The notes beneath the pieces were generated by a model that was not told where the DNA came from, searched no databases, and saw only the letters and a program-made list of their open reading frames with translations. A stretch of DNA of 45,226 nt, taken from positions 1 to 45,226 of IMG/VR virus record IMGVR_UViG_3300046538_000092. One strand, 5' to 3'. This stretch comes from a virus. Positions 1 to 45,226 of this stretch are shown here, in pieces (the first letter of the stretch is position 1; each line of letters opens with the position of its first letter). The translations under genes were made by a program, and so were the position numbers.

Positions 1-5
1 CATGT

Positions 6-39
6 GTTCCATAACTATTCTGGAACCGTTCCATAACTA
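6..39. repeat. Operator-like repeats at left edge
   Basis: GTTCCATAACTA occurs at 6-17 and again at 28-39. The central part, TGGAACCGTTCCA at 21-33, is a perfect palindrome around one base. The three half-sites (6-11, 21-26, 28-33) look like a small repressor-binding array upstream of the gene at 132. No regulator can be assigned, and the array may continue left of the window. Confidence 0.35.
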
Positions 40-131
40 AGCTCGTTTTGCCCCTCTCCGGCGTCCTGCCGATCGTTAAATATCCTTCATGTAACATGAT
101 GCTACGCTGACCTTTTAACCGAGGATTTGCG

Positions 132-341
132 ATGCCGCATTCAGACCTGCTCCCCTCCCTGCTGTTCAAGATCAACGAAAATCAGCTCGCCCTGGAGGCC
201 GCCATCCTGGAGCTTTCCAACTGGGTCGAGCAGCAAGGCTCATCCGAAGTCGCTGACAACGTGCGCGGCGCACTGGACACCATCGACAGGAACGAGGAAT
301 TCATCAAGTTGACGCTCGCTGTCCTGATGACGCCTGAGTGA
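132..341 (+). CDS. Small orphan protein, paralogue of the 37390 gene
   Basis: This is a 69-residue, acidic, probably helical protein of unknown function. It starts at the ATG after GAGGA (spacing 8). It is clearly related to the protein at 37390-37626: both open with MPH, both have a leucine-rich N-terminus, then a W(V/I)(E/D)Q(Q/R)GS motif, then a segment ending in (N)xEFIxxxxxxLM. Both genes also carry GCTACGCT about 24 nt upstream of the ATG, which may be part of a shared promoter. It has no membrane segment or signal peptide. It is probably a monocistronic accessory gene of the phage. Confidence 0.65.
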   Translation: MPHSDLLPSLLFKINENQLALEAAILELSNWVEQQGSSEVADNVRGALDTIDRNEEFIKLTLAVLMTPE

Positions 342-484
342 TCCGAATCGCACAACCTCGACGGAATCCGCCATCGAGGCACTTTTTTGGATGCAGCAAG
401 CTCTAAGCACTGCGTTCGTCGTTATATGACCGCCAAAGATGACATTTTTACTACAATCCAATGACATGTCTCGCGGATCAGAAG

Positions 485-847
485 ATGAAAGTCAGAGCTA
501 CAGTTATTTGCGAGAAAAACAGGCATATCCTGCTCGTTCGAAAACCGAAATCTAAATGGGCCTTGCCTGGTGGCAAGGTCGAAACTGGCGAAGCCATAGC
601 CGAAGCTGCTATTCGAGAACTCCATGAAGAAACGGGGTTGAACGTTGATCAGCTTCTGTACATTTTTGAGCTTGAGGCAGGCAACACCCGCCACCATGTT
701 TTTGAAGCCTTCGTCCTAGCCACGGAAAGCGCAACGCCTCAAAACGAGATCTCCGAGTGTATTTGGTATTCGCTCAGCACGATCTCTGACCTGGATACAA
801 GCGATGCGACGAAGGCAATTGTCAGATCCTTTTTGCGCCGTCTTTGA
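485..847 (+). CDS. Nudix hydrolase
   Basis: A 120-residue protein with one Nudix domain. The signature GX5EX7REUXEEXGU is intact at about residues 30-52 (GGKVETGE, then RELHEETGL), so the Mg-binding glutamates are present. Nudix enzymes cleave nucleoside diphosphates linked to another group; the substrate here (dNTP sanitation, nucleotide sugar or other) cannot be read from the sequence. The ATG at 485 is preferred because the fold normally begins a few residues before the first strand; an in-frame ATG at 461 is possible, and neither has a strong ribosome site. It faces the lysis genes convergently and may be phage cargo or flanking host DNA. Confidence 0.85.
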   Translation: MKVRATVICEKNRHILLVRKPKSKWALPGGKVETGEAIAEAAIRELHEETGLNVDQLLYIFELEAGNTRHHVFEAFVLATESATPQNEISECIWYSLSTISDLDTSDATKAIVRSFLRRL

Positions 848-933
848 ATCCAGTGGCCTTCTGGTTTGTGCACAAAGGTAATCGCCGCTCCGCATCAGTC
901 TGGCTGTCCCCATGAGGTTGCGGTCATTCGAGA

Positions 934-1455
934 TCAGCGCGTTACCTCCCGCACGTACGCCTGGCACGCCGCCAAAGCAATCAGCCCCTGGTCGCCGGCG
1001 TCGGTGATTCTGATAATTCGTTGAGCATGCGCTGGGTCAAGTCGGGCGCGCGTTCCTCCATGAACCACGCCGACGGCTTCGGCACCGGCTGGCACTGAAC
1101 AGCCACCGGCTGAATCCGTGGCGTCGAGTAGGACTGACAGCCGTAGATCAGCAGTGGCAAGGCGATCACGCAGGCGAGCCTGATTGGTTTGAGCATCGCT
1201 CAGTTCCTTGTAGTGGGTTTGGTCGCTGGCTGATAGACGCTGCTCCAGCGCTAGGCGCTTGGCCTGATCGGCGCGGATCTGGGCGGCGGCAGCATTGCTG
1301 ATGCCGGCCAGATCGGACTGGTGCAGTCGGGCCTGCTCGGCAAGCTGCTTGCCGTAACGCCAGTCCTGCACTTTCCATGCGGAAAAACAAGCAATCGCCA
1401 TCAGGAGCGCCACAAACGCCACCGTGCCGCCGATCCGCCACGACAGCGGAATCAC
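934..1455 (-). CDS. Rz: Rz-like i-spanin (distal copy)
   Basis: The 173-residue product is read from a GTG at 1455 that overlaps the endolysin stop (GTGA), so the two are translationally coupled. It has an N-terminal membrane anchor (about residues 6-22) followed by a long alanine, glutamine and arginine rich periplasmic helix, the layout of lambda Rz. I-spanins span the periplasm with the o-spanin Rz1 and fuse the inner and outer membranes in the last step of lysis. A complete Rz1 frame is nested inside this gene. A longer frame upstream of the GTG only shadows the endolysin. A second Rz lies at 26749-27126. Confidence 0.8.
   Translation of the reverse strand: MIPLSWRIGGTVAFVALLMAIACFSAWKVQDWRYGKQLAEQARLHQSDLAGISNAAAAQIRADQAKRLALEQRLSASDQTHYKELSDAQTNQARLRDRLATADLRLSVLLDATDSAGGCSVPAGAEAVGVVHGGTRARLDPAHAQRIIRITDAGDQGLIALAACQAYVREVTR
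981..1196 (-). CDS. Rz1: Rz1-like o-spanin lipoprotein nested in Rz
   Basis: A 71-residue frame lies wholly inside the Rz gene in another reading frame. It begins with a lipoprotein signal (KPIR, hydrophobic stretch, then LLIYGC) with the lipidated cysteine at residue 20. The mature part is short and proline containing (PVPKPSAW). This is the classic embedded Rz1, an outer-membrane lipoprotein that binds the Rz C-terminus across the periplasm. The pairing is strong evidence that both frames are real, although the internal start has no obvious strong ribosome site. Confidence 0.78.
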   Translation of the reverse strand: MLKPIRLACVIALPLLIYGCQSYSTPRIQPVAVQCQPVPKPSAWFMEERAPDLTQRMLNELSESPTPATRG

Positions 1456-1985
1456 GCCAGCACCGCCAACGCCTTTGCCCACAACTTCAGCCGCTCCGCC
1501 TGGCCATTGAGCCCTCCGTTGATCCGACGGGTGATGGTTTCGAACTTGTCGGCATCGGCCAGGGTGTTCAGCCCCTTGGTCGCCCAGAACCATGCAGCCG
1601 ACAAACAGGCGTACTGCGGCTGCTCCAGCAGTTCCGGTTGGCTGATCAAGTCCAGAGCGAGTGCTTCGCCGCACGTCGCGTAGTTGGCTCGACCGGTGAT
1701 CTGGATCAGTCCACGCCCGCGGTACTTGAAGCCGTCGCCCGTCACGGTGTTGCCCAGGTCAGCACGGTCTTCGTATTTGATCTGCGCCGGGGTCGGCCCC
1801 CACAGCTCTTTGACGTAAACCAGCTGGCCGGACTCATGGCCGATCTGGGCAATGAACGCAGCAACGCGTTTGGCCCCGACAATCTGGCACCGCTGCATGG
1901 CGGTGTTCAGAACAGGTACAAAAACGCCGGCTTGTTTGCCGGCGCTCGGAAGGATCTGCAGCAGTTGCTGCGTGGTAATCGGCAT
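1452..1985 (-). CDS. Endolysin, chitinase-like GH19 family
   Basis: A 177-residue muralytic enzyme. Recognisable GH19 features are AFIAQIGHESGQ (catalytic Glu near residue 51), a second Glu near 60, and YRGRGLIQITGRANY at residues 88-102. It cleaves peptidoglycan glycan strands at lysis. It has no signal peptide or membrane segment, so export needs a holin. The ATG at 1985 follows CTGGAGAAAAGTG; the longer frame to 2078 has no ribosome site and runs through a terminator. It is followed at once by Rz, but the holin is about 25 kb away at 27123-27437. Confidence 0.9.
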   Translation of the reverse strand: MPITTQQLLQILPSAGKQAGVFVPVLNTAMQRCQIVGAKRVAAFIAQIGHESGQLVYVKELWGPTPAQIKYEDRADLGNTVTGDGFKYRGRGLIQITGRANYATCGEALALDLISQPELLEQPQYACLSAAWFWATKGLNTLADADKFETITRRINGGLNGQAERLKLWAKALAVLA

Positions 1986-2002
1986 CACTTTTCTCCAGGC
2001 AA

Positions 2003-2024
2003 TAAAAAACCCGCTCAAGGCGGG
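2003..2024 (-). terminator. Intrinsic terminator just upstream of endolysin
   Basis: On the minus strand a CCCGC/GCGGG hairpin (2010-2024) is followed by a T tract (2003-2009). The endolysin ribosome site begins only a few bases beyond the T tract, so endolysin expression needs read-through or a promoter hidden in the hairpin region. Confidence 0.75.
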
Positions 2025-2045
2025 GGATCTCGGACAATGCTCATT

Positions 2046-2054
2046 TGCTAAAAT
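2046..2054 (+). promoter_or_regulatory. Possible extended -10 promoter for small lipoprotein
   Basis: TGCTAAAAT is an extended -10 (TGn plus TAAAAT) on the plus strand, about 70 nt before the small lipoprotein at 2126. No good -35 is present. This is consistent with an independently transcribed accessory gene. Confidence 0.35.
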
Positions 2055-2125
2055 TGAATTAGACGTGCACTCAGGCACTGGACCTGATCTCTGCTAATGC
2101 GCGCCCTTCTTGGCAGGAGCAGATC

Positions 2126-2284
2126 ATGAAAAGTGCAACATTTACGGGCATCTTGATAGCGCTGATCCTTTTAGGGTGCGTCGTAGCCGTCCCCCAAAAA
2201 TCCGAAGGACAGAAAGATAGCAATTCTATTTCTTGTACCGTACCTCCGGTGAATCAACCGGGTTGCTTAAGGCGTTTTCCATGA
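2126..2284 (+). CDS. Small lipoprotein, 52 residues
   Basis: The frame starts at an ATG after GGCAGGAG (spacing 8). It encodes a lipoprotein signal: MKSAT, a hydrophobic stretch, then LILLGC with the lipidated cysteine at residue 18. The short mature part has two further cysteines (SCTVPP and PGC), which may form a disulphide. It is on the opposite strand to the tail and lysis genes around it, with a possible promoter of its own. By type and place it may be a lysogenic-conversion or superinfection-exclusion lipoprotein, but this is inference; no family is recognised. Confidence 0.55.
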   Translation: MKSATFTGILIALILLGCVVAVPQKSEGQKDSNSISCTVPPVNQPGCLRRFP

Positions 2285-2349
2285 CCTTTGAAGTGATGCG
2301 ACCTAAAGTCCATTGTTGGAAGCCAGTCAGTCCAACTGAGTGGTAAAGA

Positions 2350-2390
2350 ACACTTTTCTCCAGGCAAAAATAAACCCGCACTTGGCGGGC
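2350..2390 (-). terminator. Terminator after tail genes, with orphan ribosome site
   Basis: On the minus strand a CCCGC/GCGGG hairpin (2375-2389) and a broken T tract are followed by CCTGGAGAAAAGTG, nearly the same block that precedes the endolysin (1986-2012) and gene I (7921-7946). Here no real reading frame follows: GTG is reached but a stop comes after eight codons. It looks like the leader of a lost gene. It also ends transcription of the fibre-assembly gene. Confidence 0.65.
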
Positions 2391-2409
2391 ATCAGAGTTG
2401 CTGTCTCGG

Positions 2410-2871
2410 TTACGGGGAGGTCGGCCACATCAGCACTGGCATGCTGCACTCAGGGAAGCCGTCCGCTGTTGGTAGATCGCGAAGCGCTTGGCGGTAAGCC
2501 AGCACGGCACTCAGATTGGTTGGTGTAAGTGATGGAGTGACGCCCATCAGCAGTTCGTCGTTATGCCGCGTCATCATCCAATCAGACATGTACAGAAGCT
2601 GGGTGCGCTGCATCCTGGCAAGCTCGGATGGCGTATATGCGGGCGGTTGTTCCGACTCGGGTTCCGGCTCGGGCGCTGGTCGCTCGCTCAACAGCCATTC
2701 TTGCGCGGCTTCGTCAAACTTGCAGATTGTGACAGCCGCGTCGAACGCTGGCGGTTCGATGGCAGTAGCGTTGCCCGGAATAAGGTACACACCAGGCTCT
2801 AGTGGCGACTCGTAAGCGTCCGCGTAACCGGCGAATTCAAACGTATCCGGGTAATAACTGAAAACAATCAT
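2410..2871 (-). CDS. Tail fibre assembly protein / tail chaperone-like
   Basis: This 153-residue protein lies directly after the tail fibre gene (10-nt gap), the usual place of a fibre assembly chaperone. The N-terminal half is a small beta-rich domain (YYPDTFEF to FDEAAQEWLLSE), then a proline and glutamate linker, then a helical C-terminal segment with the LSAVLAYRQALRDLP pattern seen in many Tfa- or XkdW-like phage proteins. Its likely role is folding or attachment of the fibre. The assignment rests on position and the C-terminal motif. Confidence 0.65.
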   Translation of the reverse strand: MIVFSYYPDTFEFAGYADAYESPLEPGVYLIPGNATAIEPPAFDAAVTICKFDEAAQEWLLSERPAPEPEPESEQPPAYTPSELARMQRTQLLYMSDWMMTRHNDELLMGVTPSLTPTNLSAVLAYRQALRDLPTADGFPECSMPVLMWPTSP

Positions 2872-2881
2872 GTGTCGCTCC

Positions 2882-4081
2882 TTAGTATTTAATGCACGCC
2901 AAAAGTGCAGTGCTCTTCACTCGAGTCTCTGAACCACTACCCGATGAGCCTGTGTTACCTGCAGACCAGTTCGCAAGTGTGGTGCTGCCGCCACTGGCTG
3001 CCGTCGTGAAGAATGACCCAGCGCCGGGAAGTGAGTGGTTGTGCGACGGGTATGCATCGGCCTGATAGCTACCAAACACCCGCCCGGTATCAACGTTCGC
3101 ACCATTATCCCAACCGCGTGCCACCCTGGCGCGCATTTCTGGAACGTTGAACGTGGTCGAGCCATCACCCACACCAAATGGGCAGATAACAACGGTTGTT
3201 GTAGAGGTGGCCGTGGCGTTTGCAGACAGTGTGATGGTGCTGCCACCAACGGCAGTGATAGTTGCGGCTGCGGGAATACCGGGTCCGCTAATCGGCATGC
3301 CGACCCACATGGCTTGCGGGCTGGCCACGCTTAAAATGCTGTTACTGCCCGATGTAACCGTGCCGGTTGGCTGCGCTGTGATGGCGTTGAACAGGGTTGC
3401 GAACGTCACCCGCGACACTGCTGCGCCGTTGGCCGCCAAGAAGCCAGCTGGTGGAGACATTATTGCAAACCACTCGACCTTTCCAGGCTGACTAAGCAAC
3501 GTCGTCGATTGACCGAGCGTCAGCGCGTGCTGGCTTTGGGTGGCGTTGGCCACTTGCACGGCGGCCCCGGAACAGAACAGTAAGATGTAAGAGCCGCCGC
3601 CAACGGAGCTATTCCACTGAGCCCATGCCTCGCCGTTAGCAACAATTTCGCCCCCCTGAAGAGCGGAGTGAGCTCCCCCGACGAGCGCTACGACACCAAG
3701 GCCATCATTGATTGTGCAGGACCCAGTATTAGCGTTGGTCGCCTTGAAGCGGATCGTAACGCTTTCGCTACGGGCAGTAATGGCAGGCGTAAAGTTGCAC
3801 ACATAAGCATTGGCCGCTCCGGTATCGACGGCAAAACTGCTCGCACTTACGGCATCCCGCAGTGTGGAGTCCAGCGCCCCCATATCCAGCCAGGCTGTGT
3901 TCGCGCTGTTGCGCTTTTTCAGGCGATTCGTGCCAGTGTCAGCCCAGATCTGGCATGGGAGTGTCGTGCCTGGCGCTCCCGCTCCGCTGCTTTGCGAGGC
4001 GAGCGCCTGCAGAGCAGCATTCATATCGGTTCGGAACGTTAGGCCAGGCCCATTGCCAACGTCCATATCATGCTGCGACAT
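2882..4081 (-). CDS. Tail fibre protein with collar domain
   Basis: The product has 399 residues. The N-terminal region should attach to the tail tip. The C-terminal half contains a phage tail-collar / microcystin-dependent type domain: VEWFAIMSPPAGFLAANGAAVS, interrupted by a glycine, serine and threonine rich insertion, then FGVGDGSTTFNVPEMRARVARGWD and a HNHSLPG receptor-binding type tip. It probably recognises the host surface. It starts 4 nt after the J gene stop, and the fibre assembly gene follows. The final glycine and serine rich part is the expected variable region. Confidence 0.8.
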   Translation of the reverse strand: MSQHDMDVGNGPGLTFRTDMNAALQALASQSSGAGAPGTTLPCQIWADTGTNRLKKRNSANTAWLDMGALDSTLRDAVSASSFAVDTGAANAYVCNFTPAITARSESVTIRFKATNANTGSCTINDGLGVVALVGGAHSALQGGEIVANGEAWAQWNSSVGGGSYILLFCSGAAVQVANATQSQHALTLGQSTTLLSQPGKVEWFAIMSPPAGFLAANGAAVSRVTFATLFNAITAQPTGTVTSGSNSILSVASPQAMWVGMPISGPGIPAAATITAVGGSTITLSANATATSTTTVVICPFGVGDGSTTFNVPEMRARVARGWDNGANVDTGRVFGSYQADAYPSHNHSLPGAGSFFTTAASGGSTTLANWSAGNTGSSGSGSETRVKSTALLACIKY

Positions 4082-4084
4082 AGG

Positions 4085-7000
4085 TCAGTATCCCTTTGAG
4101 ATGTAGTCGATAGAGCGGCCCGCCTGGGCGACTCCGCCGGAATTGCGGATGAAGACGGTGAAGCCGGTAGCCGTCTTTGCCGAGACGTCCAGGTAGTCGC
4201 CAGGGGAAAGCCCTTGCGCGGTAAGGCTGACAGCAGGGGCTGCGTTGAACGGCGGCGAATAGCTGATAACCAGCCCGCCCACAGGGACTGGAAGGTCATT
4301 TCCGCTATCAATGCGATCGGGCATGTCGATCACCACCTCAAGCTTGGAAACGTCGATCCAGTGCGAAGTCAGCTGGACAGATCCACGCAACTGGAAGTCG
4401 AACAGTCGCGCGCGATAGTCACCGACGACAAACGGCTTCCACGCCGACCAGACTGGTGGACCTGTGACATCCGAGGTTCGCACCCAGAGCGACAGCGAGG
4501 CGCCGCTAGGCGGATCACCATCAATGCCGAGCAGTACATCGAAGTCCACCACGGAGTCGATGTAGGTACCGTCGTCATACAGCGCGGCCTCTACATCAGC
4601 GGTCAGTCGGCAGTCATAGACGTAGCCGAGGTCCGCCGGCGCAGCGAAGCTGTACGTCGCCGACAGCAACGAGCCGCCGTACTTATCAATTTCGCCGAGC
4701 AGCGCATCGATATCCGCCACATCATCCACGAGCCCAGCACCCGACAGCTTCAGGACCCCCTCTGCAGCGGCTGCATTGACAGCCGCCCCGGTGAAGGCAG
4801 GCGACTCGGTAATGGTCAGTACCACGTTGGACGGCAGAGTTGCCTGCGCATCTGACCAGACTTCGGTGATAGGTCCGCCGACTCCCGAGGAGTCGACCGC
4901 ACGCGCCAGGTACTTGCCCGGCAGCAACGCCACCACGGACGATGTCGAGCGCCCCGCTACCTCGATCAGCGGCAACGCGGCGTCCCAAGTGGCAGAGGTA
5001 TTGCGTGCATGACGAATGGCGATACTGCCGCCAAGCTTCACGTCCAGCTCTGGAACGGGGTCCCACGCCAGCGTTGCCACGCTGTTGATGACGTCCAGCC
5101 GCAGGCCGACTAGCGCCGTCGGTGGCGCCAGCAACGCCTGAGCGGTATAGGTCTGGATCGATGCCTCGCCGGAGAGGCCGAGCACGGACTTTGGCGTAAC
5201 ACGGACGGACCACAGGCCCGAGGATGCAGAATCGAAGTCGATGCTGGGCGTCGACACTTCACCGACATATTCCCAGTTCCCCCCGGGCCTCATGACCTCC
5301 ACCTGATAGCGCATCGCCCGCGCCGGCTGGGTCCAGCTGACCGACAGTCGCGCGGCGGCCAGACCGGTACCGGTGTCATACAGCGACTCCAGGAACGTCA
5401 GCTGCCCGACTGCATCCGGCTTAGCCAGGTTGACGATGCTGGTCGGGTTGTCGACGTCCGGTGTGCCGTACTCGACTTGGTTGAACTTGTCCCGGTCATA
5501 CGCTACGGCGCTGATCGCATAGGTGCCGTCATCGCCTTCGCTGATACCGATAACGCGAAACTTCTGCGTATCCAGTGCAGCTGTTGAGAACACCCATGGC
5601 GCCGTAGCCAGCGGTGCTGTCGCAAGCGGTGGGGATACCGTGATCGATGTCGCGCCGGCTCCTACAGTAACGGCGGCACTCGCATAGCTGCCATCAGCCA
5701 TAACCACACCGACCACGCCCGCACCAGCAAGGCCGATCGGAGCATCCAGCAGCAAGGTAGATGCTGTACTACCAGCCAGAAGCCGGCCGCCATTGCGCGC
5801 ACCGGCGCGGTTTGCGTCGGCGATGTCGATGATATCGCCAGGGACTGGAAGAGCGCCGGCAGCGCCGACAGCAAAGGTTACCGCCTCGCTTTCGGCGTAT
5901 AGCAGCCAGCGGCCCAGGCGCCGAGCCTGCCCGCGCGACGTGCAGCCTACAGCCACAACATCGCTCTGCTGGATCCGATTCCACTTGGCAATCAATTCTG
6001 GGCGCTCGACGATCTCGACCGATTGTTTGTATTGCTGAAGCGGATCATTCCAAGTAACAGCTGCAACGTTGTAGCGCTGATCCGAGGCGACAGACTGGTA
6101 GCTGAATTCACCCCCGACCACATCCGAATTGGTGAACGGAAGTCGGCTGGATCGCGGAGCATCCTGTACAGCAGTCAGGGTGCCGCCAGCCCAGAAGCAA
6201 ATCGCCCTGAACACCGACACCATGTCGTTTACGAGCTTCCAGGCGTCCTGTTGCGTGGTCAGCGCCAGGTTGCAAGTGAACCGCGGCTCCATGCCGCCGT
6301 AGCCGTTCGGGACCATCACGTCGCAATACTGCGCAATGCTGTACAGCGCGTACTTTTCAATCAGCGTTGAGTCGAGCAAGCCACCCAATCCATAACGCGT
6401 ATTGGTCAGCATGTCGTACCAGATCCAGGCTGGATTATCCGTCCAGGCGCGGACAAATGAACCGCTCCAAGATCCGGTGTAGGCGCGAGTGACTGGGTTG
6501 TAGTTGCTCGGTATCCTGACCTTCAATCCCTTGACCAAGAAGGCCATGCGCGGAATGCTGGCGAACTGCTGCGCATCAATGCTGACACCGCACAGCGCAG
6601 TATTTGGATAGCGCAGCTTTTCATCCCATATGAGCGTAAACGAATCGAAAAACGTTCGGTTCTGGATCGCAGAGCTGGTCGAATCGCCCCCCATTCGGGT
6701 TGCCCGGATATAACGCGGCAGGCCGCCAGATACCGGCAAACGCAGATAGTACGAAAACTGCGTGCGGCTCATAGTTTTGCCATTGATCAAAATGTCTTCG
6801 CACAGCTGATACCACGCGCCGCTGCCAAGCTTGGCCTCCAGGCGAAAAATCGCCGAAGAGCCGCCTGTGTCGCCGTTTTGCGTATTCTGCGAGGACAGTT
6901 GCGGAACGCCGATAGTCACGCGGACTGCATCTGCATCGGTGTCGGTGATGGCGCGCTCGATGGGAACCCATCCTCTCAGCTCGACGCCAACCGACTGCTC

Positions 7001-7300
7001 GGCCTCAAGTCCGGTGATCGGCATATAGCTCTGCCACTGGGTGCCGGTGCGCGTATCGATGCTGACGCTGGAAAAGTTGTAGCTGCCGTCGGGGTTCTGC
7101 AGCGGCACATCGTCGAAGAAGATGCCCTGATCCCCACCGACGATGCCTTCTATCTCGCCCTCGCAGATTGCATGCAGTACCCGCACATGCTGACGCGAAC
7201 GTAGGCTGTCGGGCGCTTCTACGGCGGCGCGTGCTGAACCGCTACCACTTCCGCCGCCCTTACCACCACCGCCCTTGCGGCCAACAATGACTTCGCTCAT
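4085..7300 (-). CDS. J: Host-specificity protein J (tail tip)
   Basis: A 1071-residue protein of the lambda gpJ family. It has a glycine-rich N-terminus (residues 9-22), then the conserved tip region beginning HVRVLHAICEGEIEG and including TGTQWQ and later DNPAWIWYDMLTNTRYGLG. Fibronectin-type and carbohydrate-like beta domains follow from about residue 620. It forms the central tail tip, plugs the tube and contacts the receptor. The ATG at 7300 overlaps the gene I stop by 4 nt. It is nearly full lambda length (1132 residues). Confidence 0.9.
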   Translation of the reverse strand: MSEVIVGRKGGGGKGGGSGSGSARAAVEAPDSLRSRQHVRVLHAICEGEIEGIVGGDQGIFFDDVPLQNPDGSYNFSSVSIDTRTGTQWQSYMPITGLEAEQSVGVELRGWVPIERAITDTDADAVRVTIGVPQLSSQNTQNGDTGGSSAIFRLEAKLGSGAWYQLCEDILINGKTMSRTQFSYYLRLPVSGGLPRYIRATRMGGDSTSSAIQNRTFFDSFTLIWDEKLRYPNTALCGVSIDAQQFASIPRMAFLVKGLKVRIPSNYNPVTRAYTGSWSGSFVRAWTDNPAWIWYDMLTNTRYGLGGLLDSTLIEKYALYSIAQYCDVMVPNGYGGMEPRFTCNLALTTQQDAWKLVNDMVSVFRAICFWAGGTLTAVQDAPRSSRLPFTNSDVVGGEFSYQSVASDQRYNVAAVTWNDPLQQYKQSVEIVERPELIAKWNRIQQSDVVAVGCTSRGQARRLGRWLLYAESEAVTFAVGAAGALPVPGDIIDIADANRAGARNGGRLLAGSTASTLLLDAPIGLAGAGVVGVVMADGSYASAAVTVGAGATSITVSPPLATAPLATAPWVFSTAALDTQKFRVIGISEGDDGTYAISAVAYDRDKFNQVEYGTPDVDNPTSIVNLAKPDAVGQLTFLESLYDTGTGLAAARLSVSWTQPARAMRYQVEVMRPGGNWEYVGEVSTPSIDFDSASSGLWSVRVTPKSVLGLSGEASIQTYTAQALLAPPTALVGLRLDVINSVATLAWDPVPELDVKLGGSIAIRHARNTSATWDAALPLIEVAGRSTSSVVALLPGKYLARAVDSSGVGGPITEVWSDAQATLPSNVVLTITESPAFTGAAVNAAAAEGVLKLSGAGLVDDVADIDALLGEIDKYGGSLLSATYSFAAPADLGYVYDCRLTADVEAALYDDGTYIDSVVDFDVLLGIDGDPPSGASLSLWVRTSDVTGPPVWSAWKPFVVGDYRARLFDFQLRGSVQLTSHWIDVSKLEVVIDMPDRIDSGNDLPVPVGGLVISYSPPFNAAPAVSLTAQGLSPGDYLDVSAKTATGFTVFIRNSGGVAQAGRSIDYISKGY

Positions 7301-7920
7301 GCGGGGATCGCCTCTGCCCAGGTGCCAATTGCAACAACGCTGGAGCCGACCAGCATCTTCCCGTAGATAACCGGCACCGGAAGGCCTTGCTGCGTCGAGT
7401 TGAAAGCGCCGTTGAACAGGTAACTTGGCTTGTTCTCGGTGCTGGCTTGTTCTTGCTGGCTGGCGGCCTTGGGCACTGGGGTGAGCATCTGAACGACGCC
7501 GCCGACCGCCATGCCAATACCCGTCGAAATTAACGCCGCACCAACTGGGGAGCCGGCCCCTTGGCTCATTACTGTCAGGACGACCCCCACCACAATAAGC
7601 ACGGCGCCAAGCACCGTCTGAAACAAGCCGCCGTTCTTGCTGCCTGTCAGTACCGGAACGATCCGAATCTCAGTCGTCCCGCTAAGGCGTAATTCCTGCT
7701 CTCCGACATTTTCCCTGTTGCGGAAAATGGCGAAGCGCAGACCACGGCGAGCCGACTCTCGAATGAAGTCCTCAAAGCCTGGGACCGTATGCTTAAGGGC
7801 GCTGAATGCCTCTGCAGCCGTACCGGTTTCGAGCAGGCGGAAACGCTCACGGCCGAAGGTCTGGGCCAGGCTGCCAGAGAACAAAATCCTGGTCATTTCC
7901 TTGTTATTGGCAGCGCTCAT
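7297..7920 (-). CDS. I: Tail assembly protein I
   Basis: This 207-residue protein is lambda gpI-like. An N-terminal ubiquitin-like domain (to about residue 90) is followed by a glycine and valine rich hydrophobic region (about 100-155) and a C-terminal segment ending LPVPVIYGKMLVGSSV. It is needed to build the tail tip. The chosen ATG at 7920 follows CCGGAGAAAAGT; the longer upstream frame crosses a terminator and the lipoprotein gene. It overlaps J by 4 nt. Order K, I, J matches lambda except for the lipoprotein gene placed between K and I. Confidence 0.85.
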   Translation of the reverse strand: MSAANNKEMTRILFSGSLAQTFGRERFRLLETGTAAEAFSALKHTVPGFEDFIRESARRGLRFAIFRNRENVGEQELRLSGTTEIRIVPVLTGSKNGGLFQTVLGAVLIVVGVVLTVMSQGAGSPVGAALISTGIGMAVGGVVQMLTPVPKAASQQEQASTENKPSYLFNGAFNSTQQGLPVPVIYGKMLVGSSVVAIGTWAEAIPA

Positions 7921-7935
7921 ACTTTTCTCCGGGCA

Positions 7936-7961
7936 ATAAAAAACCGCCCTTAGGCGGTTTT
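7936..7961 (-). terminator. Terminator between lipoprotein gene and gene I
   Basis: AAACCGCC/GGCGGTTT (7941-7960) forms a strong stem with T tracts on both strands; the minus-strand tract is the longer. It stands inside the tail operon, so late transcription must read through it. Confidence 0.75.
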
Positions 7962-7975
7962 GATGTTGTGGTGAC

Positions 7976-8311
7976 CTATATGCATGTCTTGGCGGCGTCC
8001 TTCCACCCGCTGGTCCCTGCCCAGTCCATGGGAAGGAATACGCGAACTGTAGATCCGGCGCCGCTTTGGTCAATGACGGCCAGCGCCACCGTTCCCGTGT
8101 ACATGGCCGAGGCAGCAATCTTGTAACCAGTTTCAGTCTCTATGGAGCTTGTCGATGCGTTGTATTCCTGCCACTTCGGCGCCAAGCATCGAGCCAGAGC
8201 CTGCGGCGCTTTCTGAGATGATCCTGAATAAACAGGCTCGTCCTCTTGGAGCCCCGCAGTGGTACAGCCGACAAGCGACATCATGAATAGTGCAGCAACG
8301 ACCATACGCAT
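7976..8311 (-). CDS. Lipoprotein inserted in the tail operon
   Basis: A 111-residue protein with a lipoprotein signal (MRMVVAALFMMSLVGC, cysteine at residue 16). The mature domain has two conserved-looking cysteines (ALARCLAP and the final KTCI) and a KIAASAMYTGTVALAVID core. The ribosome site is TTGGAGG. It lies between K and I where lambda has no gene, and has its own terminator downstream, so it looks like an added gene. Outer-membrane lipoproteins of phages can block receptors (superinfection exclusion); that role is only inferred from type and location. Confidence 0.75.
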   Translation of the reverse strand: MRMVVAALFMMSLVGCTTAGLQEDEPVYSGSSQKAPQALARCLAPKWQEYNASTSSIETETGYKIAASAMYTGTVALAVIDQSGAGSTVRVFLPMDWAGTSGWKDAAKTCI

Positions 8312-8369
8312 AGTGAGCCTCCAAGTATTTTGGCGACTCTAACAGGGAAGATGCGCACAAATACATGGC

Positions 8370-9077
8370 CTACCCGTTATAGGTGAGGAAGTGCGTTGTG
8401 CGCTCTCGGTACGCGGCGCCGTACACCTCGCGACAGCTGAGACGCCCATATAGATGGTGCAGAAGCACGTCGCCATCCAGCCAGATCGCGCCATGGCATG
8501 GTGTTGGGCTGCCGATCGCCATCAAGATGACGTCGCCATTGCTTGGCGTGTCGACCTCAACGAACCCGGCCTTGGTGAAGTTCTCGACGTACAGGTTCTC
8601 GCCGCTGTGCCACCAGTCATCCTTGCGGTGGAAATCCATCAGCGTGATCCCGAGCTCTTGGCGGTAGTAGTCGCGGATAAGGGTGTAACAGTCGATTGCT
8701 CCGTGGACAAAGACCCTGCCCTCAAGCGGCATTTCACCAGCGGCCGGCATCTCATGCCAAGTTGAGACGCCACCCTTCAACCCGACAATCCACCACGCCA
8801 TGCGGCTGACCGCGTGGCTGGCAATATCGTGCAGGCTGGGCTCTGGGCCGGCGTCAGGGTGCGAGTGGACAATGACGATGATGGCGCCCAAGTCTTCAGC
8901 GGCAGCATAGTCTTCAGGGTGCAGGATGAAATGATCCAGCTCTTCCGACTGGTTGCGGCATGGAACATACCGAGGCTTGCCGCGGGAATTGATGACAAGG
9001 CCCACAGCTTCGCGCGGATACTCGGCCAACGCATGCGCCTCGGCGTCAGCGCGGCATTTGTTGAATGCTTCACTCAT
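8370..9077 (-). CDS. K: Tail tip protease-like protein K (JAMM plus NlpC/P60)
   Basis: A 235-residue, two-domain protein of the lambda gpK type. The N-terminal JAMM/Mov34 domain keeps HSHPDAGPEPSLHD (His71, His73, Ser81, Asp84: the zinc site). The C-terminal NlpC/P60 domain has Cys130 in AIDCYTLIRDYY and a His near 195 in PCHGAIWL. It acts in tail tip assembly and perhaps in peptidoglycan cutting at entry. The ATG at 9077 is preferred over an in-frame TTG at 9083, with GAGG 8 nt upstream. It follows L with almost no gap. Confidence 0.88.
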   Translation of the reverse strand: MSEAFNKCRADAEAHALAEYPREAVGLVINSRGKPRYVPCRNQSEELDHFILHPEDYAAAEDLGAIIVIVHSHPDAGPEPSLHDIASHAVSRMAWWIVGLKGGVSTWHEMPAAGEMPLEGRVFVHGAIDCYTLIRDYYRQELGITLMDFHRKDDWWHSGENLYVENFTKAGFVEVDTPSNGDVILMAIGSPTPCHGAIWLDGDVLLHHLYGRLSCREVYGAAYRERTTHFLTYNG

Positions 9078-9079
9078 GA

Positions 9080-9772
9080 TCAAAGCCTCGGCACGCGAGC
9101 GATACCCGGAAAGCCACCAAACGGCAACTCGCCATTAGCGCCGAAGCGCATCTTGCAACCAGTCATGGTGCGACTGCACTGATCCAATGCGAGATTGCTG
9201 GTCGGGCGGTTGGCATAGTCCGCCACCGGCCCGCCGGCGTAACCGCACTCGCCTTTTCGGTACTCCCACAGGCAGGTGCCTGCCACCACCTGACGACGTG
9301 GGAGCTTGACACCCTGCAGGTCGAGCGGTGAGCCAAGCTCGAACTCGATCGCGGCCGGCGTCTCGTTGACCTTGCGCGTGATGATCCAGGTTTCGACCGG
9401 GTACTCTTCGGCTGGGCTGGCAGTGGGGTTGCCGGCGGAGAAGTTAACCGCATCAAGGTACTTGACCAGCGTGCGGCGGCGCTTCAGCTTGACCGCGAGC
9501 AGGTCTTCATACGCCCGGCACAACGCTGAAATGTTCCCGCCGAAATTGCCGACCTGAAGCTTTGGTCTGGCCGGTGATCCCTGGCTGGGCGTGGCGAATT
9601 CGGCAGCATTGATTGGCCAAGGGGTGTACGTGTTGCCCTGCCATACGACGGAGCCCAACAGTTCGTTGGTCCCGGCGTGAAAGCGGATCGTTTGGCCGGG
9701 CAGCACCAACTCAAAGCCTTCCCATATCGTCAGGCCCTTCGCGAGCGAGAGCTGACCTTGAAGTTCGCTCAT
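9080..9772 (-). CDS. L: Minor tail protein L
   Basis: This 230-residue protein resembles lambda gpL, a tail tip component. The C-terminal third carries four cysteines in the order expected for the iron-sulphur site of the family: TCLWEYRKGECGY, then DQCSRTMTGCKMRFG. The N-terminal part is a beta-rich domain. It overlaps the start of M by 4 nt (9769-9772), with K directly after it, so the M-L-K order of lambda is kept. Confidence 0.87.
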   Translation of the reverse strand: MSELQGQLSLAKGLTIWEGFELVLPGQTIRFHAGTNELLGSVVWQGNTYTPWPINAAEFATPSQGSPARPKLQVGNFGGNISALCRAYEDLLAVKLKRRRTLVKYLDAVNFSAGNPTASPAEEYPVETWIITRKVNETPAAIEFELGSPLDLQGVKLPRRQVVAGTCLWEYRKGECGYAGGPVADYANRPTSNLALDQCSRTMTGCKMRFGANGELPFGGFPGIARVPRL

Positions 9773-10098
9773 TCGAACACCTCATCAAAAGTCATGGATA
9801 GGCCGTCAACGCCCTTGGCGATGTTGGTACGGACCCACTCACGACAGACATACTTCCCTGTCGATTGGCCGGAGTGCGTGTAATCGAAGGATTCAATTGC
9901 GCCTCGGGCCTTGAGAAAGGCATCGATGGCTTCGATCTCCACCTTGAGCCGCTTGAAGGTCAGGGCGAGCTTGCGCGGCTGTCGGTTGATACCGGTTCCC
10001 TGCCGCTGCTCGTACCCATCGCCGAACTTGATGACCTTGACCGTCGGGGTGATCGTCTTGGTGGCGTCGTAGGTCGGAACCCATGTGAATGTCGGCAT
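9769..10098 (-). CDS. M: Minor tail protein M
   Basis: A 109-residue protein of the lambda gpM / phage minor tail family (PF05939 type). Visible family features are the N-terminal TFTWVPTYD segment, KFGDGYEQR, and the C-terminal SGKYVCREW type beta strand. It works with H, L and K to start tail tip assembly. It lies 9 nt after the tape-measure gene and overlaps L by ATGA. Confidence 0.88.
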   Translation of the reverse strand: MPTFTWVPTYDATKTITPTVKVIKFGDGYEQRQGTGINRQPRKLALTFKRLKVEIEAIDAFLKARGAIESFDYTHSGQSTGKYVCREWVRTNIAKGVDGLSMTFDEVFE

Positions 10099-10107
10099 GA
10101 CGCCTCC

Positions 10108-13100
10108 TTAAGCGAGTTGCCCGCCATTACGGCGTGCAGTTGCGATTTCCTGACGGCAGACAACCTTGATGGCTTCGGCCAGGCGCGCTGGATCAGGTGA
10201 AGAGCCACCACCTTCGGAGGCGTCTACCGTCACGCTGACGTTGACCGTGCTGGAGTTGGCCCCACCACGAACGCCGAGACGACCTTGTGAGTCGCGGGCC
10301 AGCGGCACGATCGCTTCCGGGCCAGCCTCACCCATCACGCCGGTTTTGCCGTTGGCCATCCCAAATGCCGTTGGCGAACTGACCACGCTGTCGGAGAACG
10401 CGCCGCCGTTGGCGAACATCTGCACGCCGCCGGACCAGGCCCCGCCCTTCGCTTGTGGGAAGTACGTCGACGAGTAGCCGGCTTGTGATGCCCCAACATT
10501 CGACGAAGTCGCACCGGCAGATCCAGAGGCCAGACCATTGCCGCTGCCGCCGAAATAGGCGCCAGCCACATTGGCAGCCAGACCGAACAGCCCGCTCAGT
10601 GCCGAGGAACTCGCCTGCCGCATTGCAATCTTTGCCATATCGGCGAGCACGGACTTGGCGAAGTCACCAAACGACAGCTTTCCGGTCAGAGCGAACTGAG
10701 AAACAGCGTCTTCCATGGAGCTGAACGCGCTGGTGAACAGACTTTTCGTCTGCCCGGCCACGTCGCGCGTCGACTCGAGGTAGTTCTCCCAGGCCGAGGA
10801 TGCGCCAGCACTCCAGCTACCTTGCGCATCGGTCATGTCGTCATAGTTGGCGACCACCGTGTTGCGCAGGTCCTGCTGGCTTTGCGCAACGGCTTTAAGC
10901 TTGGCGTTGTACTCGTCGATGCTCATGCCGCGCGATCCGTCGCCGTACTGGTTGGCCAAGTCGATGCGCTGGGCGTTCGCCTTGTCGTCGATGCCGTTCT
11001 GCTGCTCCGTCAACGATCGCTGACGATCGCCCTGCCCAAGGCCAGAGGCCGCACGCAATCCCTGCTGGCGAAGTGTCTCAACCTGTTGCTGGAGAGCGCT
11101 GGTGTACGTGCCGACCGCCAAAGTTTGCTTGCGCAGGCGCCCTTCTTCGTTGGTGGCGATGATCGACAGTTCGCTGTCGCTATCCTGCTGTGCCTTGACC
11201 ATGGCGCTACGGGCATCGGCGATCTTCTGATCGATCTGGATGACTTGAGCCGCGGTCGCGCCCTTCTTGGTCTTGGACGCTTCGAGCGCATCGATCTCCG
11301 ACTGGTAGCCCTGGGCAACTTCTTCAGCTTGCTGCTGCAACAGACTGACGCGTTGCTCGGTATAACTGGCCTGAGAGATCACCCCTGCCCGCTGCGATGC
11401 TTCGAGCTCCTTGTCCGCGTTTTTGTAGTAGGCCAGGGTTTCGGCCAATACGTTCTTCGCGTTGTTGAAGCTGGTTAGATCGACGCTGCCCGTGGCGCCT
11501 TTGGGGTCCTTGAACTTGTCGTTCAAATTCGCCATGTTCTTGGCGACCGCTGCCGGATCGAGTCGGGAGTCGTTCGGGTTGACCTTCCGAATATCATCCA
11601 GGCTTTTCTTGTAGTCCTTGATCGCCTCGGCACGCTTCTGTTCGTTGGTCAGCGAGGATTTGGTGATCGCGTCGACTTTCGACATTGCGACGACTGCGCT
11701 TTGCTGCGCCTTCGCCTGCTCGCCTTCGTACTTGGCAATGTCTGCTTCGGCGGCTTTCTGGTCCTCCAGCATGTTCAGCCGGTTACGGTAGAGGTCGATC
11801 ATCTCCTGCTTGTTTTGAAACAGGCCAACATCGCCTGACTCTGCTCGAGCGAGATCACGCTGGGCCTGCTCAATATCGGAGCCGATGTTGCTGCGACCGA
11901 TGTTTTTCAGGTTGTCAGCCGCGCGAGCGACAGCGTTGTAACCCTTCTCCCAGAAGCTCAGGTTTTCGAGGATTCTCGGCGTGCGCTCGTTGATGGCGTC
12001 TGCGTATTGCTCGGTCGCCAGCTTGACAGCACCTGCGTGGTCGCCCTGCTCTTCCAAGGCGGCGATCTGCGAATAAACCGAAGCAGTTAGATAGTGATAT
12101 TGCTCATTCAGCGCGGCAGACGCTTTTACTGGCTCGTCTGCCAGCTTGGAAAACTCGGCAACAGTCTCGCTGACGGCTTTGCCGGTAGCCTCCTGCATAG
12201 AGACTGCGGCCTTGGTGATGTCGCCAAAACTTTCGCCAGCTATCTTTCCATTGCCAGCCAGCAATGCGAGCACTTCTGCCGCTTGACCGGTTGTGCCGAC
12301 AGTCGCACTGACTTGGCGGGCAAGCTCGCCCATTTGGCCTGCACTGACACCAGCGAAATTCCCGGTCAGTACCAGTGATTTGTTGTAAGCGTCCTGCTCT
12401 TCGCTGCCCTTGTAATAGGCAACAGCCAGAGCGCCGACGGCGGCAGTGGCCAATGCAATCGGCGCAAGAATGGCAAGCAAGCCAGCAGCTGAAGCGCCAG
12501 CACCTGCACCCAGCTGAGCGACGGCACGAACGCCGCTACCCCAGTCGCCGGACGACAAAGCGTTGCCGAGCTGTACGACGTTTTCCTGCGCCTGGCGGGT
12601 ACCGAGTTTCAGTTTGTCGAACCCGGTCGCAGTTTTTTCGAGCTTCGAGTAATCCTTGTCGATTTTACTCAGCGACGAGTTGTACTGGTCCTGACTGATG
12701 CGACCAGCATCGAGGTGCTTGCCCAACTGCTCAACCTGAGTGTCCAGCTTGGACATTGCCGCCTTGGCCGGATCGATTGCGCCAAGCAGGCTGTTCAGTG
12801 CCTTCTGTTCGTCCAGGGTCGATTTGGCCAGGGCCACCTGCTGCTTATCGAGCTGCGCGGTGATCTTGGTGAACTCGGCCTCGCCATAAGCGCCGGTCTT
12901 GGTGAGTTTCGCCAGACTCTCACGCTGCTTAGCCAGTTCCTGCGTGGTGGTCGCGCCTTTCGACAGCGACTTCTCCAGCGCTTCCATCTCTTTCATCAGG
13001 CCGACGGCGGACTGCTCGGCACGATCACCAGCCTTGGTCAGCTTGTCGAGATCGGTCGCAGCGTTGGCGGCATCAGCCGAATCGACCTTGATGCCGAGTT

Positions 13101-13113
13101 CTGCAATGTTCAT
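10108..13113 (-). CDS. H: Tape measure protein
   Basis: The product has 1001 residues and is rich in alanine, lysine and glutamine. It starts NIAELGIKVDSADA, a typical N-terminus of lambda-type tape measures. Long coiled-coil stretches (about 40-190 and 380-700) surround a hydrophobic alanine-rich membrane-like patch (about 205-235). The C-terminal part holds FANGGAFSDSVVSSPTAFGMANGKTGVMGEAGPEAIVPLAR, here described by its GEAGPEAIVPL motif that is common to the family. It sets tail length and enters the host membrane on infection. The length predicts a tail slightly longer than that of lambda (H is 853 residues). Confidence 0.9.
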   Translation of the reverse strand: MNIAELGIKVDSADAANAATDLDKLTKAGDRAEQSAVGLMKEMEALEKSLSKGATTTQELAKQRESLAKLTKTGAYGEAEFTKITAQLDKQQVALAKSTLDEQKALNSLLGAIDPAKAAMSKLDTQVEQLGKHLDAGRISQDQYNSSLSKIDKDYSKLEKTATGFDKLKLGTRQAQENVVQLGNALSSGDWGSGVRAVAQLGAGAGASAAGLLAILAPIALATAAVGALAVAYYKGSEEQDAYNKSLVLTGNFAGVSAGQMGELARQVSATVGTTGQAAEVLALLAGNGKIAGESFGDITKAAVSMQEATGKAVSETVAEFSKLADEPVKASAALNEQYHYLTASVYSQIAALEEQGDHAGAVKLATEQYADAINERTPRILENLSFWEKGYNAVARAADNLKNIGRSNIGSDIEQAQRDLARAESGDVGLFQNKQEMIDLYRNRLNMLEDQKAAEADIAKYEGEQAKAQQSAVVAMSKVDAITKSSLTNEQKRAEAIKDYKKSLDDIRKVNPNDSRLDPAAVAKNMANLNDKFKDPKGATGSVDLTSFNNAKNVLAETLAYYKNADKELEASQRAGVISQASYTEQRVSLLQQQAEEVAQGYQSEIDALEASKTKKGATAAQVIQIDQKIADARSAMVKAQQDSDSELSIIATNEEGRLRKQTLAVGTYTSALQQQVETLRQQGLRAASGLGQGDRQRSLTEQQNGIDDKANAQRIDLANQYGDGSRGMSIDEYNAKLKAVAQSQQDLRNTVVANYDDMTDAQGSWSAGASSAWENYLESTRDVAGQTKSLFTSAFSSMEDAVSQFALTGKLSFGDFAKSVLADMAKIAMRQASSSALSGLFGLAANVAGAYFGGSGNGLASGSAGATSSNVGASQAGYSSTYFPQAKGGAWSGGVQMFANGGAFSDSVVSSPTAFGMANGKTGVMGEAGPEAIVPLARDSQGRLGVRGGANSSTVNVSVTVDASEGGGSSPDPARLAEAIKVVCRQEIATARRNGGQLA

Positions 13114-13140
13114 CGACTCACCTTGAGTAAGTGCCCGTCT

Positions 13141-13464
13141 TCACGGGCTGTTGTCGCGGGCTTCGGCCATGACTGCGATGGCTTCCGATTCCATTACGCG
13201 GATGTCCTGAAATACACCTGGGCGATCCTTCACTGGCACGCCGACGAGTCGCATTACATTCGGCAGGACGCCGTAATCAAGGCCGGTTGCGCCGCCTGCG
13301 CCCGTACGCCACTGAGTCCCCATCGAATCCATGACGAGGAACGCCTTCCAGTTGTCCGGCCATACTTCGAAAGTCTCGTCATAGTCGTCCGGAGATAGTC
13401 CGAATAACGCCAACTGTTCGGCCGAACTTGAAGGCTCGTATAGCGCACGAGCGGCGGCGGTTAG
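13141..13464 (-). CDS. T: T part of tail chaperone GT, made by -1 frameshift
   Basis: The frame from 13464 to 13141 (107 residues, DUF1799-like: GLSPDDYDETFEVWPDNW) has no ATG and no ribosome site. Its first usable start would be a TTG at 13413. It is open without a stop from the slippery site GGGAAAC at the end of gene G, in the -1 frame. A ribosome shifting back one base on that heptamer would add LTAAARALYEPSSSAEQ and this domain to G, giving a GT fusion of about 234 residues. In lambda, gpGT made this way in a small fraction of translations helps load the tape measure with tail tube protein. Confidence 0.82.
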   Translation of the reverse strand, partial: LTAAARALYEPSSSAEQLALFGLSPDDYDETFEVWPDNWKAFLVMDSMGTQWRTGAGGATGLDYGVLPNVMRLVGVPVKDRPGVFQDIRVMESEAIAVMAEARDNSP

Positions 13465-13844
13465 TTTCCCAGTCGAGCCTTTCCAAAGGCTTCGCTGTAG
13501 GCCTTCACCACCGCGTCAGAAACACCGATGCAGCTTTTCACCAAGGCAGTGATCGACTCGTCATTGAGTTCGTCGTCGAAACCCCAAGACACGACCAAGT
13601 CCTTGATTTGATCAACGCCCTGTTCGATTTCTGCCGCGGTTACTTCGGAAAGGGAGGGCTGTGTACCCTTGAAGCGCTCGCCGATTGCCTCCGCCTTTTC
13701 CTTCCATGAGTCGAACAGCTCAGCCAGCGCCGTACGGTCGCGGTACTTGAACGTGAACGGCACCATTGCCGGCGTGCCACCAACCTGCGGAATGGAAACA
13801 TCAACGGTGAACGTCGGTTTCGGCGCGATGGAAAACTTTGCCAT
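13461..13844 (-). CDS. G: Tail assembly chaperone G
   Basis: This 127-residue protein lies between the tail tube and tape-measure genes, the place of lambda G. It has a beta-rich N-terminus (PTFTVDVSIPQVG, VPFTFKYRD) and a helical, acidic C-terminus. It coats the tape measure during tail assembly and is absent from the finished tail. The final codons CTG GGA AAC TAA contain a perfect X XXY YYZ frameshift heptamer, linking it to the T frame. Confidence 0.85.
   Translation of the reverse strand: MAKFSIAPKPTFTVDVSIPQVGGTPAMVPFTFKYRDRTALAELFDSWKEKAEAIGERFKGTQPSLSEVTAAEIEQGVDQIKDLVVSWGFDDELNDESITALVKSCIGVSDAVVKAYSEAFGKARLGN
13464..13470 (-). promoter_or_regulatory. -1 ribosomal frameshift site GGGAAAC
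   Basis: On the minus strand the heptamer GGGAAAC is in the correct phase (G GGA AAC) one codon before the G stop codon. Lambda uses GGGAAAG at the same place. No strong downstream stem was seen by eye. Confidence 0.82.
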
Positions 13845-13853
13845 GAGGATTCC

Positions 13854-14501
13854 TTACGACAGGTAGCGAGTAGGAGCGGCCTGCAGAGCCAGGGAGACGG
13901 TGCGAGTCAGCAAGTTGTTGCGAGATACCGCAGGCTGGAGCGAGAACGAGGTGTAGGCGCCGTAATACAACTTGTCGGTACCTGGCAGATTCAGGCGAGC
14001 GGCTTGCATCGACTTCGCGGAATCGGCGGCCGTAACGACGGCGACATAGGGCAGAGACGGGTCATCGGCGACAGTCAGCACCATGCTGGCGGCGGATTTG
14101 TCGGTCGGCAGCTGGCGGCCTTGCTGGTCTTCAAGGAAGACGATGTCGGCGTAATTTTGATCTCCGCCGGAGAAGGCGACATCGGTGATCTGAGGGATTT
14201 GAGCCCAGGTCAGTACCTTCGTCAGCGTGCCCGCGCCGGAGCCGGCAGGGAAGATCTGGGTGCTGGTGGTGTCGATCGCTTCCAGGGTGATCGCGGTCGC
14301 GGTCGCTGCCTTGACGCGGACCACTTTGCCGTTGAGGGGCGTCCAACCAGAAGCGATTTGCACGATGTCGCCGGCAACCAAGGTGGCGCCTACGGTGGTG
14401 CAAATGGCTTCGGATGCGTTGGAGATGGCGGAGAACGAGAGCGGAGCGGCGTAGGTAGCGGCATGCTCGAACGTCGCGCCATTCGGGAGTTTGTAGCCCA
14501 T
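13854..14501 (-). CDS. V: Major tail tube protein
   Basis: A 215-residue, beta-rich protein immediately before G, as lambda V is. Features are the N-terminal GYKLPNGATFEHA, a central TLTKVLTWAQIPQITDVAFSGGDQNYADI (described here for its ITDVAFSGGD core), and many threonine-rich strands. It polymerises into the tail tube. The ATG at 14501 follows AGAGGAAAAAACA; an in-frame start at 14540 lies in the upstream terminator and is rejected. Confidence 0.8.
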   Translation of the reverse strand: MGYKLPNGATFEHAATYAAPLSFSAISNASEAICTTVGATLVAGDIVQIASGWTPLNGKVVRVKAATATAITLEAIDTTSTQIFPAGSGAGTLTKVLTWAQIPQITDVAFSGGDQNYADIVFLEDQQGRQLPTDKSAASMVLTVADDPSLPYVAVVTAADSAKSMQAARLNLPGTDKLYYGAYTSFSLQPAVSRNNLLTRTVSLALQAAPTRYLS

Positions 14502-14526
14502 TGTTTTTTCCTCTTTGCAGAAATGA

Positions 14527-14549
14527 CAAAACCCGCTCAATGGCGGGTT
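14527..14549 (-). terminator. Terminator before tail tube gene
   Basis: A CCCGC/GCGGG hairpin (14532-14547) with a short T tract on the minus strand separates the tail terminator gene from the tail tube gene. Late transcripts must read through it. Confidence 0.6.
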
Positions 14550-14572
14550 CTGGGTTTGCCCAGCGGGCTAAT

Positions 14573-14989
14573 TCAGTTGGTGTCGGCTCGGTACAAGAAC
14601 GAAACCGGCACCGTATAGGTGGTGTCGTCTGGAATGCCGGGGCCGGGATCGACCGGCGTCATCGTCACGACGGTCAGTACGCCCTTCGTGTTCTGCTCGT
14701 ACAGCGGGAACAACACAGCGATCTGATCAGCCAGTGCGCCGACTGCACCGCGGTACTTGCCCGACGGCGTCACGATGCTGACCTGGAACACGCCGGTGTA
14801 AAGCTTATGGTCACCGCCGAGTGTGTTGCTCGCGGTGTCCGCTGGCAGCGTGAACGCCTTGAGGTATGTCTCGCCGTCTACGGGCTTGTAAATCTCGTTC
14901 TCGACGACAACTTTCAGCGGTACCGGCAGAGCTTTCGCCCAGGCGATCAGCTTTGCCTCGTAGATTGAGGCGATTGTGTTATGGGACAT
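14573..14989 (-). CDS. U: Tail terminator protein, gpU-like (DUF4128)
   Basis: This 138-residue protein has the DUF4128 / gpU-like pattern: N-terminal helix SIYEAKLIAWAK, then FQVSIVTPSGKYRGAVGALADQI and a closing TVPVSFLYR strand. It caps the tail tube and stops its growth at the head side. It is the neighbour of the tail tube gene, as in lambda. A plus-strand HNH gene lies immediately upstream of its start. Confidence 0.75.
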   Translation of the reverse strand: MSHNTIASIYEAKLIAWAKALPVPLKVVVENEIYKPVDGETYLKAFTLPADTASNTLGGDHKLYTGVFQVSIVTPSGKYRGAVGALADQIAVLFPLYEQNTKGVLTVVTMTPVDPGPGIPDDTTYTVPVSFLYRADTN

Positions 14990-15097
14990 TTTGAAGCCCT
15001 ATATGATTACCGCGTGCAGCTAGGGTCGCCCCCGAAAAGCCGTTTAATCGCCGGCCTGCTGCACTCCCCAAGTGATTACTCTGTGATGGAGAGCAGC

Positions 15098-15637
15098 ATG
15101 GATGAAGTCTGGAAACCCATTGTTGGCTACGAGGTGTATTACGAGGTTTCGAGCGCTGGCCGCGTCCGATCACTTGAGCGCCGCACGATCGACCGAATCG
15201 GCAGGCCTTTCGTTCGCTATGGCAAAATTTTGTACCTGAACACCGAGCACAACGGCTACAAGAGCGTTCGGCTTTGCGTTGAAACCAAGCACCAAATATT
15301 CAAGGTCCACCGTCTGGTTGCATACGCATTCCTATCCGCTCCAAGCAATGGCGACCAAATCAACCACATCAATGGCGCAAAGGATGACAACCGCCCAGAA
15401 AATCTGGAGTGGGTAAGCTGCTCTGAGAACGTGCTACACGCATTTGCCACTGGGCTATGCTCGACCCGTAAAGGCGCAGCAAACGCTCGATCCATTCTTT
15501 GCGACGATGATGTGCGTGCAATCCGCCAACTCAGTGCAGAAAACATGACCTGCGCGGCAATTTCTCGTAAGTACGATGTAAGCGAGGCGACGATACGAAA
15601 CATCCTCAAACGCAGAGCCTGGACTCACGTCGCCTAG
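15098..15637 (+). CDS. HNH homing endonuclease with NUMOD4
   Basis: A 179-residue free-standing endonuclease. An N-terminal NUMOD4 motif (WKPIVGYEVYYEVSSAGRVRSL region, residues 5-26) precedes an HNH core: VHRLVAYAFL, then INHINGAKDDNRPENLEWVS (catalytic His near 90, Asn98, Asn102). A C-terminal helix-turn-helix (about 135-175, ISRKYDVSEATIRNIL) should bind DNA. The ATG at 15098 is chosen because GGAG lies 6 nt upstream; ATG 15086 is in frame. It is inserted against the direction of the late operon between U and Z, and overlaps Z's end by 4 nt. Confidence 0.9.
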   Translation: MDEVWKPIVGYEVYYEVSSAGRVRSLERRTIDRIGRPFVRYGKILYLNTEHNGYKSVRLCVETKHQIFKVHRLVAYAFLSAPSNGDQINHINGAKDDNRPENLEWVSCSENVLHAFATGLCSTRKGAANARSILCDDDVRAIRQLSAENMTCAAISRKYDVSEATIRNILKRRAWTHVA

Positions 15638-16287
15638 ACCTTGTGGGCAGCGATTGCGGCATCAACTATCTGCTGAAACCTTGCAAGCGTCACTCGGATC
15701 ATTCCGGATGGCGCTTGTTTGCTATGCCCATATTCCAAGGCGATACCGTACGGCAGGTTGTTCACGATGTAAGCCGTCTCACCGATACTCAACTGCTCGA
15801 CCTGCAGCTTCAGTTTGGCGAGCGTGACATTGCCTGACGGGTCGATCTGATCGAGCACGCCGTCGGCTGGGGTATCGATTGAGAACTGCCAGTTCCCGCG
15901 AAATCGCCCACCCACGTGGTCCCTGCCGGCGACAAGACCATTCACATTGAAATTCTGGTCGCGTTCAGTCTTGGTCAGGGGCTTGGCGTATTTCACGCTG
16001 CGCTTTAGCTTGCCGGCCTTCGTGAAGTTGCTTTCGGTTAGGTTGATGACCGTATTGCGCACGGCCACCTTGAAGTCATACGCGTCAGCCGCCTCGGTGT
16101 TGGCTTGTCGATGTGCGACGTTGGCTGCCCAGATCTCGGGATTGCCCACCGGCGACATGCGAATGACGCTGCTGCCGATCTCAATCACGATCTCTCGGAA
16201 CGTAGCGTCGAGCCCGGCCTTGGCCTGCTCAGCAAACTGGCGGATGTTCTCGGCGAAGCTGCCATTGAGGCCCGAGTACTTGCTCAC
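15634..16287 (-). CDS. Tail completion / minor tail protein, gpZ or HK97 gp10-like
   Basis: A 217-residue protein upstream of the tail terminator, where lambda has Z. The N-terminal helix (FAENIRQFAEQAKAGLDATFREI) and the C-terminal YGIALEYGHSKQAPSGMIRVTLARFQ, here recognised by its EYGHSKQAP and PSGMIR motifs, are typical of HK97-gp10-like tail completion proteins. It joins the finished tail to the head. It overlaps the next upstream gene by ATGA and the HNH gene at its 3' end by 4 nt. Confidence 0.78.
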   Translation of the reverse strand: MSKYSGLNGSFAENIRQFAEQAKAGLDATFREIVIEIGSSVIRMSPVGNPEIWAANVAHRQANTEAADAYDFKVAVRNTVINLTESNFTKAGKLKRSVKYAKPLTKTERDQNFNVNGLVAGRDHVGGRFRGNWQFSIDTPADGVLDQIDPSGNVTLAKLKLQVEQLSIGETAYIVNNLPYGIALEYGHSKQAPSGMIRVTLARFQQIVDAAIAAHKV

Positions 16288-16655
16288 GATCGCACCTGCA
16301 GCTCGTACAGAATCGGTGTGCCGGCCGGGTTGATCTCTTTCAGCGGCGGGACGATTGACCAGGTGCGACCTTGGACAATGACCTTGTTCAGCAGGTCAGG
16401 CGCCCACGCAAGCCCCCGCGCAGCGATCTTGAGCTTCTTGTCGCCTTGCTTGATGAGGCTGTTGTTCTGGAATTCTTGGCCAGTGAAGTCAAGCAGGATG
16501 CCTTGAGCGGTCTGTTCGGTGGTTGTGTCAGGCGGCGCGGTACCGGTGTCGGGGTCGTACTCACCGACGATGACTGCTCGAATGGTCACGGGCTGGCCGA
16601 ACTCCGTGATCATCTCCAGAGCCATCACGGCCATTTCGTCGTAGAAGGTGGCCAT
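16284..16655 (-). CDS. Head-tail joining protein
   Basis: This 123-residue, beta-rich protein is placed between the connector genes and the tail completion gene, the site of a head-tail stopper. The pattern VTIRAVIVGEYDPDTGTAPPDTTT followed by a strand and GRTWSIVPP matches the small barrel of stopper proteins. The family is not certain; the role is inferred from gene order and predicted fold. It is translationally coupled to the next gene (4-nt overlap). Confidence 0.6.
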   Translation of the reverse strand: MATFYDEMAVMALEMITEFGQPVTIRAVIVGEYDPDTGTAPPDTTTEQTAQGILLDFTGQEFQNNSLIKQGDKKLKIAARGLAWAPDLLNKVIVQGRTWSIVPPLKEINPAGTPILYELQVRS

Positions 16656-16670
16656 GGTTGCTCCAGATGC

Positions 16671-16696
16671 AAAAAAACCCAGCGCGATGGCTGGGC
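16671..16696 (-). terminator. Terminator upstream of stopper gene
   Basis: CCCAGC/GCTGGG (16678-16695) followed on the minus strand by a run of seven T (16671-16677). It ends just before the ribosome site of the gene starting at 16655. Confidence 0.72.
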
Positions 16697-16717
16697 TTCA
16701 GAGTTGAATTCTATCGA

Positions 16718-16882
16718 TTAGAAACTAGGCATTCTTTCGATGTAAGCCTTTAAAGCCTCATCGGCGATTGTGATGGCACGCTTCGCCGTCTCCGGATCAT
16801 TCACGTTGCCCGCCATTCCGGAAATTGCTGCAAGATATGCCTTTATCCAAAATTCACGCTTGTCGTTTGCAGTCGGGGTCAT
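16718..16882 (-). CDS. 54-residue protein in the connector region
   Basis: A short frame with an excellent ribosome site (AGGGAGG, 7 nt before the ATG at 16882). The product MTPTANDKREFWIKAYLAAI..., 54 residues, looks like one or two helices with an aromatic N-terminus. It fills the gap between the connector gene at 17420 and the terminator at 16671, on the same strand. The function is unknown; its conserved setting suggests a virion or assembly factor. Confidence 0.6.
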   Translation of the reverse strand: MTPTANDKREFWIKAYLAAISGMAGNVNDPETAKRAITIADEALKAYIERMPSF

Positions 16883-16919
16883 CTCGCTACCTCCCTTATC
16901 TCGTAAAATAACGCTACCA

Positions 16920-17420
16920 CTACGCCCTCACTGCAAACAACCCACGCTTCTGCAAGTAGTCAGCAAACTGCGTAGCACTCGGCCGGTCCGGCGCCGCCGG
17001 CAACAGTCGGCCGCTGGTGTTCGAGATCGTCGCGTACTCGCGAGTGACCGCACCTTCAACACGCTCCAGCGTCAAAGCGCCTTTACGCTTGTCGATCGGG
17101 TCGATGTCATCGGTATGAATCTCGGCAGCCAAAGCCATCTGACCATACTGGATTCGAGCCGGCAGGTAGTTGTCGGGCTTGATCTGGCAGTCCAGTTCAA
17201 CCCCGCGGCGCGGCCAGGCCAGAGCCTGATCGCTGTCCGTCTTGCGCCCCTTCCAGGTCATGCCATCCATCGCCAAGGCGGACCGGCGAAGCAGTGCTTC
17301 TTGCGCAGCAACATCCGCAGGGATGGTCACACCAAACTTGCCGGCGTACATGACCAGGTCCGCGGCGCTCGCGTAGCTTTCGGCGTCTGGCTTGCCGGTG
17401 CCGTCCTCGATGATGAGCAT
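16920..17420 (-). CDS. Head-tail connector (DnaT-like/gp6-like family)
   Basis: A 166-residue protein beginning MLIIEDGTGKPDAESYAS, the N-terminus of the phage family often named putative DnaT-like ssDNA-binding protein. It includes ADVAAQEALLRRSALAMDG and LAWPRRGVE, both family marks. Position after the coat gene indicates a head-completion connector rather than a replication role. It is 3 nt from the preceding small gene. Confidence 0.75.
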   Translation of the reverse strand: MLIIEDGTGKPDAESYASAADLVMYAGKFGVTIPADVAAQEALLRRSALAMDGMTWKGRKTDSDQALAWPRRGVELDCQIKPDNYLPARIQYGQMALAAEIHTDDIDPIDKRKGALTLERVEGAVTREYATISNTSGRLLPAAPDRPSATQFADYLQKRGLFAVRA

Positions 17421-17423
17421 GGG

Positions 17424-17642
17424 TCAGTCCTTGGGTTTGTTCAGGTCAGCGCCCGCCTTCGCAGGTGCAGTGCGGTACTCAGCCTTCAGCGTAGCCTTCG
17501 GCGGCTTCTCGACTTCGCCGCCACGGTCTTCCGTGACATTGGCATCGATGATGATCAGGCCTTCCTTTTTGGCGATTGCCTTCACGTCATCTTCGTAGCG
17601 GTGGAACGGGCCCGGCAGATACCAGATGTTATCAGTCATCAT
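17424..17642 (-). CDS. Small protein after the coat gene
   Basis: The product has 72 residues, starting at tandem ATGs (17642 or 17639) with GGAG 5-8 nt upstream. It has a WYLPGPFHRYEDDVKAIAKKEGL segment (aromatic, then helical) and a basic, lysine and alanine rich tail. Its place between coat and connector genes suggests a head accessory or decoration role. No family is recognised. Confidence 0.6.
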   Translation of the reverse strand: MMTDNIWYLPGPFHRYEDDVKAIAKKEGLIIIDANVTEDRGGEVEKPPKATLKAEYRTAPAKAGADLNKPKD

Positions 17643-17692
17643 TGTCACTCCGCTGCGCCAGGGCATTATGCCCCGGAGCAGTCATCAGGTGG

Positions 17693-18661
17693 TTACTTGG
17701 AGGCATCGCCGATCAGAGCAACACCGGCGGTGTCCTTGATGCTGGCTGCGGTTTTGTCCCAGTTGGTGCCGGTGGCGAGCGCGGCGCTCGACGGAGACTT
17801 GCCACCGTTCGCGACATCCCAGGTGTAGCCCTTGATGCCGAGGCCAAAGGTGTAGTCCACCTGGATGGTCGTGGTGATGCGCTCGTTACCGTTGTTGGTC
17901 TGCACGTTCGAGATGATGTCTCGGTTGTCGTGCACAAGCGCGGCACCAGCCGCCAGACCAAGGATGATCTCCTTGTTCGGCGTGCCGGTTTGAGCGAGAG
18001 CCGGCGCATCGGTGACGATCGAGGTCTTGCCGAGGATATCGACGACGCGAACGTTGCCAGCCTGGAACAGGTTGTTCGAGTTAGCGAGACCCTGGCCGAC
18101 CAGCTTGTGCCAAGTGGTGCCCTGCATGACTTGAGCAACCAGGTTCTGGCTGGCATCGCCGAACTTCGCATGCGCGCTGTTCAGGCCGGCTTGGGAGATA
18201 CCAAGAGTGGCCGACACGTCGTTTACCGCTGCTGCTTGCGCAGTGATGGCTGCTACCAGTGCAGCGATCGCGGTGTTGAGCTGATCTTTCAGCAGCACTT
18301 CAGCGAACGCGCGGCTAGCGACTTCAACGCCTTGAGCGGTTGGACGCTGCAGCCAGGTCATCTGCGACGGCTCGTAGCGAATTGGACCGAAGCCGCCCGC
18401 CACTTTCACGGTGGTGTCTTGCAGTTCGGTCAGGTCGACTGGAGTCACCACGGCGTTGGCGCCATAGCGGTTCACGCGACGCTGAGCTGCGCCGAGGTTC
18501 TGGAAGAACGACTCCTGCAGGAAATCACCGGTGAAGCCATTCGGCGACAGCACAATCGCGCCGTTGCTGGCTGCGTTGAACGCCTCCAGCATTTGGTCCA
18601 GCGTCTCGAGAGTCGCCGGCATGATGTAGTCGTTGAAAACCTGCATTTGAGACAGGGACAT
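17693..18661 (-). CDS. Major capsid protein
   Basis: A 322-residue protein directly after a scaffold-type gene. It opens MSLSQMQVFNDYIMPATLETLDQMLEAFNAA, described here by its QVFNDYIMPA start, typical of a phage coat family in Pseudomonas siphophages. The central part is alanine rich, and the C-terminal half is beta rich (ITTTIQVDYTFGLGIKGYTWD). It forms the icosahedral shell. Size and neighbours (scaffold, MuF, portal) support the call. Confidence 0.82.
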   Translation of the reverse strand: MSLSQMQVFNDYIMPATLETLDQMLEAFNAASNGAIVLSPNGFTGDFLQESFFQNLGAAQRRVNRYGANAVVTPVDLTELQDTTVKVAGGFGPIRYEPSQMTWLQRPTAQGVEVASRAFAEVLLKDQLNTAIAALVAAITAQAAAVNDVSATLGISQAGLNSAHAKFGDASQNLVAQVMQGTTWHKLVGQGLANSNNLFQAGNVRVVDILGKTSIVTDAPALAQTGTPNKEIILGLAAGAALVHDNRDIISNVQTNNGNERITTTIQVDYTFGLGIKGYTWDVANGGKSPSSAALATGTNWDKTAASIKDTAGVALIGDASK

Positions 18662-18672
18662 GGGTCAAATCC

Positions 18673-19383
18673 TTAATTTAGGGGGAGATCAGAGAACCGG
18701 GACGCAATTGCCGCCGTGCGCTCCGCTTTGGTACCGCCGATGTTTCCTTTCGCGGCCCCGCCGCCACCTCCAGCACCGTTGGCCCCGCCACCGGATGCTT
18801 TGCTACCCGCGATCAACGGCGCGAAGGCCGTGTCGTTTGCGAATTCTGCTTTCAGCTCATCCAGCGTTGCCGCCGAGAGCTTGCCCTGGGCGTCGAGCAC
18901 GACCACCACAGGCTTCCCGTCACGCTGCTCGACGCTCAACCGGCGCTCGATGTGCGGCAACAGGGCTTTGGCGCTGCCAGGGATTGCCAGGGCAGACGCG
19001 ATATCAGTAGCGGTACGACCGACGGTCAGATCCCGGATCTGAGTGCTCAGCGTGGTCCGCTCCTGTTCCAGCGTGCCGTTCAGCTCAGCTTCACGGCGGT
19101 TGTACTTTTCGGACCAGGATTTTTCGAGCTCTTCGACATTGCCGGTCTTGCGGGCATTCTCTTCGCGCTCCAGGCGGGCCTGATCTTCGGCGTCCTTGCG
19201 CGCCTTGTCGGCAGCCTTCTTCTCGTCCAGCAGTTCCTGAACTTTGGATTTCAGGCCAGAGACGTCTTCGGGTTGTGGCAGGCCTTCAATGCCGAGCACG
19301 AACTTGCCGTCCTTCTCGACGTAGAGAGATTTAACGGCGTCGTCGACACCATCCAGAGTGTCCAGCAGATACTTCAAGCCCAT
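18673..19383 (-). CDS. Capsid scaffolding protein
   Basis: A 236-residue, highly charged protein. A long coiled coil covers about residues 45-125 (LKSKVQELLDEKK, ARKDAEDQARLEREE, NRREAELNG). A glycine-rich linker (about 197-215) precedes a basic C-terminal tip, the usual coat-binding end of scaffolds. It lies 11 nt upstream of the coat gene. Scaffolds shape the procapsid and leave before packaging. Two terminators lie just upstream of its start. Confidence 0.85.
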   Translation of the reverse strand: MGLKYLLDTLDGVDDAVKSLYVEKDGKFVLGIEGLPQPEDVSGLKSKVQELLDEKKAADKARKDAEDQARLEREENARKTGNVEELEKSWSEKYNRREAELNGTLEQERTTLSTQIRDLTVGRTATDIASALAIPGSAKALLPHIERRLSVEQRDGKPVVVVLDAQGKLSAATLDELKAEFANDTAFAPLIAGSKASGGGANGAGGGGGAAKGNIGGTKAERTAAIASRFSDLPLN

Positions 19384-19428
19384 TTGTTTGTCTCCCAGAG
19401 ACGATTTGCAGGCCCTGCCCGCAGAGAT

Positions 19429-19500
19429 GAAAAAGCCCCGTCATTGACGAGGCCTGTGTAAATCGTTGGCATAAAAAACCCCGGCGGCTGCCAGGGTTGG
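19429..19500 (-). terminator. Tandem terminators upstream of scaffold gene
   Basis: Two minus-strand hairpins with T tracts: GCCTCGTCA/TGACGGGGC (19434-19454) and CCCTGGC/GCCGGGG (about 19477-19497). Together they separate the packaging and portal genes from the scaffold and coat genes, suggesting stepwise control or antitermination. Confidence 0.68.
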
Positions 19501-19522
19501 GGTATGGATAGCGAATTAGCGC

Positions 19523-19738
19523 TTAATAATCCTCTGCGCAGTCGTCGCAGTACTGATAAGAGCCACGAACAGTGGTAGCGCGTCCGTGAGGCCGTTCCTC
19601 GGTATGGTTCTCACAAAAATCACCATCTACATCGTGCTCATCGTCATATTCGGGTCCATCTAAAATGTCGAGATCATCTTCGCCGTTATCCAGAAGATGG
19701 TCGTGCTCCGGTTCGTGAATGTATGTTTCGTCGCTCAT
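19523..19738 (-). CDS. Very acidic small protein
   Basis: This 71-residue protein is about 40 percent Asp plus Glu (EPEHDHLLDNGEDDLDILD) with five His and three Cys; the C-terminal YCDDCAEDY has a CxxC pair that could bind metal. It lies on the late strand between the MuF gene and scaffold. The role is unknown; DNA mimicry is possible from the charge, but so is a plain structural accessory. Confidence 0.6.
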   Translation of the reverse strand: MSDETYIHEPEHDHLLDNGEDDLDILDGPEYDDEHDVDGDFCENHTEERPHGRATTVRGSYQYCDDCAEDY

Positions 19739-19794
19739 AATCGCTTTGCCTGAATAAGATCCGGTGGCCTATATAGCCAGCGACGAGCAATTCG

Positions 19795-20880
19795 TCAAAT
19801 GCCGGCCCGCTGAAACGCCAGAGGCTCCAAAGCCTTCATTTCGACAAGAGTCAGCGGTTTGAAATTGCGATCAAGCTGCAGTTCGGAGAATCGCTCGACG
19901 CTAAGGCCACCTTCGCGGAACAGCTTGGCGCGGACCGGGCCGATGGCCTTGTCCTGAAATGCTGCCGGTTGCTGCTTGAGCCAGTCGTAGTAACTGAGGT
20001 CTGCCCTCACCTGCTGAGCCCCACCGTCACCGATGGATGCCCGCGTGGCGTCCTTGGCGAACAAAGCGCTGAAGCGAGTCACGGCAACAATGGTCGAGCG
20101 GCAGTTGATGTGGATCGGAGGCCGAGGCCCCTCGGTCAGCTTGAAGCGCTGCTTGTCGAGCGATCGACACTGACTGGTCGTCTTCGTGTCCAGCGTGCTG
20201 ACCCACTCCACTGCCTGCACAACATCGGAGTTCTCTTTCAGCGTCTCCATGCGCGCTTGGGTGGCAACGTGCTGCACCGCAGTCCGAACCACTGCGCCGG
20301 CGTTCCGGTTGGTCGTAGCCAGGATGCCGTCGTTGTACTGAAGCGCCTTGGTGCCGCGAATGTTCTTGATGATCTGGAAGTTGGTTTGGCCTTCGAAGAA
20401 GCCCTGCCGAATCGCGCCTGTGAGGCGTTGTCGCTCGGTGGCGGTAAAGCCATCAATGAACGACTTGAGCAGCTTGCCGCCATCCGCACCGCGCACGCTG
20501 AGCGGGTTGGTGAGGATTGCAGCCCTGATTGCAGCAGCACCTGGTACCGCCGCATCAAACGAGACGCCCACAGGCGCCGCCCGTGTCAGGCTGGTCGCTT
20601 CGAACTCGGCCTCGTAGTTCGCAATGTCGATCAGGTCGAGGTTCAGCTTGTCGCTGTAGCGGTTGAAGATGCCCAGCAGCAGGCTATCCACTTCGCTCAG
20701 CAACCGCTCCAGCCGAGCAACGGTGTAATCCGTCAGGTCGGTGCGGGTCAGCCGCTCACGGATCGAGCGGTCAATCTCCTTGAGGAAAGGCCCGAACTTC
20801 GCGACCTCCCCCGACTTCAACTGCTCGAGGAAAACGGCGTGGCGAATCGTGGCATCAAGGATTGCTTGGTTTGCCGCCAT
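19795..20880 (-). CDS. MuF-type minor head protein
   Basis: A 361-residue protein whose middle carries the phage Mu F / SPP1 gp7 domain: TLDTKTTSQCRSLD followed by PPIHINCRSTIVAV, residues about 230-268. The N-terminal half is helical. These proteins are packaged in the head and assist procapsid assembly or ejection. It overlaps the portal gene by 26 nt, so the two are coupled. The C-terminal 90 residues are outside the domain. Confidence 0.88.
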   Translation of the reverse strand: MAANQAILDATIRHAVFLEQLKSGEVAKFGPFLKEIDRSIRERLTRTDLTDYTVARLERLLSEVDSLLLGIFNRYSDKLNLDLIDIANYEAEFEATSLTRAAPVGVSFDAAVPGAAAIRAAILTNPLSVRGADGGKLLKSFIDGFTATERQRLTGAIRQGFFEGQTNFQIIKNIRGTKALQYNDGILATTNRNAGAVVRTAVQHVATQARMETLKENSDVVQAVEWVSTLDTKTTSQCRSLDKQRFKLTEGPRPPIHINCRSTIVAVTRFSALFAKDATRASIGDGGAQQVRADLSYYDWLKQQPAAFQDKAIGPVRAKLFREGGLSVERFSELQLDRNFKPLTLVEMKALEPLAFQRAGI

Positions 20881-22315
20881 TCGGGATTACCTCGGTGTCG
20901 TCCAGCGCAGGCCCAGGGCTTTCGGTTTCCAGTTCGTCGCGGATCTGGTCGTCGGTCTTCTCGGGATCGATAACCCCGCGATCGCGCAGGTACTGCCAGA
21001 AGTCGCCCGCCGGCAACTTGCCGCCCTGCACCGCATTGAACAGTGCGGAAAGGATCGTTGCGTCCAGGGTGATCTGGCTGAAGTCCTGATTGAGTTTGTA
21101 GATGGTTTCGCCGGGGGCGTTCACGAACTCAGCCATCCAGACCAGGCATTGGCTGTAGGCCTCGCTGACGTTGCTCACGACCAGAGACAGAACGCTGTGT
21201 TCCGCGGCGCTGTCGTTGTCAGCTTGGGTCGCGGTCTTCACCGCGCTACCTCGCTCGATCAATCGGGCGCCGAGCGACACCATGTCCTCTTTCTTACCGT
21301 CCATGGCCTCTTTGGCCACCGTGTTGGGCTGGGCCTGCCAGACGCCGCAAGTACCACTGACGGGAAGCAGCCAAGGGGCACGGGAGCCGAGGAAGATGCC
21401 ACCCTTCTCCATGTGGTCACGCCACTGCTCATCAAGGCCGGCCATCCATGGCTGAGGCTGGCCCACCAGGTAGGCCGCCTCTTCGTAGTCCGCGCTGTTG
21501 CGGTAATGGCCGATGTTTACTTCAGCCATGTCGTAAAGCGGTGAGTCATCGATGCTGGTGTCGTTGTTCTCGCTGCCCAGAAATTGGAACGGGATCACGC
21601 GCCACGGTTGGCCGAGGCCATTCAATGGGGTGAAGGGTGCGATGATCATTGCCGTCTGGCTCGAACCCTCTTCCCACACCTCCTGCGTGTAGACGCCGGC
21701 AGCATCCAGGCGCAGCACTCGAAATTGAACGACCTGCTCGCTACCAAAGCCGTCGTCAGTGTCGACATCGACCGTCTCGCGCAACACGACCAAGCTCAGC
21801 AGATGCTGGCCGCCGACTTGGCGAGTTTTCCAGTTGATGATCGCCTCGGCCGGGTAGCTGGCGATGTTCGCCCGGGCCCGACCTGCTTGTTCGTCTGCCT
21901 TGCTCACCGATCCGGCCACGACAGCCGCGTAATCCACCAGCAACCCGTGACGGCCGACTTCGAGCAGATGCCCGATGATCGATTGCGACTGCTGGTAGAT
22001 GCTCACGCCTTGCCCGTCGATGTCCTTCGACACGTAGTCGAGGGCGCCGGGAACGGTCAGCGTTGGCCAGGTGCGGAACACCGCCCCCACCAGACTGTGT
22101 TTTGTCCGGCCCGTTGCGTTGTAGAACACGGCGCGCTTCTTGTACGCGTCGTAGCGATCCTTGTTGTCCTTGCTGGTGTCCGAAGCATTCGGTCGAGGTA
22201 GGTACTGATCACCGGCAGCCTTAATGGTTTCCGAACCCTTGCAGACGTCGCGCACCAAGCGCCAGCGGTACTGCGCCGCCTTGTACTCGGGACGGGTAAA
22301 AGTGACGTCCGTCAT
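20855..22315 (-). CDS. Portal protein (DUF4055)
   Basis: A 486-residue protein of the DUF4055 portal family. Typical segments are the N-terminal RPEYKAAQYRWRLVRDVCKG, LVGAVFRTWPTLTVP, LEVGRHGLLVDYAA, and AYLVGQPQPWMAGLDEQW. It forms the ring through which DNA enters and leaves the head and to which the terminase docks. It lies directly downstream of terminase with a 4-nt overlap and overlaps the MuF gene at its other end. Confidence 0.9.
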   Translation of the reverse strand: MTDVTFTRPEYKAAQYRWRLVRDVCKGSETIKAAGDQYLPRPNASDTSKDNKDRYDAYKKRAVFYNATGRTKHSLVGAVFRTWPTLTVPGALDYVSKDIDGQGVSIYQQSQSIIGHLLEVGRHGLLVDYAAVVAGSVSKADEQAGRARANIASYPAEAIINWKTRQVGGQHLLSLVVLRETVDVDTDDGFGSEQVVQFRVLRLDAAGVYTQEVWEEGSSQTAMIIAPFTPLNGLGQPWRVIPFQFLGSENNDTSIDDSPLYDMAEVNIGHYRNSADYEEAAYLVGQPQPWMAGLDEQWRDHMEKGGIFLGSRAPWLLPVSGTCGVWQAQPNTVAKEAMDGKKEDMVSLGARLIERGSAVKTATQADNDSAAEHSVLSLVVSNVSEAYSQCLVWMAEFVNAPGETIYKLNQDFSQITLDATILSALFNAVQGGKLPAGDFWQYLRDRGVIDPEKTDDQIRDELETESPGPALDDTEVIPNGGKPSNP

Positions 22316-23613
22316 CGGGCGACTCCCATTTTCATTGAGGTGACCGGTTTAATGATCGGGTACTCGCGATGGATAAAGTAACCGCCACCGTCGTTGGCGT
22401 GGTCGTTGCCTTGGCTCTTGTCCGGCTCGCCGTTGGGCGCCCAGATCTGTTGCTCAAGGCCGTCGGCATAAGTCGGGCATGTGAACGGGTTCACTAGGTA
22501 ACGCCGCTCGCCCTGCGCGTTGCAGAACATAGCGTTCATGGCGTTGATCCGATCCTTCACTGGCGGGTTGGCCGCCGGCGCGATGACCGTGAAGCCCGCC
22601 TGCTTGAGCATGGCGATATCGGTGACGCTGGCATTGACAGACTTGCGCGAATCACCCGAGGCATCCGGGTAGATCCGGATCTCGCAGGTCTTCTTGTAGT
22701 CGTTGCCGTTATGCTCCCAGTAGCGTTCCTTGATGCGGCGGATCATGTCCGGCGTGTCGTAGCCATCCATCAACTCATCCACTGCCCGGGGCAGACCCTG
22801 ATCGCGCTTGACGTGCGTTACCGCCGCCATCTTGCCGACGTTGAAGTCCATGCCGATGAACAGTGGCTCGCCCGCCTGCACGGTGTCGAAACACTGATTC
22901 AGCTTGCGGTCATACGTGTGGTAGATCGAGCCAGAGGTCAGGTTGACGAACTGGCCGTTCAGGTACGCGAGGATCAGCTGCGGCGGATACGACTCCATCA
23001 GCGATTCGATGTAGTCGCTTGGCAGGTTCAGCTCGTTGTCGAACGTGCTGGCCTGCACCAGGCCGTACATCTCGTTCAGATTCGGCTTGTCGCGGAGCTG
23101 CTTCACGAACTGCAAAAAGACGAACTTGAAGCCTTCCGGCGTCGTGGTTACGTCGACGCCGTTCTTCAGCCCGGGAAGGTTGTAACGCATGCGCGCAATG
23201 ATCTTGCGCCAGGCTTGCTGAGCCTTGATCGACGTCAGCACGTCCAGTTCATCGACCAGGGCGTGGCCAATCTTGAAACCAACAATCGTCTGAGGCTTTT
23301 CCATCGACCGGCAAATCACAGTGCCGCGATACTGCCGGCCGCTGTAAATGTGAACCTCATGGTTCGCCTGATTGATCTTGGTCATCAGCCCCCAGTCATA
23401 GGCCACCTCTTCCACTGTCGGATAGAAGATGTCCCGGATCTGCGGGTAAGTTGGAGCGAAGTAACCAGCGTTGACGCCGGGCCACTCCATGAAGTGCTTG
23501 CATAGCGCCGAGCATCCAACCCAAGTCTTGCCTGAGCCGAACCCTGCAACGAATGCGCGGAATTTGTGTGGCAGCGTGAGGAAGTGAGCCTGCGGAACAT
23601 TAAGGCTCGGCAT
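22312..23613 (-). CDS. Terminase large subunit
   Basis: A 433-residue packaging motor. The ATPase has Walker A GFGSGKT (residues 24-30), Walker B ALVDE (118-122) and a TTPEG coupling motif near 157. The C-terminal nuclease shows GMDFNVG (Asp256), IYPDASG (Asp317) and a final DHANDGGGYF. The ATG at 23613 is chosen since GAGG lies 7 nt upstream; the ATG at 23628 is in frame but less well placed. It overlaps the small subunit by 14 nt and the portal gene by 4 nt. Confidence 0.95.
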   Translation of the reverse strand: MPSLNVPQAHFLTLPHKFRAFVAGFGSGKTWVGCSALCKHFMEWPGVNAGYFAPTYPQIRDIFYPTVEEVAYDWGLMTKINQANHEVHIYSGRQYRGTVICRSMEKPQTIVGFKIGHALVDELDVLTSIKAQQAWRKIIARMRYNLPGLKNGVDVTTTPEGFKFVFLQFVKQLRDKPNLNEMYGLVQASTFDNELNLPSDYIESLMESYPPQLILAYLNGQFVNLTSGSIYHTYDRKLNQCFDTVQAGEPLFIGMDFNVGKMAAVTHVKRDQGLPRAVDELMDGYDTPDMIRRIKERYWEHNGNDYKKTCEIRIYPDASGDSRKSVNASVTDIAMLKQAGFTVIAPAANPPVKDRINAMNAMFCNAQGERRYLVNPFTCPTYADGLEQQIWAPNGEPDKSQGNDHANDGGGYFIHREYPIIKPVTSMKMGVAR

Positions 23614-24061
23614 TCGGCTTCCTCGCATCCACTACATCGACCTGGATGCGGGTCGGGATTGCTGGCTCGTCGTCAGGCTCATCCTTCCGGTTTCGGTTGA
23701 CGTAGATGTCACCGACTTCCTTCGCGGCCTGCTCCAGCAACTGGGCAGTCAGCGACATATTCTTGGACTTCTCCGCCTTCTCAGCCATGCGGCCAAGCGT
23801 ACGCAGCCGAAACGCCCTGTTAGCGATCGGGATCTCTGCCGTCTCTTCACGGAAACGCTTGCGAGTATCGTGAAACAGAGTCACCCACTTCTTCGCCAGA
23901 TTGACGCCAGATCGCTTGGTCGGGTCGTGCGACTCGCACAACTGCCGGGATATCTCGACGCCAAATTCCTGTTTGACGGCCTCTACCACCTGCGACGGTG
24001 TGTCAAAGCACGCCAACGCCTGAACGATGAAGCCTTTCACCTCATTATTCAGCGCTGCCAT
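23600..24061 (-). CDS. Terminase small subunit (DUF2280)
   Basis: A 153-residue protein with the DUF2280 pattern: NNEVKGFIVQALACFDTPSQVVEAVKQEFG, which holds a helix-turn-helix near residues 20-40, then a central oligomerisation helix with KWVTLFHDTRKRFREE. It recognises the packaging site and feeds DNA to the large subunit, whose gene overlaps its 3' end. Confidence 0.88.
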   Translation of the reverse strand: MAALNNEVKGFIVQALACFDTPSQVVEAVKQEFGVEISRQLCESHDPTKRSGVNLAKKWVTLFHDTRKRFREETAEIPIANRAFRLRTLGRMAEKAEKSKNMSLTAQLLEQAAKEVGDIYVNRNRKDEPDDEPAIPTRIQVDVVDARKPNAEP

Positions 24062-24092
24062 ATGTGGGATTCCGTCTAATGCCTGTCAAAAA

Positions 24093-24716
24093 TCAGGCCG
24101 ACTTGAGCAGACAGGTTCCGCAGGCCCTCGATATGTTCAATTTCCCCACCTCAGCAGGCTTGTTTGCAGCATCCACCAACGCTTGAACGTCAGGGCTCGC
24201 ACCGTAGCGGCGAACCACACCGACGAACTCTTCAACGTCGTGTCCGCGCAGCTTCAGTTTGGGAGCGCCTTCTTCGGTGAAGGCTGGTTGACCGTACTTA
24301 TCGGTCGCGTGAGCAATGTGGTACAGCTCATGTTCAAGCAGCGCGCAGAAGTCAGCGTCGCTGCATGTCGAGCAGTAATCAGCAGCCAAGGTGATGATGA
24401 AGGCCGGCACATCTCCGAACCAGTCACGCATCTGCTGTTCCATCCGGGCTTTCTGCCAGCCACCGGCGCGGAACGCTACCTGCTCGGCCTGGCCCAGGAC
24501 GGTGCGGCCTTGCTTCTCGAAGCTCGACGACGCCCACATGATCCGGATGTCTGCATCCAGTAGATGGGTGTGGTCTTCGTTGTGGATGCTGCCGGTGTCG
24601 GCGAGGATTTCGGCTTGGAGCCACTCCCATATCTCTGGGGCTGGGGTCAGGCGGATACCGAAGTCGGATAGGTCAGACAGTTCAAGCAGTGACGCAGGAG
24701 GGTGTGGCCTGTCCAT
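24093..24716 (-). CDS. Putative phage metallopeptidase
   Basis: This 207-residue protein has a zinc-protease motif HELYH (within LLEHELYHIAH, about residues 127-137), with a downstream Glu in HDVEEFVGVVRRYG. This layout fits the putative phage metallopeptidase family found next to terminase genes. The ADIRIMWASSSFEKQGR segment is another family feature. The C-terminus has a CGTC pair. The target is unknown; options are virion maturation or host protein cleavage. It lies 31 nt upstream of the small terminase gene. Confidence 0.75.
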   Translation of the reverse strand: MDRPHPPASLLELSDLSDFGIRLTPAPEIWEWLQAEILADTGSIHNEDHTHLLDADIRIMWASSSFEKQGRTVLGQAEQVAFRAGGWQKARMEQQMRDWFGDVPAFIITLAADYCSTCSDADFCALLEHELYHIAHATDKYGQPAFTEEGAPKLKLRGHDVEEFVGVVRRYGASPDVQALVDAANKPAEVGKLNISRACGTCLLKSA

Positions 24717-24760
24717 GGGCTACCTAATACTTGAAATACTGGCGCGTTGTAGGTATTGGT
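24714..24760 (+). repeat. Repeat copy upstream of GNAT gene
   Basis: The stretch beginning CATGGG (the start codon region of the minus-strand gene) and containing ATACTTGAAAT (24727-24737) then CTGGCGCGTTGT matches the stretch at 25351-25400. The two copies flank the acetyltransferase gene. Confidence 0.6.
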
Positions 24761-24790
24761 CGAGATCAACTCAACGCAAGGAGCGAGACA

Positions 24791-25312
24791 GTGATCAAAA
24801 TTCGAGAGGCGACCATTGAAGATATCCACGCACTTAGTGATATCGGCATAGAGACGTATCGAGACCACTTCTCCGACATCTGGACCCCCTCAGGCATGCA
24901 GCATTTCTTGAGTGAAGACTTTTCAGTCCTAGCGCTTCAGGAATCGATAGGGGAACCCGCACATCACTGTTGGCTCATAGCCCTCGATGAAGACGACAGA
25001 GCGGTAGGGTTCTCAAAGATTAACTGGTCGAAGCCAATGCCTATTTTCGGCAAGACCGGTGCGGAGCTCCAAAAAATTTACTTCCTCAAGACCCAAGCAG
25101 GCAAAGGCTACGGGAAACAGCTTCTGCAATTCATCCGCCAACTTGCCGAAGATCGTAAAGAGCATTTCATTTGGCTCGACGTACTAAAAACCAACGCCAG
25201 TGCGAGGCGCTTCTACGAGGGCTTCGGCTTCGAAGTACTAGGCGAGATCCAATTTAGCACCGACAAGACCGAGATCGGAATGGTTGTGATGTGCTGCGAC
25301 ATTTCCCGATAG
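24791..25312 (+). CDS. GNAT family N-acetyltransferase
   Basis: A 173-residue acyltransferase. Motif A is clear: FLKTQAGKGYGKQLLQFI (acetyl-CoA pyrophosphate loop QxxGxG at about 107-112), followed by WLDVLKTNASARRFYEGFGF, motif B of the family. The GTG at 24791 has AAGGAG 7 nt upstream. It is on the plus strand among minus-strand late genes and is flanked by short direct repeats that include promoter-like sequence, so it looks like an inserted accessory gene. The substrate (small molecule, antibiotic or protein) is unknown. Confidence 0.88.
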   Translation: MIKIREATIEDIHALSDIGIETYRDHFSDIWTPSGMQHFLSEDFSVLALQESIGEPAHHCWLIALDEDDRAVGFSKINWSKPMPIFGKTGAELQKIYFLKTQAGKGYGKQLLQFIRQLAEDRKEHFIWLDVLKTNASARRFYEGFGFEVLGEIQFSTDKTEIGMVVMCCDISR

Positions 25313-25353
25313 GCGCGCTCGATTGCCTCCCAGTCGGGTTGTTTGGTTGTCAT
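25213..25353 (-). pseudogene. Possible remnant of an HTH-type small phage gene
   Basis: From an ATG at 25353 the minus strand reads MTTKQPDWEAIERAYR, a start common to small helix-turn-helix phage proteins. It then runs out of resemblance into the antisense of the GNAT 3' end and stops after 46 codons. This suggests that insertion of the GNAT cassette cut a gene. It has no good ribosome site, so it is read as a fossil rather than an active gene. Confidence 0.35.
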
Positions 25354-25400
25354 GGGTTCGCTCTGATACTTGAAATGGTGACGGGTTGAGGCTATCAGTG
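25351..25400 (+). repeat. Repeat copy downstream of GNAT gene
   Basis: CATGGG at 25351, ATACTTGAAAT at 25366-25376 and TGACGGGTTG match the copy at 24714-24760. This copy precedes the small gene at 25427 and may include its promoter (TTGAAA, 17 bp, TATCAG). Confidence 0.6.
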
Positions 25401-25426
25401 AGACTCAATCCTTCGAGGGCAATAAC

Positions 25427-25609
25427 ATGCCAACGACTGAAGAATCGATAATCGCAGCGGCAAGACTGCGCGCCGCGTACCGGGGAGAAAACGAGGCGAT
25501 GGCCGCGACTGCAGCGCTTGAAGCCTTGGCAGTGCTGAAAAAGTCTTTAACGGGAGAAAAGTACCAGGAGGCTCTCGAAAGACTATTTCTCGAATATTCA
25601 ACTTCTTGA
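25427..25609 (+). CDS. Small helical protein, paralogue of the 26036 gene
   Basis: A 60-residue alanine and glutamate rich protein (ribosome site GAGGG). The C-terminal half, LKKSLTGEKYQEALERLFLEY, aligns with LKVKLSDEEYAQALAKLYRDY of the gene at 26036. Both also have an AA(R)xRAA or AAREWAA type N-terminal helix. No membrane segment is present and the function is unknown. It is a monocistronic plus-strand unit among late genes. Confidence 0.6.
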   Translation: MPTTEESIIAAARLRAAYRGENEAMAATAALEALAVLKKSLTGEKYQEALERLFLEYSTS

Positions 25610-25640
25610 TCTGCCCGTGCCGCACTCACTTGCGGCACGC

Positions 25641-25895
25641 CTACCCTTCCACGTCTTCCAGGATGATTTCAATCAGCTTCTGCTCACCCAGCCGGAACAG
25701 CGCAAGCGACTGCATGTCGTCGGCCATCGGGCCAAACCCGAACACCTCGATGCGACCGCTCCCAGTACGCATGCCGATCACGCCGACCGAGCAGGCTTCA
25801 CGTTCGCCCGACTCAAGGTCATCGGCGATCTTGCGCAACGTGTGGACTGCATCACGCCAGCCTTCACGCTTGAATTCCAGCAGCTTAGCGGCCAT
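25641..25895 (-). CDS. Small conserved phage protein
   Basis: This 84-residue protein starts after AAGGAGAAATGA. It has an amphipathic helix (EGWRDAVHTLRKIADDLESGE) and two beta strands (CSVGVIGMRTG, RIEVFGFGPMADD). It is the only coherent frame here; the overlapping plus-strand frames lack ribosome sites. The function is unknown. It is on the late strand between small plus-strand accessory genes. Confidence 0.65.
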   Translation of the reverse strand: MAAKLLEFKREGWRDAVHTLRKIADDLESGEREACSVGVIGMRTGSGRIEVFGFGPMADDMQSLALFRLGEQKLIEIILEDVEG

Positions 25896-26035
25896 TCATT
25901 TCTCCTTGGAGGGATCGGCCTCGCTTCAATAAGCCGACGCCCTTTTGGAAGCGGGAACGCCTCCTCAGTCCACTAACTCATTGGGGATCGATGGTCTATG
26001 GTTAGGCATCAGACCAAGCCATAGAGGAACTGGAA

Positions 26036-26224
26036 ATGATCGAGCGCATCACTGAGGGATTGGTAGTGCAGGCGGCCAGGGAATGGGCTGCACGAAAGAA
26101 CAAAAGCAATACATCCGCCGTAGCCAATGCTCAGGAAACGATGGTCGCGCTCAAGGTCAAACTGAGCGATGAGGAGTATGCCCAAGCATTGGCAAAGCTT
26201 TATCGCGATTACGAAGAGTCGTAA
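26036..26224 (+). CDS. Small helical protein, paralogue of the 25427 gene
   Basis: A 62-residue protein with ribosome site GAGGAACT. The pattern LSDEEYAQALAKLYRDYEES matches the C-terminus of the 25427 protein, so the two arose by duplication. Both stand alone on the plus strand and are separated by one minus-strand gene. The function is unknown. Confidence 0.6.
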   Translation: MIERITEGLVVQAAREWAARKNKSNTSAVANAQETMVALKVKLSDEEYAQALAKLYRDYEES

Positions 26225-26235
26225 ATAACGCGTGT

Positions 26236-26424
26236 TCAGCTCACCATGATGTTGGTCTGCATCTGGGCGTGCCCGTGCAAGAGAGACACGACCAGCCCCT
26301 GAGGTAGGCCGGCAGCCTTGGCAGCGTCAATCGCTTTGGCAATGGCGCTATCCAGTTCAGTGATCGCCTGGTTGATGGCGGGACTCAGTGGCAATGCGTG
26401 ATGCAAGCGGGTGATGTTGGTCAT
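26236..26424 (-). CDS. Small protein after lysis block
   Basis: A 62-residue protein with a helical stretch (AINQAITELDSAIAKAIDAAKAAGL) and a histidine-containing C-terminus (LLHGHAQMQ). It starts 4 nt after the 32-residue membrane protein gene, implying coupling. Many Pseudomonas phages carry a protein of this kind near the holin and spanin genes; the function is unknown. Confidence 0.6.
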   Translation of the reverse strand: MTNITRLHHALPLSPAINQAITELDSAIAKAIDAAKAAGLPQGLVVSLLHGHAQMQTNIMVS

Positions 26425-26428
26425 GCCG

Positions 26429-26527
26429 TCACACGAGACTCAACGCAGCAACGCCCAAGGCAATGACCGCGATTACGATCCAGCCGAGAGTGGATACCGC
26501 TTTGGATGAATTGGTGTTCGAAGCCAT
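26429..26527 (-). CDS. 32-residue single-span membrane protein
   Basis: The ATG at 26527 has GAGGAATCACC in front of it. The peptide has a polar N-terminus (MASNTNSSKAVS) and one transmembrane helix (TLGWIVIAVIALGVAALSLV). It follows the holin, Rz and Rz1 genes, so it may adjust lysis timing (antiholin or pinholin-like), which is inference. A 36-bp inverted-repeat element lies just upstream. Confidence 0.55.
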   Translation of the reverse strand: MASNTNSSKAVSTLGWIVIAVIALGVAALSLV

Positions 26528-26547
26528 GGTGATTCCTCGTCGCAGGT

Positions 26548-26583
26548 CGCGACACAATTTGCTGATTCGCGAAACGTGTCGCG
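26548..26583. repeat. 36-bp inverted repeat CGCGACAC-N20-GTGTCGCG, copy 1
   Basis: Eight-base arms CGCGACAC (26548-26555) and GTGTCGCG (26576-26583) are separated by exactly 20 bp. The same arms and the same spacing occur at 31477-31512. It lies between the Rz1 stop and the next small gene. There is no T tract, so it is not a simple terminator. Confidence 0.7.
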
Positions 26584-26585
26584 GA

Positions 26586-26864
26586 TTACTTGCTTTGACT
26601 GCGCTTGATCTGGGCGTCCACCTGGTCGGCACACGTGTCCAGCAACTTGATGGCCTGATCCTTGAGCTCCCACACATCGCCGTTCAGGCGAAGCCCGGCC
26701 TCAGACTCGGCCGCGTCGATCCGCTCACAGGGAATTAGCTCTGGCGCTTCAATTCTTACTGCCTGGGTCTTTGTTACCAGCTGCGGCTTTCCCGCGCAGG
26801 CCGTCAGGCAGAGGCTGAGCAGCCCAATCACGAACAGGCTTGCTGTTGCGCTTGAGATCTTCAA
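26586..26864 (-). CDS. Rz1: Rz1-like o-spanin lipoprotein (proximal copy)
   Basis: A 92-residue lipoprotein whose signal ends LCLTAC with the lipidated cysteine at residue 23. The mature part has two more cysteines (IPCERID, LDTCADQ) and a helical C-terminus. It overlaps the 3' end of Rz by 116 nt in another frame, the usual spanin arrangement. It would sit in the outer membrane and bind Rz. It differs in sequence and in degree of overlap from the nested Rz1 at 981-1196. Confidence 0.75.
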   Translation of the reverse strand: MKISSATASLFVIGLLSLCLTACAGKPQLVTKTQAVRIEAPELIPCERIDAAESEAGLRLNGDVWELKDQAIKLLDTCADQVDAQIKRSQSK

Positions 26865-27126
26865 AGTCTTTCCTCGCCTTTTTGGCTTTGTCTTCGCTGG
26901 CCTTGATTCGCTTGTTCAGGTCTTTCAGATAGTCAGCGTTGCGCTGGGCTTCGGCGCGGAGGGTGGTGATCGTCGCCTGGCTCTCGGTGTTGGCCTCGAT
27001 GGCGTCTTGTTTACCCTTGGCCTCGATCGTCACCTGCCCTTCAAGTGCAATGACCTGGTAGTGCTGGATACCCAGTAACAGGCAGGCTACGAGCGCGATG
27101 ATTGCTGCAGCTGCGAACGCCTTCAT
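26749..27126 (-). CDS. Rz: Rz-like i-spanin (proximal copy)
   Basis: The 125-residue product begins with a membrane anchor (MKAFAAAAIIALVACLLLG). A long charged coiled coil follows (TLRAEAQRNADYLKDLNKRIK, KAKKARKDFEDLKRN). The ATG at 27126 overlaps the holin stop by 4 nt; the longer frame upstream is only the antisense of holin codons in another phase. It pairs with the overlapping Rz1 gene. This is the second spanin pair in the window. Confidence 0.78.
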   Translation of the reverse strand: MKAFAAAAIIALVACLLLGIQHYQVIALEGQVTIEAKGKQDAIEANTESQATITTLRAEAQRNADYLKDLNKRIKASEDKAKKARKDFEDLKRNSKPVRDWAAQPLPDGLRGKAAAGNKDPGSKN

Positions 27127-27437
27127 AGCGAATCCACCTTGCGACCCAGGAAGCGGGTCACCATTTCGCGAATGGCCGTAACGCCAAGGAAGCCAATCGC
27201 TCCACCGGCCGCGACCGAAAGATTCGACGGCCACTCCATCCAGGCGATAACGCTACTGGCCGACAGGCTCAGGCCTCCGCAGATCAGCGCTTCGAAGATG
27301 ATTCGGCGCTTGCTTGTTTCTTTGGCGTCGTACAGCACGCGCAAGAGGGAGATGAGGATCGCCATAATTGCGCCCTGTAGGAGTGGATTGCTCATTGCCT
27401 CCCAGAACTTGGCCCAGCTCTCAGGTCTGTCCGGCAT
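27123..27437 (-). CDS. Holin, lambda family type
   Basis: A 104-residue membrane protein with three hydrophobic segments (GAIMAILISLLRVLYD, ALICGGLSLSASSVIAW, VAAGGAIGFLGVTAI) and a charged C-terminus (FLGRK). The LRVLYDAKETSKRR loop and GAIGFLG motif are typical of the lambda-type holin family in Pseudomonas phages. It makes the hole that releases endolysin. The ATG at 27437 was chosen because the upstream part of the frame spans a terminator. It is the first gene of the late operon after the leader. Confidence 0.82.
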   Translation of the reverse strand: MPDRPESWAKFWEAMSNPLLQGAIMAILISLLRVLYDAKETSKRRIIFEALICGGLSLSASSVIAWMEWPSNLSVAAGGAIGFLGVTAIREMVTRFLGRKVDSL

Positions 27438-27533
27438 GATTGAGAATCCAATGGCTCCCTCTCGGGGAGATTGATAGATCCGACTCCAGCAGCACTCCCA
27501 GCTCGGAGCAATGGGTGTGGTGGAGCCGAAAAC

Positions 27534-27559
27534 GAAAAAGCCCCGCACAATGGCGAGGC
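27534..27559 (-). terminator. Terminator just before holin
   Basis: GCCTCGC/GCGGGGC stem (27540-27559) followed by a T tract on the minus strand, about 100 nt upstream of the holin start. It is the third terminator in the late leader. Confidence 0.75.
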
Positions 27560-27641
27560 TCATATAAAGAGTTTGAATCATTCAGACCGGAAGCAAGAGA
27601 AATTTACTCGCACCCATACTAGGCTCAACAGGTGATAGCCA

Positions 27642-27884
27642 GTGGCCATGAGGTCCGCCGTGAAGCTCTCGAATTTTATTATCTGCTACAGCTTCAACGG
27701 GTACCGCGTCGTGTTCGCCCATCCCTCGACAACCATGACAGAGGCGGATGCTTGCTACCTCTCCTTAATTCACTCTGGCAGCAATCTTGGTTCAGGTCCG
27801 CCATGCGGCGGAACAATCAGAGCAATGCGAGATTTCGTGAGATTAAGCGGCATCACCGAAGTAACTTGGCACCGATCTTTGTAG
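27642..27884 (+). CDS. Small orphan protein in the late leader region
   Basis: An 80-residue frame starting at GTG 27642 (AGGTGA 6 nt upstream) or ATG 27648. The segment FIICYSFNGYRVVFAHPSTTMTEADACYL, described by its SFNGYRVVF core, and the end GITEVTWHRSL resemble the general form of small Pseudomonas DUF6555-like proteins, but this is a weak match. It runs opposite to the late leader and is preceded by ATACTAGGCT (27616-27625), a decamer also found before the 36642 gene. Confidence 0.5.
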   Translation: MAMRSAVKLSNFIICYSFNGYRVVFAHPSTTMTEADACYLSLIHSGSNLGSGPPCGGTIRAMRDFVRLSGITEVTWHRSL

Positions 27885-27900
27885 ATTCTGACTGGCGCGA

Positions 27901-27925
27901 AAGGCCCCGCTTAATGCGAGGCCCG
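27901..27925 (-). terminator. Hairpin terminator in late leader
   Basis: GGCCTCGC/GCGGGGCC stem with a short T-containing tail on the minus strand. It is weaker than its neighbours at 27534 and 28008. On the plus strand it ends just after the small gene at 27642. Confidence 0.5.
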
Positions 27926-28007
27926 AAATAGGTGTGAGGGTCTTTCCCCTCCTGTCCGCCAAAGACCTGGCTGTCCTGGCTAGAGGTAAGTTCTTTTATT
28001 GCGCCCA

Positions 28008-28036
28008 CAAAAAAGCCCGACTCAATGGCCGGGCTT
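28008..28036 (-). terminator. First late-leader terminator (tR'-like)
   Basis: AGCCCGGC/CGGGCT stem followed by TTTTTTG on the minus strand. It lies about 40-70 nt downstream of the predicted late promoter at 28085-28114, the arrangement of lambda PR' and tR'. Confidence 0.75.
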
Positions 28037-28084
28037 CTCCGTTGCTTCACTCCTAAACGCACGAAGGAATGACAGGATGTGTGG

Positions 28085-28114
28085 ATAATGGCTCATTGGC
28101 TCACTGCCAGTCAA
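28085..28114 (-). promoter_or_regulatory. Predicted late promoter (PR'-like)
   Basis: On the minus strand TTGACT (28109-28114) and CATTAT (28085-28090) are 18 bp apart. The -35 overlaps the stop codon of the gene at 28111, as the lambda late promoter follows Q. Transcription would enter the terminator-rich leader and then the holin and the whole late operon. Confidence 0.55.
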
Positions 28115-28656
28115 GCGGCTTTTGTCTCAATCAGTTCTTCTGCATCCAGCAGCGTTTGAGCGCACACCAAAGCCTCATCGACTTCACGCTCCAGCGCCTT
28201 GCGGATGTCGCGCCGCCAGCGCTCCTGAGTTTTGATCGGGTGCGGCTCGTTCGACCAATTGTCCATCTCGTACCAGCCGGCGGGCAGCACATTGGTCGAG
28301 CGCTTTCCGTCTACGCCGGCGAGCTTCGGCAATGCCCAAGTGACGACGGCGCAATGCAGGAACCGCTCAGGCGCCGGCGAACGCATGACCTTCGTCAGCT
28401 CGGCAATCGCTGCATGCTTGCGCTCGGTGTGCGTGGAGAATTTCGCCACCAGCACCCGCCAGTGCGCCGCCGACAACGACTTGTGCAGCCGGCCGAAAAC
28501 CCAGCAGTCCTGGAGAAACGCCGCTTCCTTGCCAACGATCTCCCCCTTCTGCTTGGCACACTGCACATTTGGCTCGAAGTCACAGCCGCCGGCGGAATTG
28601 ATGGTCTCGGCGGCGAGCGCCCGAACAACTGCGGATACCACGTTGCGATATGTCAT
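28111..28656 (-). CDS. Gene in Q position, candidate late antiterminator
   Basis: A 181-residue protein of no clearly recognised family. It has a cysteine pair near the N-terminus (GGCDFEPNVQCAKQKGE), an aromatic central part (CWVFGRLHKSLSAAHWRVLVAKFS) and a charged C-terminal helix. It is the last gene before the predicted late promoter and three leader terminators, and overlaps NinG by 4 nt. In lambda this slot is Q. The antiterminator role is inferred from position only; a small DNA-binding or structural protein is possible. Confidence 0.45.
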   Translation of the reverse strand: MTYRNVVSAVVRALAAETINSAGGCDFEPNVQCAKQKGEIVGKEAAFLQDCWVFGRLHKSLSAAHWRVLVAKFSTHTERKHAAIAELTKVMRSPAPERFLHCAVVTWALPKLAGVDGKRSTNVLPAGWYEMDNWSNEPHPIKTQERWRRDIRKALEREVDEALVCAQTLLDAEELIETKAA

Positions 28657-29228
28657 GCCGCTCTCCCCTTCAGCTCTCTTGTTTTTGCCCGATAGTCAGC
28701 GGTCATCGCCTTCAGCTCTTCGATGGTGTACTTCTTCGGCTCATGCGGACCTTCCAGCCAGTCGACTGCTTCGGCGCCGACCCGCTTCACCAGCGCGATG
28801 CGGTAGTTGACGATGTTCCCGGACAGCTGGGTGTTGCACGGCGAGCACTGGCGGTGGCAGTTAAGCGGCTCGAAGCGAAGCGCAGGATTACTGCCAACAG
28901 TGCGGTAATGCCCTGCGTCGTATTTGCCCTGGTGGTGGCGGCCGCAACTGATGCACGGCAGTTCGGCGTCGCGCTCGCGCACCCAAGCGTTGAAAGCGAT
29001 CTGCGTGTCCTTGAGGTGGTCGGCCCGACTCTTCAGCTTCTCCTTGCGGACCTTGATCTCTTTGCGCTCGATCTGGGCAAGCGACTTGCGAGCCTTCTCC
29101 TGATTCACATCTTTAATGGCGAGCCCGCACTTGGGGCTGCACACGGCCTGACCCAGGCGCTGCGGCGGGAAGCTGATTCCGCACGCGGGGTTCTTACACT
29201 TCTTCGGCTTGGGTTGTTTGGCGATCAT
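28653..29228 (-). CDS. ninG: NinG (Rap) recombination nuclease
   Basis: A 191-residue protein matching lambda NinG. N-terminal zinc-type cysteines (CKNPACGISF, VCSPKCG), then a basic coiled helix (SLAQIERKEIKVRKEKLKSR), then a second metal and catalytic region (CISCGRHHQGKYDAGHYRTVGSNP, described for its CxxC and GHYR motifs; NCHRQCSPCN). Rap cuts branched DNA such as Holliday junctions and D-loops. It is coupled to NinB and to the Q-position gene by 4-nt overlaps. Confidence 0.92.
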   Translation of the reverse strand: MIAKQPKPKKCKNPACGISFPPQRLGQAVCSPKCGLAIKDVNQEKARKSLAQIERKEIKVRKEKLKSRADHLKDTQIAFNAWVRERDAELPCISCGRHHQGKYDAGHYRTVGSNPALRFEPLNCHRQCSPCNTQLSGNIVNYRIALVKRVGAEAVDWLEGPHEPKKYTIEELKAMTADYRAKTRELKGRAA

Positions 29229-29695
29229 GCAGCCTCCTTGCTCAGCAAATCAGTGAAGACCACGCCTTGGCCGGTGAAGAACGTGGCGATGCGGTCGGTG
29301 TACGCCACGCCCTGGGCGCGGTTGAACAGGCTGGTAACGGGGAAGCCATCAGGGCCGAACAGCTTGCACTCGCCCATCATGGCCAGCTTCTCCTCGTAGG
29401 GCAGATGGCGCATGACCCGGTACCACGCTGCTTGGAACCCTGAGTCCTCGTTCAGCAGGATCTGCACGCCAAAGTGCAGCTTGCAGTAGCGCCGGGCGTC
29501 GGCCGCATCGCCGATCTGGGTCATCTCGGAAATGCGCTTGTACATCCCAAACCAAAGAGAGTTCTGGTCAAGCGTGCGGTCCTTACCCGGGCGAAGGGAG
29601 ACCACGACGAACTTCTTGTCGCGGTACATGGTGGTCAGACAGGTGATGGCCTCGGAGAGCTTGGCCTGGCTGTTGACGCTGATTTTGTCGCTCAT
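29225..29695 (-). CDS. ninB: NinB recombination protein
   Basis: A 156-residue protein of the NinB family: the TLDQNSLWFGMYKRISEM motif is characteristic, followed by ARRYCKLHFGVQIL. NinB binds single-stranded DNA and supports the phage recombination pathway. The operon order loader, small membrane protein, NinB, NinG is compact with start and stop overlaps. Confidence 0.92.
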   Translation of the reverse strand: MSDKISVNSQAKLSEAITCLTTMYRDKKFVVVSLRPGKDRTLDQNSLWFGMYKRISEMTQIGDAADARRYCKLHFGVQILLNEDSGFQAAWYRVMRHLPYEEKLAMMGECKLFGPDGFPVTSLFNRAQGVAYTDRIATFFTGQGVVFTDLLSKEAA

Positions 29696-29787
29696 GCCGT
29701 CACCGCCATTGTGATCAGGACGCAGAACACGCCGATGGCAAAACCGGCGATGGTGCAGGCCAGTGTGTTTGCGGATTTAGGAATCAT
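29692..29787 (-). CDS. 31-residue membrane peptide between loader and NinB
   Basis: The ATG at 29787 overlaps the stop of the DnaC-like gene (TGATG) and its own TGA overlaps the NinB ATG (ATGA), so it is coupled on both sides. Ribosome site: GGAGGG. The peptide begins MIPKSANTLA and is otherwise one hydrophobic helix (CTIAGFAIGVFCVLITMAV). Exact fit to both neighbours argues that it is a real gene. The function is unknown. Confidence 0.65.
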   Translation of the reverse strand: MIPKSANTLACTIAGFAIGVFCVLITMAVTA

Positions 29788-30593
29788 CAGAAACCCTCCT
29801 TGCCGCGCTGAGATTCCCACTCGAAGGGAATGACGATCACCCCGCCCTCCCGCAGACGATCCGCACACCGCTCGCCGATGGCTGCCGGCAGTGCCTTGGC
29901 GTCCAAGTTCGAAACGATCACCGTCGGGCGCTGTTCCTCGTACCGGCCGTTGATGATTGCGAACAGCGTGGTCAGCTCGAAGTCGCTGGGCTTTTCCTTG
30001 CTGACGCCGATCTCATCGAGGATCAGCAGTGATGGGCTGATGAGGCTCGACAGGATCTGGCTTTCACTCTGCTCGCTGGTCCGGTCGTAGCTGGCGCGAA
30101 TGGATTGCAGGACCGAGCCGACAGTGCGGTACACGGCGGTGGCGCTCGATCTGGCCATGATCTCGTTTGCGATCGCCACAGAGAGGTGCGTTTTGCCAGT
30201 GCCAGGTTTGCCCAGCAGCAACAGACAACGGCCCGACTCGGCGATCTGCGAGAACTCGGCGGCGTACCGGCGGCAGGTGTTCAGCGCTTTCTGCTGCTCG
30301 GCGGTGGTGGCCACGTAGCCTTCGAAGGTTTTGCCGGCGAAGCGCTTCGGGATCAGCGCCGAGCCCAGCTTGCGCTCCATGGCCATGCGGAGCATCAGCG
30401 CCTTGCTCTGGCGCTCAGACTCTTCAGCCGCTTCCTGGGCGATCCGGGAGCACTCAGGGCAGCCGGTCTTCAGCTCGCGGCCGATGACCGAGAAAATCTT
30501 CTGCTCGAACTCACCGTGGGTTTCGCAATCGGCGGGCTGGATGCGAGTTCCTGGCGGAAGCTCGGGGGTCGGTTGTACTGGTTCAGAACGCAT
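29787..30593 (-). CDS. DnaC-like helicase loader
   Basis: A 268-residue AAA+ ATPase. The N-terminal part has a possible zinc site (CETH at 23-26, CPEC at 45-48). Walker A is GKPGTGKT (128-135) and Walker B LLILDEIG (189-196), then VSNLDAK (sensor I) and a C-terminal arginine in CADRLREGG. It would load the host replicative helicase at the phage origin, as lambda P does by a different fold. It overlaps the initiator gene by 11 nt. Confidence 0.92.
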   Translation of the reverse strand: MRSEPVQPTPELPPGTRIQPADCETHGEFEQKIFSVIGRELKTGCPECSRIAQEAAEESERQSKALMLRMAMERKLGSALIPKRFAGKTFEGYVATTAEQQKALNTCRRYAAEFSQIAESGRCLLLLGKPGTGKTHLSVAIANEIMARSSATAVYRTVGSVLQSIRASYDRTSEQSESQILSSLISPSLLILDEIGVSKEKPSDFELTTLFAIINGRYEEQRPTVIVSNLDAKALPAAIGERCADRLREGGVIVIPFEWESQRGKEGF

Positions 30594-31446
30594 AGCTACC
30601 GTCCTCCCGCTGGATCAGACCGTCGGTGTAGTTGCGGTCAGCGAAGCCGCTGTGACGGGACTGAGCGACCGGTGCCGGGGCCGACTCGGCCATGCGCTTG
30701 ATCACCCAGGACGCCTTGAATCCCTGCCACCCAGAAGTCAGCGCCTCGGTGATCGCGTCGGCGGCGGTGATCCCGGCTTCGACGCACTTGGTCAGCTCAG
30801 CGTTGACGGTTGACCAGACGGTGGCGGTGACGGCGGCGCGCTTGGCCTTGCGCTGGGTTAGCCAGTCGGCCAGCAGTTGTTCAGGGACGTTGTGCGGGTT
30901 GTCGGCCAGCAGCTGGGTCATGCCGAACGGAGCCTTGCGATCAGGCTTCGGTTGTTCCGGTTGCTCTTGGGGCGGATTAATCTCTTCCGAAGGAAGAGTT
31001 AATAGGGGTTCTTTCTTTGTATAAAGAAGGCAAGTTGCCGTTTTGGTCTCACTCGCATCAGGTCTCAGTGAGACGATTTGGGCTGAGTGAGACGATTTGG
31101 TCTCAGTGAGATTTACAGGTTTTTCCTCATAGAAGGACCACTCGCGAATAGGGGAAATCCCGATATCACCTCGGCTCCCCCCTACACGAAAAATGATTCG
31201 ACGCTCAAGGAGATGACTGATCGCTTTCGACGTGACGTCTCGGCGCATGTTGGTCTGCTTGCCGATATCGTCGGCGGTCAGGCGCTTGGTTTCGAGTTGA
31301 TAGCCGATGGTCTGCCGTGCAATGGCCATGAGAACGCGCAGTTCGCGCGCTGGCAGGTCAACCGTAGCCAAAGCCTCCATCAGGCTGTTGTCCATACGGG
31401 TGAATCCCCTGCTGCTGTTCAGCTGGATGATGTTGTCGGGGGTCAT
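30583..31446 (-). CDS. Replication initiator, lambda O-like
   Basis: A 287-residue protein. The N-terminal domain (GFTRMDNSLMEALATVDLPARELRVLMAIARQTIGY, described by its ELRVLMAIARQTIGY core) is the phage replication protein O winged-helix type. The middle, acidic and proline rich, is encoded by iteron repeats. The C-terminal part (LLADWLTQRKAKRAAVTATVW) contacts the loader. It starts after GGGAG. Gene order O-like then DnaC-like is standard for lambdoid replication modules. Confidence 0.85.
   Translation of the reverse strand: MTPDNIIQLNSSRGFTRMDNSLMEALATVDLPARELRVLMAIARQTIGYQLETKRLTADDIGKQTNMRRDVTSKAISHLLERRIIFRVGGSRGDIGISPIREWSFYEEKPVNLTETKSSHSAQIVSLRPDASETKTATCLLYTKKEPLLTLPSEEINPPQEQPEQPKPDRKAPFGMTQLLADNPHNVPEQLLADWLTQRKAKRAAVTATVWSTVNAELTKCVEAGITAADAITEALTSGWQGFKASWVIKRMAESAPAPVAQSRHSGFADRNYTDGLIQREDGSYAF
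31045..31118. other. Predicted replication origin: iterons inside initiator gene
   Basis: Repeats begin at 31045, 31061, 31081 and 31099, spaced 16-20 bp apart. The best units read GGTCTCAGTGAGACGATTTG, with a palindromic core GTCTCA-G-TGAGAC. An AT-rich stretch (30999-31035) lies downstream in the gene direction. Lambda has the same plan: four 19-bp iterons and an AT-rich tract inside O. Confidence 0.75.
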
Positions 31447-31476
31447 TGCTTGACTCCCTGAGAACGAGATTTGAGG

Positions 31477-31512
31477 CGCGACACGTTTTCGGAATTAACA
31501 AAACGTGTCGCG
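31477..31512. repeat. 36-bp inverted repeat CGCGACAC-N20-GTGTCGCG, copy 2
   Basis: Arms at 31477-31484 and 31505-31512 with 20 bp between. In this copy the arms extend to 13 bp each (CGCGACACGTTTT and AAAACGTGTCGCG). It lies between the initiator gene start and the OOP-like promoter. It is the same element as at 26548-26583. Confidence 0.72.
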
Positions 31513-31527
31513 ACATGGTTCGGGGTA

Positions 31528-31612
31528 TTGCTTGAATTGGGTTGGCTCTGCATAATCGACCTCATCAGGTAGTAATGAATTAGCCGGGGCGCAATCCCGG
31601 CTTTTTTGTGCC
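31528..31612 (+). ncRNA. OOP-like small RNA unit
   Basis: On the plus strand a promoter TTGCTT (31528-31533), 17 bp, CATAAT (31551-31556) is followed by a strong terminator (GCCGGGG/CCCCGGC type stem, about 31582-31604, then TTTTTT). The RNA would be about 50 nt (near 31563-31612). It is transcribed against the right operon, between the cII-position gene and the O-like gene, which is where lambda encodes OOP RNA. Confidence 0.62.
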
Positions 31613-31618
31613 TGAAAT

Positions 31619-32236
31619 TCAGGCGATGGATTTCAAGCTCGGGCGATGCTTCGCCAGCAGGGCTTCAGCCTTGCGGCCCAACTCCCCTGCCCGCGCTTCA
31701 ACTTGGCGGCACTGCTTGGCGAATGCTGGGAGGTGCGGCAAGTCCTCCTCGCACATCACTTGGTCGTCGAACACTTCGCTGCCGGTGTCAATAACATCGC
31801 CCAGGGCGCGGATCAGAGCGCCGAAGCTTTTGTTTGCACATTGGTCGCTGGTCATCTGGCGGGCGCCGATCAGTCCATGCCGGCCGGCGAGCTCGTTGAT
31901 GCAGTGGTCGCGGAACTCAGGCTCAAGTGCGTTGACCCACGACTCTTCCAGCCAGGACGGCATGTCTTGATCGCCGGACAACCAACGCTGCACGCGCTTC
32001 AACCAGCGGCCAGTCGCCTTCACAAACTCGCCCACGTCGTTCTGCGCGGTGAGGGCGGCGAAGTCCGGCACCTCTTTGGCTGTCGCTTTGTCCGGGGCCG
32101 ATAGATGCAGCTCGCGGCTTAGTGCCTGAGCGAAGTCGTCTTGGCTCAGGCTGGTGCGAGCGATCTGGTTTGCCGCGTGCGCGACCAGAACCTGGTCACG
32201 GGTTTGCGCGCTGTGTCTTGAACTGGACGTTTGCAT
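31619..32236 (-). CDS. Gene in cII position, possible regulator
   Basis: The 205-residue product is read from ATG 32236 (GAGAGA upstream); an ATG at 32266 is also in frame. It is helical and charged, with a QDDFAQALSRELHLSAPDK segment and a tryptophan-rich middle (TGRWLKRVQRWLSGDQDMPSWLEESWV, cited for its RWLKRVQRWL core). It may be a distant YdaT-like regulator, but no family is certain. It lies between the Cro-side small genes and the OOP-like unit. Confidence 0.6.
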   Translation of the reverse strand: MQTSSSRHSAQTRDQVLVAHAANQIARTSLSQDDFAQALSRELHLSAPDKATAKEVPDFAALTAQNDVGEFVKATGRWLKRVQRWLSGDQDMPSWLEESWVNALEPEFRDHCINELAGRHGLIGARQMTSDQCANKSFGALIRALGDVIDTGSEVFDDQVMCEEDLPHLPAFAKQCRQVEARAGELGRKAEALLAKHRPSLKSIA

Positions 32237-32318
32237 AGGGCTCTCTCGTTCGTATTCTGGGTACATGCCAAATCGCTACTACTGATCAGGGACGAATCCA
32301 TGACCTTCTCTTCTACTT

Positions 32319-32384
32319 GGCCCCTTATTAGGTGCCAGCCCCGCCTGGCCCAATCGTTACTGCGCCGGCCCCTAATAAGGGGCC
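32319..32384. promoter_or_regulatory. Pair of 18-bp palindromes
   Basis: GGCCCCTAATAAGGGGCC (32367-32384) has perfect 7-bp arms around AATA. GGCCCCTTATTAGGTGCC (32319-32336) is the same site in reverse with one mismatch. Centres are 48 bp apart, in the 154-bp gap before the cII-position gene. There is no T tract, so these look like operators for an unknown regulator. Confidence 0.55.
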
Positions 32385-32390
32385 AGACCG

Positions 32391-32642
32391 TTACCTCACG
32401 GGGAAAATTGAAACCACGTTTCCTGTCTGCGCTTCTTGTGCGCAGTGATCAGCGAGGCGTCTTCGCAGGGTTGTTTTATCCGTTGCGAGGCGAGCAGCGC
32501 TGCGCCGCTCAACTGCGCGTTCAGTCATTTGCAAAATCCGGTCAGCGAGTTGATCCATGCCGATACCAACCTCATCAGCCCAACGCTCGAGCTCGTCCTT
32601 CTCGTCCTGCGTGTACTGCCCTACTTCAGGTATTGCGGACAT
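32391..32642 (-). CDS. Small helical protein of the right operon
   Basis: An 83-residue protein starting at ATG 32642 after GGAGGAG. It is acidic at the N-terminus (YTQDEKDELERWADEVGIGMDQLADRIL) and basic in the middle (ERRSAARLATDKTTLRRRLADH). The first part could be a small DNA-binding helix bundle. The function is unknown. It is placed between the RHH protein and the cII-position gene, so it is an early delayed gene under Cro and CI control. Confidence 0.6.
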   Translation of the reverse strand: MSAIPEVGQYTQDEKDELERWADEVGIGMDQLADRILQMTERAVERRSAARLATDKTTLRRRLADHCAQEAQTGNVVSIFPVR

Positions 32643-32664
32643 TGGTGCCTCCTCCATGGCCTAG

Positions 32665-33018
32665 TCAGGCGCTAAGTTTCTTGTCGTTAACCTGGGAAAT
32701 CGTGTCCTGCTCTCGCCTGGCTTTCAGCGCCGCACGTATGAGGTCGCGAACTAGTGCACCAGGTTGAATTTTCAGCTCACGGGCCAGTTCGCCCAGTGCA
32801 GGAAAGCCATCCAGCTCGTCCGACTCGCTGTCATCGATCAACGGGAAGTACCCGTAATCCTCCTTGAACCGCAGAGCCGCCAACGTGAGGTCGCGAACCA
32901 AGGCGCCCGGCTGAATCTCACGCGCTAACGCTTCCACCTGAAGAGCGGCGTAAGCGGCGTCATTGAGGCGCGACTTCAGCTGGTGGGTGTTGCGATGCGT
33001 CTTGTTTTTGTAGGCCAT
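32665..33018 (-). CDS. RHH-type regulator with duplicated helical half
   Basis: A 117-residue protein. The N-terminal part (HQLKSRLNDAAYAALQVEALA, then IQPGALVRDLTLAAL) has the strand-helix-helix form of Arc/CopG proteins. The helical half is repeated near the C-terminus (LARELKIQPGALVRDLIRAAL), with IQPGALVRDL identical in both. The linker is acidic. It is the first gene after Cro in the right operon. The duplication could allow an intramolecular dimer-like fold; the function is inferred. Confidence 0.65.
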   Translation of the reverse strand: MAYKNKTHRNTHQLKSRLNDAAYAALQVEALAREIQPGALVRDLTLAALRFKEDYGYFPLIDDSESDELDGFPALGELARELKIQPGALVRDLIRAALKARREQDTISQVNDKKLSA

Positions 33019-33053
33019 TGGTTCACTTCCGGGGTCGGTATGACCGGGCTGGG

Positions 33054-33260
33054 TTAGGCGGCTGATTTCTTCGGGGTCGTTTGCGCAGGGAAGGACTTGA
33101 GCTCGTGCGCTTCATAAGTCCCGTCCTGATTGCAGGTGACGGAAATATTTCGCTCGGCCGCGATGGCCTTGCTGATCGCCGCAGGGCTGACCCGAAGAGC
33201 CTTGGCTGCAAAGACCTGCCCTTTCGTAGCAACCAATTCTGTAAGTGGGATCTGCTTCAT
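33054..33260 (-). CDS. cro: Cro repressor
   Basis: A 68-residue protein matching lambda Cro in layout: LTELVATKGQVFAAKALRVSPAAISKAI (helix-turn-helix at about 16-36, cited for its core SPAAISKAI), then VTCNQDGTYEAHELKSFPAQ like the lambda end. The ATG at 33260 is used. It diverges from CI across three operator sites. It should repress PR and PRM and favour lytic growth. Confidence 0.88.
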   Translation of the reverse strand: MKQIPLTELVATKGQVFAAKALRVSPAAISKAIAAERNISVTCNQDGTYEAHELKSFPAQTTPKKSAA

Positions 33261-33296
33261 TCTGGAAATCTCGAATGGTGTTCTCGAGATCAATAT

Positions 33297-33358
33297 TAAC
33301 CGCCGGTTAGGTTTGTAGCAATACCGCCGGTTGCCGCAAATAAATTAACCAACGGTTA
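33297..33358. promoter_or_regulatory. OR: three operators and PR promoter
   Basis: Sites of consensus TAACCG-C-CGGTTA: 33297-33309 (TAACCGCCGGTTA), 33321-33333 (ATACCGCCGGTTG) and 33346-33358 (TAACCAACGGTTA), centre spacing 24 and 25 bp, as in lambda OR. PR on the minus strand is read as TTGCGG (33334-33339), 16 bp, TACAAA (33312-33317), with the middle operator in its spacer. The CI start at 33369 has no strong ribosome site. Confidence 0.82.
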
Positions 33359-33368
33359 AATTTCACGG

Positions 33369-34241
33369 ATGAGTAAAAAGAAAGAACTTTCCCCAGAGCT
33401 GAAAGCCGAGTGCGACGCCGCGAAGGCGCTTTTCGTATCGAAAAAAAACGCCCTCGGCCTCACTCAAGCAAGTCTTGCAGAAGCGGCTGATATCTCTGCT
33501 GCAGCTGTCGCGATGTACCTGAACGGCACCAATCCGCTGAATGTAAAGTTTGCGGCCGTGCTGTCGCGCTTACTTGACGTTCCTATTGAGAAATTCAGCA
33601 AGAGGCTTGCGTCTGAAATCAGCGGGCTTACAAGCGCTGCTGATCACATCAACGCCTCATCAGAGAGCACGTCTGCTGCAGACATGGTTCGCCAAATGCT
33701 TTCCAAGCAAGGGAAAGGATTGTCTGATGATGCTCGTAGGCGGTTACTTGCAGCTGCTGAAGCCGATGATGCCGGAGGCGTCATCGAGCTCGACTACTAC
33801 CGCCCTGGCGCCATGGGTGATGAGGTGTGGATCGCGCATTACGATGTCCGCGCAGCGATGGGTGGCGGGCAGATCCCGCACGACTACCCCGAGATGTTTC
33901 AGGACGTGCGCGTCAGCCCCCAGCATCTGCGCGAGATGGGTGTCGAGTTCAAAGAGCATTTCCATCTGAAGATGGTGACAGGCTGGGGCCAGTCGATGGC
34001 GCCCACGATTAAGCACCGCGACCCGCTCCTGGTCGACGTGAGCGTTCGCGAATACTCAGGGGATGGGATCTACATGTTCTCGTGGGAGGGACATCTGTAC
34101 ATCAAGCGGCTCCAGTGGATTGGCGACCAGCAGATCTCGATGCTTTCAGATAACCCACGGCATCCGCCGCAGACCATCAGGGCCGACGATACCTTCATTC
34201 AGGCGCGGGTGCTGCTGGTTTGGAATGCTCACCTGGTGTGA
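33369..34241 (+). CDS. cI: CI-type phage repressor (HTH plus S24 peptidase)
   Basis: A 290-residue repressor. The helix-turn-helix covers about residues 32-60 (TQASLAEAADISAAAVAMYLNG). The C-terminal self-cleaving peptidase has Ser209 in GWGQSMAP and Lys246 in YIKRLQ. An Ala-Gly pair (135-136) before GVIELDYY is a plausible cleavage site, so RecA-linked induction is expected. It maintains lysogeny by binding OR and OL. It diverges from cro, and the downstream small genes follow it closely and may be made in the lysogen. Confidence 0.92.
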   Translation: MSKKKELSPELKAECDAAKALFVSKKNALGLTQASLAEAADISAAAVAMYLNGTNPLNVKFAAVLSRLLDVPIEKFSKRLASEISGLTSAADHINASSESTSAADMVRQMLSKQGKGLSDDARRRLLAAAEADDAGGVIELDYYRPGAMGDEVWIAHYDVRAAMGGGQIPHDYPEMFQDVRVSPQHLREMGVEFKEHFHLKMVTGWGQSMAPTIKHRDPLLVDVSVREYSGDGIYMFSWEGHLYIKRLQWIGDQQISMLSDNPRHPPQTIRADDTFIQARVLLVWNAHLV

Positions 34242-34245
34242 CTAC

Positions 34246-34482
34246 ATGACTCTCAAAAAACCCGAGCAAGACCTGAAGCGCGACCTCCAGGGTGTCGCCT
34301 CCGACCTCAAATGGTCAGCCGTCGAGCTGATGCGAGTCGCCGAGCGGCTGAGTCTGGCCGGCAATGAAGCAGATGCCCAGGCACTGCTGAAGATGTGCAC
34401 CGTGTTCCATGCCGATGAGGATCGGCTGGCTGCTTACGCTGATGAAGTCAAAAGCGGTGTGATTACTAGGGAGGCTAGGTAG
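34246..34482 (+). CDS. Small protein downstream of CI, first of tandem pair
   Basis: A 78-residue helical protein 4 nt after the CI stop. The motif DLKWSAVELMRVAERLSLAGNEADA, cited for WSAVELMRVA, and the end (HADEDRLAAYADEVKSGVI) match the next gene (IRWSIVELTDVA; RKIGRHADEVKAGRI). It is probably cotranscribed with cI and expressed in lysogens. The function is unknown. Confidence 0.7.
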   Translation: MTLKKPEQDLKRDLQGVASDLKWSAVELMRVAERLSLAGNEADAQALLKMCTVFHADEDRLAAYADEVKSGVITREAR

Positions 34483-34737
34483 ATGACAGACCTTATGAAA
34501 GGACTCGACGGCGTCAGAACGCCCCAGCAGGAGCTGTTCTACGATCTTGAGGACTTGGCGGCCGTCATTCGGTGGTCAATCGTTGAGCTAACCGATGTGG
34601 CCAGTCGCGCAAAGACAACGCGTGATGCTTTCGAGTTGAGGAGAGTCTGCCAGATACTGACGACGGAGCAGAGAAAGATCGGTCGCCACGCGGATGAGGT
34701 GAAGGCGGGAAGGATTGTTCGGGGGAAGGCTGAGTAG
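34483..34737 (+). CDS. Small protein downstream of CI, second of tandem pair
   Basis: An 84-residue paralogue of the preceding protein, starting directly after its stop codon with GGAGG 8 nt upstream. The shared pattern is (I/L)(R/K)WSxVEL followed by a C-terminal ADEVK(S/A)G. Tandem duplication with divergence suggests partners or specialised copies. The function is unknown. Confidence 0.7.
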   Translation: MTDLMKGLDGVRTPQQELFYDLEDLAAVIRWSIVELTDVASRAKTTRDAFELRRVCQILTTEQRKIGRHADEVKAGRIVRGKAE

Positions 34738-34811
34738 GCGAGACGGGGATTTGTAGGAGGGGGTCCGGCAGAGTAGCGGGCACGTTATTTTAATTGTTAG
34801 GGATTAGCGAC

Positions 34812-35606
34812 ATGGATGTAACGCCAGAGAATAGGCTTCATTTTGAGCTGAAAAACGTTCTCCCGGTAGCCGTGGATGACTACACCGCAAGCCTACAGGC
34901 GCTTGCCGAGGAGTACAGGCGCTACCTGGCAGCATTCGAGTCCCCGGAGGACTGCGCCGCTACGAAAATGTACGTCCATGAGATACGCAACGGCAGTATC
35001 ATCAATGAGCTCGTGCCCTACGCTGTCGGAGTCCTGCCACTCCTTGACGTGGCAAAAACCGTTAGCGAGTACTCCGACTATCTAAAGGCGATATTTGATT
35101 GGGCTTTAGGTAGGATTAGCACCAAGCCTGCGCTTGCCGATGAGCAACACACGTTGAAAAGCATCGTCAGGATCATGGAGCCAACAGCTAAGGATCAGGG
35201 TGCCCAAATGAATATAGGCGTGATGAATTTTCATCAGGGGGTGACGGTGAACATATCCCTGGGCGCCATGGAGGCCAATGCGGCTCAGAATTTTCTGTAT
35301 CGGCACCTGACTCCTCAACCCAAAGAAACACTAACTGGCGACCATAATTTTGTTGCGCTGAAGTGGTTTCAGACTAGAAACGAACTCAAGAACAAGACGG
35401 GTGACAAGGCGCGCATAGAAAGTATCTCGCCCGATCCAGTGAAGGTGCTTTTCGGAACCGATGATCTGAAAAATCGCATGATCATTAACGAGACAAACAT
35501 TTACCAGAAGGCCTTCATAGTCGACGTGCATGTCGAGACCGTCGACGGAAAGCCAATCCTGTACGTGGTGAAGGGCTTGCACGAAACACTGGATATCGCC
35601 TCGTAA
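34812..35606 (+). CDS. Unknown protein in the rex-like slot
   Basis: A 264-residue protein starting at ATG 34812 (AGGGAT upstream). It has an N-terminal domain with EIRNGSIINELVPYAVGVLPLLDVAK, cited for its RNGSIINELVPYAV motif, and one hydrophobic stretch (about 75-90). A glycine and asparagine containing middle follows, then a beta-rich C-terminal half (FIVDVHVETVDGKPILYVVKG). It follows the CI gene as rexAB do in lambda and ends at a terminator. Superinfection exclusion or another lysogen-expressed role is possible. No family is recognised. Confidence 0.65.
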   Translation: MDVTPENRLHFELKNVLPVAVDDYTASLQALAEEYRRYLAAFESPEDCAATKMYVHEIRNGSIINELVPYAVGVLPLLDVAKTVSEYSDYLKAIFDWALGRISTKPALADEQHTLKSIVRIMEPTAKDQGAQMNIGVMNFHQGVTVNISLGAMEANAAQNFLYRHLTPQPKETLTGDHNFVALKWFQTRNELKNKTGDKARIESISPDPVKVLFGTDDLKNRMIINETNIYQKAFIVDVHVETVDGKPILYVVKGLHETLDIAS

Positions 35607-35610
35607 CTTC

Positions 35611-35743
35611 AAGCCCGGCCCAGCGCCGGGCTTTTCGTATCTGCCTGTCATACCTTCGTCACACCTACCAAGCACAATGCGGTCAGCCAAAGGGATTTGG
35701 CCACGTGCATAAAGAGCCCGACCCAGTGCCGGGCTTCTTTTTT
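35611..35743. repeat. 133-bp direct repeat, left copy, with two terminators
   Basis: The copy begins with a terminator (AGCCCGGC/GCCGGGCT, then TTTTC), then a 70-bp spacer, then a second terminator (GCCCGAC/GCCGGGC, then TTCTTTTTT). It matches 36407-36539 with about ten differences by eye and no gaps. The rest of the 366-nt gap to 35972 holds no gene; AAGAGGAG before 35973 is a ribosome site. Confidence 0.9.
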
Positions 35744-35972
35744 GTGATCGGCTTTCACTCCGGTCCGCCAATGCGTATACGCTGGAAGCGGACGATGCCC
35801 CCTAAGTAGAACAGAGATCAAGACAGCCCTCGCCAGCGGCCTACCGATAGGGCGTTGCTTGGCCTAGCGTCGACCAATGGGGGTGAATGAATCTGAACCC
35901 CTTTCGTCCTCCTTCAGTCGAAATAAATGGCAGCCCTTGCCCACTGAATCATCACTTAAGAGGAGTCTTTTC

Positions 35973-36389
35973 ATGAAGATTTCGGAAGTAATGACGAAGG
36001 ACGTTAAAACAGCCAAGCCCAGCCACACAATCCAAGAAGCAGCCAGCCTCATGGCCAAGATCGACAGCGGCGCCATTATGATCGAGGAGCAAGAACGCCT
36101 GGTTGGTATGATCACGGACCGAGACATCGCAGTCAGAGGCGTAGCCAAAGGACTCGCGGGGGACACCCCGATCAGCAAAATAATGAGTGGTGGCGTCCGC
36201 TATTGCTTTGAGGATGAGGACGTTGAACATGTGGCAAAAAACATGGCCGATATTCAGCTCCGCCGCTTGCCTGTACTCACCCGCGACAAGCGCCTAGTTG
36301 GTGTGGTGTCCTTAGGGAACATTGCCAGCGCTAGATCGCAAACCGCTTCTGCTACTGTTCTGCGGGGAGTAGCACAAGCCCATAAATAA
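35973..36389 (+). CDS. Two-CBS-domain protein
   Basis: A 138-residue protein made of two CBS motifs (KISEVMTKDVKTAKPSHTIQEAA to GMITDRDI, and ISKIMSGGVRYCFEDEDVEHVA to GVVSLGNIA, the ends cited). CBS pairs bind adenosyl nucleotides and act as sensors; a stand-alone pair has no known catalytic activity. Ribosome site: GGAG, spacing 8. It resembles chromosomal Pseudomonas proteins rather than phage ones, and lies between two copies of a 133-bp repeat, so it seems to be acquired cargo. Confidence 0.88.
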   Translation: MKISEVMTKDVKTAKPSHTIQEAASLMAKIDSGAIMIEEQERLVGMITDRDIAVRGVAKGLAGDTPISKIMSGGVRYCFEDEDVEHVAKNMADIQLRRLPVLTRDKRLVGVVSLGNIASARSQTASATVLRGVAQAHK

Positions 36390-36406
36390 TTTGTCTGACA
36401 TGGCTA

Positions 36407-36539
36407 AAGCCCGGCCCAGCGCCGGGCTTTTCGTATCTGCCTGTAACCCCTTCGTCACACCTACCAAGCACAATGCAGTCAGCCAAGGGGATTTGGCCAC
36501 GTGCATAAAGAGCCCGGCCTAGCGCCGGGCTTTTTGTTT
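36407..36539. repeat. 133-bp direct repeat, right copy, with two terminators
   Basis: Same content as 35611-35743, offset by exactly 796 bp. It has terminators at about 36408-36430 and 36510-36535. It separates the CBS gene from the next small gene. A more diverged relative seems to lie at about 37196-37320. Confidence 0.9.
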
Positions 36540-36641
36540 CCTCGTTCAGTCCGCCGCCAGCCCAGTATCAACCTGCCACCATTTACACCTCGCCCCCAAA
36601 TACTAGGCTTATATCCACTCCCTCTGTTTACGGAAAAGCGA

Positions 36642-36905
36642 ATGGACACCCTAAGCAAGCTGGAAATCGAAGCAGTGCTTTCAAGCCGACTACCAAACTG
36701 CACCATTTCCTGCTCGATAAGTCCAGATGGCACCGCGTCCGTCGACGTAATAGGACCAGAATCGGATCAGTTCACGATCATAAATATCGACCGTTTCCAG
36801 TATCACGGCGACGCAGGCATCAATAGGCTCGCCCGCGAGATCCTGGAAGAAATGGTTATGTCGCGACAATTATCGCACCGCCAGTCACGCGTAAGTCAGG
36901 CTTAA
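36642..36905 (+). CDS. DUF1652-like small protein
   Basis: An 87-residue protein with the DUF1652 type layout: helix (TLSKLEIEAVLSSRL), CxxxxSISPDGTASVDV and a C-terminal helix (INRLAREILEEM). DUF1652 is found almost only in Pseudomonas; its function is unknown. It overlaps the convergent minus-strand gene by 4 nt. ATACTAGGCT upstream (36600-36609) is shared with the 27642 gene. Confidence 0.6.
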   Translation: MDTLSKLEIEAVLSSRLPNCTISCSISPDGTASVDVIGPESDQFTIINIDRFQYHGDAGINRLAREILEEMVMSRQLSHRQSRVSQA

Positions 36906-37120
36906 ACTCTGCCTACGCTTTCGACCGCGCGTGCATAGGCAGTCGTCGCCACCTCTATCAAGGTCTTGCGCTCTGTCGGATCAATAATTCCTTTTTCCCG
37001 ATAGCTGTCGGCGAGCCGCAGCAGTTCATCGTATTGCTCTTGGGCGTTCATTCGGTCCTCAGGATTCACCAGCAAGTCATACCAAGCAGAAAACGCCTTC
37101 ACCTTCGCGTCGTCGTACAT
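36902..37120 (-). CDS. Small helical protein, minus strand
   Basis: A 72-residue protein after GGAG (spacing 8). It has aromatic helices (VKAFSAWYDLLVN, AQEQYDELLRLADSYREKGI) and a C-terminal (TLIEVATTAYARAVESV). It converges with the DUF1652-like gene. The function is unknown; its orientation opposite to its neighbours is typical of an accessory unit. Confidence 0.6.
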   Translation of the reverse strand: MYDDAKVKAFSAWYDLLVNPEDRMNAQEQYDELLRLADSYREKGIIDPTERKTLIEVATTAYARAVESVGRV

Positions 37121-37288
37121 GGTCGTATTCTCCGATCGTGTTTCGGTAGAGCATCTATCGGCCTGAGGCGTTCATCGATGGCGACGCACGGCTGTAGCCT
37201 GCCCCCCGCGCCGGACTTTTCATTTTGTCTTGCATCCCGCCAGGTGCCATCTACGCTGACTTCAGCTGAAGGAACAGCACCTCGATGT

Positions 37289-37318
37289 AAAAAACGGCCC
37301 GCCCATGCGGGCTTTTTT
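37289..37318 (+). terminator. Intrinsic terminator
   Basis: GCCCGC/GCGGGC stem (37297-37312) followed by six T; A run on the other side, so it may work in both directions. The gap 37121-37389 holds no other gene. Confidence 0.8.
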
Positions 37319-37389
37319 CTGCCTGCGATTCCTGGAATGCGCCAGCTTTTATCCTGGGCTACGCTTTCCTTCTCGATGGAGGAAAAGCT

Positions 37390-37626
37390 ATGCCGCATAA
37401 TCTTGCCCCCACCCTACTCAACCGCATCAACCAGAACATCACTGCCCTCGGTCGCGCTATTGAAGAGGTTGCCGTCTGGATCGATCAGCGAGGTTCTGCA
37501 GACGTTTCTGATCGCATCGATGACCACTTGGAAGTGATAGCAGTTAATGCGGAATTCATCGCCAAAGCGATCGTTGAATTGATGGCGGGGAGCAAGCCTG
37601 AAGAAGAGGAAAGCCCAAAGAACTGA
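37390..37626 (+). CDS. Small orphan protein, paralogue of the 132 gene
   Basis: A 78-residue protein with ribosome site GGAGG. It shares MPH at the start, the WIDQRGSADV block (WVEQQGSSEV in the other) and the NAEFIAKAIVELM end with the protein at 132-341. The two are about 37 kb apart. GCTACGCT stands 24 nt upstream in both. The function is unknown. Confidence 0.65.
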   Translation: MPHNLAPTLLNRINQNITALGRAIEEVAVWIDQRGSADVSDRIDDHLEVIAVNAEFIAKAIVELMAGSKPEEEESPKN

Positions 37627-37692
37627 AGGCCCGCCTCATGGTGGCTGTACGCCACGAATGGTAGAGTCAGGGATCAATCCTGGAGGGAACCA

Positions 37693-38286
37693 ATGAAAGC
37701 AAAACTCGCCATTTTCCTGCTTGTGTCATGTATCGCTGGGACTGTCGTCGCCGCCAAGAAGCCCGCAGAGCCTGCACGCTGGTCTCAAGAACCATCAAGC
37801 TTTCTTGGTCTGAGCTTCGATAGTAACAGCGTACTATCTCTGCCTCAGTGTGCGCCTGGCGTAATTGGGTTCCAACAGAAACAACTTTGCCGCGAGACTC
37901 CTTACGCAGGAAGCTACTACACAATTGAAGGAAAGCCAGCTATTGGGTTGGCCTATAATTACCACTTCGCCGCCAAATTGCAGGGCAGCCAGGTCGAGTA
38001 CTTTTCCATGTCGGGCAACACCAACGACTTTGAAAAAGTGAGTAGGCTCTTCACAGAAAAATATGGGCAGCCGAGCTCCGTGGTGGCTCCTGCTGTCAAA
38101 ACGAAAGGCGGCGCATCATTCACCAACGACACCCTTGTCTGGGATGGCGTTAAAATAAAAATCATTCTTGAGCGACTTTCCAGTGACATCAATACCTTCG
38201 GCGCCTCAATCTTGAACAAGCCAGTAGTGGAATCAGCTGCCAAATTAGGTGCAGATAAGGTCAAAGCTGACGCATCCAAACTCTGA
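37693..38286 (+). CDS. Exported protein of unknown function
   Basis: The product has 197 residues with a signal peptide (MKAKLAIFLLVSCIAGTVVA, cleavage near AxA at 20-22). The mature part has a disulphide-type cysteine pair (LPQCAPGV, QLCRETP), a central beta region with VEYFSMSG and a MTEKYGQPS-like FTEKYGQPSSVV motif, common in small periplasmic Pseudomonas proteins. Ribosome site: CTGGAGG. Terminated at 38304-38328. It would change the lysogen's envelope; the role is unknown. Confidence 0.75.
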   Translation: MKAKLAIFLLVSCIAGTVVAAKKPAEPARWSQEPSSFLGLSFDSNSVLSLPQCAPGVIGFQQKQLCRETPYAGSYYTIEGKPAIGLAYNYHFAAKLQGSQVEYFSMSGNTNDFEKVSRLFTEKYGQPSSVVAPAVKTKGGASFTNDTLVWDGVKIKIILERLSSDINTFGASILNKPVVESAAKLGADKVKADASKL

Positions 38287-38303
38287 GATTGGAATAAACC
38301 ACA

Positions 38304-38328
38304 AGCCCGGCCATCGCCGGGCTTTTTA
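38304..38328 (+). terminator. Intrinsic terminator
   Basis: AGCCCGGC/GCCGGGCT stem with a TTTTT tail. It ends the exported-protein gene and separates it from the convergent DUF1654 gene. Confidence 0.8.
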
Positions 38329-38335
38329 TCGCCTT

Positions 38336-38647
38336 TCAAAAAGGTGCGAACTCCTCAACTGCTTCGACAATCTTCACTGTGCGATCTTCCTCGGCACTCG
38401 CCTCCCACTTAAGTGTCACCGACTCATCGTCGTTAAAGGTCATGTCGATCCCGTCCGTCTCACCCAGCAGGCCCATCACCTCTTCCCACTCCCTCTCCCC
38501 GTCCGTATCCAAACGATGGATCGTCACCCAGCGCTGAACCTGCGCAACCGGGTGGTTAATCATCGAAGAGACCCGCAACCCGAGCCTTTCGATTCCGCTC
38601 ATCTCCCGCCGCTCTGCCTGTTTTTCTTGTTTGTTCGCCTTCGCCAT
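38336..38647 (-). CDS. DUF1654 protein
   Basis: A 103-residue protein with the DUF1654 pattern: IERLGLRVSSMINHPVAQ, then VTIHRLDTDGEREWEEVMGLL, and an acidic beta-hairpin (NDDESVTLKWE). DUF1654 is mainly a Pseudomonas and phage family whose function I cannot assign from sequence. The ATG at 38647 is chosen for the GGGGGCGAG before it. It diverges from the PL promoter region, so it may be controlled by the same repressor. Confidence 0.75.
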   Translation of the reverse strand: MAKANKQEKQAERREMSGIERLGLRVSSMINHPVAQVQRWVTIHRLDTDGEREWEEVMGLLGETDGIDMTFNDDESVTLKWEASAEEDRTVKIVEAVEEFAPF

Positions 38648-38717
38648 CTCGCCCCCTAAATACTGGATATACATACAGGTATAGCAAGAGCATACGTCAT
38701 CACACCAAAAAAATAAT

Positions 38718-38758
38718 TAACCGCCGGTGTTGACTATGTATAAACCGCCGGTTAATTT
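38718..38758 (+). promoter_or_regulatory. OL operators and PL promoter
   Basis: Two sites match the OR consensus: 38718-38730 (TAACCGCCGGTGT) and 38742-38754 (AAACCGCCGGTTA), with centres 24 bp apart. PL on the plus strand is TTGACT (38730-38735), 17 bp, TAATTT (38753-38758). One operator is in the spacer and -10, so repressor binding would block PL. The early recombination genes follow. Confidence 0.82.
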
Positions 38759-38816
38759 AACTCCATCGCAACCGGCACCCAATCAGGGGCCAGCTGCGAA
38801 GGGTCGAGAGATCCGC

Positions 38817-38828
38817 CGCTCTTTAACA
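38817..38828 (+). promoter_or_regulatory. boxA antitermination element in PL leader
   Basis: CGCTCTTTAACA matches the boxA consensus of rrn and lambda nut sites, about 60 nt downstream of PL. No clear boxB hairpin was seen by eye. The leader 38829-39095 has no well-supported gene; a long weak frame across it overlaps the promoter. Confidence 0.65.
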
Positions 38829-39095
38829 GCTCAGGATCCTCGCCATCGACTACCCCGGGTTTCAGCCGGTAAGTGCGAGCAACAAATAGTCGATGCCACG
38901 CCAGCTCTGGAACTGGCCGTGCTCACCAGATGTGAGTACGCGAAACCACGCAAGCCGATCTGCGAAGAACACCGGGCACGAAATGTGTGACGCAGGTTAG
39001 AGATATGAATCCGGCGATGCGCGTGGTGGAGAAACGGAATTTTTCACTGATGCACCTGGTGACGGGTGCATTGGGAAAACAACCGGAGCATGACG

Positions 39096-39398
39096 ATGAA
39101 CAAAGAACAGGTTTACGACGACCAAATCAGCCCGCTCATGCAGCAGATCATCGGCATCTGCAAGGAACAGGGCATCGCAATGGTGGCGAGCTTCGACATT
39201 GCCCACGACGGCGAAGGCCCGAACGGCGAGGACTGCTCTAGCCTCGTTTGCAGCACATTGCTGCCCGACGGCAACGACGAACCCAACCCAGTGTTTGCAC
39301 AAGCTAATGCCCTGATCCGGCGCGCCGGCCGACCCGCCCCAATGATGTTCACCACTGAGCATGGCGACGGCTCCAAAACCATGACGGCGGTTATTTGA
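39096..39398 (+). CDS. First gene of the PL operon, unknown
   Basis: A 100-residue acidic protein. The ATG at 39096 has GGAG 7 nt before it; ATG 39090 is too close to that site. The segment QISPLMQQIIGICKEQGIAMVASFDIAH, cited for its IAMVASFDIAH part, and a beta-containing C-terminus match a common small early protein of Pseudomonas phages. The function is unknown. Confidence 0.65.
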   Translation: MNKEQVYDDQISPLMQQIIGICKEQGIAMVASFDIAHDGEGPNGEDCSSLVCSTLLPDGNDEPNPVFAQANALIRRAGRPAPMMFTTEHGDGSKTMTAVI

Positions 39399-39454
39399 TT
39401 TCACTGGCTGGCCTTGGCGACAGGGCCAGACGGGAAATCAACCGGAGCAGAGCC

Positions 39455-39640
39455 ATGGATCAACCAGCGATACCAACCAAATGCACCCGCTGCGGAAAGC
39501 CCGCTGACCCGGTGGTTTACAAAACCATCATCGACCAGGCCTACGACCCGGTACGGAAAAAGAAATACGTTCGGCAGCAGTCACTGCCGTTCTGCAGCGA
39601 GGAACACGCAAACCACCACCAGTGGTCTTGCGAAGGTTGA
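39455..39640 (+). CDS. Small zinc-ribbon protein
   Basis: A 61-residue protein with two cysteine pairs: CTRCGKPADP and FCSEEHANHHQWSC. This fits a small zinc-binding fold. Ribosome site: GGAG before CAGAGCC. Early gene in the PL operon; it may bind nucleic acid or a host protein. Confidence 0.65.
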   Translation: MDQPAIPTKCTRCGKPADPVVYKTIIDQAYDPVRKKKYVRQQSLPFCSEEHANHHQWSCEG

Positions 39641-39649
39641 AGCATCACC

Positions 39650-39674
39650 TCTGCCCATTCAATGAGTGGGCAGA
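39650..39674. other. Strong hairpin in the PL operon
   Basis: TCTGCCCA/TGGGCAGA with further pairing in the loop, but no T tract on either strand. It may be a processing or stability element. The 228-nt gap 39641-39868 has no supported gene. Confidence 0.4.
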
Positions 39675-39868
39675 CGGATGCGGACGAAACTGCGGCCTAT
39701 AACCGCCCACCTGCATCGCAGATGAACCGCCGAGCGCGGGAATTGCCCATTCGTCCCCGGATACCTGATCGCGGCTGTAGAGCTGAAAGCGCGACGAGGT
39801 GATAACGCCGGGAGCAGGAACGGTTCGCCTAGCCTGCCATCTGCGCCACCGCCCAACCGGAGAACGAC

Positions 39869-40051
39869 ATGCTCCATATCATCCTGATCGGCGCCATGCT
39901 CAGCGACTCACGGCCAGAACCGGATCGTATTGAAGCGGAAGCAGCCGAACCCCAGCGCTACACCCGTGAACACTGGCGATCATTCATCGGGGCGAGGTCG
40001 TTCTGGCGATCAACGTCCCGCCAAAAATCCCGCGCGGCACAGCAAGCCTGA
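39869..40051 (+). CDS. Small early protein, basic
   Basis: A 60-residue frame with a good ribosome site (GGAG, 7 nt). A hydrophobic start (MLHIILIGAML) is followed by an acidic then arginine-rich end. It is supported mainly by the start signal and operon context; the arginine-rich tail might be chance. The 263-nt gap after it (40052-40314) shows no supported gene. Confidence 0.4.
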   Translation: MLHIILIGAMLSDSRPEPDRIEAEAAEPQRYTREHWRSFIGARSFWRSTSRQKSRAAQQA

Positions 40052-40314
40052 AGGCTGCGCCCAACACTCATCCAGGCAGCGGACAGTAGGCCGTCGATGT
40101 CACCGCGCATCGGCCGGGTTTCCGGTGGGCCGCCCCAGCGCACGAAGACAACTTGATGCTGCAAACCCAGGCCGTCGCCAGTAGCGGGCCTGGGCACCCT
40201 TCCCGCCCGATAAATCCCGCATGCGACTTCCCACGGCGCCCTCCGGTAGCTGGCCGTGCTGCGAGGTCGCAGCCGAGTTTTGTTGGATCAACACCCGCCA
40301 CTCTGGAGGCGACC

Positions 40315-40719
40315 ATGTCAGCACTACGCAAGCCAATTCCCGAAGAAGACTTTCTGGAAACTCAGGCCGGTCAGGAATGGCTGGATGAGTCTGTCGAAGA
40401 CCTGTTGAGCCGCCGCGATATTGAAGCGCCGAATGCTACAGGCCGGAACAAGGTGCTGGTCAATGCCGATCACTTGCCGGAAGCGCTGGCAGATCACATG
40501 GCCGCACAACCCGACCGCGACCACTGCATTGAAAAGATTCTTATCGAGCTGGTTGGTCGAGAAGACGACAGCTTGCTGCATCGCTGGGCGGTCAGCGCAG
40601 TTGGTGGCGACCCGCTCACCATCCGCTCCATGGCGGTCGATCTGATCGCGGTGCATGCCAATGAGTACCGCGATGCAAAGCGCGAAAGCGATCGCGTCGA
40701 ACAGGAATGCGGGTTTTGA
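40315..40719 (+). CDS. Early phage protein, unknown
   Basis: A 134-residue protein, ATG 40315 after GGAGGCGACC; the longer frame to 40153 has no ribosome site. It is acidic and helical (EEDFLETQAGQEWLDESVEDLLSRR, cited for its QEWLDESVEDLL core). It is the first of four closely packed genes. The function is unknown. Confidence 0.65.
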   Translation: MSALRKPIPEEDFLETQAGQEWLDESVEDLLSRRDIEAPNATGRNKVLVNADHLPEALADHMAAQPDRDHCIEKILIELVGREDDSLLHRWAVSAVGGDPLTIRSMAVDLIAVHANEYRDAKRESDRVEQECGF

Positions 40720-40907
40720 GCGCTCACATCGCCATAGACCAGGCGCTGGAAGCTCTTGAGCATCCGGCGCCCCGGGACATCGATGACCGCCTCGCTGAAG
40801 GCTTGATCGTTCGCCACTTCACCGCCGGCGACATCAACGCCGAAGAGTTTCATCACTACAGCGCCCGCCTGCTGAAGATCAGTCGGCAGCGCAAGGAGTT
40901 GTCATGA
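40707..40907 (+). CDS. Small early protein
   Basis: A 66-residue frame overlapping the preceding gene by 13 nt and the next by 4 nt. The sequence has a DQALEALEHPAPRDIDDRL segment and a basic C-terminus (LLKISRQRKELS). The ATG at 40707 is kept but the start is not certain; a TTG at 40716 is possible. The function is unknown. Confidence 0.55.
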   Translation: MRVLSAHIAIDQALEALEHPAPRDIDDRLAEGLIVRHFTAGDINAEEFHHYSARLLKISRQRKELS

Positions 40908-41098
40908 GTACTGCACCGGTTAAAACGCTGATAGATGAACAGCTTGATGAGATTGAATCGAAGTTGGTCCTGCTCGGCTTCGGCCTGCCCTTCAATGAGG
41001 TGATCGGAAAGTCCCGCGAAGCCCTGGTCGCCAGCTTGCCCCGTCGTTTGGCGGCGACCATGAAGGGCGGTCGGATAGCGGTGAGGGTTCGGCCGTGA
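40904..41098 (+). CDS. Small early protein
   Basis: A 64-residue protein starting in an ATGA overlap. It is acidic at first (LIDEQLDEIESKLVLLGFGLP) and basic at the end (LPRRLAATMKGGRIAVRVRP). The next gene overlaps its stop. The function is unknown, and its tight packing supports reality. Confidence 0.62.
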   Translation: MSTAPVKTLIDEQLDEIESKLVLLGFGLPFNEVIGKSREALVASLPRRLAATMKGGRIAVRVRP

Positions 41099-41211
41099 GC
41101 TCCTATCAGCGCGCAAAGCGCTTTTGGTTCTGGCGCGGCTCAGCCATCGCCCTGCTCTTCTTCACCGCCTGGATGCTGGCAAGCGCCTACTCCGGCCAGC
41201 TCACTCAATAG
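41095..41211 (+). CDS. 38-residue single-span membrane protein
   Basis: A GTG at 41095 overlaps the previous stop (GTGA). The peptide has a basic, aromatic N-terminus (SSYQRAKRFWFWRG) then one membrane helix (SAIALLFFTAWMLASAY). It fits the positive-inside rule, so the N-terminus is cytoplasmic. It may affect the host membrane or superinfection; unknown. Confidence 0.55.
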   Translation: MSSYQRAKRFWFWRGSAIALLFFTAWMLASAYSGQLTQ

Positions 41212-41254
41212 CTCATACCTTCAAACGCTGCGTGCATCGCGGCAAGGAATCCCC

Positions 41255-42409
41255 GTGTCCGCAACTACTGAACTGGCTATCGCGCCTCCGCAAGAAACCG
41301 CCCTCGCCGTCTACAGCAAAGAAAAAGGCCTTGAGCCTTGGTTGCAGCAGATCCGCACCAAGATCGACGGCTTCACGCCGGACATCAGCACCCGAAAGGG
41401 TCGTGAGGCGATCGCCTCAATGGCCTACGCCGTCGCCCGCTCCAAGACTGCACTGGATGATGTCGGCAAGAAGCTGGTGGCCGACCTGAAGGAAGTGCCG
41501 AAGAAGATCGACGCCGAGCGCAAACGCGTTCGGGACACCTTGGAAGCATGGCAGGAAGAAGTGCGCCGACCTCTGAACGAGTGGCAGGCTGCCGAGGATG
41601 CGCGGATCGATAAGCACAACTCTGCGATCGAGAAAATCAGGCTGACAGCCATCGACCTGGACGGAATCACCGCCGAAGACCTAGCCGATCGAGTTGCACA
41701 GCTTGAGGCAATCTCCCTGGGCGAAGCATGGCAAGAGTTTGAAGCGGAAGCCGCCCGTGCCAAGGACAAAGCCCTTGTCATCCTGCGTGCTGCCCTCACC
41801 GCTCGCCGGCAATACGAAGCCGATCAGGCAGAACTGGCCCGCCGCCGCGCTGAAGATGAACTGCGCGAACAGCAAGAGCGTGAGGCTCGTATCGCCCGGG
41901 AAGCCGAAGAGCGAGCCCTGCGTGAAGCCGAGCAGCGTGCCCAGGCTGAACGAGAAGCCGCCGCCCGCCGGGAGCAGGAGTTGATCGACAGCGCCGCCAA
42001 CGCCAAGCGCGCAGCTGAGAAAGCCGCAGCAGACGCTGAAGCAGCAGCCGAACTTCAGCGTCGCCAGCTCAAGCTTCAGGCCGAACAGGCACAACTGGCT
42101 GCTGAACAGGCAGAAGCCAACCGCTTGGCGGCGGAACAGCGCGCCGAGCAGGCTCGCGTTGCTGCCGAACAGCGCGCCATACAGGCCGCCGAAGATGCCC
42201 GCCTCGCCGAGATCAAGCGCCAGAACGATGCCGCCGACGAGATAATTCGCCAAGCCGCTTTGCGCGAAGCTGATATCGAGCACAAGAAGGCCATTAACCG
42301 GAAAGCGCTTGAAGCGTTCGTAATCGGCGGCATGACCGAGGAGTGCGCGAAGCAGGCAATCACCCTGATCGCGCAACGCAAAATCCCCGCCATATCCATT
42401 CAGTACTGA
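41255..42409 (+). CDS. Long coiled-coil early protein
   Basis: A 384-residue protein from a GTG with AAGGA 8 nt upstream. Residues 1-100 are a compact region (IASMAYAVARSKTALDDVGKKL). Residues 180-340 are one charged coiled coil, rich in Ala, Glu, Arg and Gln (EREARIAREAEERALREAEQ). The C-terminal end (FVIGGMTEECAKQAITLIAQRKIP, cited for its GGMTEECAKQAI motif) is typical of a phage protein encoded before ERF genes. It probably supports the recombination operon; the exact role is unknown. Confidence 0.7.
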   Translation: MSATTELAIAPPQETALAVYSKEKGLEPWLQQIRTKIDGFTPDISTRKGREAIASMAYAVARSKTALDDVGKKLVADLKEVPKKIDAERKRVRDTLEAWQEEVRRPLNEWQAAEDARIDKHNSAIEKIRLTAIDLDGITAEDLADRVAQLEAISLGEAWQEFEAEAARAKDKALVILRAALTARRQYEADQAELARRRAEDELREQQEREARIAREAEERALREAEQRAQAEREAAARREQELIDSAANAKRAAEKAAADAEAAAELQRRQLKLQAEQAQLAAEQAEANRLAAEQRAEQARVAAEQRAIQAAEDARLAEIKRQNDAADEIIRQAALREADIEHKKAINRKALEAFVIGGMTEECAKQAITLIAQRKIPAISIQY

Positions 42410-42416
42410 GGTCGCC

Positions 42417-43199
42417 ATGAGCAATCTTGCAGTGACAGAAAAGGTCGAGCGCCTACCGACCATGCAAACCGAGTCGGCAACGATCATGTCGATCATTCAG
42501 CAGGTGGCCATGAGCCCCGACGCTGACATCGACAAGATGGAACGCTTGATGGCGATGCACGAACGCGTCCAGGCGCAGCAGGCAAAACAGCAGTACGACG
42601 ACGCACTGGCCCAGTTGCAGGAAGAAATGCCGGTGATCGGCGAGCGCGGCGGCATCAAGGACAAAAGCGGCCGCATCCAGAGCACCTACGCACTCTGGGA
42701 AGACGTCAACGAGATGATCAAGCCGGTAATGGCCAAGTATGGCTTTGCCATCACCTTCCGGACGCCTCGCAACGAGCGTGGCATCGAGGTCGAAGGCGTA
42801 TTGAGCCACCGCGCCGGGCATCGAGAAGTGACATCGATCGTCTTGCCTGTCGATGCATCCGGCAGCAAGAACGGCGTGCAGGCAGTCGCCTCCAGCGTCA
42901 GTTACGGCAAGCGGTACACCGCGGGCTTGCTGCTGAACATCACCACGACTGGTGAAGACGACGACGGTAACGGGCCGGGCGCGCAAGTAACGCCGCGAGT
43001 CACGTCCGCCCAGGCTGCACAGATCGCCATGCTGCTGGAAAAGTGCAGCGACAAAGCGAAAGCCGCATTCGCCGGAATCCACGGCACACCGACCGCCGTC
43101 GAGAAAGCAGTGTTTGACCAGGTACTGGCAATGCTCACCAAGTCGGCAACCCAAAACAGCAAAAACACCGAGGGGAAGGACGATGCAAATCATCAGTAA
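42417..43199 (+). CDS. erf: ERF-family single-strand annealing protein
   Basis: A 260-residue protein. The ERF core includes QYDDALAQLQEEMPVIG, STYALWEDVNEMIKPVMAKYGFAITF (cited for its MAKYGFAITF part) and SSVSYGKRYTAGLLLNI (SYGKRY is a family mark). ERF proteins anneal complementary strands and act with an exonuclease. It overlaps the exonuclease gene by 17 nt. Confidence 0.93.
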   Translation: MSNLAVTEKVERLPTMQTESATIMSIIQQVAMSPDADIDKMERLMAMHERVQAQQAKQQYDDALAQLQEEMPVIGERGGIKDKSGRIQSTYALWEDVNEMIKPVMAKYGFAITFRTPRNERGIEVEGVLSHRAGHREVTSIVLPVDASGSKNGVQAVASSVSYGKRYTAGLLLNITTTGEDDDGNGPGAQVTPRVTSAQAAQIAMLLEKCSDKAKAAFAGIHGTPTAVEKAVFDQVLAMLTKSATQNSKNTEGKDDANHQ

Positions 43200-43800
43200 T
43201 GTAGAGCAAGGCACCCAAGAATGGCTGGATCTGCGCTTGGGCATCGTCACCTGCTCGGAGTTGGATAGCCTGCTGGTAAACGGTAAGGGCGAAGCCGGTT
43301 TCGGCGCCGGCGCGTTCACTTACATGAACACGCTGATCGGTGAGCGCATCACCGGTGAGGCTGCCGACCCGTTCCAGGGCAATCGCCACACCGAGCGCGG
43401 TCACGAATACGAAGGCGTGGCTCGCGGCCTGTACCAGTCTCAGGTGGACGTCACCACGAATCAGGTCGGGATCATCCTGAACCATGGGATCGGTTACTCG
43501 CCTGACTCACTGATCGGCGAAGACGGGCTCTGCGAGATAAAAACCAAACTGCCGAAGTTTCAGGTTGAAGTGATCCTCTCCGGTGATATCCCGAAAGAAC
43601 ACGTCGCGCAGTGCCAGGGCGGACTTTGGGTTTCAGATCGCGAGTGGATCGACTTCGTCAGCTACTGGCCAGGCATGAAGCTGTTCGTGAAACGCGCCTA
43701 CCGCGACGAAGTGATAATTCGCAAGATGAGTGAGCGGGTCAAAACCTTCTACGAAATCCTCGACGAGCGCATGAATCGCGTGCTCGGCATCGCTGCTTAA
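43183..43800 (+). CDS. YqaJ / lambda-type exonuclease
   Basis: A 205-residue protein with the viral recombinase nuclease pattern: QGTQEWLDLRLGIVTCSE at the start, then YSPDSLIGEDGLCEIKTK, whose Asp and ExK are the metal site. The final region (VAQCQGGLWVSDREWIDFVSY) is also family type. It resects double-stranded ends to make substrate for the annealing protein. It starts inside the ERF gene end. Confidence 0.9.
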   Translation: MQIISNVEQGTQEWLDLRLGIVTCSELDSLLVNGKGEAGFGAGAFTYMNTLIGERITGEAADPFQGNRHTERGHEYEGVARGLYQSQVDVTTNQVGIILNHGIGYSPDSLIGEDGLCEIKTKLPKFQVEVILSGDIPKEHVAQCQGGLWVSDREWIDFVSYWPGMKLFVKRAYRDEVIIRKMSERVKTFYEILDERMNRVLGIAA

Positions 43801-43809
43801 GGAAATCCC

Positions 43810-44289
43810 ATGCCAACACTTACCGACGTCGGCCGAATTGGCCGTGACGCTGAGCTGCGCTACACCCCAGGCGGTGACGCCGTGATCAATCTGGCGCTGG
43901 CCTGCGACTACGGCCGCAAGGTCGACGGCAAGCGACCTACCCAATGGGTTGACGCCACTCTCTGGGGTAAGCAGGCCGAGGCCATGGCGCCTTACCTGCT
44001 CAAGGGGCAGCAGATCTACTTCACCATGGACGATACCCACATCGAAACCTACGCCAAGACTGGTGGCGGTGAGGGTTTCAAGCTGACCGGCAAGATCATC
44101 GTGATCAAGTTCGCCGGCTCACCACCGCAGCAGGCCAGTCAACCAGTGCAGCAGGCCAGGCCGCAGCAGTCCCGGCAACAGGCCGCAGCCCGCCCAGCTC
44201 AAAATCAACAAGGCACGAACGGGCCGGACTTCGACAGCTTCGACGATGACATCCCCTTTGCCCCTCACCACCATCTGAACGGTGCCTGA
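43810..44289 (+). CDS. ssb: Single-stranded DNA-binding protein
   Basis: A 159-residue protein with an OB fold (VGRIGRDAELRYTPGGDAVINLALAC, then WVDATLWGKQAEAM) and a glutamine-rich linker. The protein-interaction tip DDDIPF is present at about residues 145-150 but is followed by nine more residues (APHHHLNGA) instead of being the C-terminus. It protects phage single strands and is placed after the recombination pair. Confidence 0.92.
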   Translation: MPTLTDVGRIGRDAELRYTPGGDAVINLALACDYGRKVDGKRPTQWVDATLWGKQAEAMAPYLLKGQQIYFTMDDTHIETYAKTGGGEGFKLTGKIIVIKFAGSPPQQASQPVQQARPQQSRQQAAARPAQNQQGTNGPDFDSFDDDIPFAPHHHLNGA

Positions 44290-44290
44290 T

Positions 44291-44665
44291 ATGGACACAC
44301 TCATTCAGCTTGGCTACGAACGCCAAGCACCCATCGAGGCCGCAAAAGCGGCCTTCCTTGCATCTGGCGGCCAGGTTCGCCAGTGCGGGCTAAGCGAAAC
44401 CCAGCCCAAGCCGATCAGCATGTGGAACTCGGCCATCACCCGCCGCAAGGATGCGCGCCGAGAGTTCACCAAGAAGGAAGGCGAACTGGCGAAGATGATT
44501 CGCGACTTCGCCGCAATCGTTACCGAGTTCGGTACCGTCCGGCGAACGCCTATCGAGGTGCGGAACAAGCTGCGCGCCCTGGGCGAAAAACTGACGACTC
44601 CGCAGGTCGAGCAGATCGCCGCGCGATACAGCATCGAACTTGCGCAAGGCGGGAAGCTGACTTGA
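44291..44665 (+). CDS. Early protein with helical bundle, unknown
   Basis: A 124-residue protein. ATG 44291 is preferred; a GTG at 44282 in frame overlaps the SSB end. The N-terminal part (LGYERQAPIEAAKAAFLASGG) may be a small helix-turn-helix. The centre is basic (AITRRKDARREFTKKEGE). The function is unknown. It directly follows SSB. Confidence 0.65.
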   Translation: MDTLIQLGYERQAPIEAAKAAFLASGGQVRQCGLSETQPKPISMWNSAITRRKDARREFTKKEGELAKMIRDFAAIVTEFGTVRRTPIEVRNKLRALGEKLTTPQVEQIAARYSIELAQGGKLT

Positions 44666-44750
44666 GGCGCTTCCGCGTTCAACAACGCAAACGACAAACC
44701 TGGTTGGCGGTGCCGGCCAGTGGGATAAAAACACCATCGGAGAAAGCACC

Positions 44751-45098
44751 ATGCCAATCGCAACAGACACCGCAGAGTTCCTTGAAGAACTGAACGGCGG
44801 CGCGTTCGCCAGCCAGATCGGCCACGCCCTTTCTGAAGTCGCCGCCGGCGTCGTGGATCACGGCAAGGTCGGCAAGCTGGTGATCACTCTGGACTTCAGC
44901 CAGATCGGCGAATCCAGCCAGGTGAAGATCAAGCACAAGCTCGACTACAAGGTTCCGACCAAGCGCGGCACCCGCAGCGAGAACACCAGCCTGGATACGC
45001 CGATGCATGTCGGCTCCGGCGGCAAGATCTCACTGTTTGCTGAGAAGCACGACCAAATGTTCACCCGGGACGAGGCGCCAATACCGCGCCGCACTTGA
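44751..45098 (+). CDS. Early protein, unknown
   Basis: A 115-residue protein after CGGAGAAAGCACC. The first half is helical (FLEELNGGAFASQIGHALSEVAAGVVDHG, cited for its GGAFASQIGHALSE motif). The rest has alternating charged strands (KLVITLDFSQIG, VKIKHKLDYKVPTKRG). It is common before DUF2303 genes in Pseudomonas phages. The function is unknown. Confidence 0.68.
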   Translation: MPIATDTAEFLEELNGGAFASQIGHALSEVAAGVVDHGKVGKLVITLDFSQIGESSQVKIKHKLDYKVPTKRGTRSENTSLDTPMHVGSGGKISLFAEKHDQMFTRDEAPIPRRT

Positions 45099-45138
45099 TC
45101 CCCCCCGGCAGCACCCCTTCCCCATAGAGACCTGAAAT

Positions 45139-45226
45139 ATGTCCCTCACGAAAGAAGCAATTCAACTGATCACCGATACTGCGCTGATTGCCACGGCGAA
45201 AGCGCTAGACACTGACATGCCAACCG
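45139..45226 (+). CDS. DUF2303-like protein, cut by window edge
   Basis: Only the first 29 codons are present (MSLTKEAIQLITDTALIATA...). This N-terminus and its place after the SSB group fit the DUF2303 (YfdQ-like) family. The rest lies right of the window. Confidence 0.6.
   Translation, partial: MSLTKEAIQLITDTALIATAKALDTDMPT

Follow-up and report, generated by a model that had tools for sequence, protein, structure and literature searches.

GGGAAAC directly before the stop codon of gene G: comparative evidence for a −1 frameshift into T in a lambda-like tail-assembly module of Pseudomonas

Gene order at the G/T locus

The window, that is the whole stretch of DNA analysed, is the IMG/VR record IMGVR_UViG_3300046538_000092 (45,226 bases), in which the structural genes lie on the minus strand. 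Profile searches gave the gene order Phage_tail_3, G, T and TMP_2, followed by M- and L-like genes, with an overlapping G/T pair between the major tail protein and tape measure genes. The features of the locus, all on the minus strand, are as follows.

13854 to 14501, minus strand: major tail (tube) protein V (PF08813, Phage_tail_3, E 1.9e-62; phrog_584, major tail protein)
13461 to 13844, minus strand: gene G, tail assembly chaperone of 127 amino acids (PF08748, Phage_TAC_4, E 1.8e-36)
13464 to 13470, minus strand: slippery heptamer G_GGA_AAC in the phase of G (from the sequence; invariant in 85 of 85 distinct relatives)
13461 to 13463, minus strand: TAA stop codon of G, directly after the heptamer (from the sequence; of 85 relatives, 55 have TGA and 30 have TAA here)
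13434 to 13452, minus strand: possible 7-bp hairpin, 11 nt after the heptamer (unsupported as a conserved signal)
13411 to 13413, minus strand: internal TTG, the likely T start for an automatic gene caller (no ribosome site; not conserved as a start)
13141 to 13464, minus strand: predicted T extension in the −1 frame, 107 amino acids after the slip (LTAAAR...; from translation and tblastn relatives)
13171 to 13404, minus strand: DUF1799 domain of T (PF08809, E 3.2e-26; extension residues 21-98)
10108 to 13113, minus strand: tape measure protein H (PF06791, E 5.6e-43; PF09718, E 1.6e-27)

Gene V starts with ATG at 14501, its open frame extending up to TTG 14540, and G is preceded by the ribosome site AAGGAA (anti-Shine-Dalgarno energy −6.1). 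Both proteins score above the curated cut-offs, with 125.5 bits for G against Phage_TAC_4 (cut-off 21.1) and 91.8 bits for T against DUF1799 (cut-off 26). PHROG 17368 covers the pair, its first half matching G and its second half T. The closest relatives in cellular genomes, presumably prophages, are found in Pseudomonas (89% in T for P. lini). A sequence-based search for solved structures of relatives of G or T found none. Taken jointly with the slippage reading developed below, we identify the locus with high confidence as a G/GT tail-assembly module, carried by a lambda-like siphophage or prophage of Pseudomonas.

Elsewhere in the record, a NUMOD4/HNH homing endonuclease-like gene (14981-15637, plus strand; PF07463, PF13392) lies between tail genes on the opposite strand, and a GNAT acetyltransferase (24731-25312, plus strand) and a two-CBS-domain protein (35877-36389, plus strand) are of cellular type.

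Reading frames at the slippery site

Read on the minus strand, G ends with CTG GGA AAC TAA. An earlier note on this DNA had described GGGAAAC at 13464-13470, in the phase of G and with the T frame open back to it, which is exact by sequence and frames. The note had placed the heptamer one codon before the G stop, but TAA (13463-13461) adjoins it without a gap. From 13515 down to 13141 the −1 frame stays open, crossing GGGAAAC, and after the slip gives LTAAARALYEPSSS...; no ATG, GTG or TTG occurs in it before the TTG at 13413-13411. The predicted fusion comprises 127 + 107 = 234 amino acids with the junction N|LTAAAR, in line with the length of about 234 residues given earlier. By chance, 0.004 heptamers of the form X_XXW_WWN are expected in the 17-position overlap of G and T, a rate derived from only two in-frame occurrences in 8,788 codon positions of the 29 other gene-sized frames of the 45,226-base record.

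Conservation of the heptamer in close relatives

GGGAAAC directly precedes the G stop in all 85 distinct IMG/VR relatives, so that the alignment proposed earlier as a check returned full conservation and its refuting outcome, the absence of conservation, did not occur. All seven heptamer columns have zero entropy, while neighbouring third positions vary. The glycine of the heptamer is encoded by GGA in every relative, compared with 38 of 660 glycine codons elsewhere in the same G genes. Position 7 is always C, although a change to T would be silent for both proteins (AAC/AAT for Asn; CTA/CTG and TTA/TTG for Leu). In the T frame, the leucine codon at the slip is CTA or CTG in every relative, these being the codons that keep the G-frame stop; CTA, which is rare in the genes of the record (29 of 739 leucine codons), is used there in 30 of the 85 relatives.

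In a single sequence, the one-base offset between G and T would look identical to a sequencing or assembly error, or to a decayed gene, splitting one frame. Since all 85 relatives have the same offset at the same place, as do isolate genomes such as that of phage T1, this explanation is refuted, and we give it practically no weight. Polymerase slippage on the G/A run, yielding mixed mRNAs that encode the fusion, would produce the same protein, and some relatives do have runs of six or more A. The site itself, however, has only three G and three A, a short run for slippage by a polymerase, and codon phase is kept, with the GGG and AAA variants both retaining the X_XXY_YYZ phase. Slippage during transcription is therefore hardly credible here.

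The hairpin at 13434-13452 is no better in energy than shuffled sequence, and only 32 of 118 close relatives retain at least 6 of its 7 pairs. RNAalifold on the relatives returned no consensus structure, and mean z-scores range from −0.2 to −1.3 for stretches whose first base lies 0 to 60 nt beyond the heptamer. Downstream hairpins with z of about −2.2 are present in T1 and YMC11/02/R656. A conserved downstream hairpin or pseudoknot was thus sought at the site and not found.

Where translation of T begins

T codons 1-16 lie between the slip site and the earliest codon at which T could start. Here pN/pS is 0.30 for the T frame, compared with 1.8-2.3 for the two others. Immediately before the heptamer, the G sequence yields 4.9 when it is read in the T frame. 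T-frame purifying selection thus starts at the heptamer. A tblastn search with the T extension matched 1,096 phage records, the best-scoring ones from residue 1, and homology begins at this residue, the slip-site leucine, even in phages as distant as T1.

The absence of a proper start for T, claimed earlier, is borne out. TTG 13413 shows no Shine-Dalgarno pairing (anti-Shine-Dalgarno energy −1.7 kcal/mol, background median −2.1), and none is found at the T-start position across the relatives (mean −2.8, compared with −2.2 for background and −7.8 for G starts). A separate T, made from TTG 13413 or the matching ATG of relatives by reinitiation or from a weak ribosome site, would fit the presence of ATG in 49 and TTG in 23 of the 85 relatives at this position, and the annotation of T from such internal starts in databases. 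However, besides the lack of Shine-Dalgarno pairing, 13 of the 85 relatives have neither codon there, the T frame shows protein-level conservation over the 16 codons upstream, and the heptamer would be left unexplained. Because of the T-frame selection in codons 1-16, the homology from residue 1, the TTG without ribosome-site pairing and the relatives lacking a start codon, separate translation of T is unlikely on sequence grounds; as a full account of the locus we rate it very improbable.

We regard the comparative evidence for frameshifting as decisive, given the invariant GGGAAAC, the T-frame selection from the heptamer onwards, the homology of T from the slip-site leucine and the TTG without a ribosome site. 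The −1 shift from G into T on GGGAAAC proposed in the earlier note is supported on each of these counts, and programmed −1 frameshifting is almost certainly the correct reading, as the only one that appears to fit the sequence data.

Comparison with known systems

The arrangement resembles that of gpG and gpGT of phage lambda, with the order V-G-T-H, a −1 shift near the end of G, a T frame without a start of its own and a G_GGA_AAx site. In lambda (Levin 1993; Xu 2004, 2013, 2014, as cited in PMC5009743), whose frameshift is confirmed with a G:GT ratio of about 30:1 (PMC5009743), the heptamer is GGGAAAG and the G stop lies 15 nt further on, whereas here it is GGGAAAC with an adjacent stop. The protein families also differ: lambda G and T belong to PF06894 and PF06223, and the proteins described here to PF08748 and PF08809. 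Neither G nor T matched the lambda models up to E 1, whereas the lambda proteins do match them, and profile comparison revealed no similarity between the lambda-type T family and DUF1799.

The earlier note had drawn attention to the seventh base, which differs from that of lambda. The base is indeed C, but the contrast was overstated. AAC sites are usual in the DUF1799 family and common in lambda-T-like (PF06223) loci. Those found in genomes frequently carry AAAAAAC, the stop lying 0, 3, 21, 36 or 60 nt away; C at position 7 is therefore ordinary. The host as the reason for this C was considered and rejected, because D3-type Pseudomonas phages use GGGAAAG. The orf17/orf18 pair of Pseudomonas phage D3 shares the −1 overlap of G and T and a GGGAAAx site with the present locus, but in all 45 distinct relatives of D3 the heptamer is GGGAAAG and the stop comes 18-108 nt later, and the T and G proteins of D3 belong to PF06223 and PF16459.

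Closer in arrangement is Burkholderia phage KL1 (gp18/gp19), in which GGGAAAC immediately precedes the G stop (TGA in KL1) and was predicted as a frameshift site in 2012 (PMC3483164). The T protein of KL1 belongs to Phage_TAC_18, which is remotely similar to DUF1799 (hhalign probability 86%, E 4.6e-6). The two T domains look distantly homologous at the profile level, and on account of this match DUF1799 and the Phage_TAC_18 protein of KL1 may share the adjacent-stop arrangement by descent. The hhalign match of the DUF1799 and Phage_TAC_18 domains spans 93 columns (alignments A1 and A4: 13141-13464 of the record; 4456-4821 of locus L324). Acinetobacter phage Loki (gp12/gp13; PMC5313236) and Caulobacter phage phiCbK (gp93/94; PMC3556154) also have a heptamer directly before the G stop, which differs in being AAAAAAC, and their T proteins are Phage_TAC_18. 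GGGAAAC is also stated in the literature for Colossus and the archaeal HCTV-1.

Phage T1 (ST40/ST39) and other Tunavirinae have the same families as the present locus (PF08748/PF08809), the −1 overlap and xxxAAAC followed by a stop; in T1 the site reads AAAAAAC TAA and the two frames are annotated as separate genes. The mechanism is very probably the known lambda-type G/GT frameshift, and the locus adds a member to a well-known arrangement of long-tailed phages.

Heptamer type and stop distance in the DUF1799 family

For a wider set, DUF1799-type T matches were collected at 322 loci, of which 202 are distinct around the site. The heptamers of these 202 are GGGAAAC in 155, AAAAAAC in 40 and GGGTTTG in 1, with no canonical heptamer in 6, so that 195 of the 202 have one of the two AAC forms. 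The switch between GGG and AAA alters a residue (Gly or Lys) while the slippery form is kept, and it occurred at least 13 times on a tree that is poorly resolved. The stop follows the heptamer at 0 nt in 169 loci, at 3 nt in 25 and at 9 nt in 2.

Several individual loci depart from the common form. In a Pseudomonas subclade (L162, Pseudomonas phage PseuP_222; L177, L268, L279 and L308) the site reads GGGAAAC TCC TAA, the stop lying one codon downstream of an unchanged heptamer. In Klebsiella phage KL (Webervirus; L313) G ends near 1496 with GCA AAA GTT TAA, without a canonical heptamer, so that an A_AAA tetramer is all that a −1 shift could use. Pectobacterium phage Abuela (L318) has the G end CGT CAA AAG TAA (A_AAG, then the stop), without xxxAAAC; GGGTTTG is located 9 nt before the stop, and the slip site may differ.

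In a survey less tied to the record, covering DUF1799 matches in 399 genomes of the phylum (30 loci, including the P. lini genome used as its centre), xxxAAAC with an immediate stop was found in 24 of the 30 loci. The other six have AAAAAAC with a later stop (four), AAAAAAG (one) or no heptamer (one). A rule that AAC sites require an adjacent stop and AAG sites do not was rejected: PF06223 loci include some with AAAAAAC and stops 21-60 nt away, and some DUF1799 loci in the same survey have stops 9-105 nt away. Adjacency of the stop (0 nt in 24 of 30) is a strong tendency of the DUF1799 family, not a rule. In the KL1 subfamily of Phage_TAC_18, xxxAAAC with the stop at 0 nt is found in 37 of 40 loci, while Phage_TAC_18 loci from genomes are more variable. 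The DUF1799 tendency seems undescribed in the literature searched.

Proposed mechanism

From the frames, the heptamer, its conservation, the selection and the gene order we infer the following events, including the frequency of the slip and the roles of the proteins. Most ribosomes would stop at TAA and release the 127-residue chaperone G. In a minority, tRNA-Gly and tRNA-Asn on GGA AAC would shift back by one base to pair with GGG AAA, and these ribosomes would continue in the T frame (CUA ACC GCC...) to yield the 234-residue GT, few copies of GT being made for many of G. By analogy with lambda (PMC5009743), G may coat the tape measure protein H, and GT, the scarce product, may recruit tail tube subunits V through its T domain; the slip frequency would then set the G:GT ratio needed for tail assembly. 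Frameshifting of 6-7% was measured in a tail assembly chaperone cluster (PMC3711429). Because A_AAA_AAC is much less slippery than A_AAA_AAG in E. coli (PMC5009743), the slip rate at the present site could be low.

We speculate, as a rather doubtful extension, that in the DUF1799 family the stop directly after xxxAAAC itself belongs to the recoding signal, slow release at an A-site UAA or UGA competing with slippage in the E and P sites. As described in PMC4373837, Horsfield 1995 found for the HIV-1 site in a bacterial system that a stop as the codon after the heptamer lowered frameshifting, and that more RF2 abolished it; these results, as presented there, suggested that the next codon already occupies the A site when slippage occurs. 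If the present site behaves like that of HIV-1, release factors would share in the control through the conserved stop. Release-factor activity would then help to set the G:GT ratio and tie tail assembly to the termination capacity of the host.

Annotation and implications for the family

None of the 19 annotated Phage_TAC_4/DUF1799 phage records that we examined contains a fusion CDS. Eighteen of them give T as an independent gene with a start of its own and one gives no T, as anticipated in the earlier note, which had expected automatic annotation to miss T or start it wrongly. Joined CDS features are present in the records of HK97, P2, KL1, Loki and phiCbK, and the lambda record annotates T as a separate CDS. 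In Acidovorax phage Aval (L321), the T frame at 1522-1833 is labelled "FAD-dependent oxidoreductase", apparently wrongly.

These findings point to a systematic annotation gap, in that about a thousand DUF1799 phage records should give T as part of a G-T fusion. The family also offers a natural series of sites, with GGGAAAC or AAAAAAC and the stop at 0, 3 or more nt, in which the tuning of bacterial −1 frameshifting by the stop codon may be tested.
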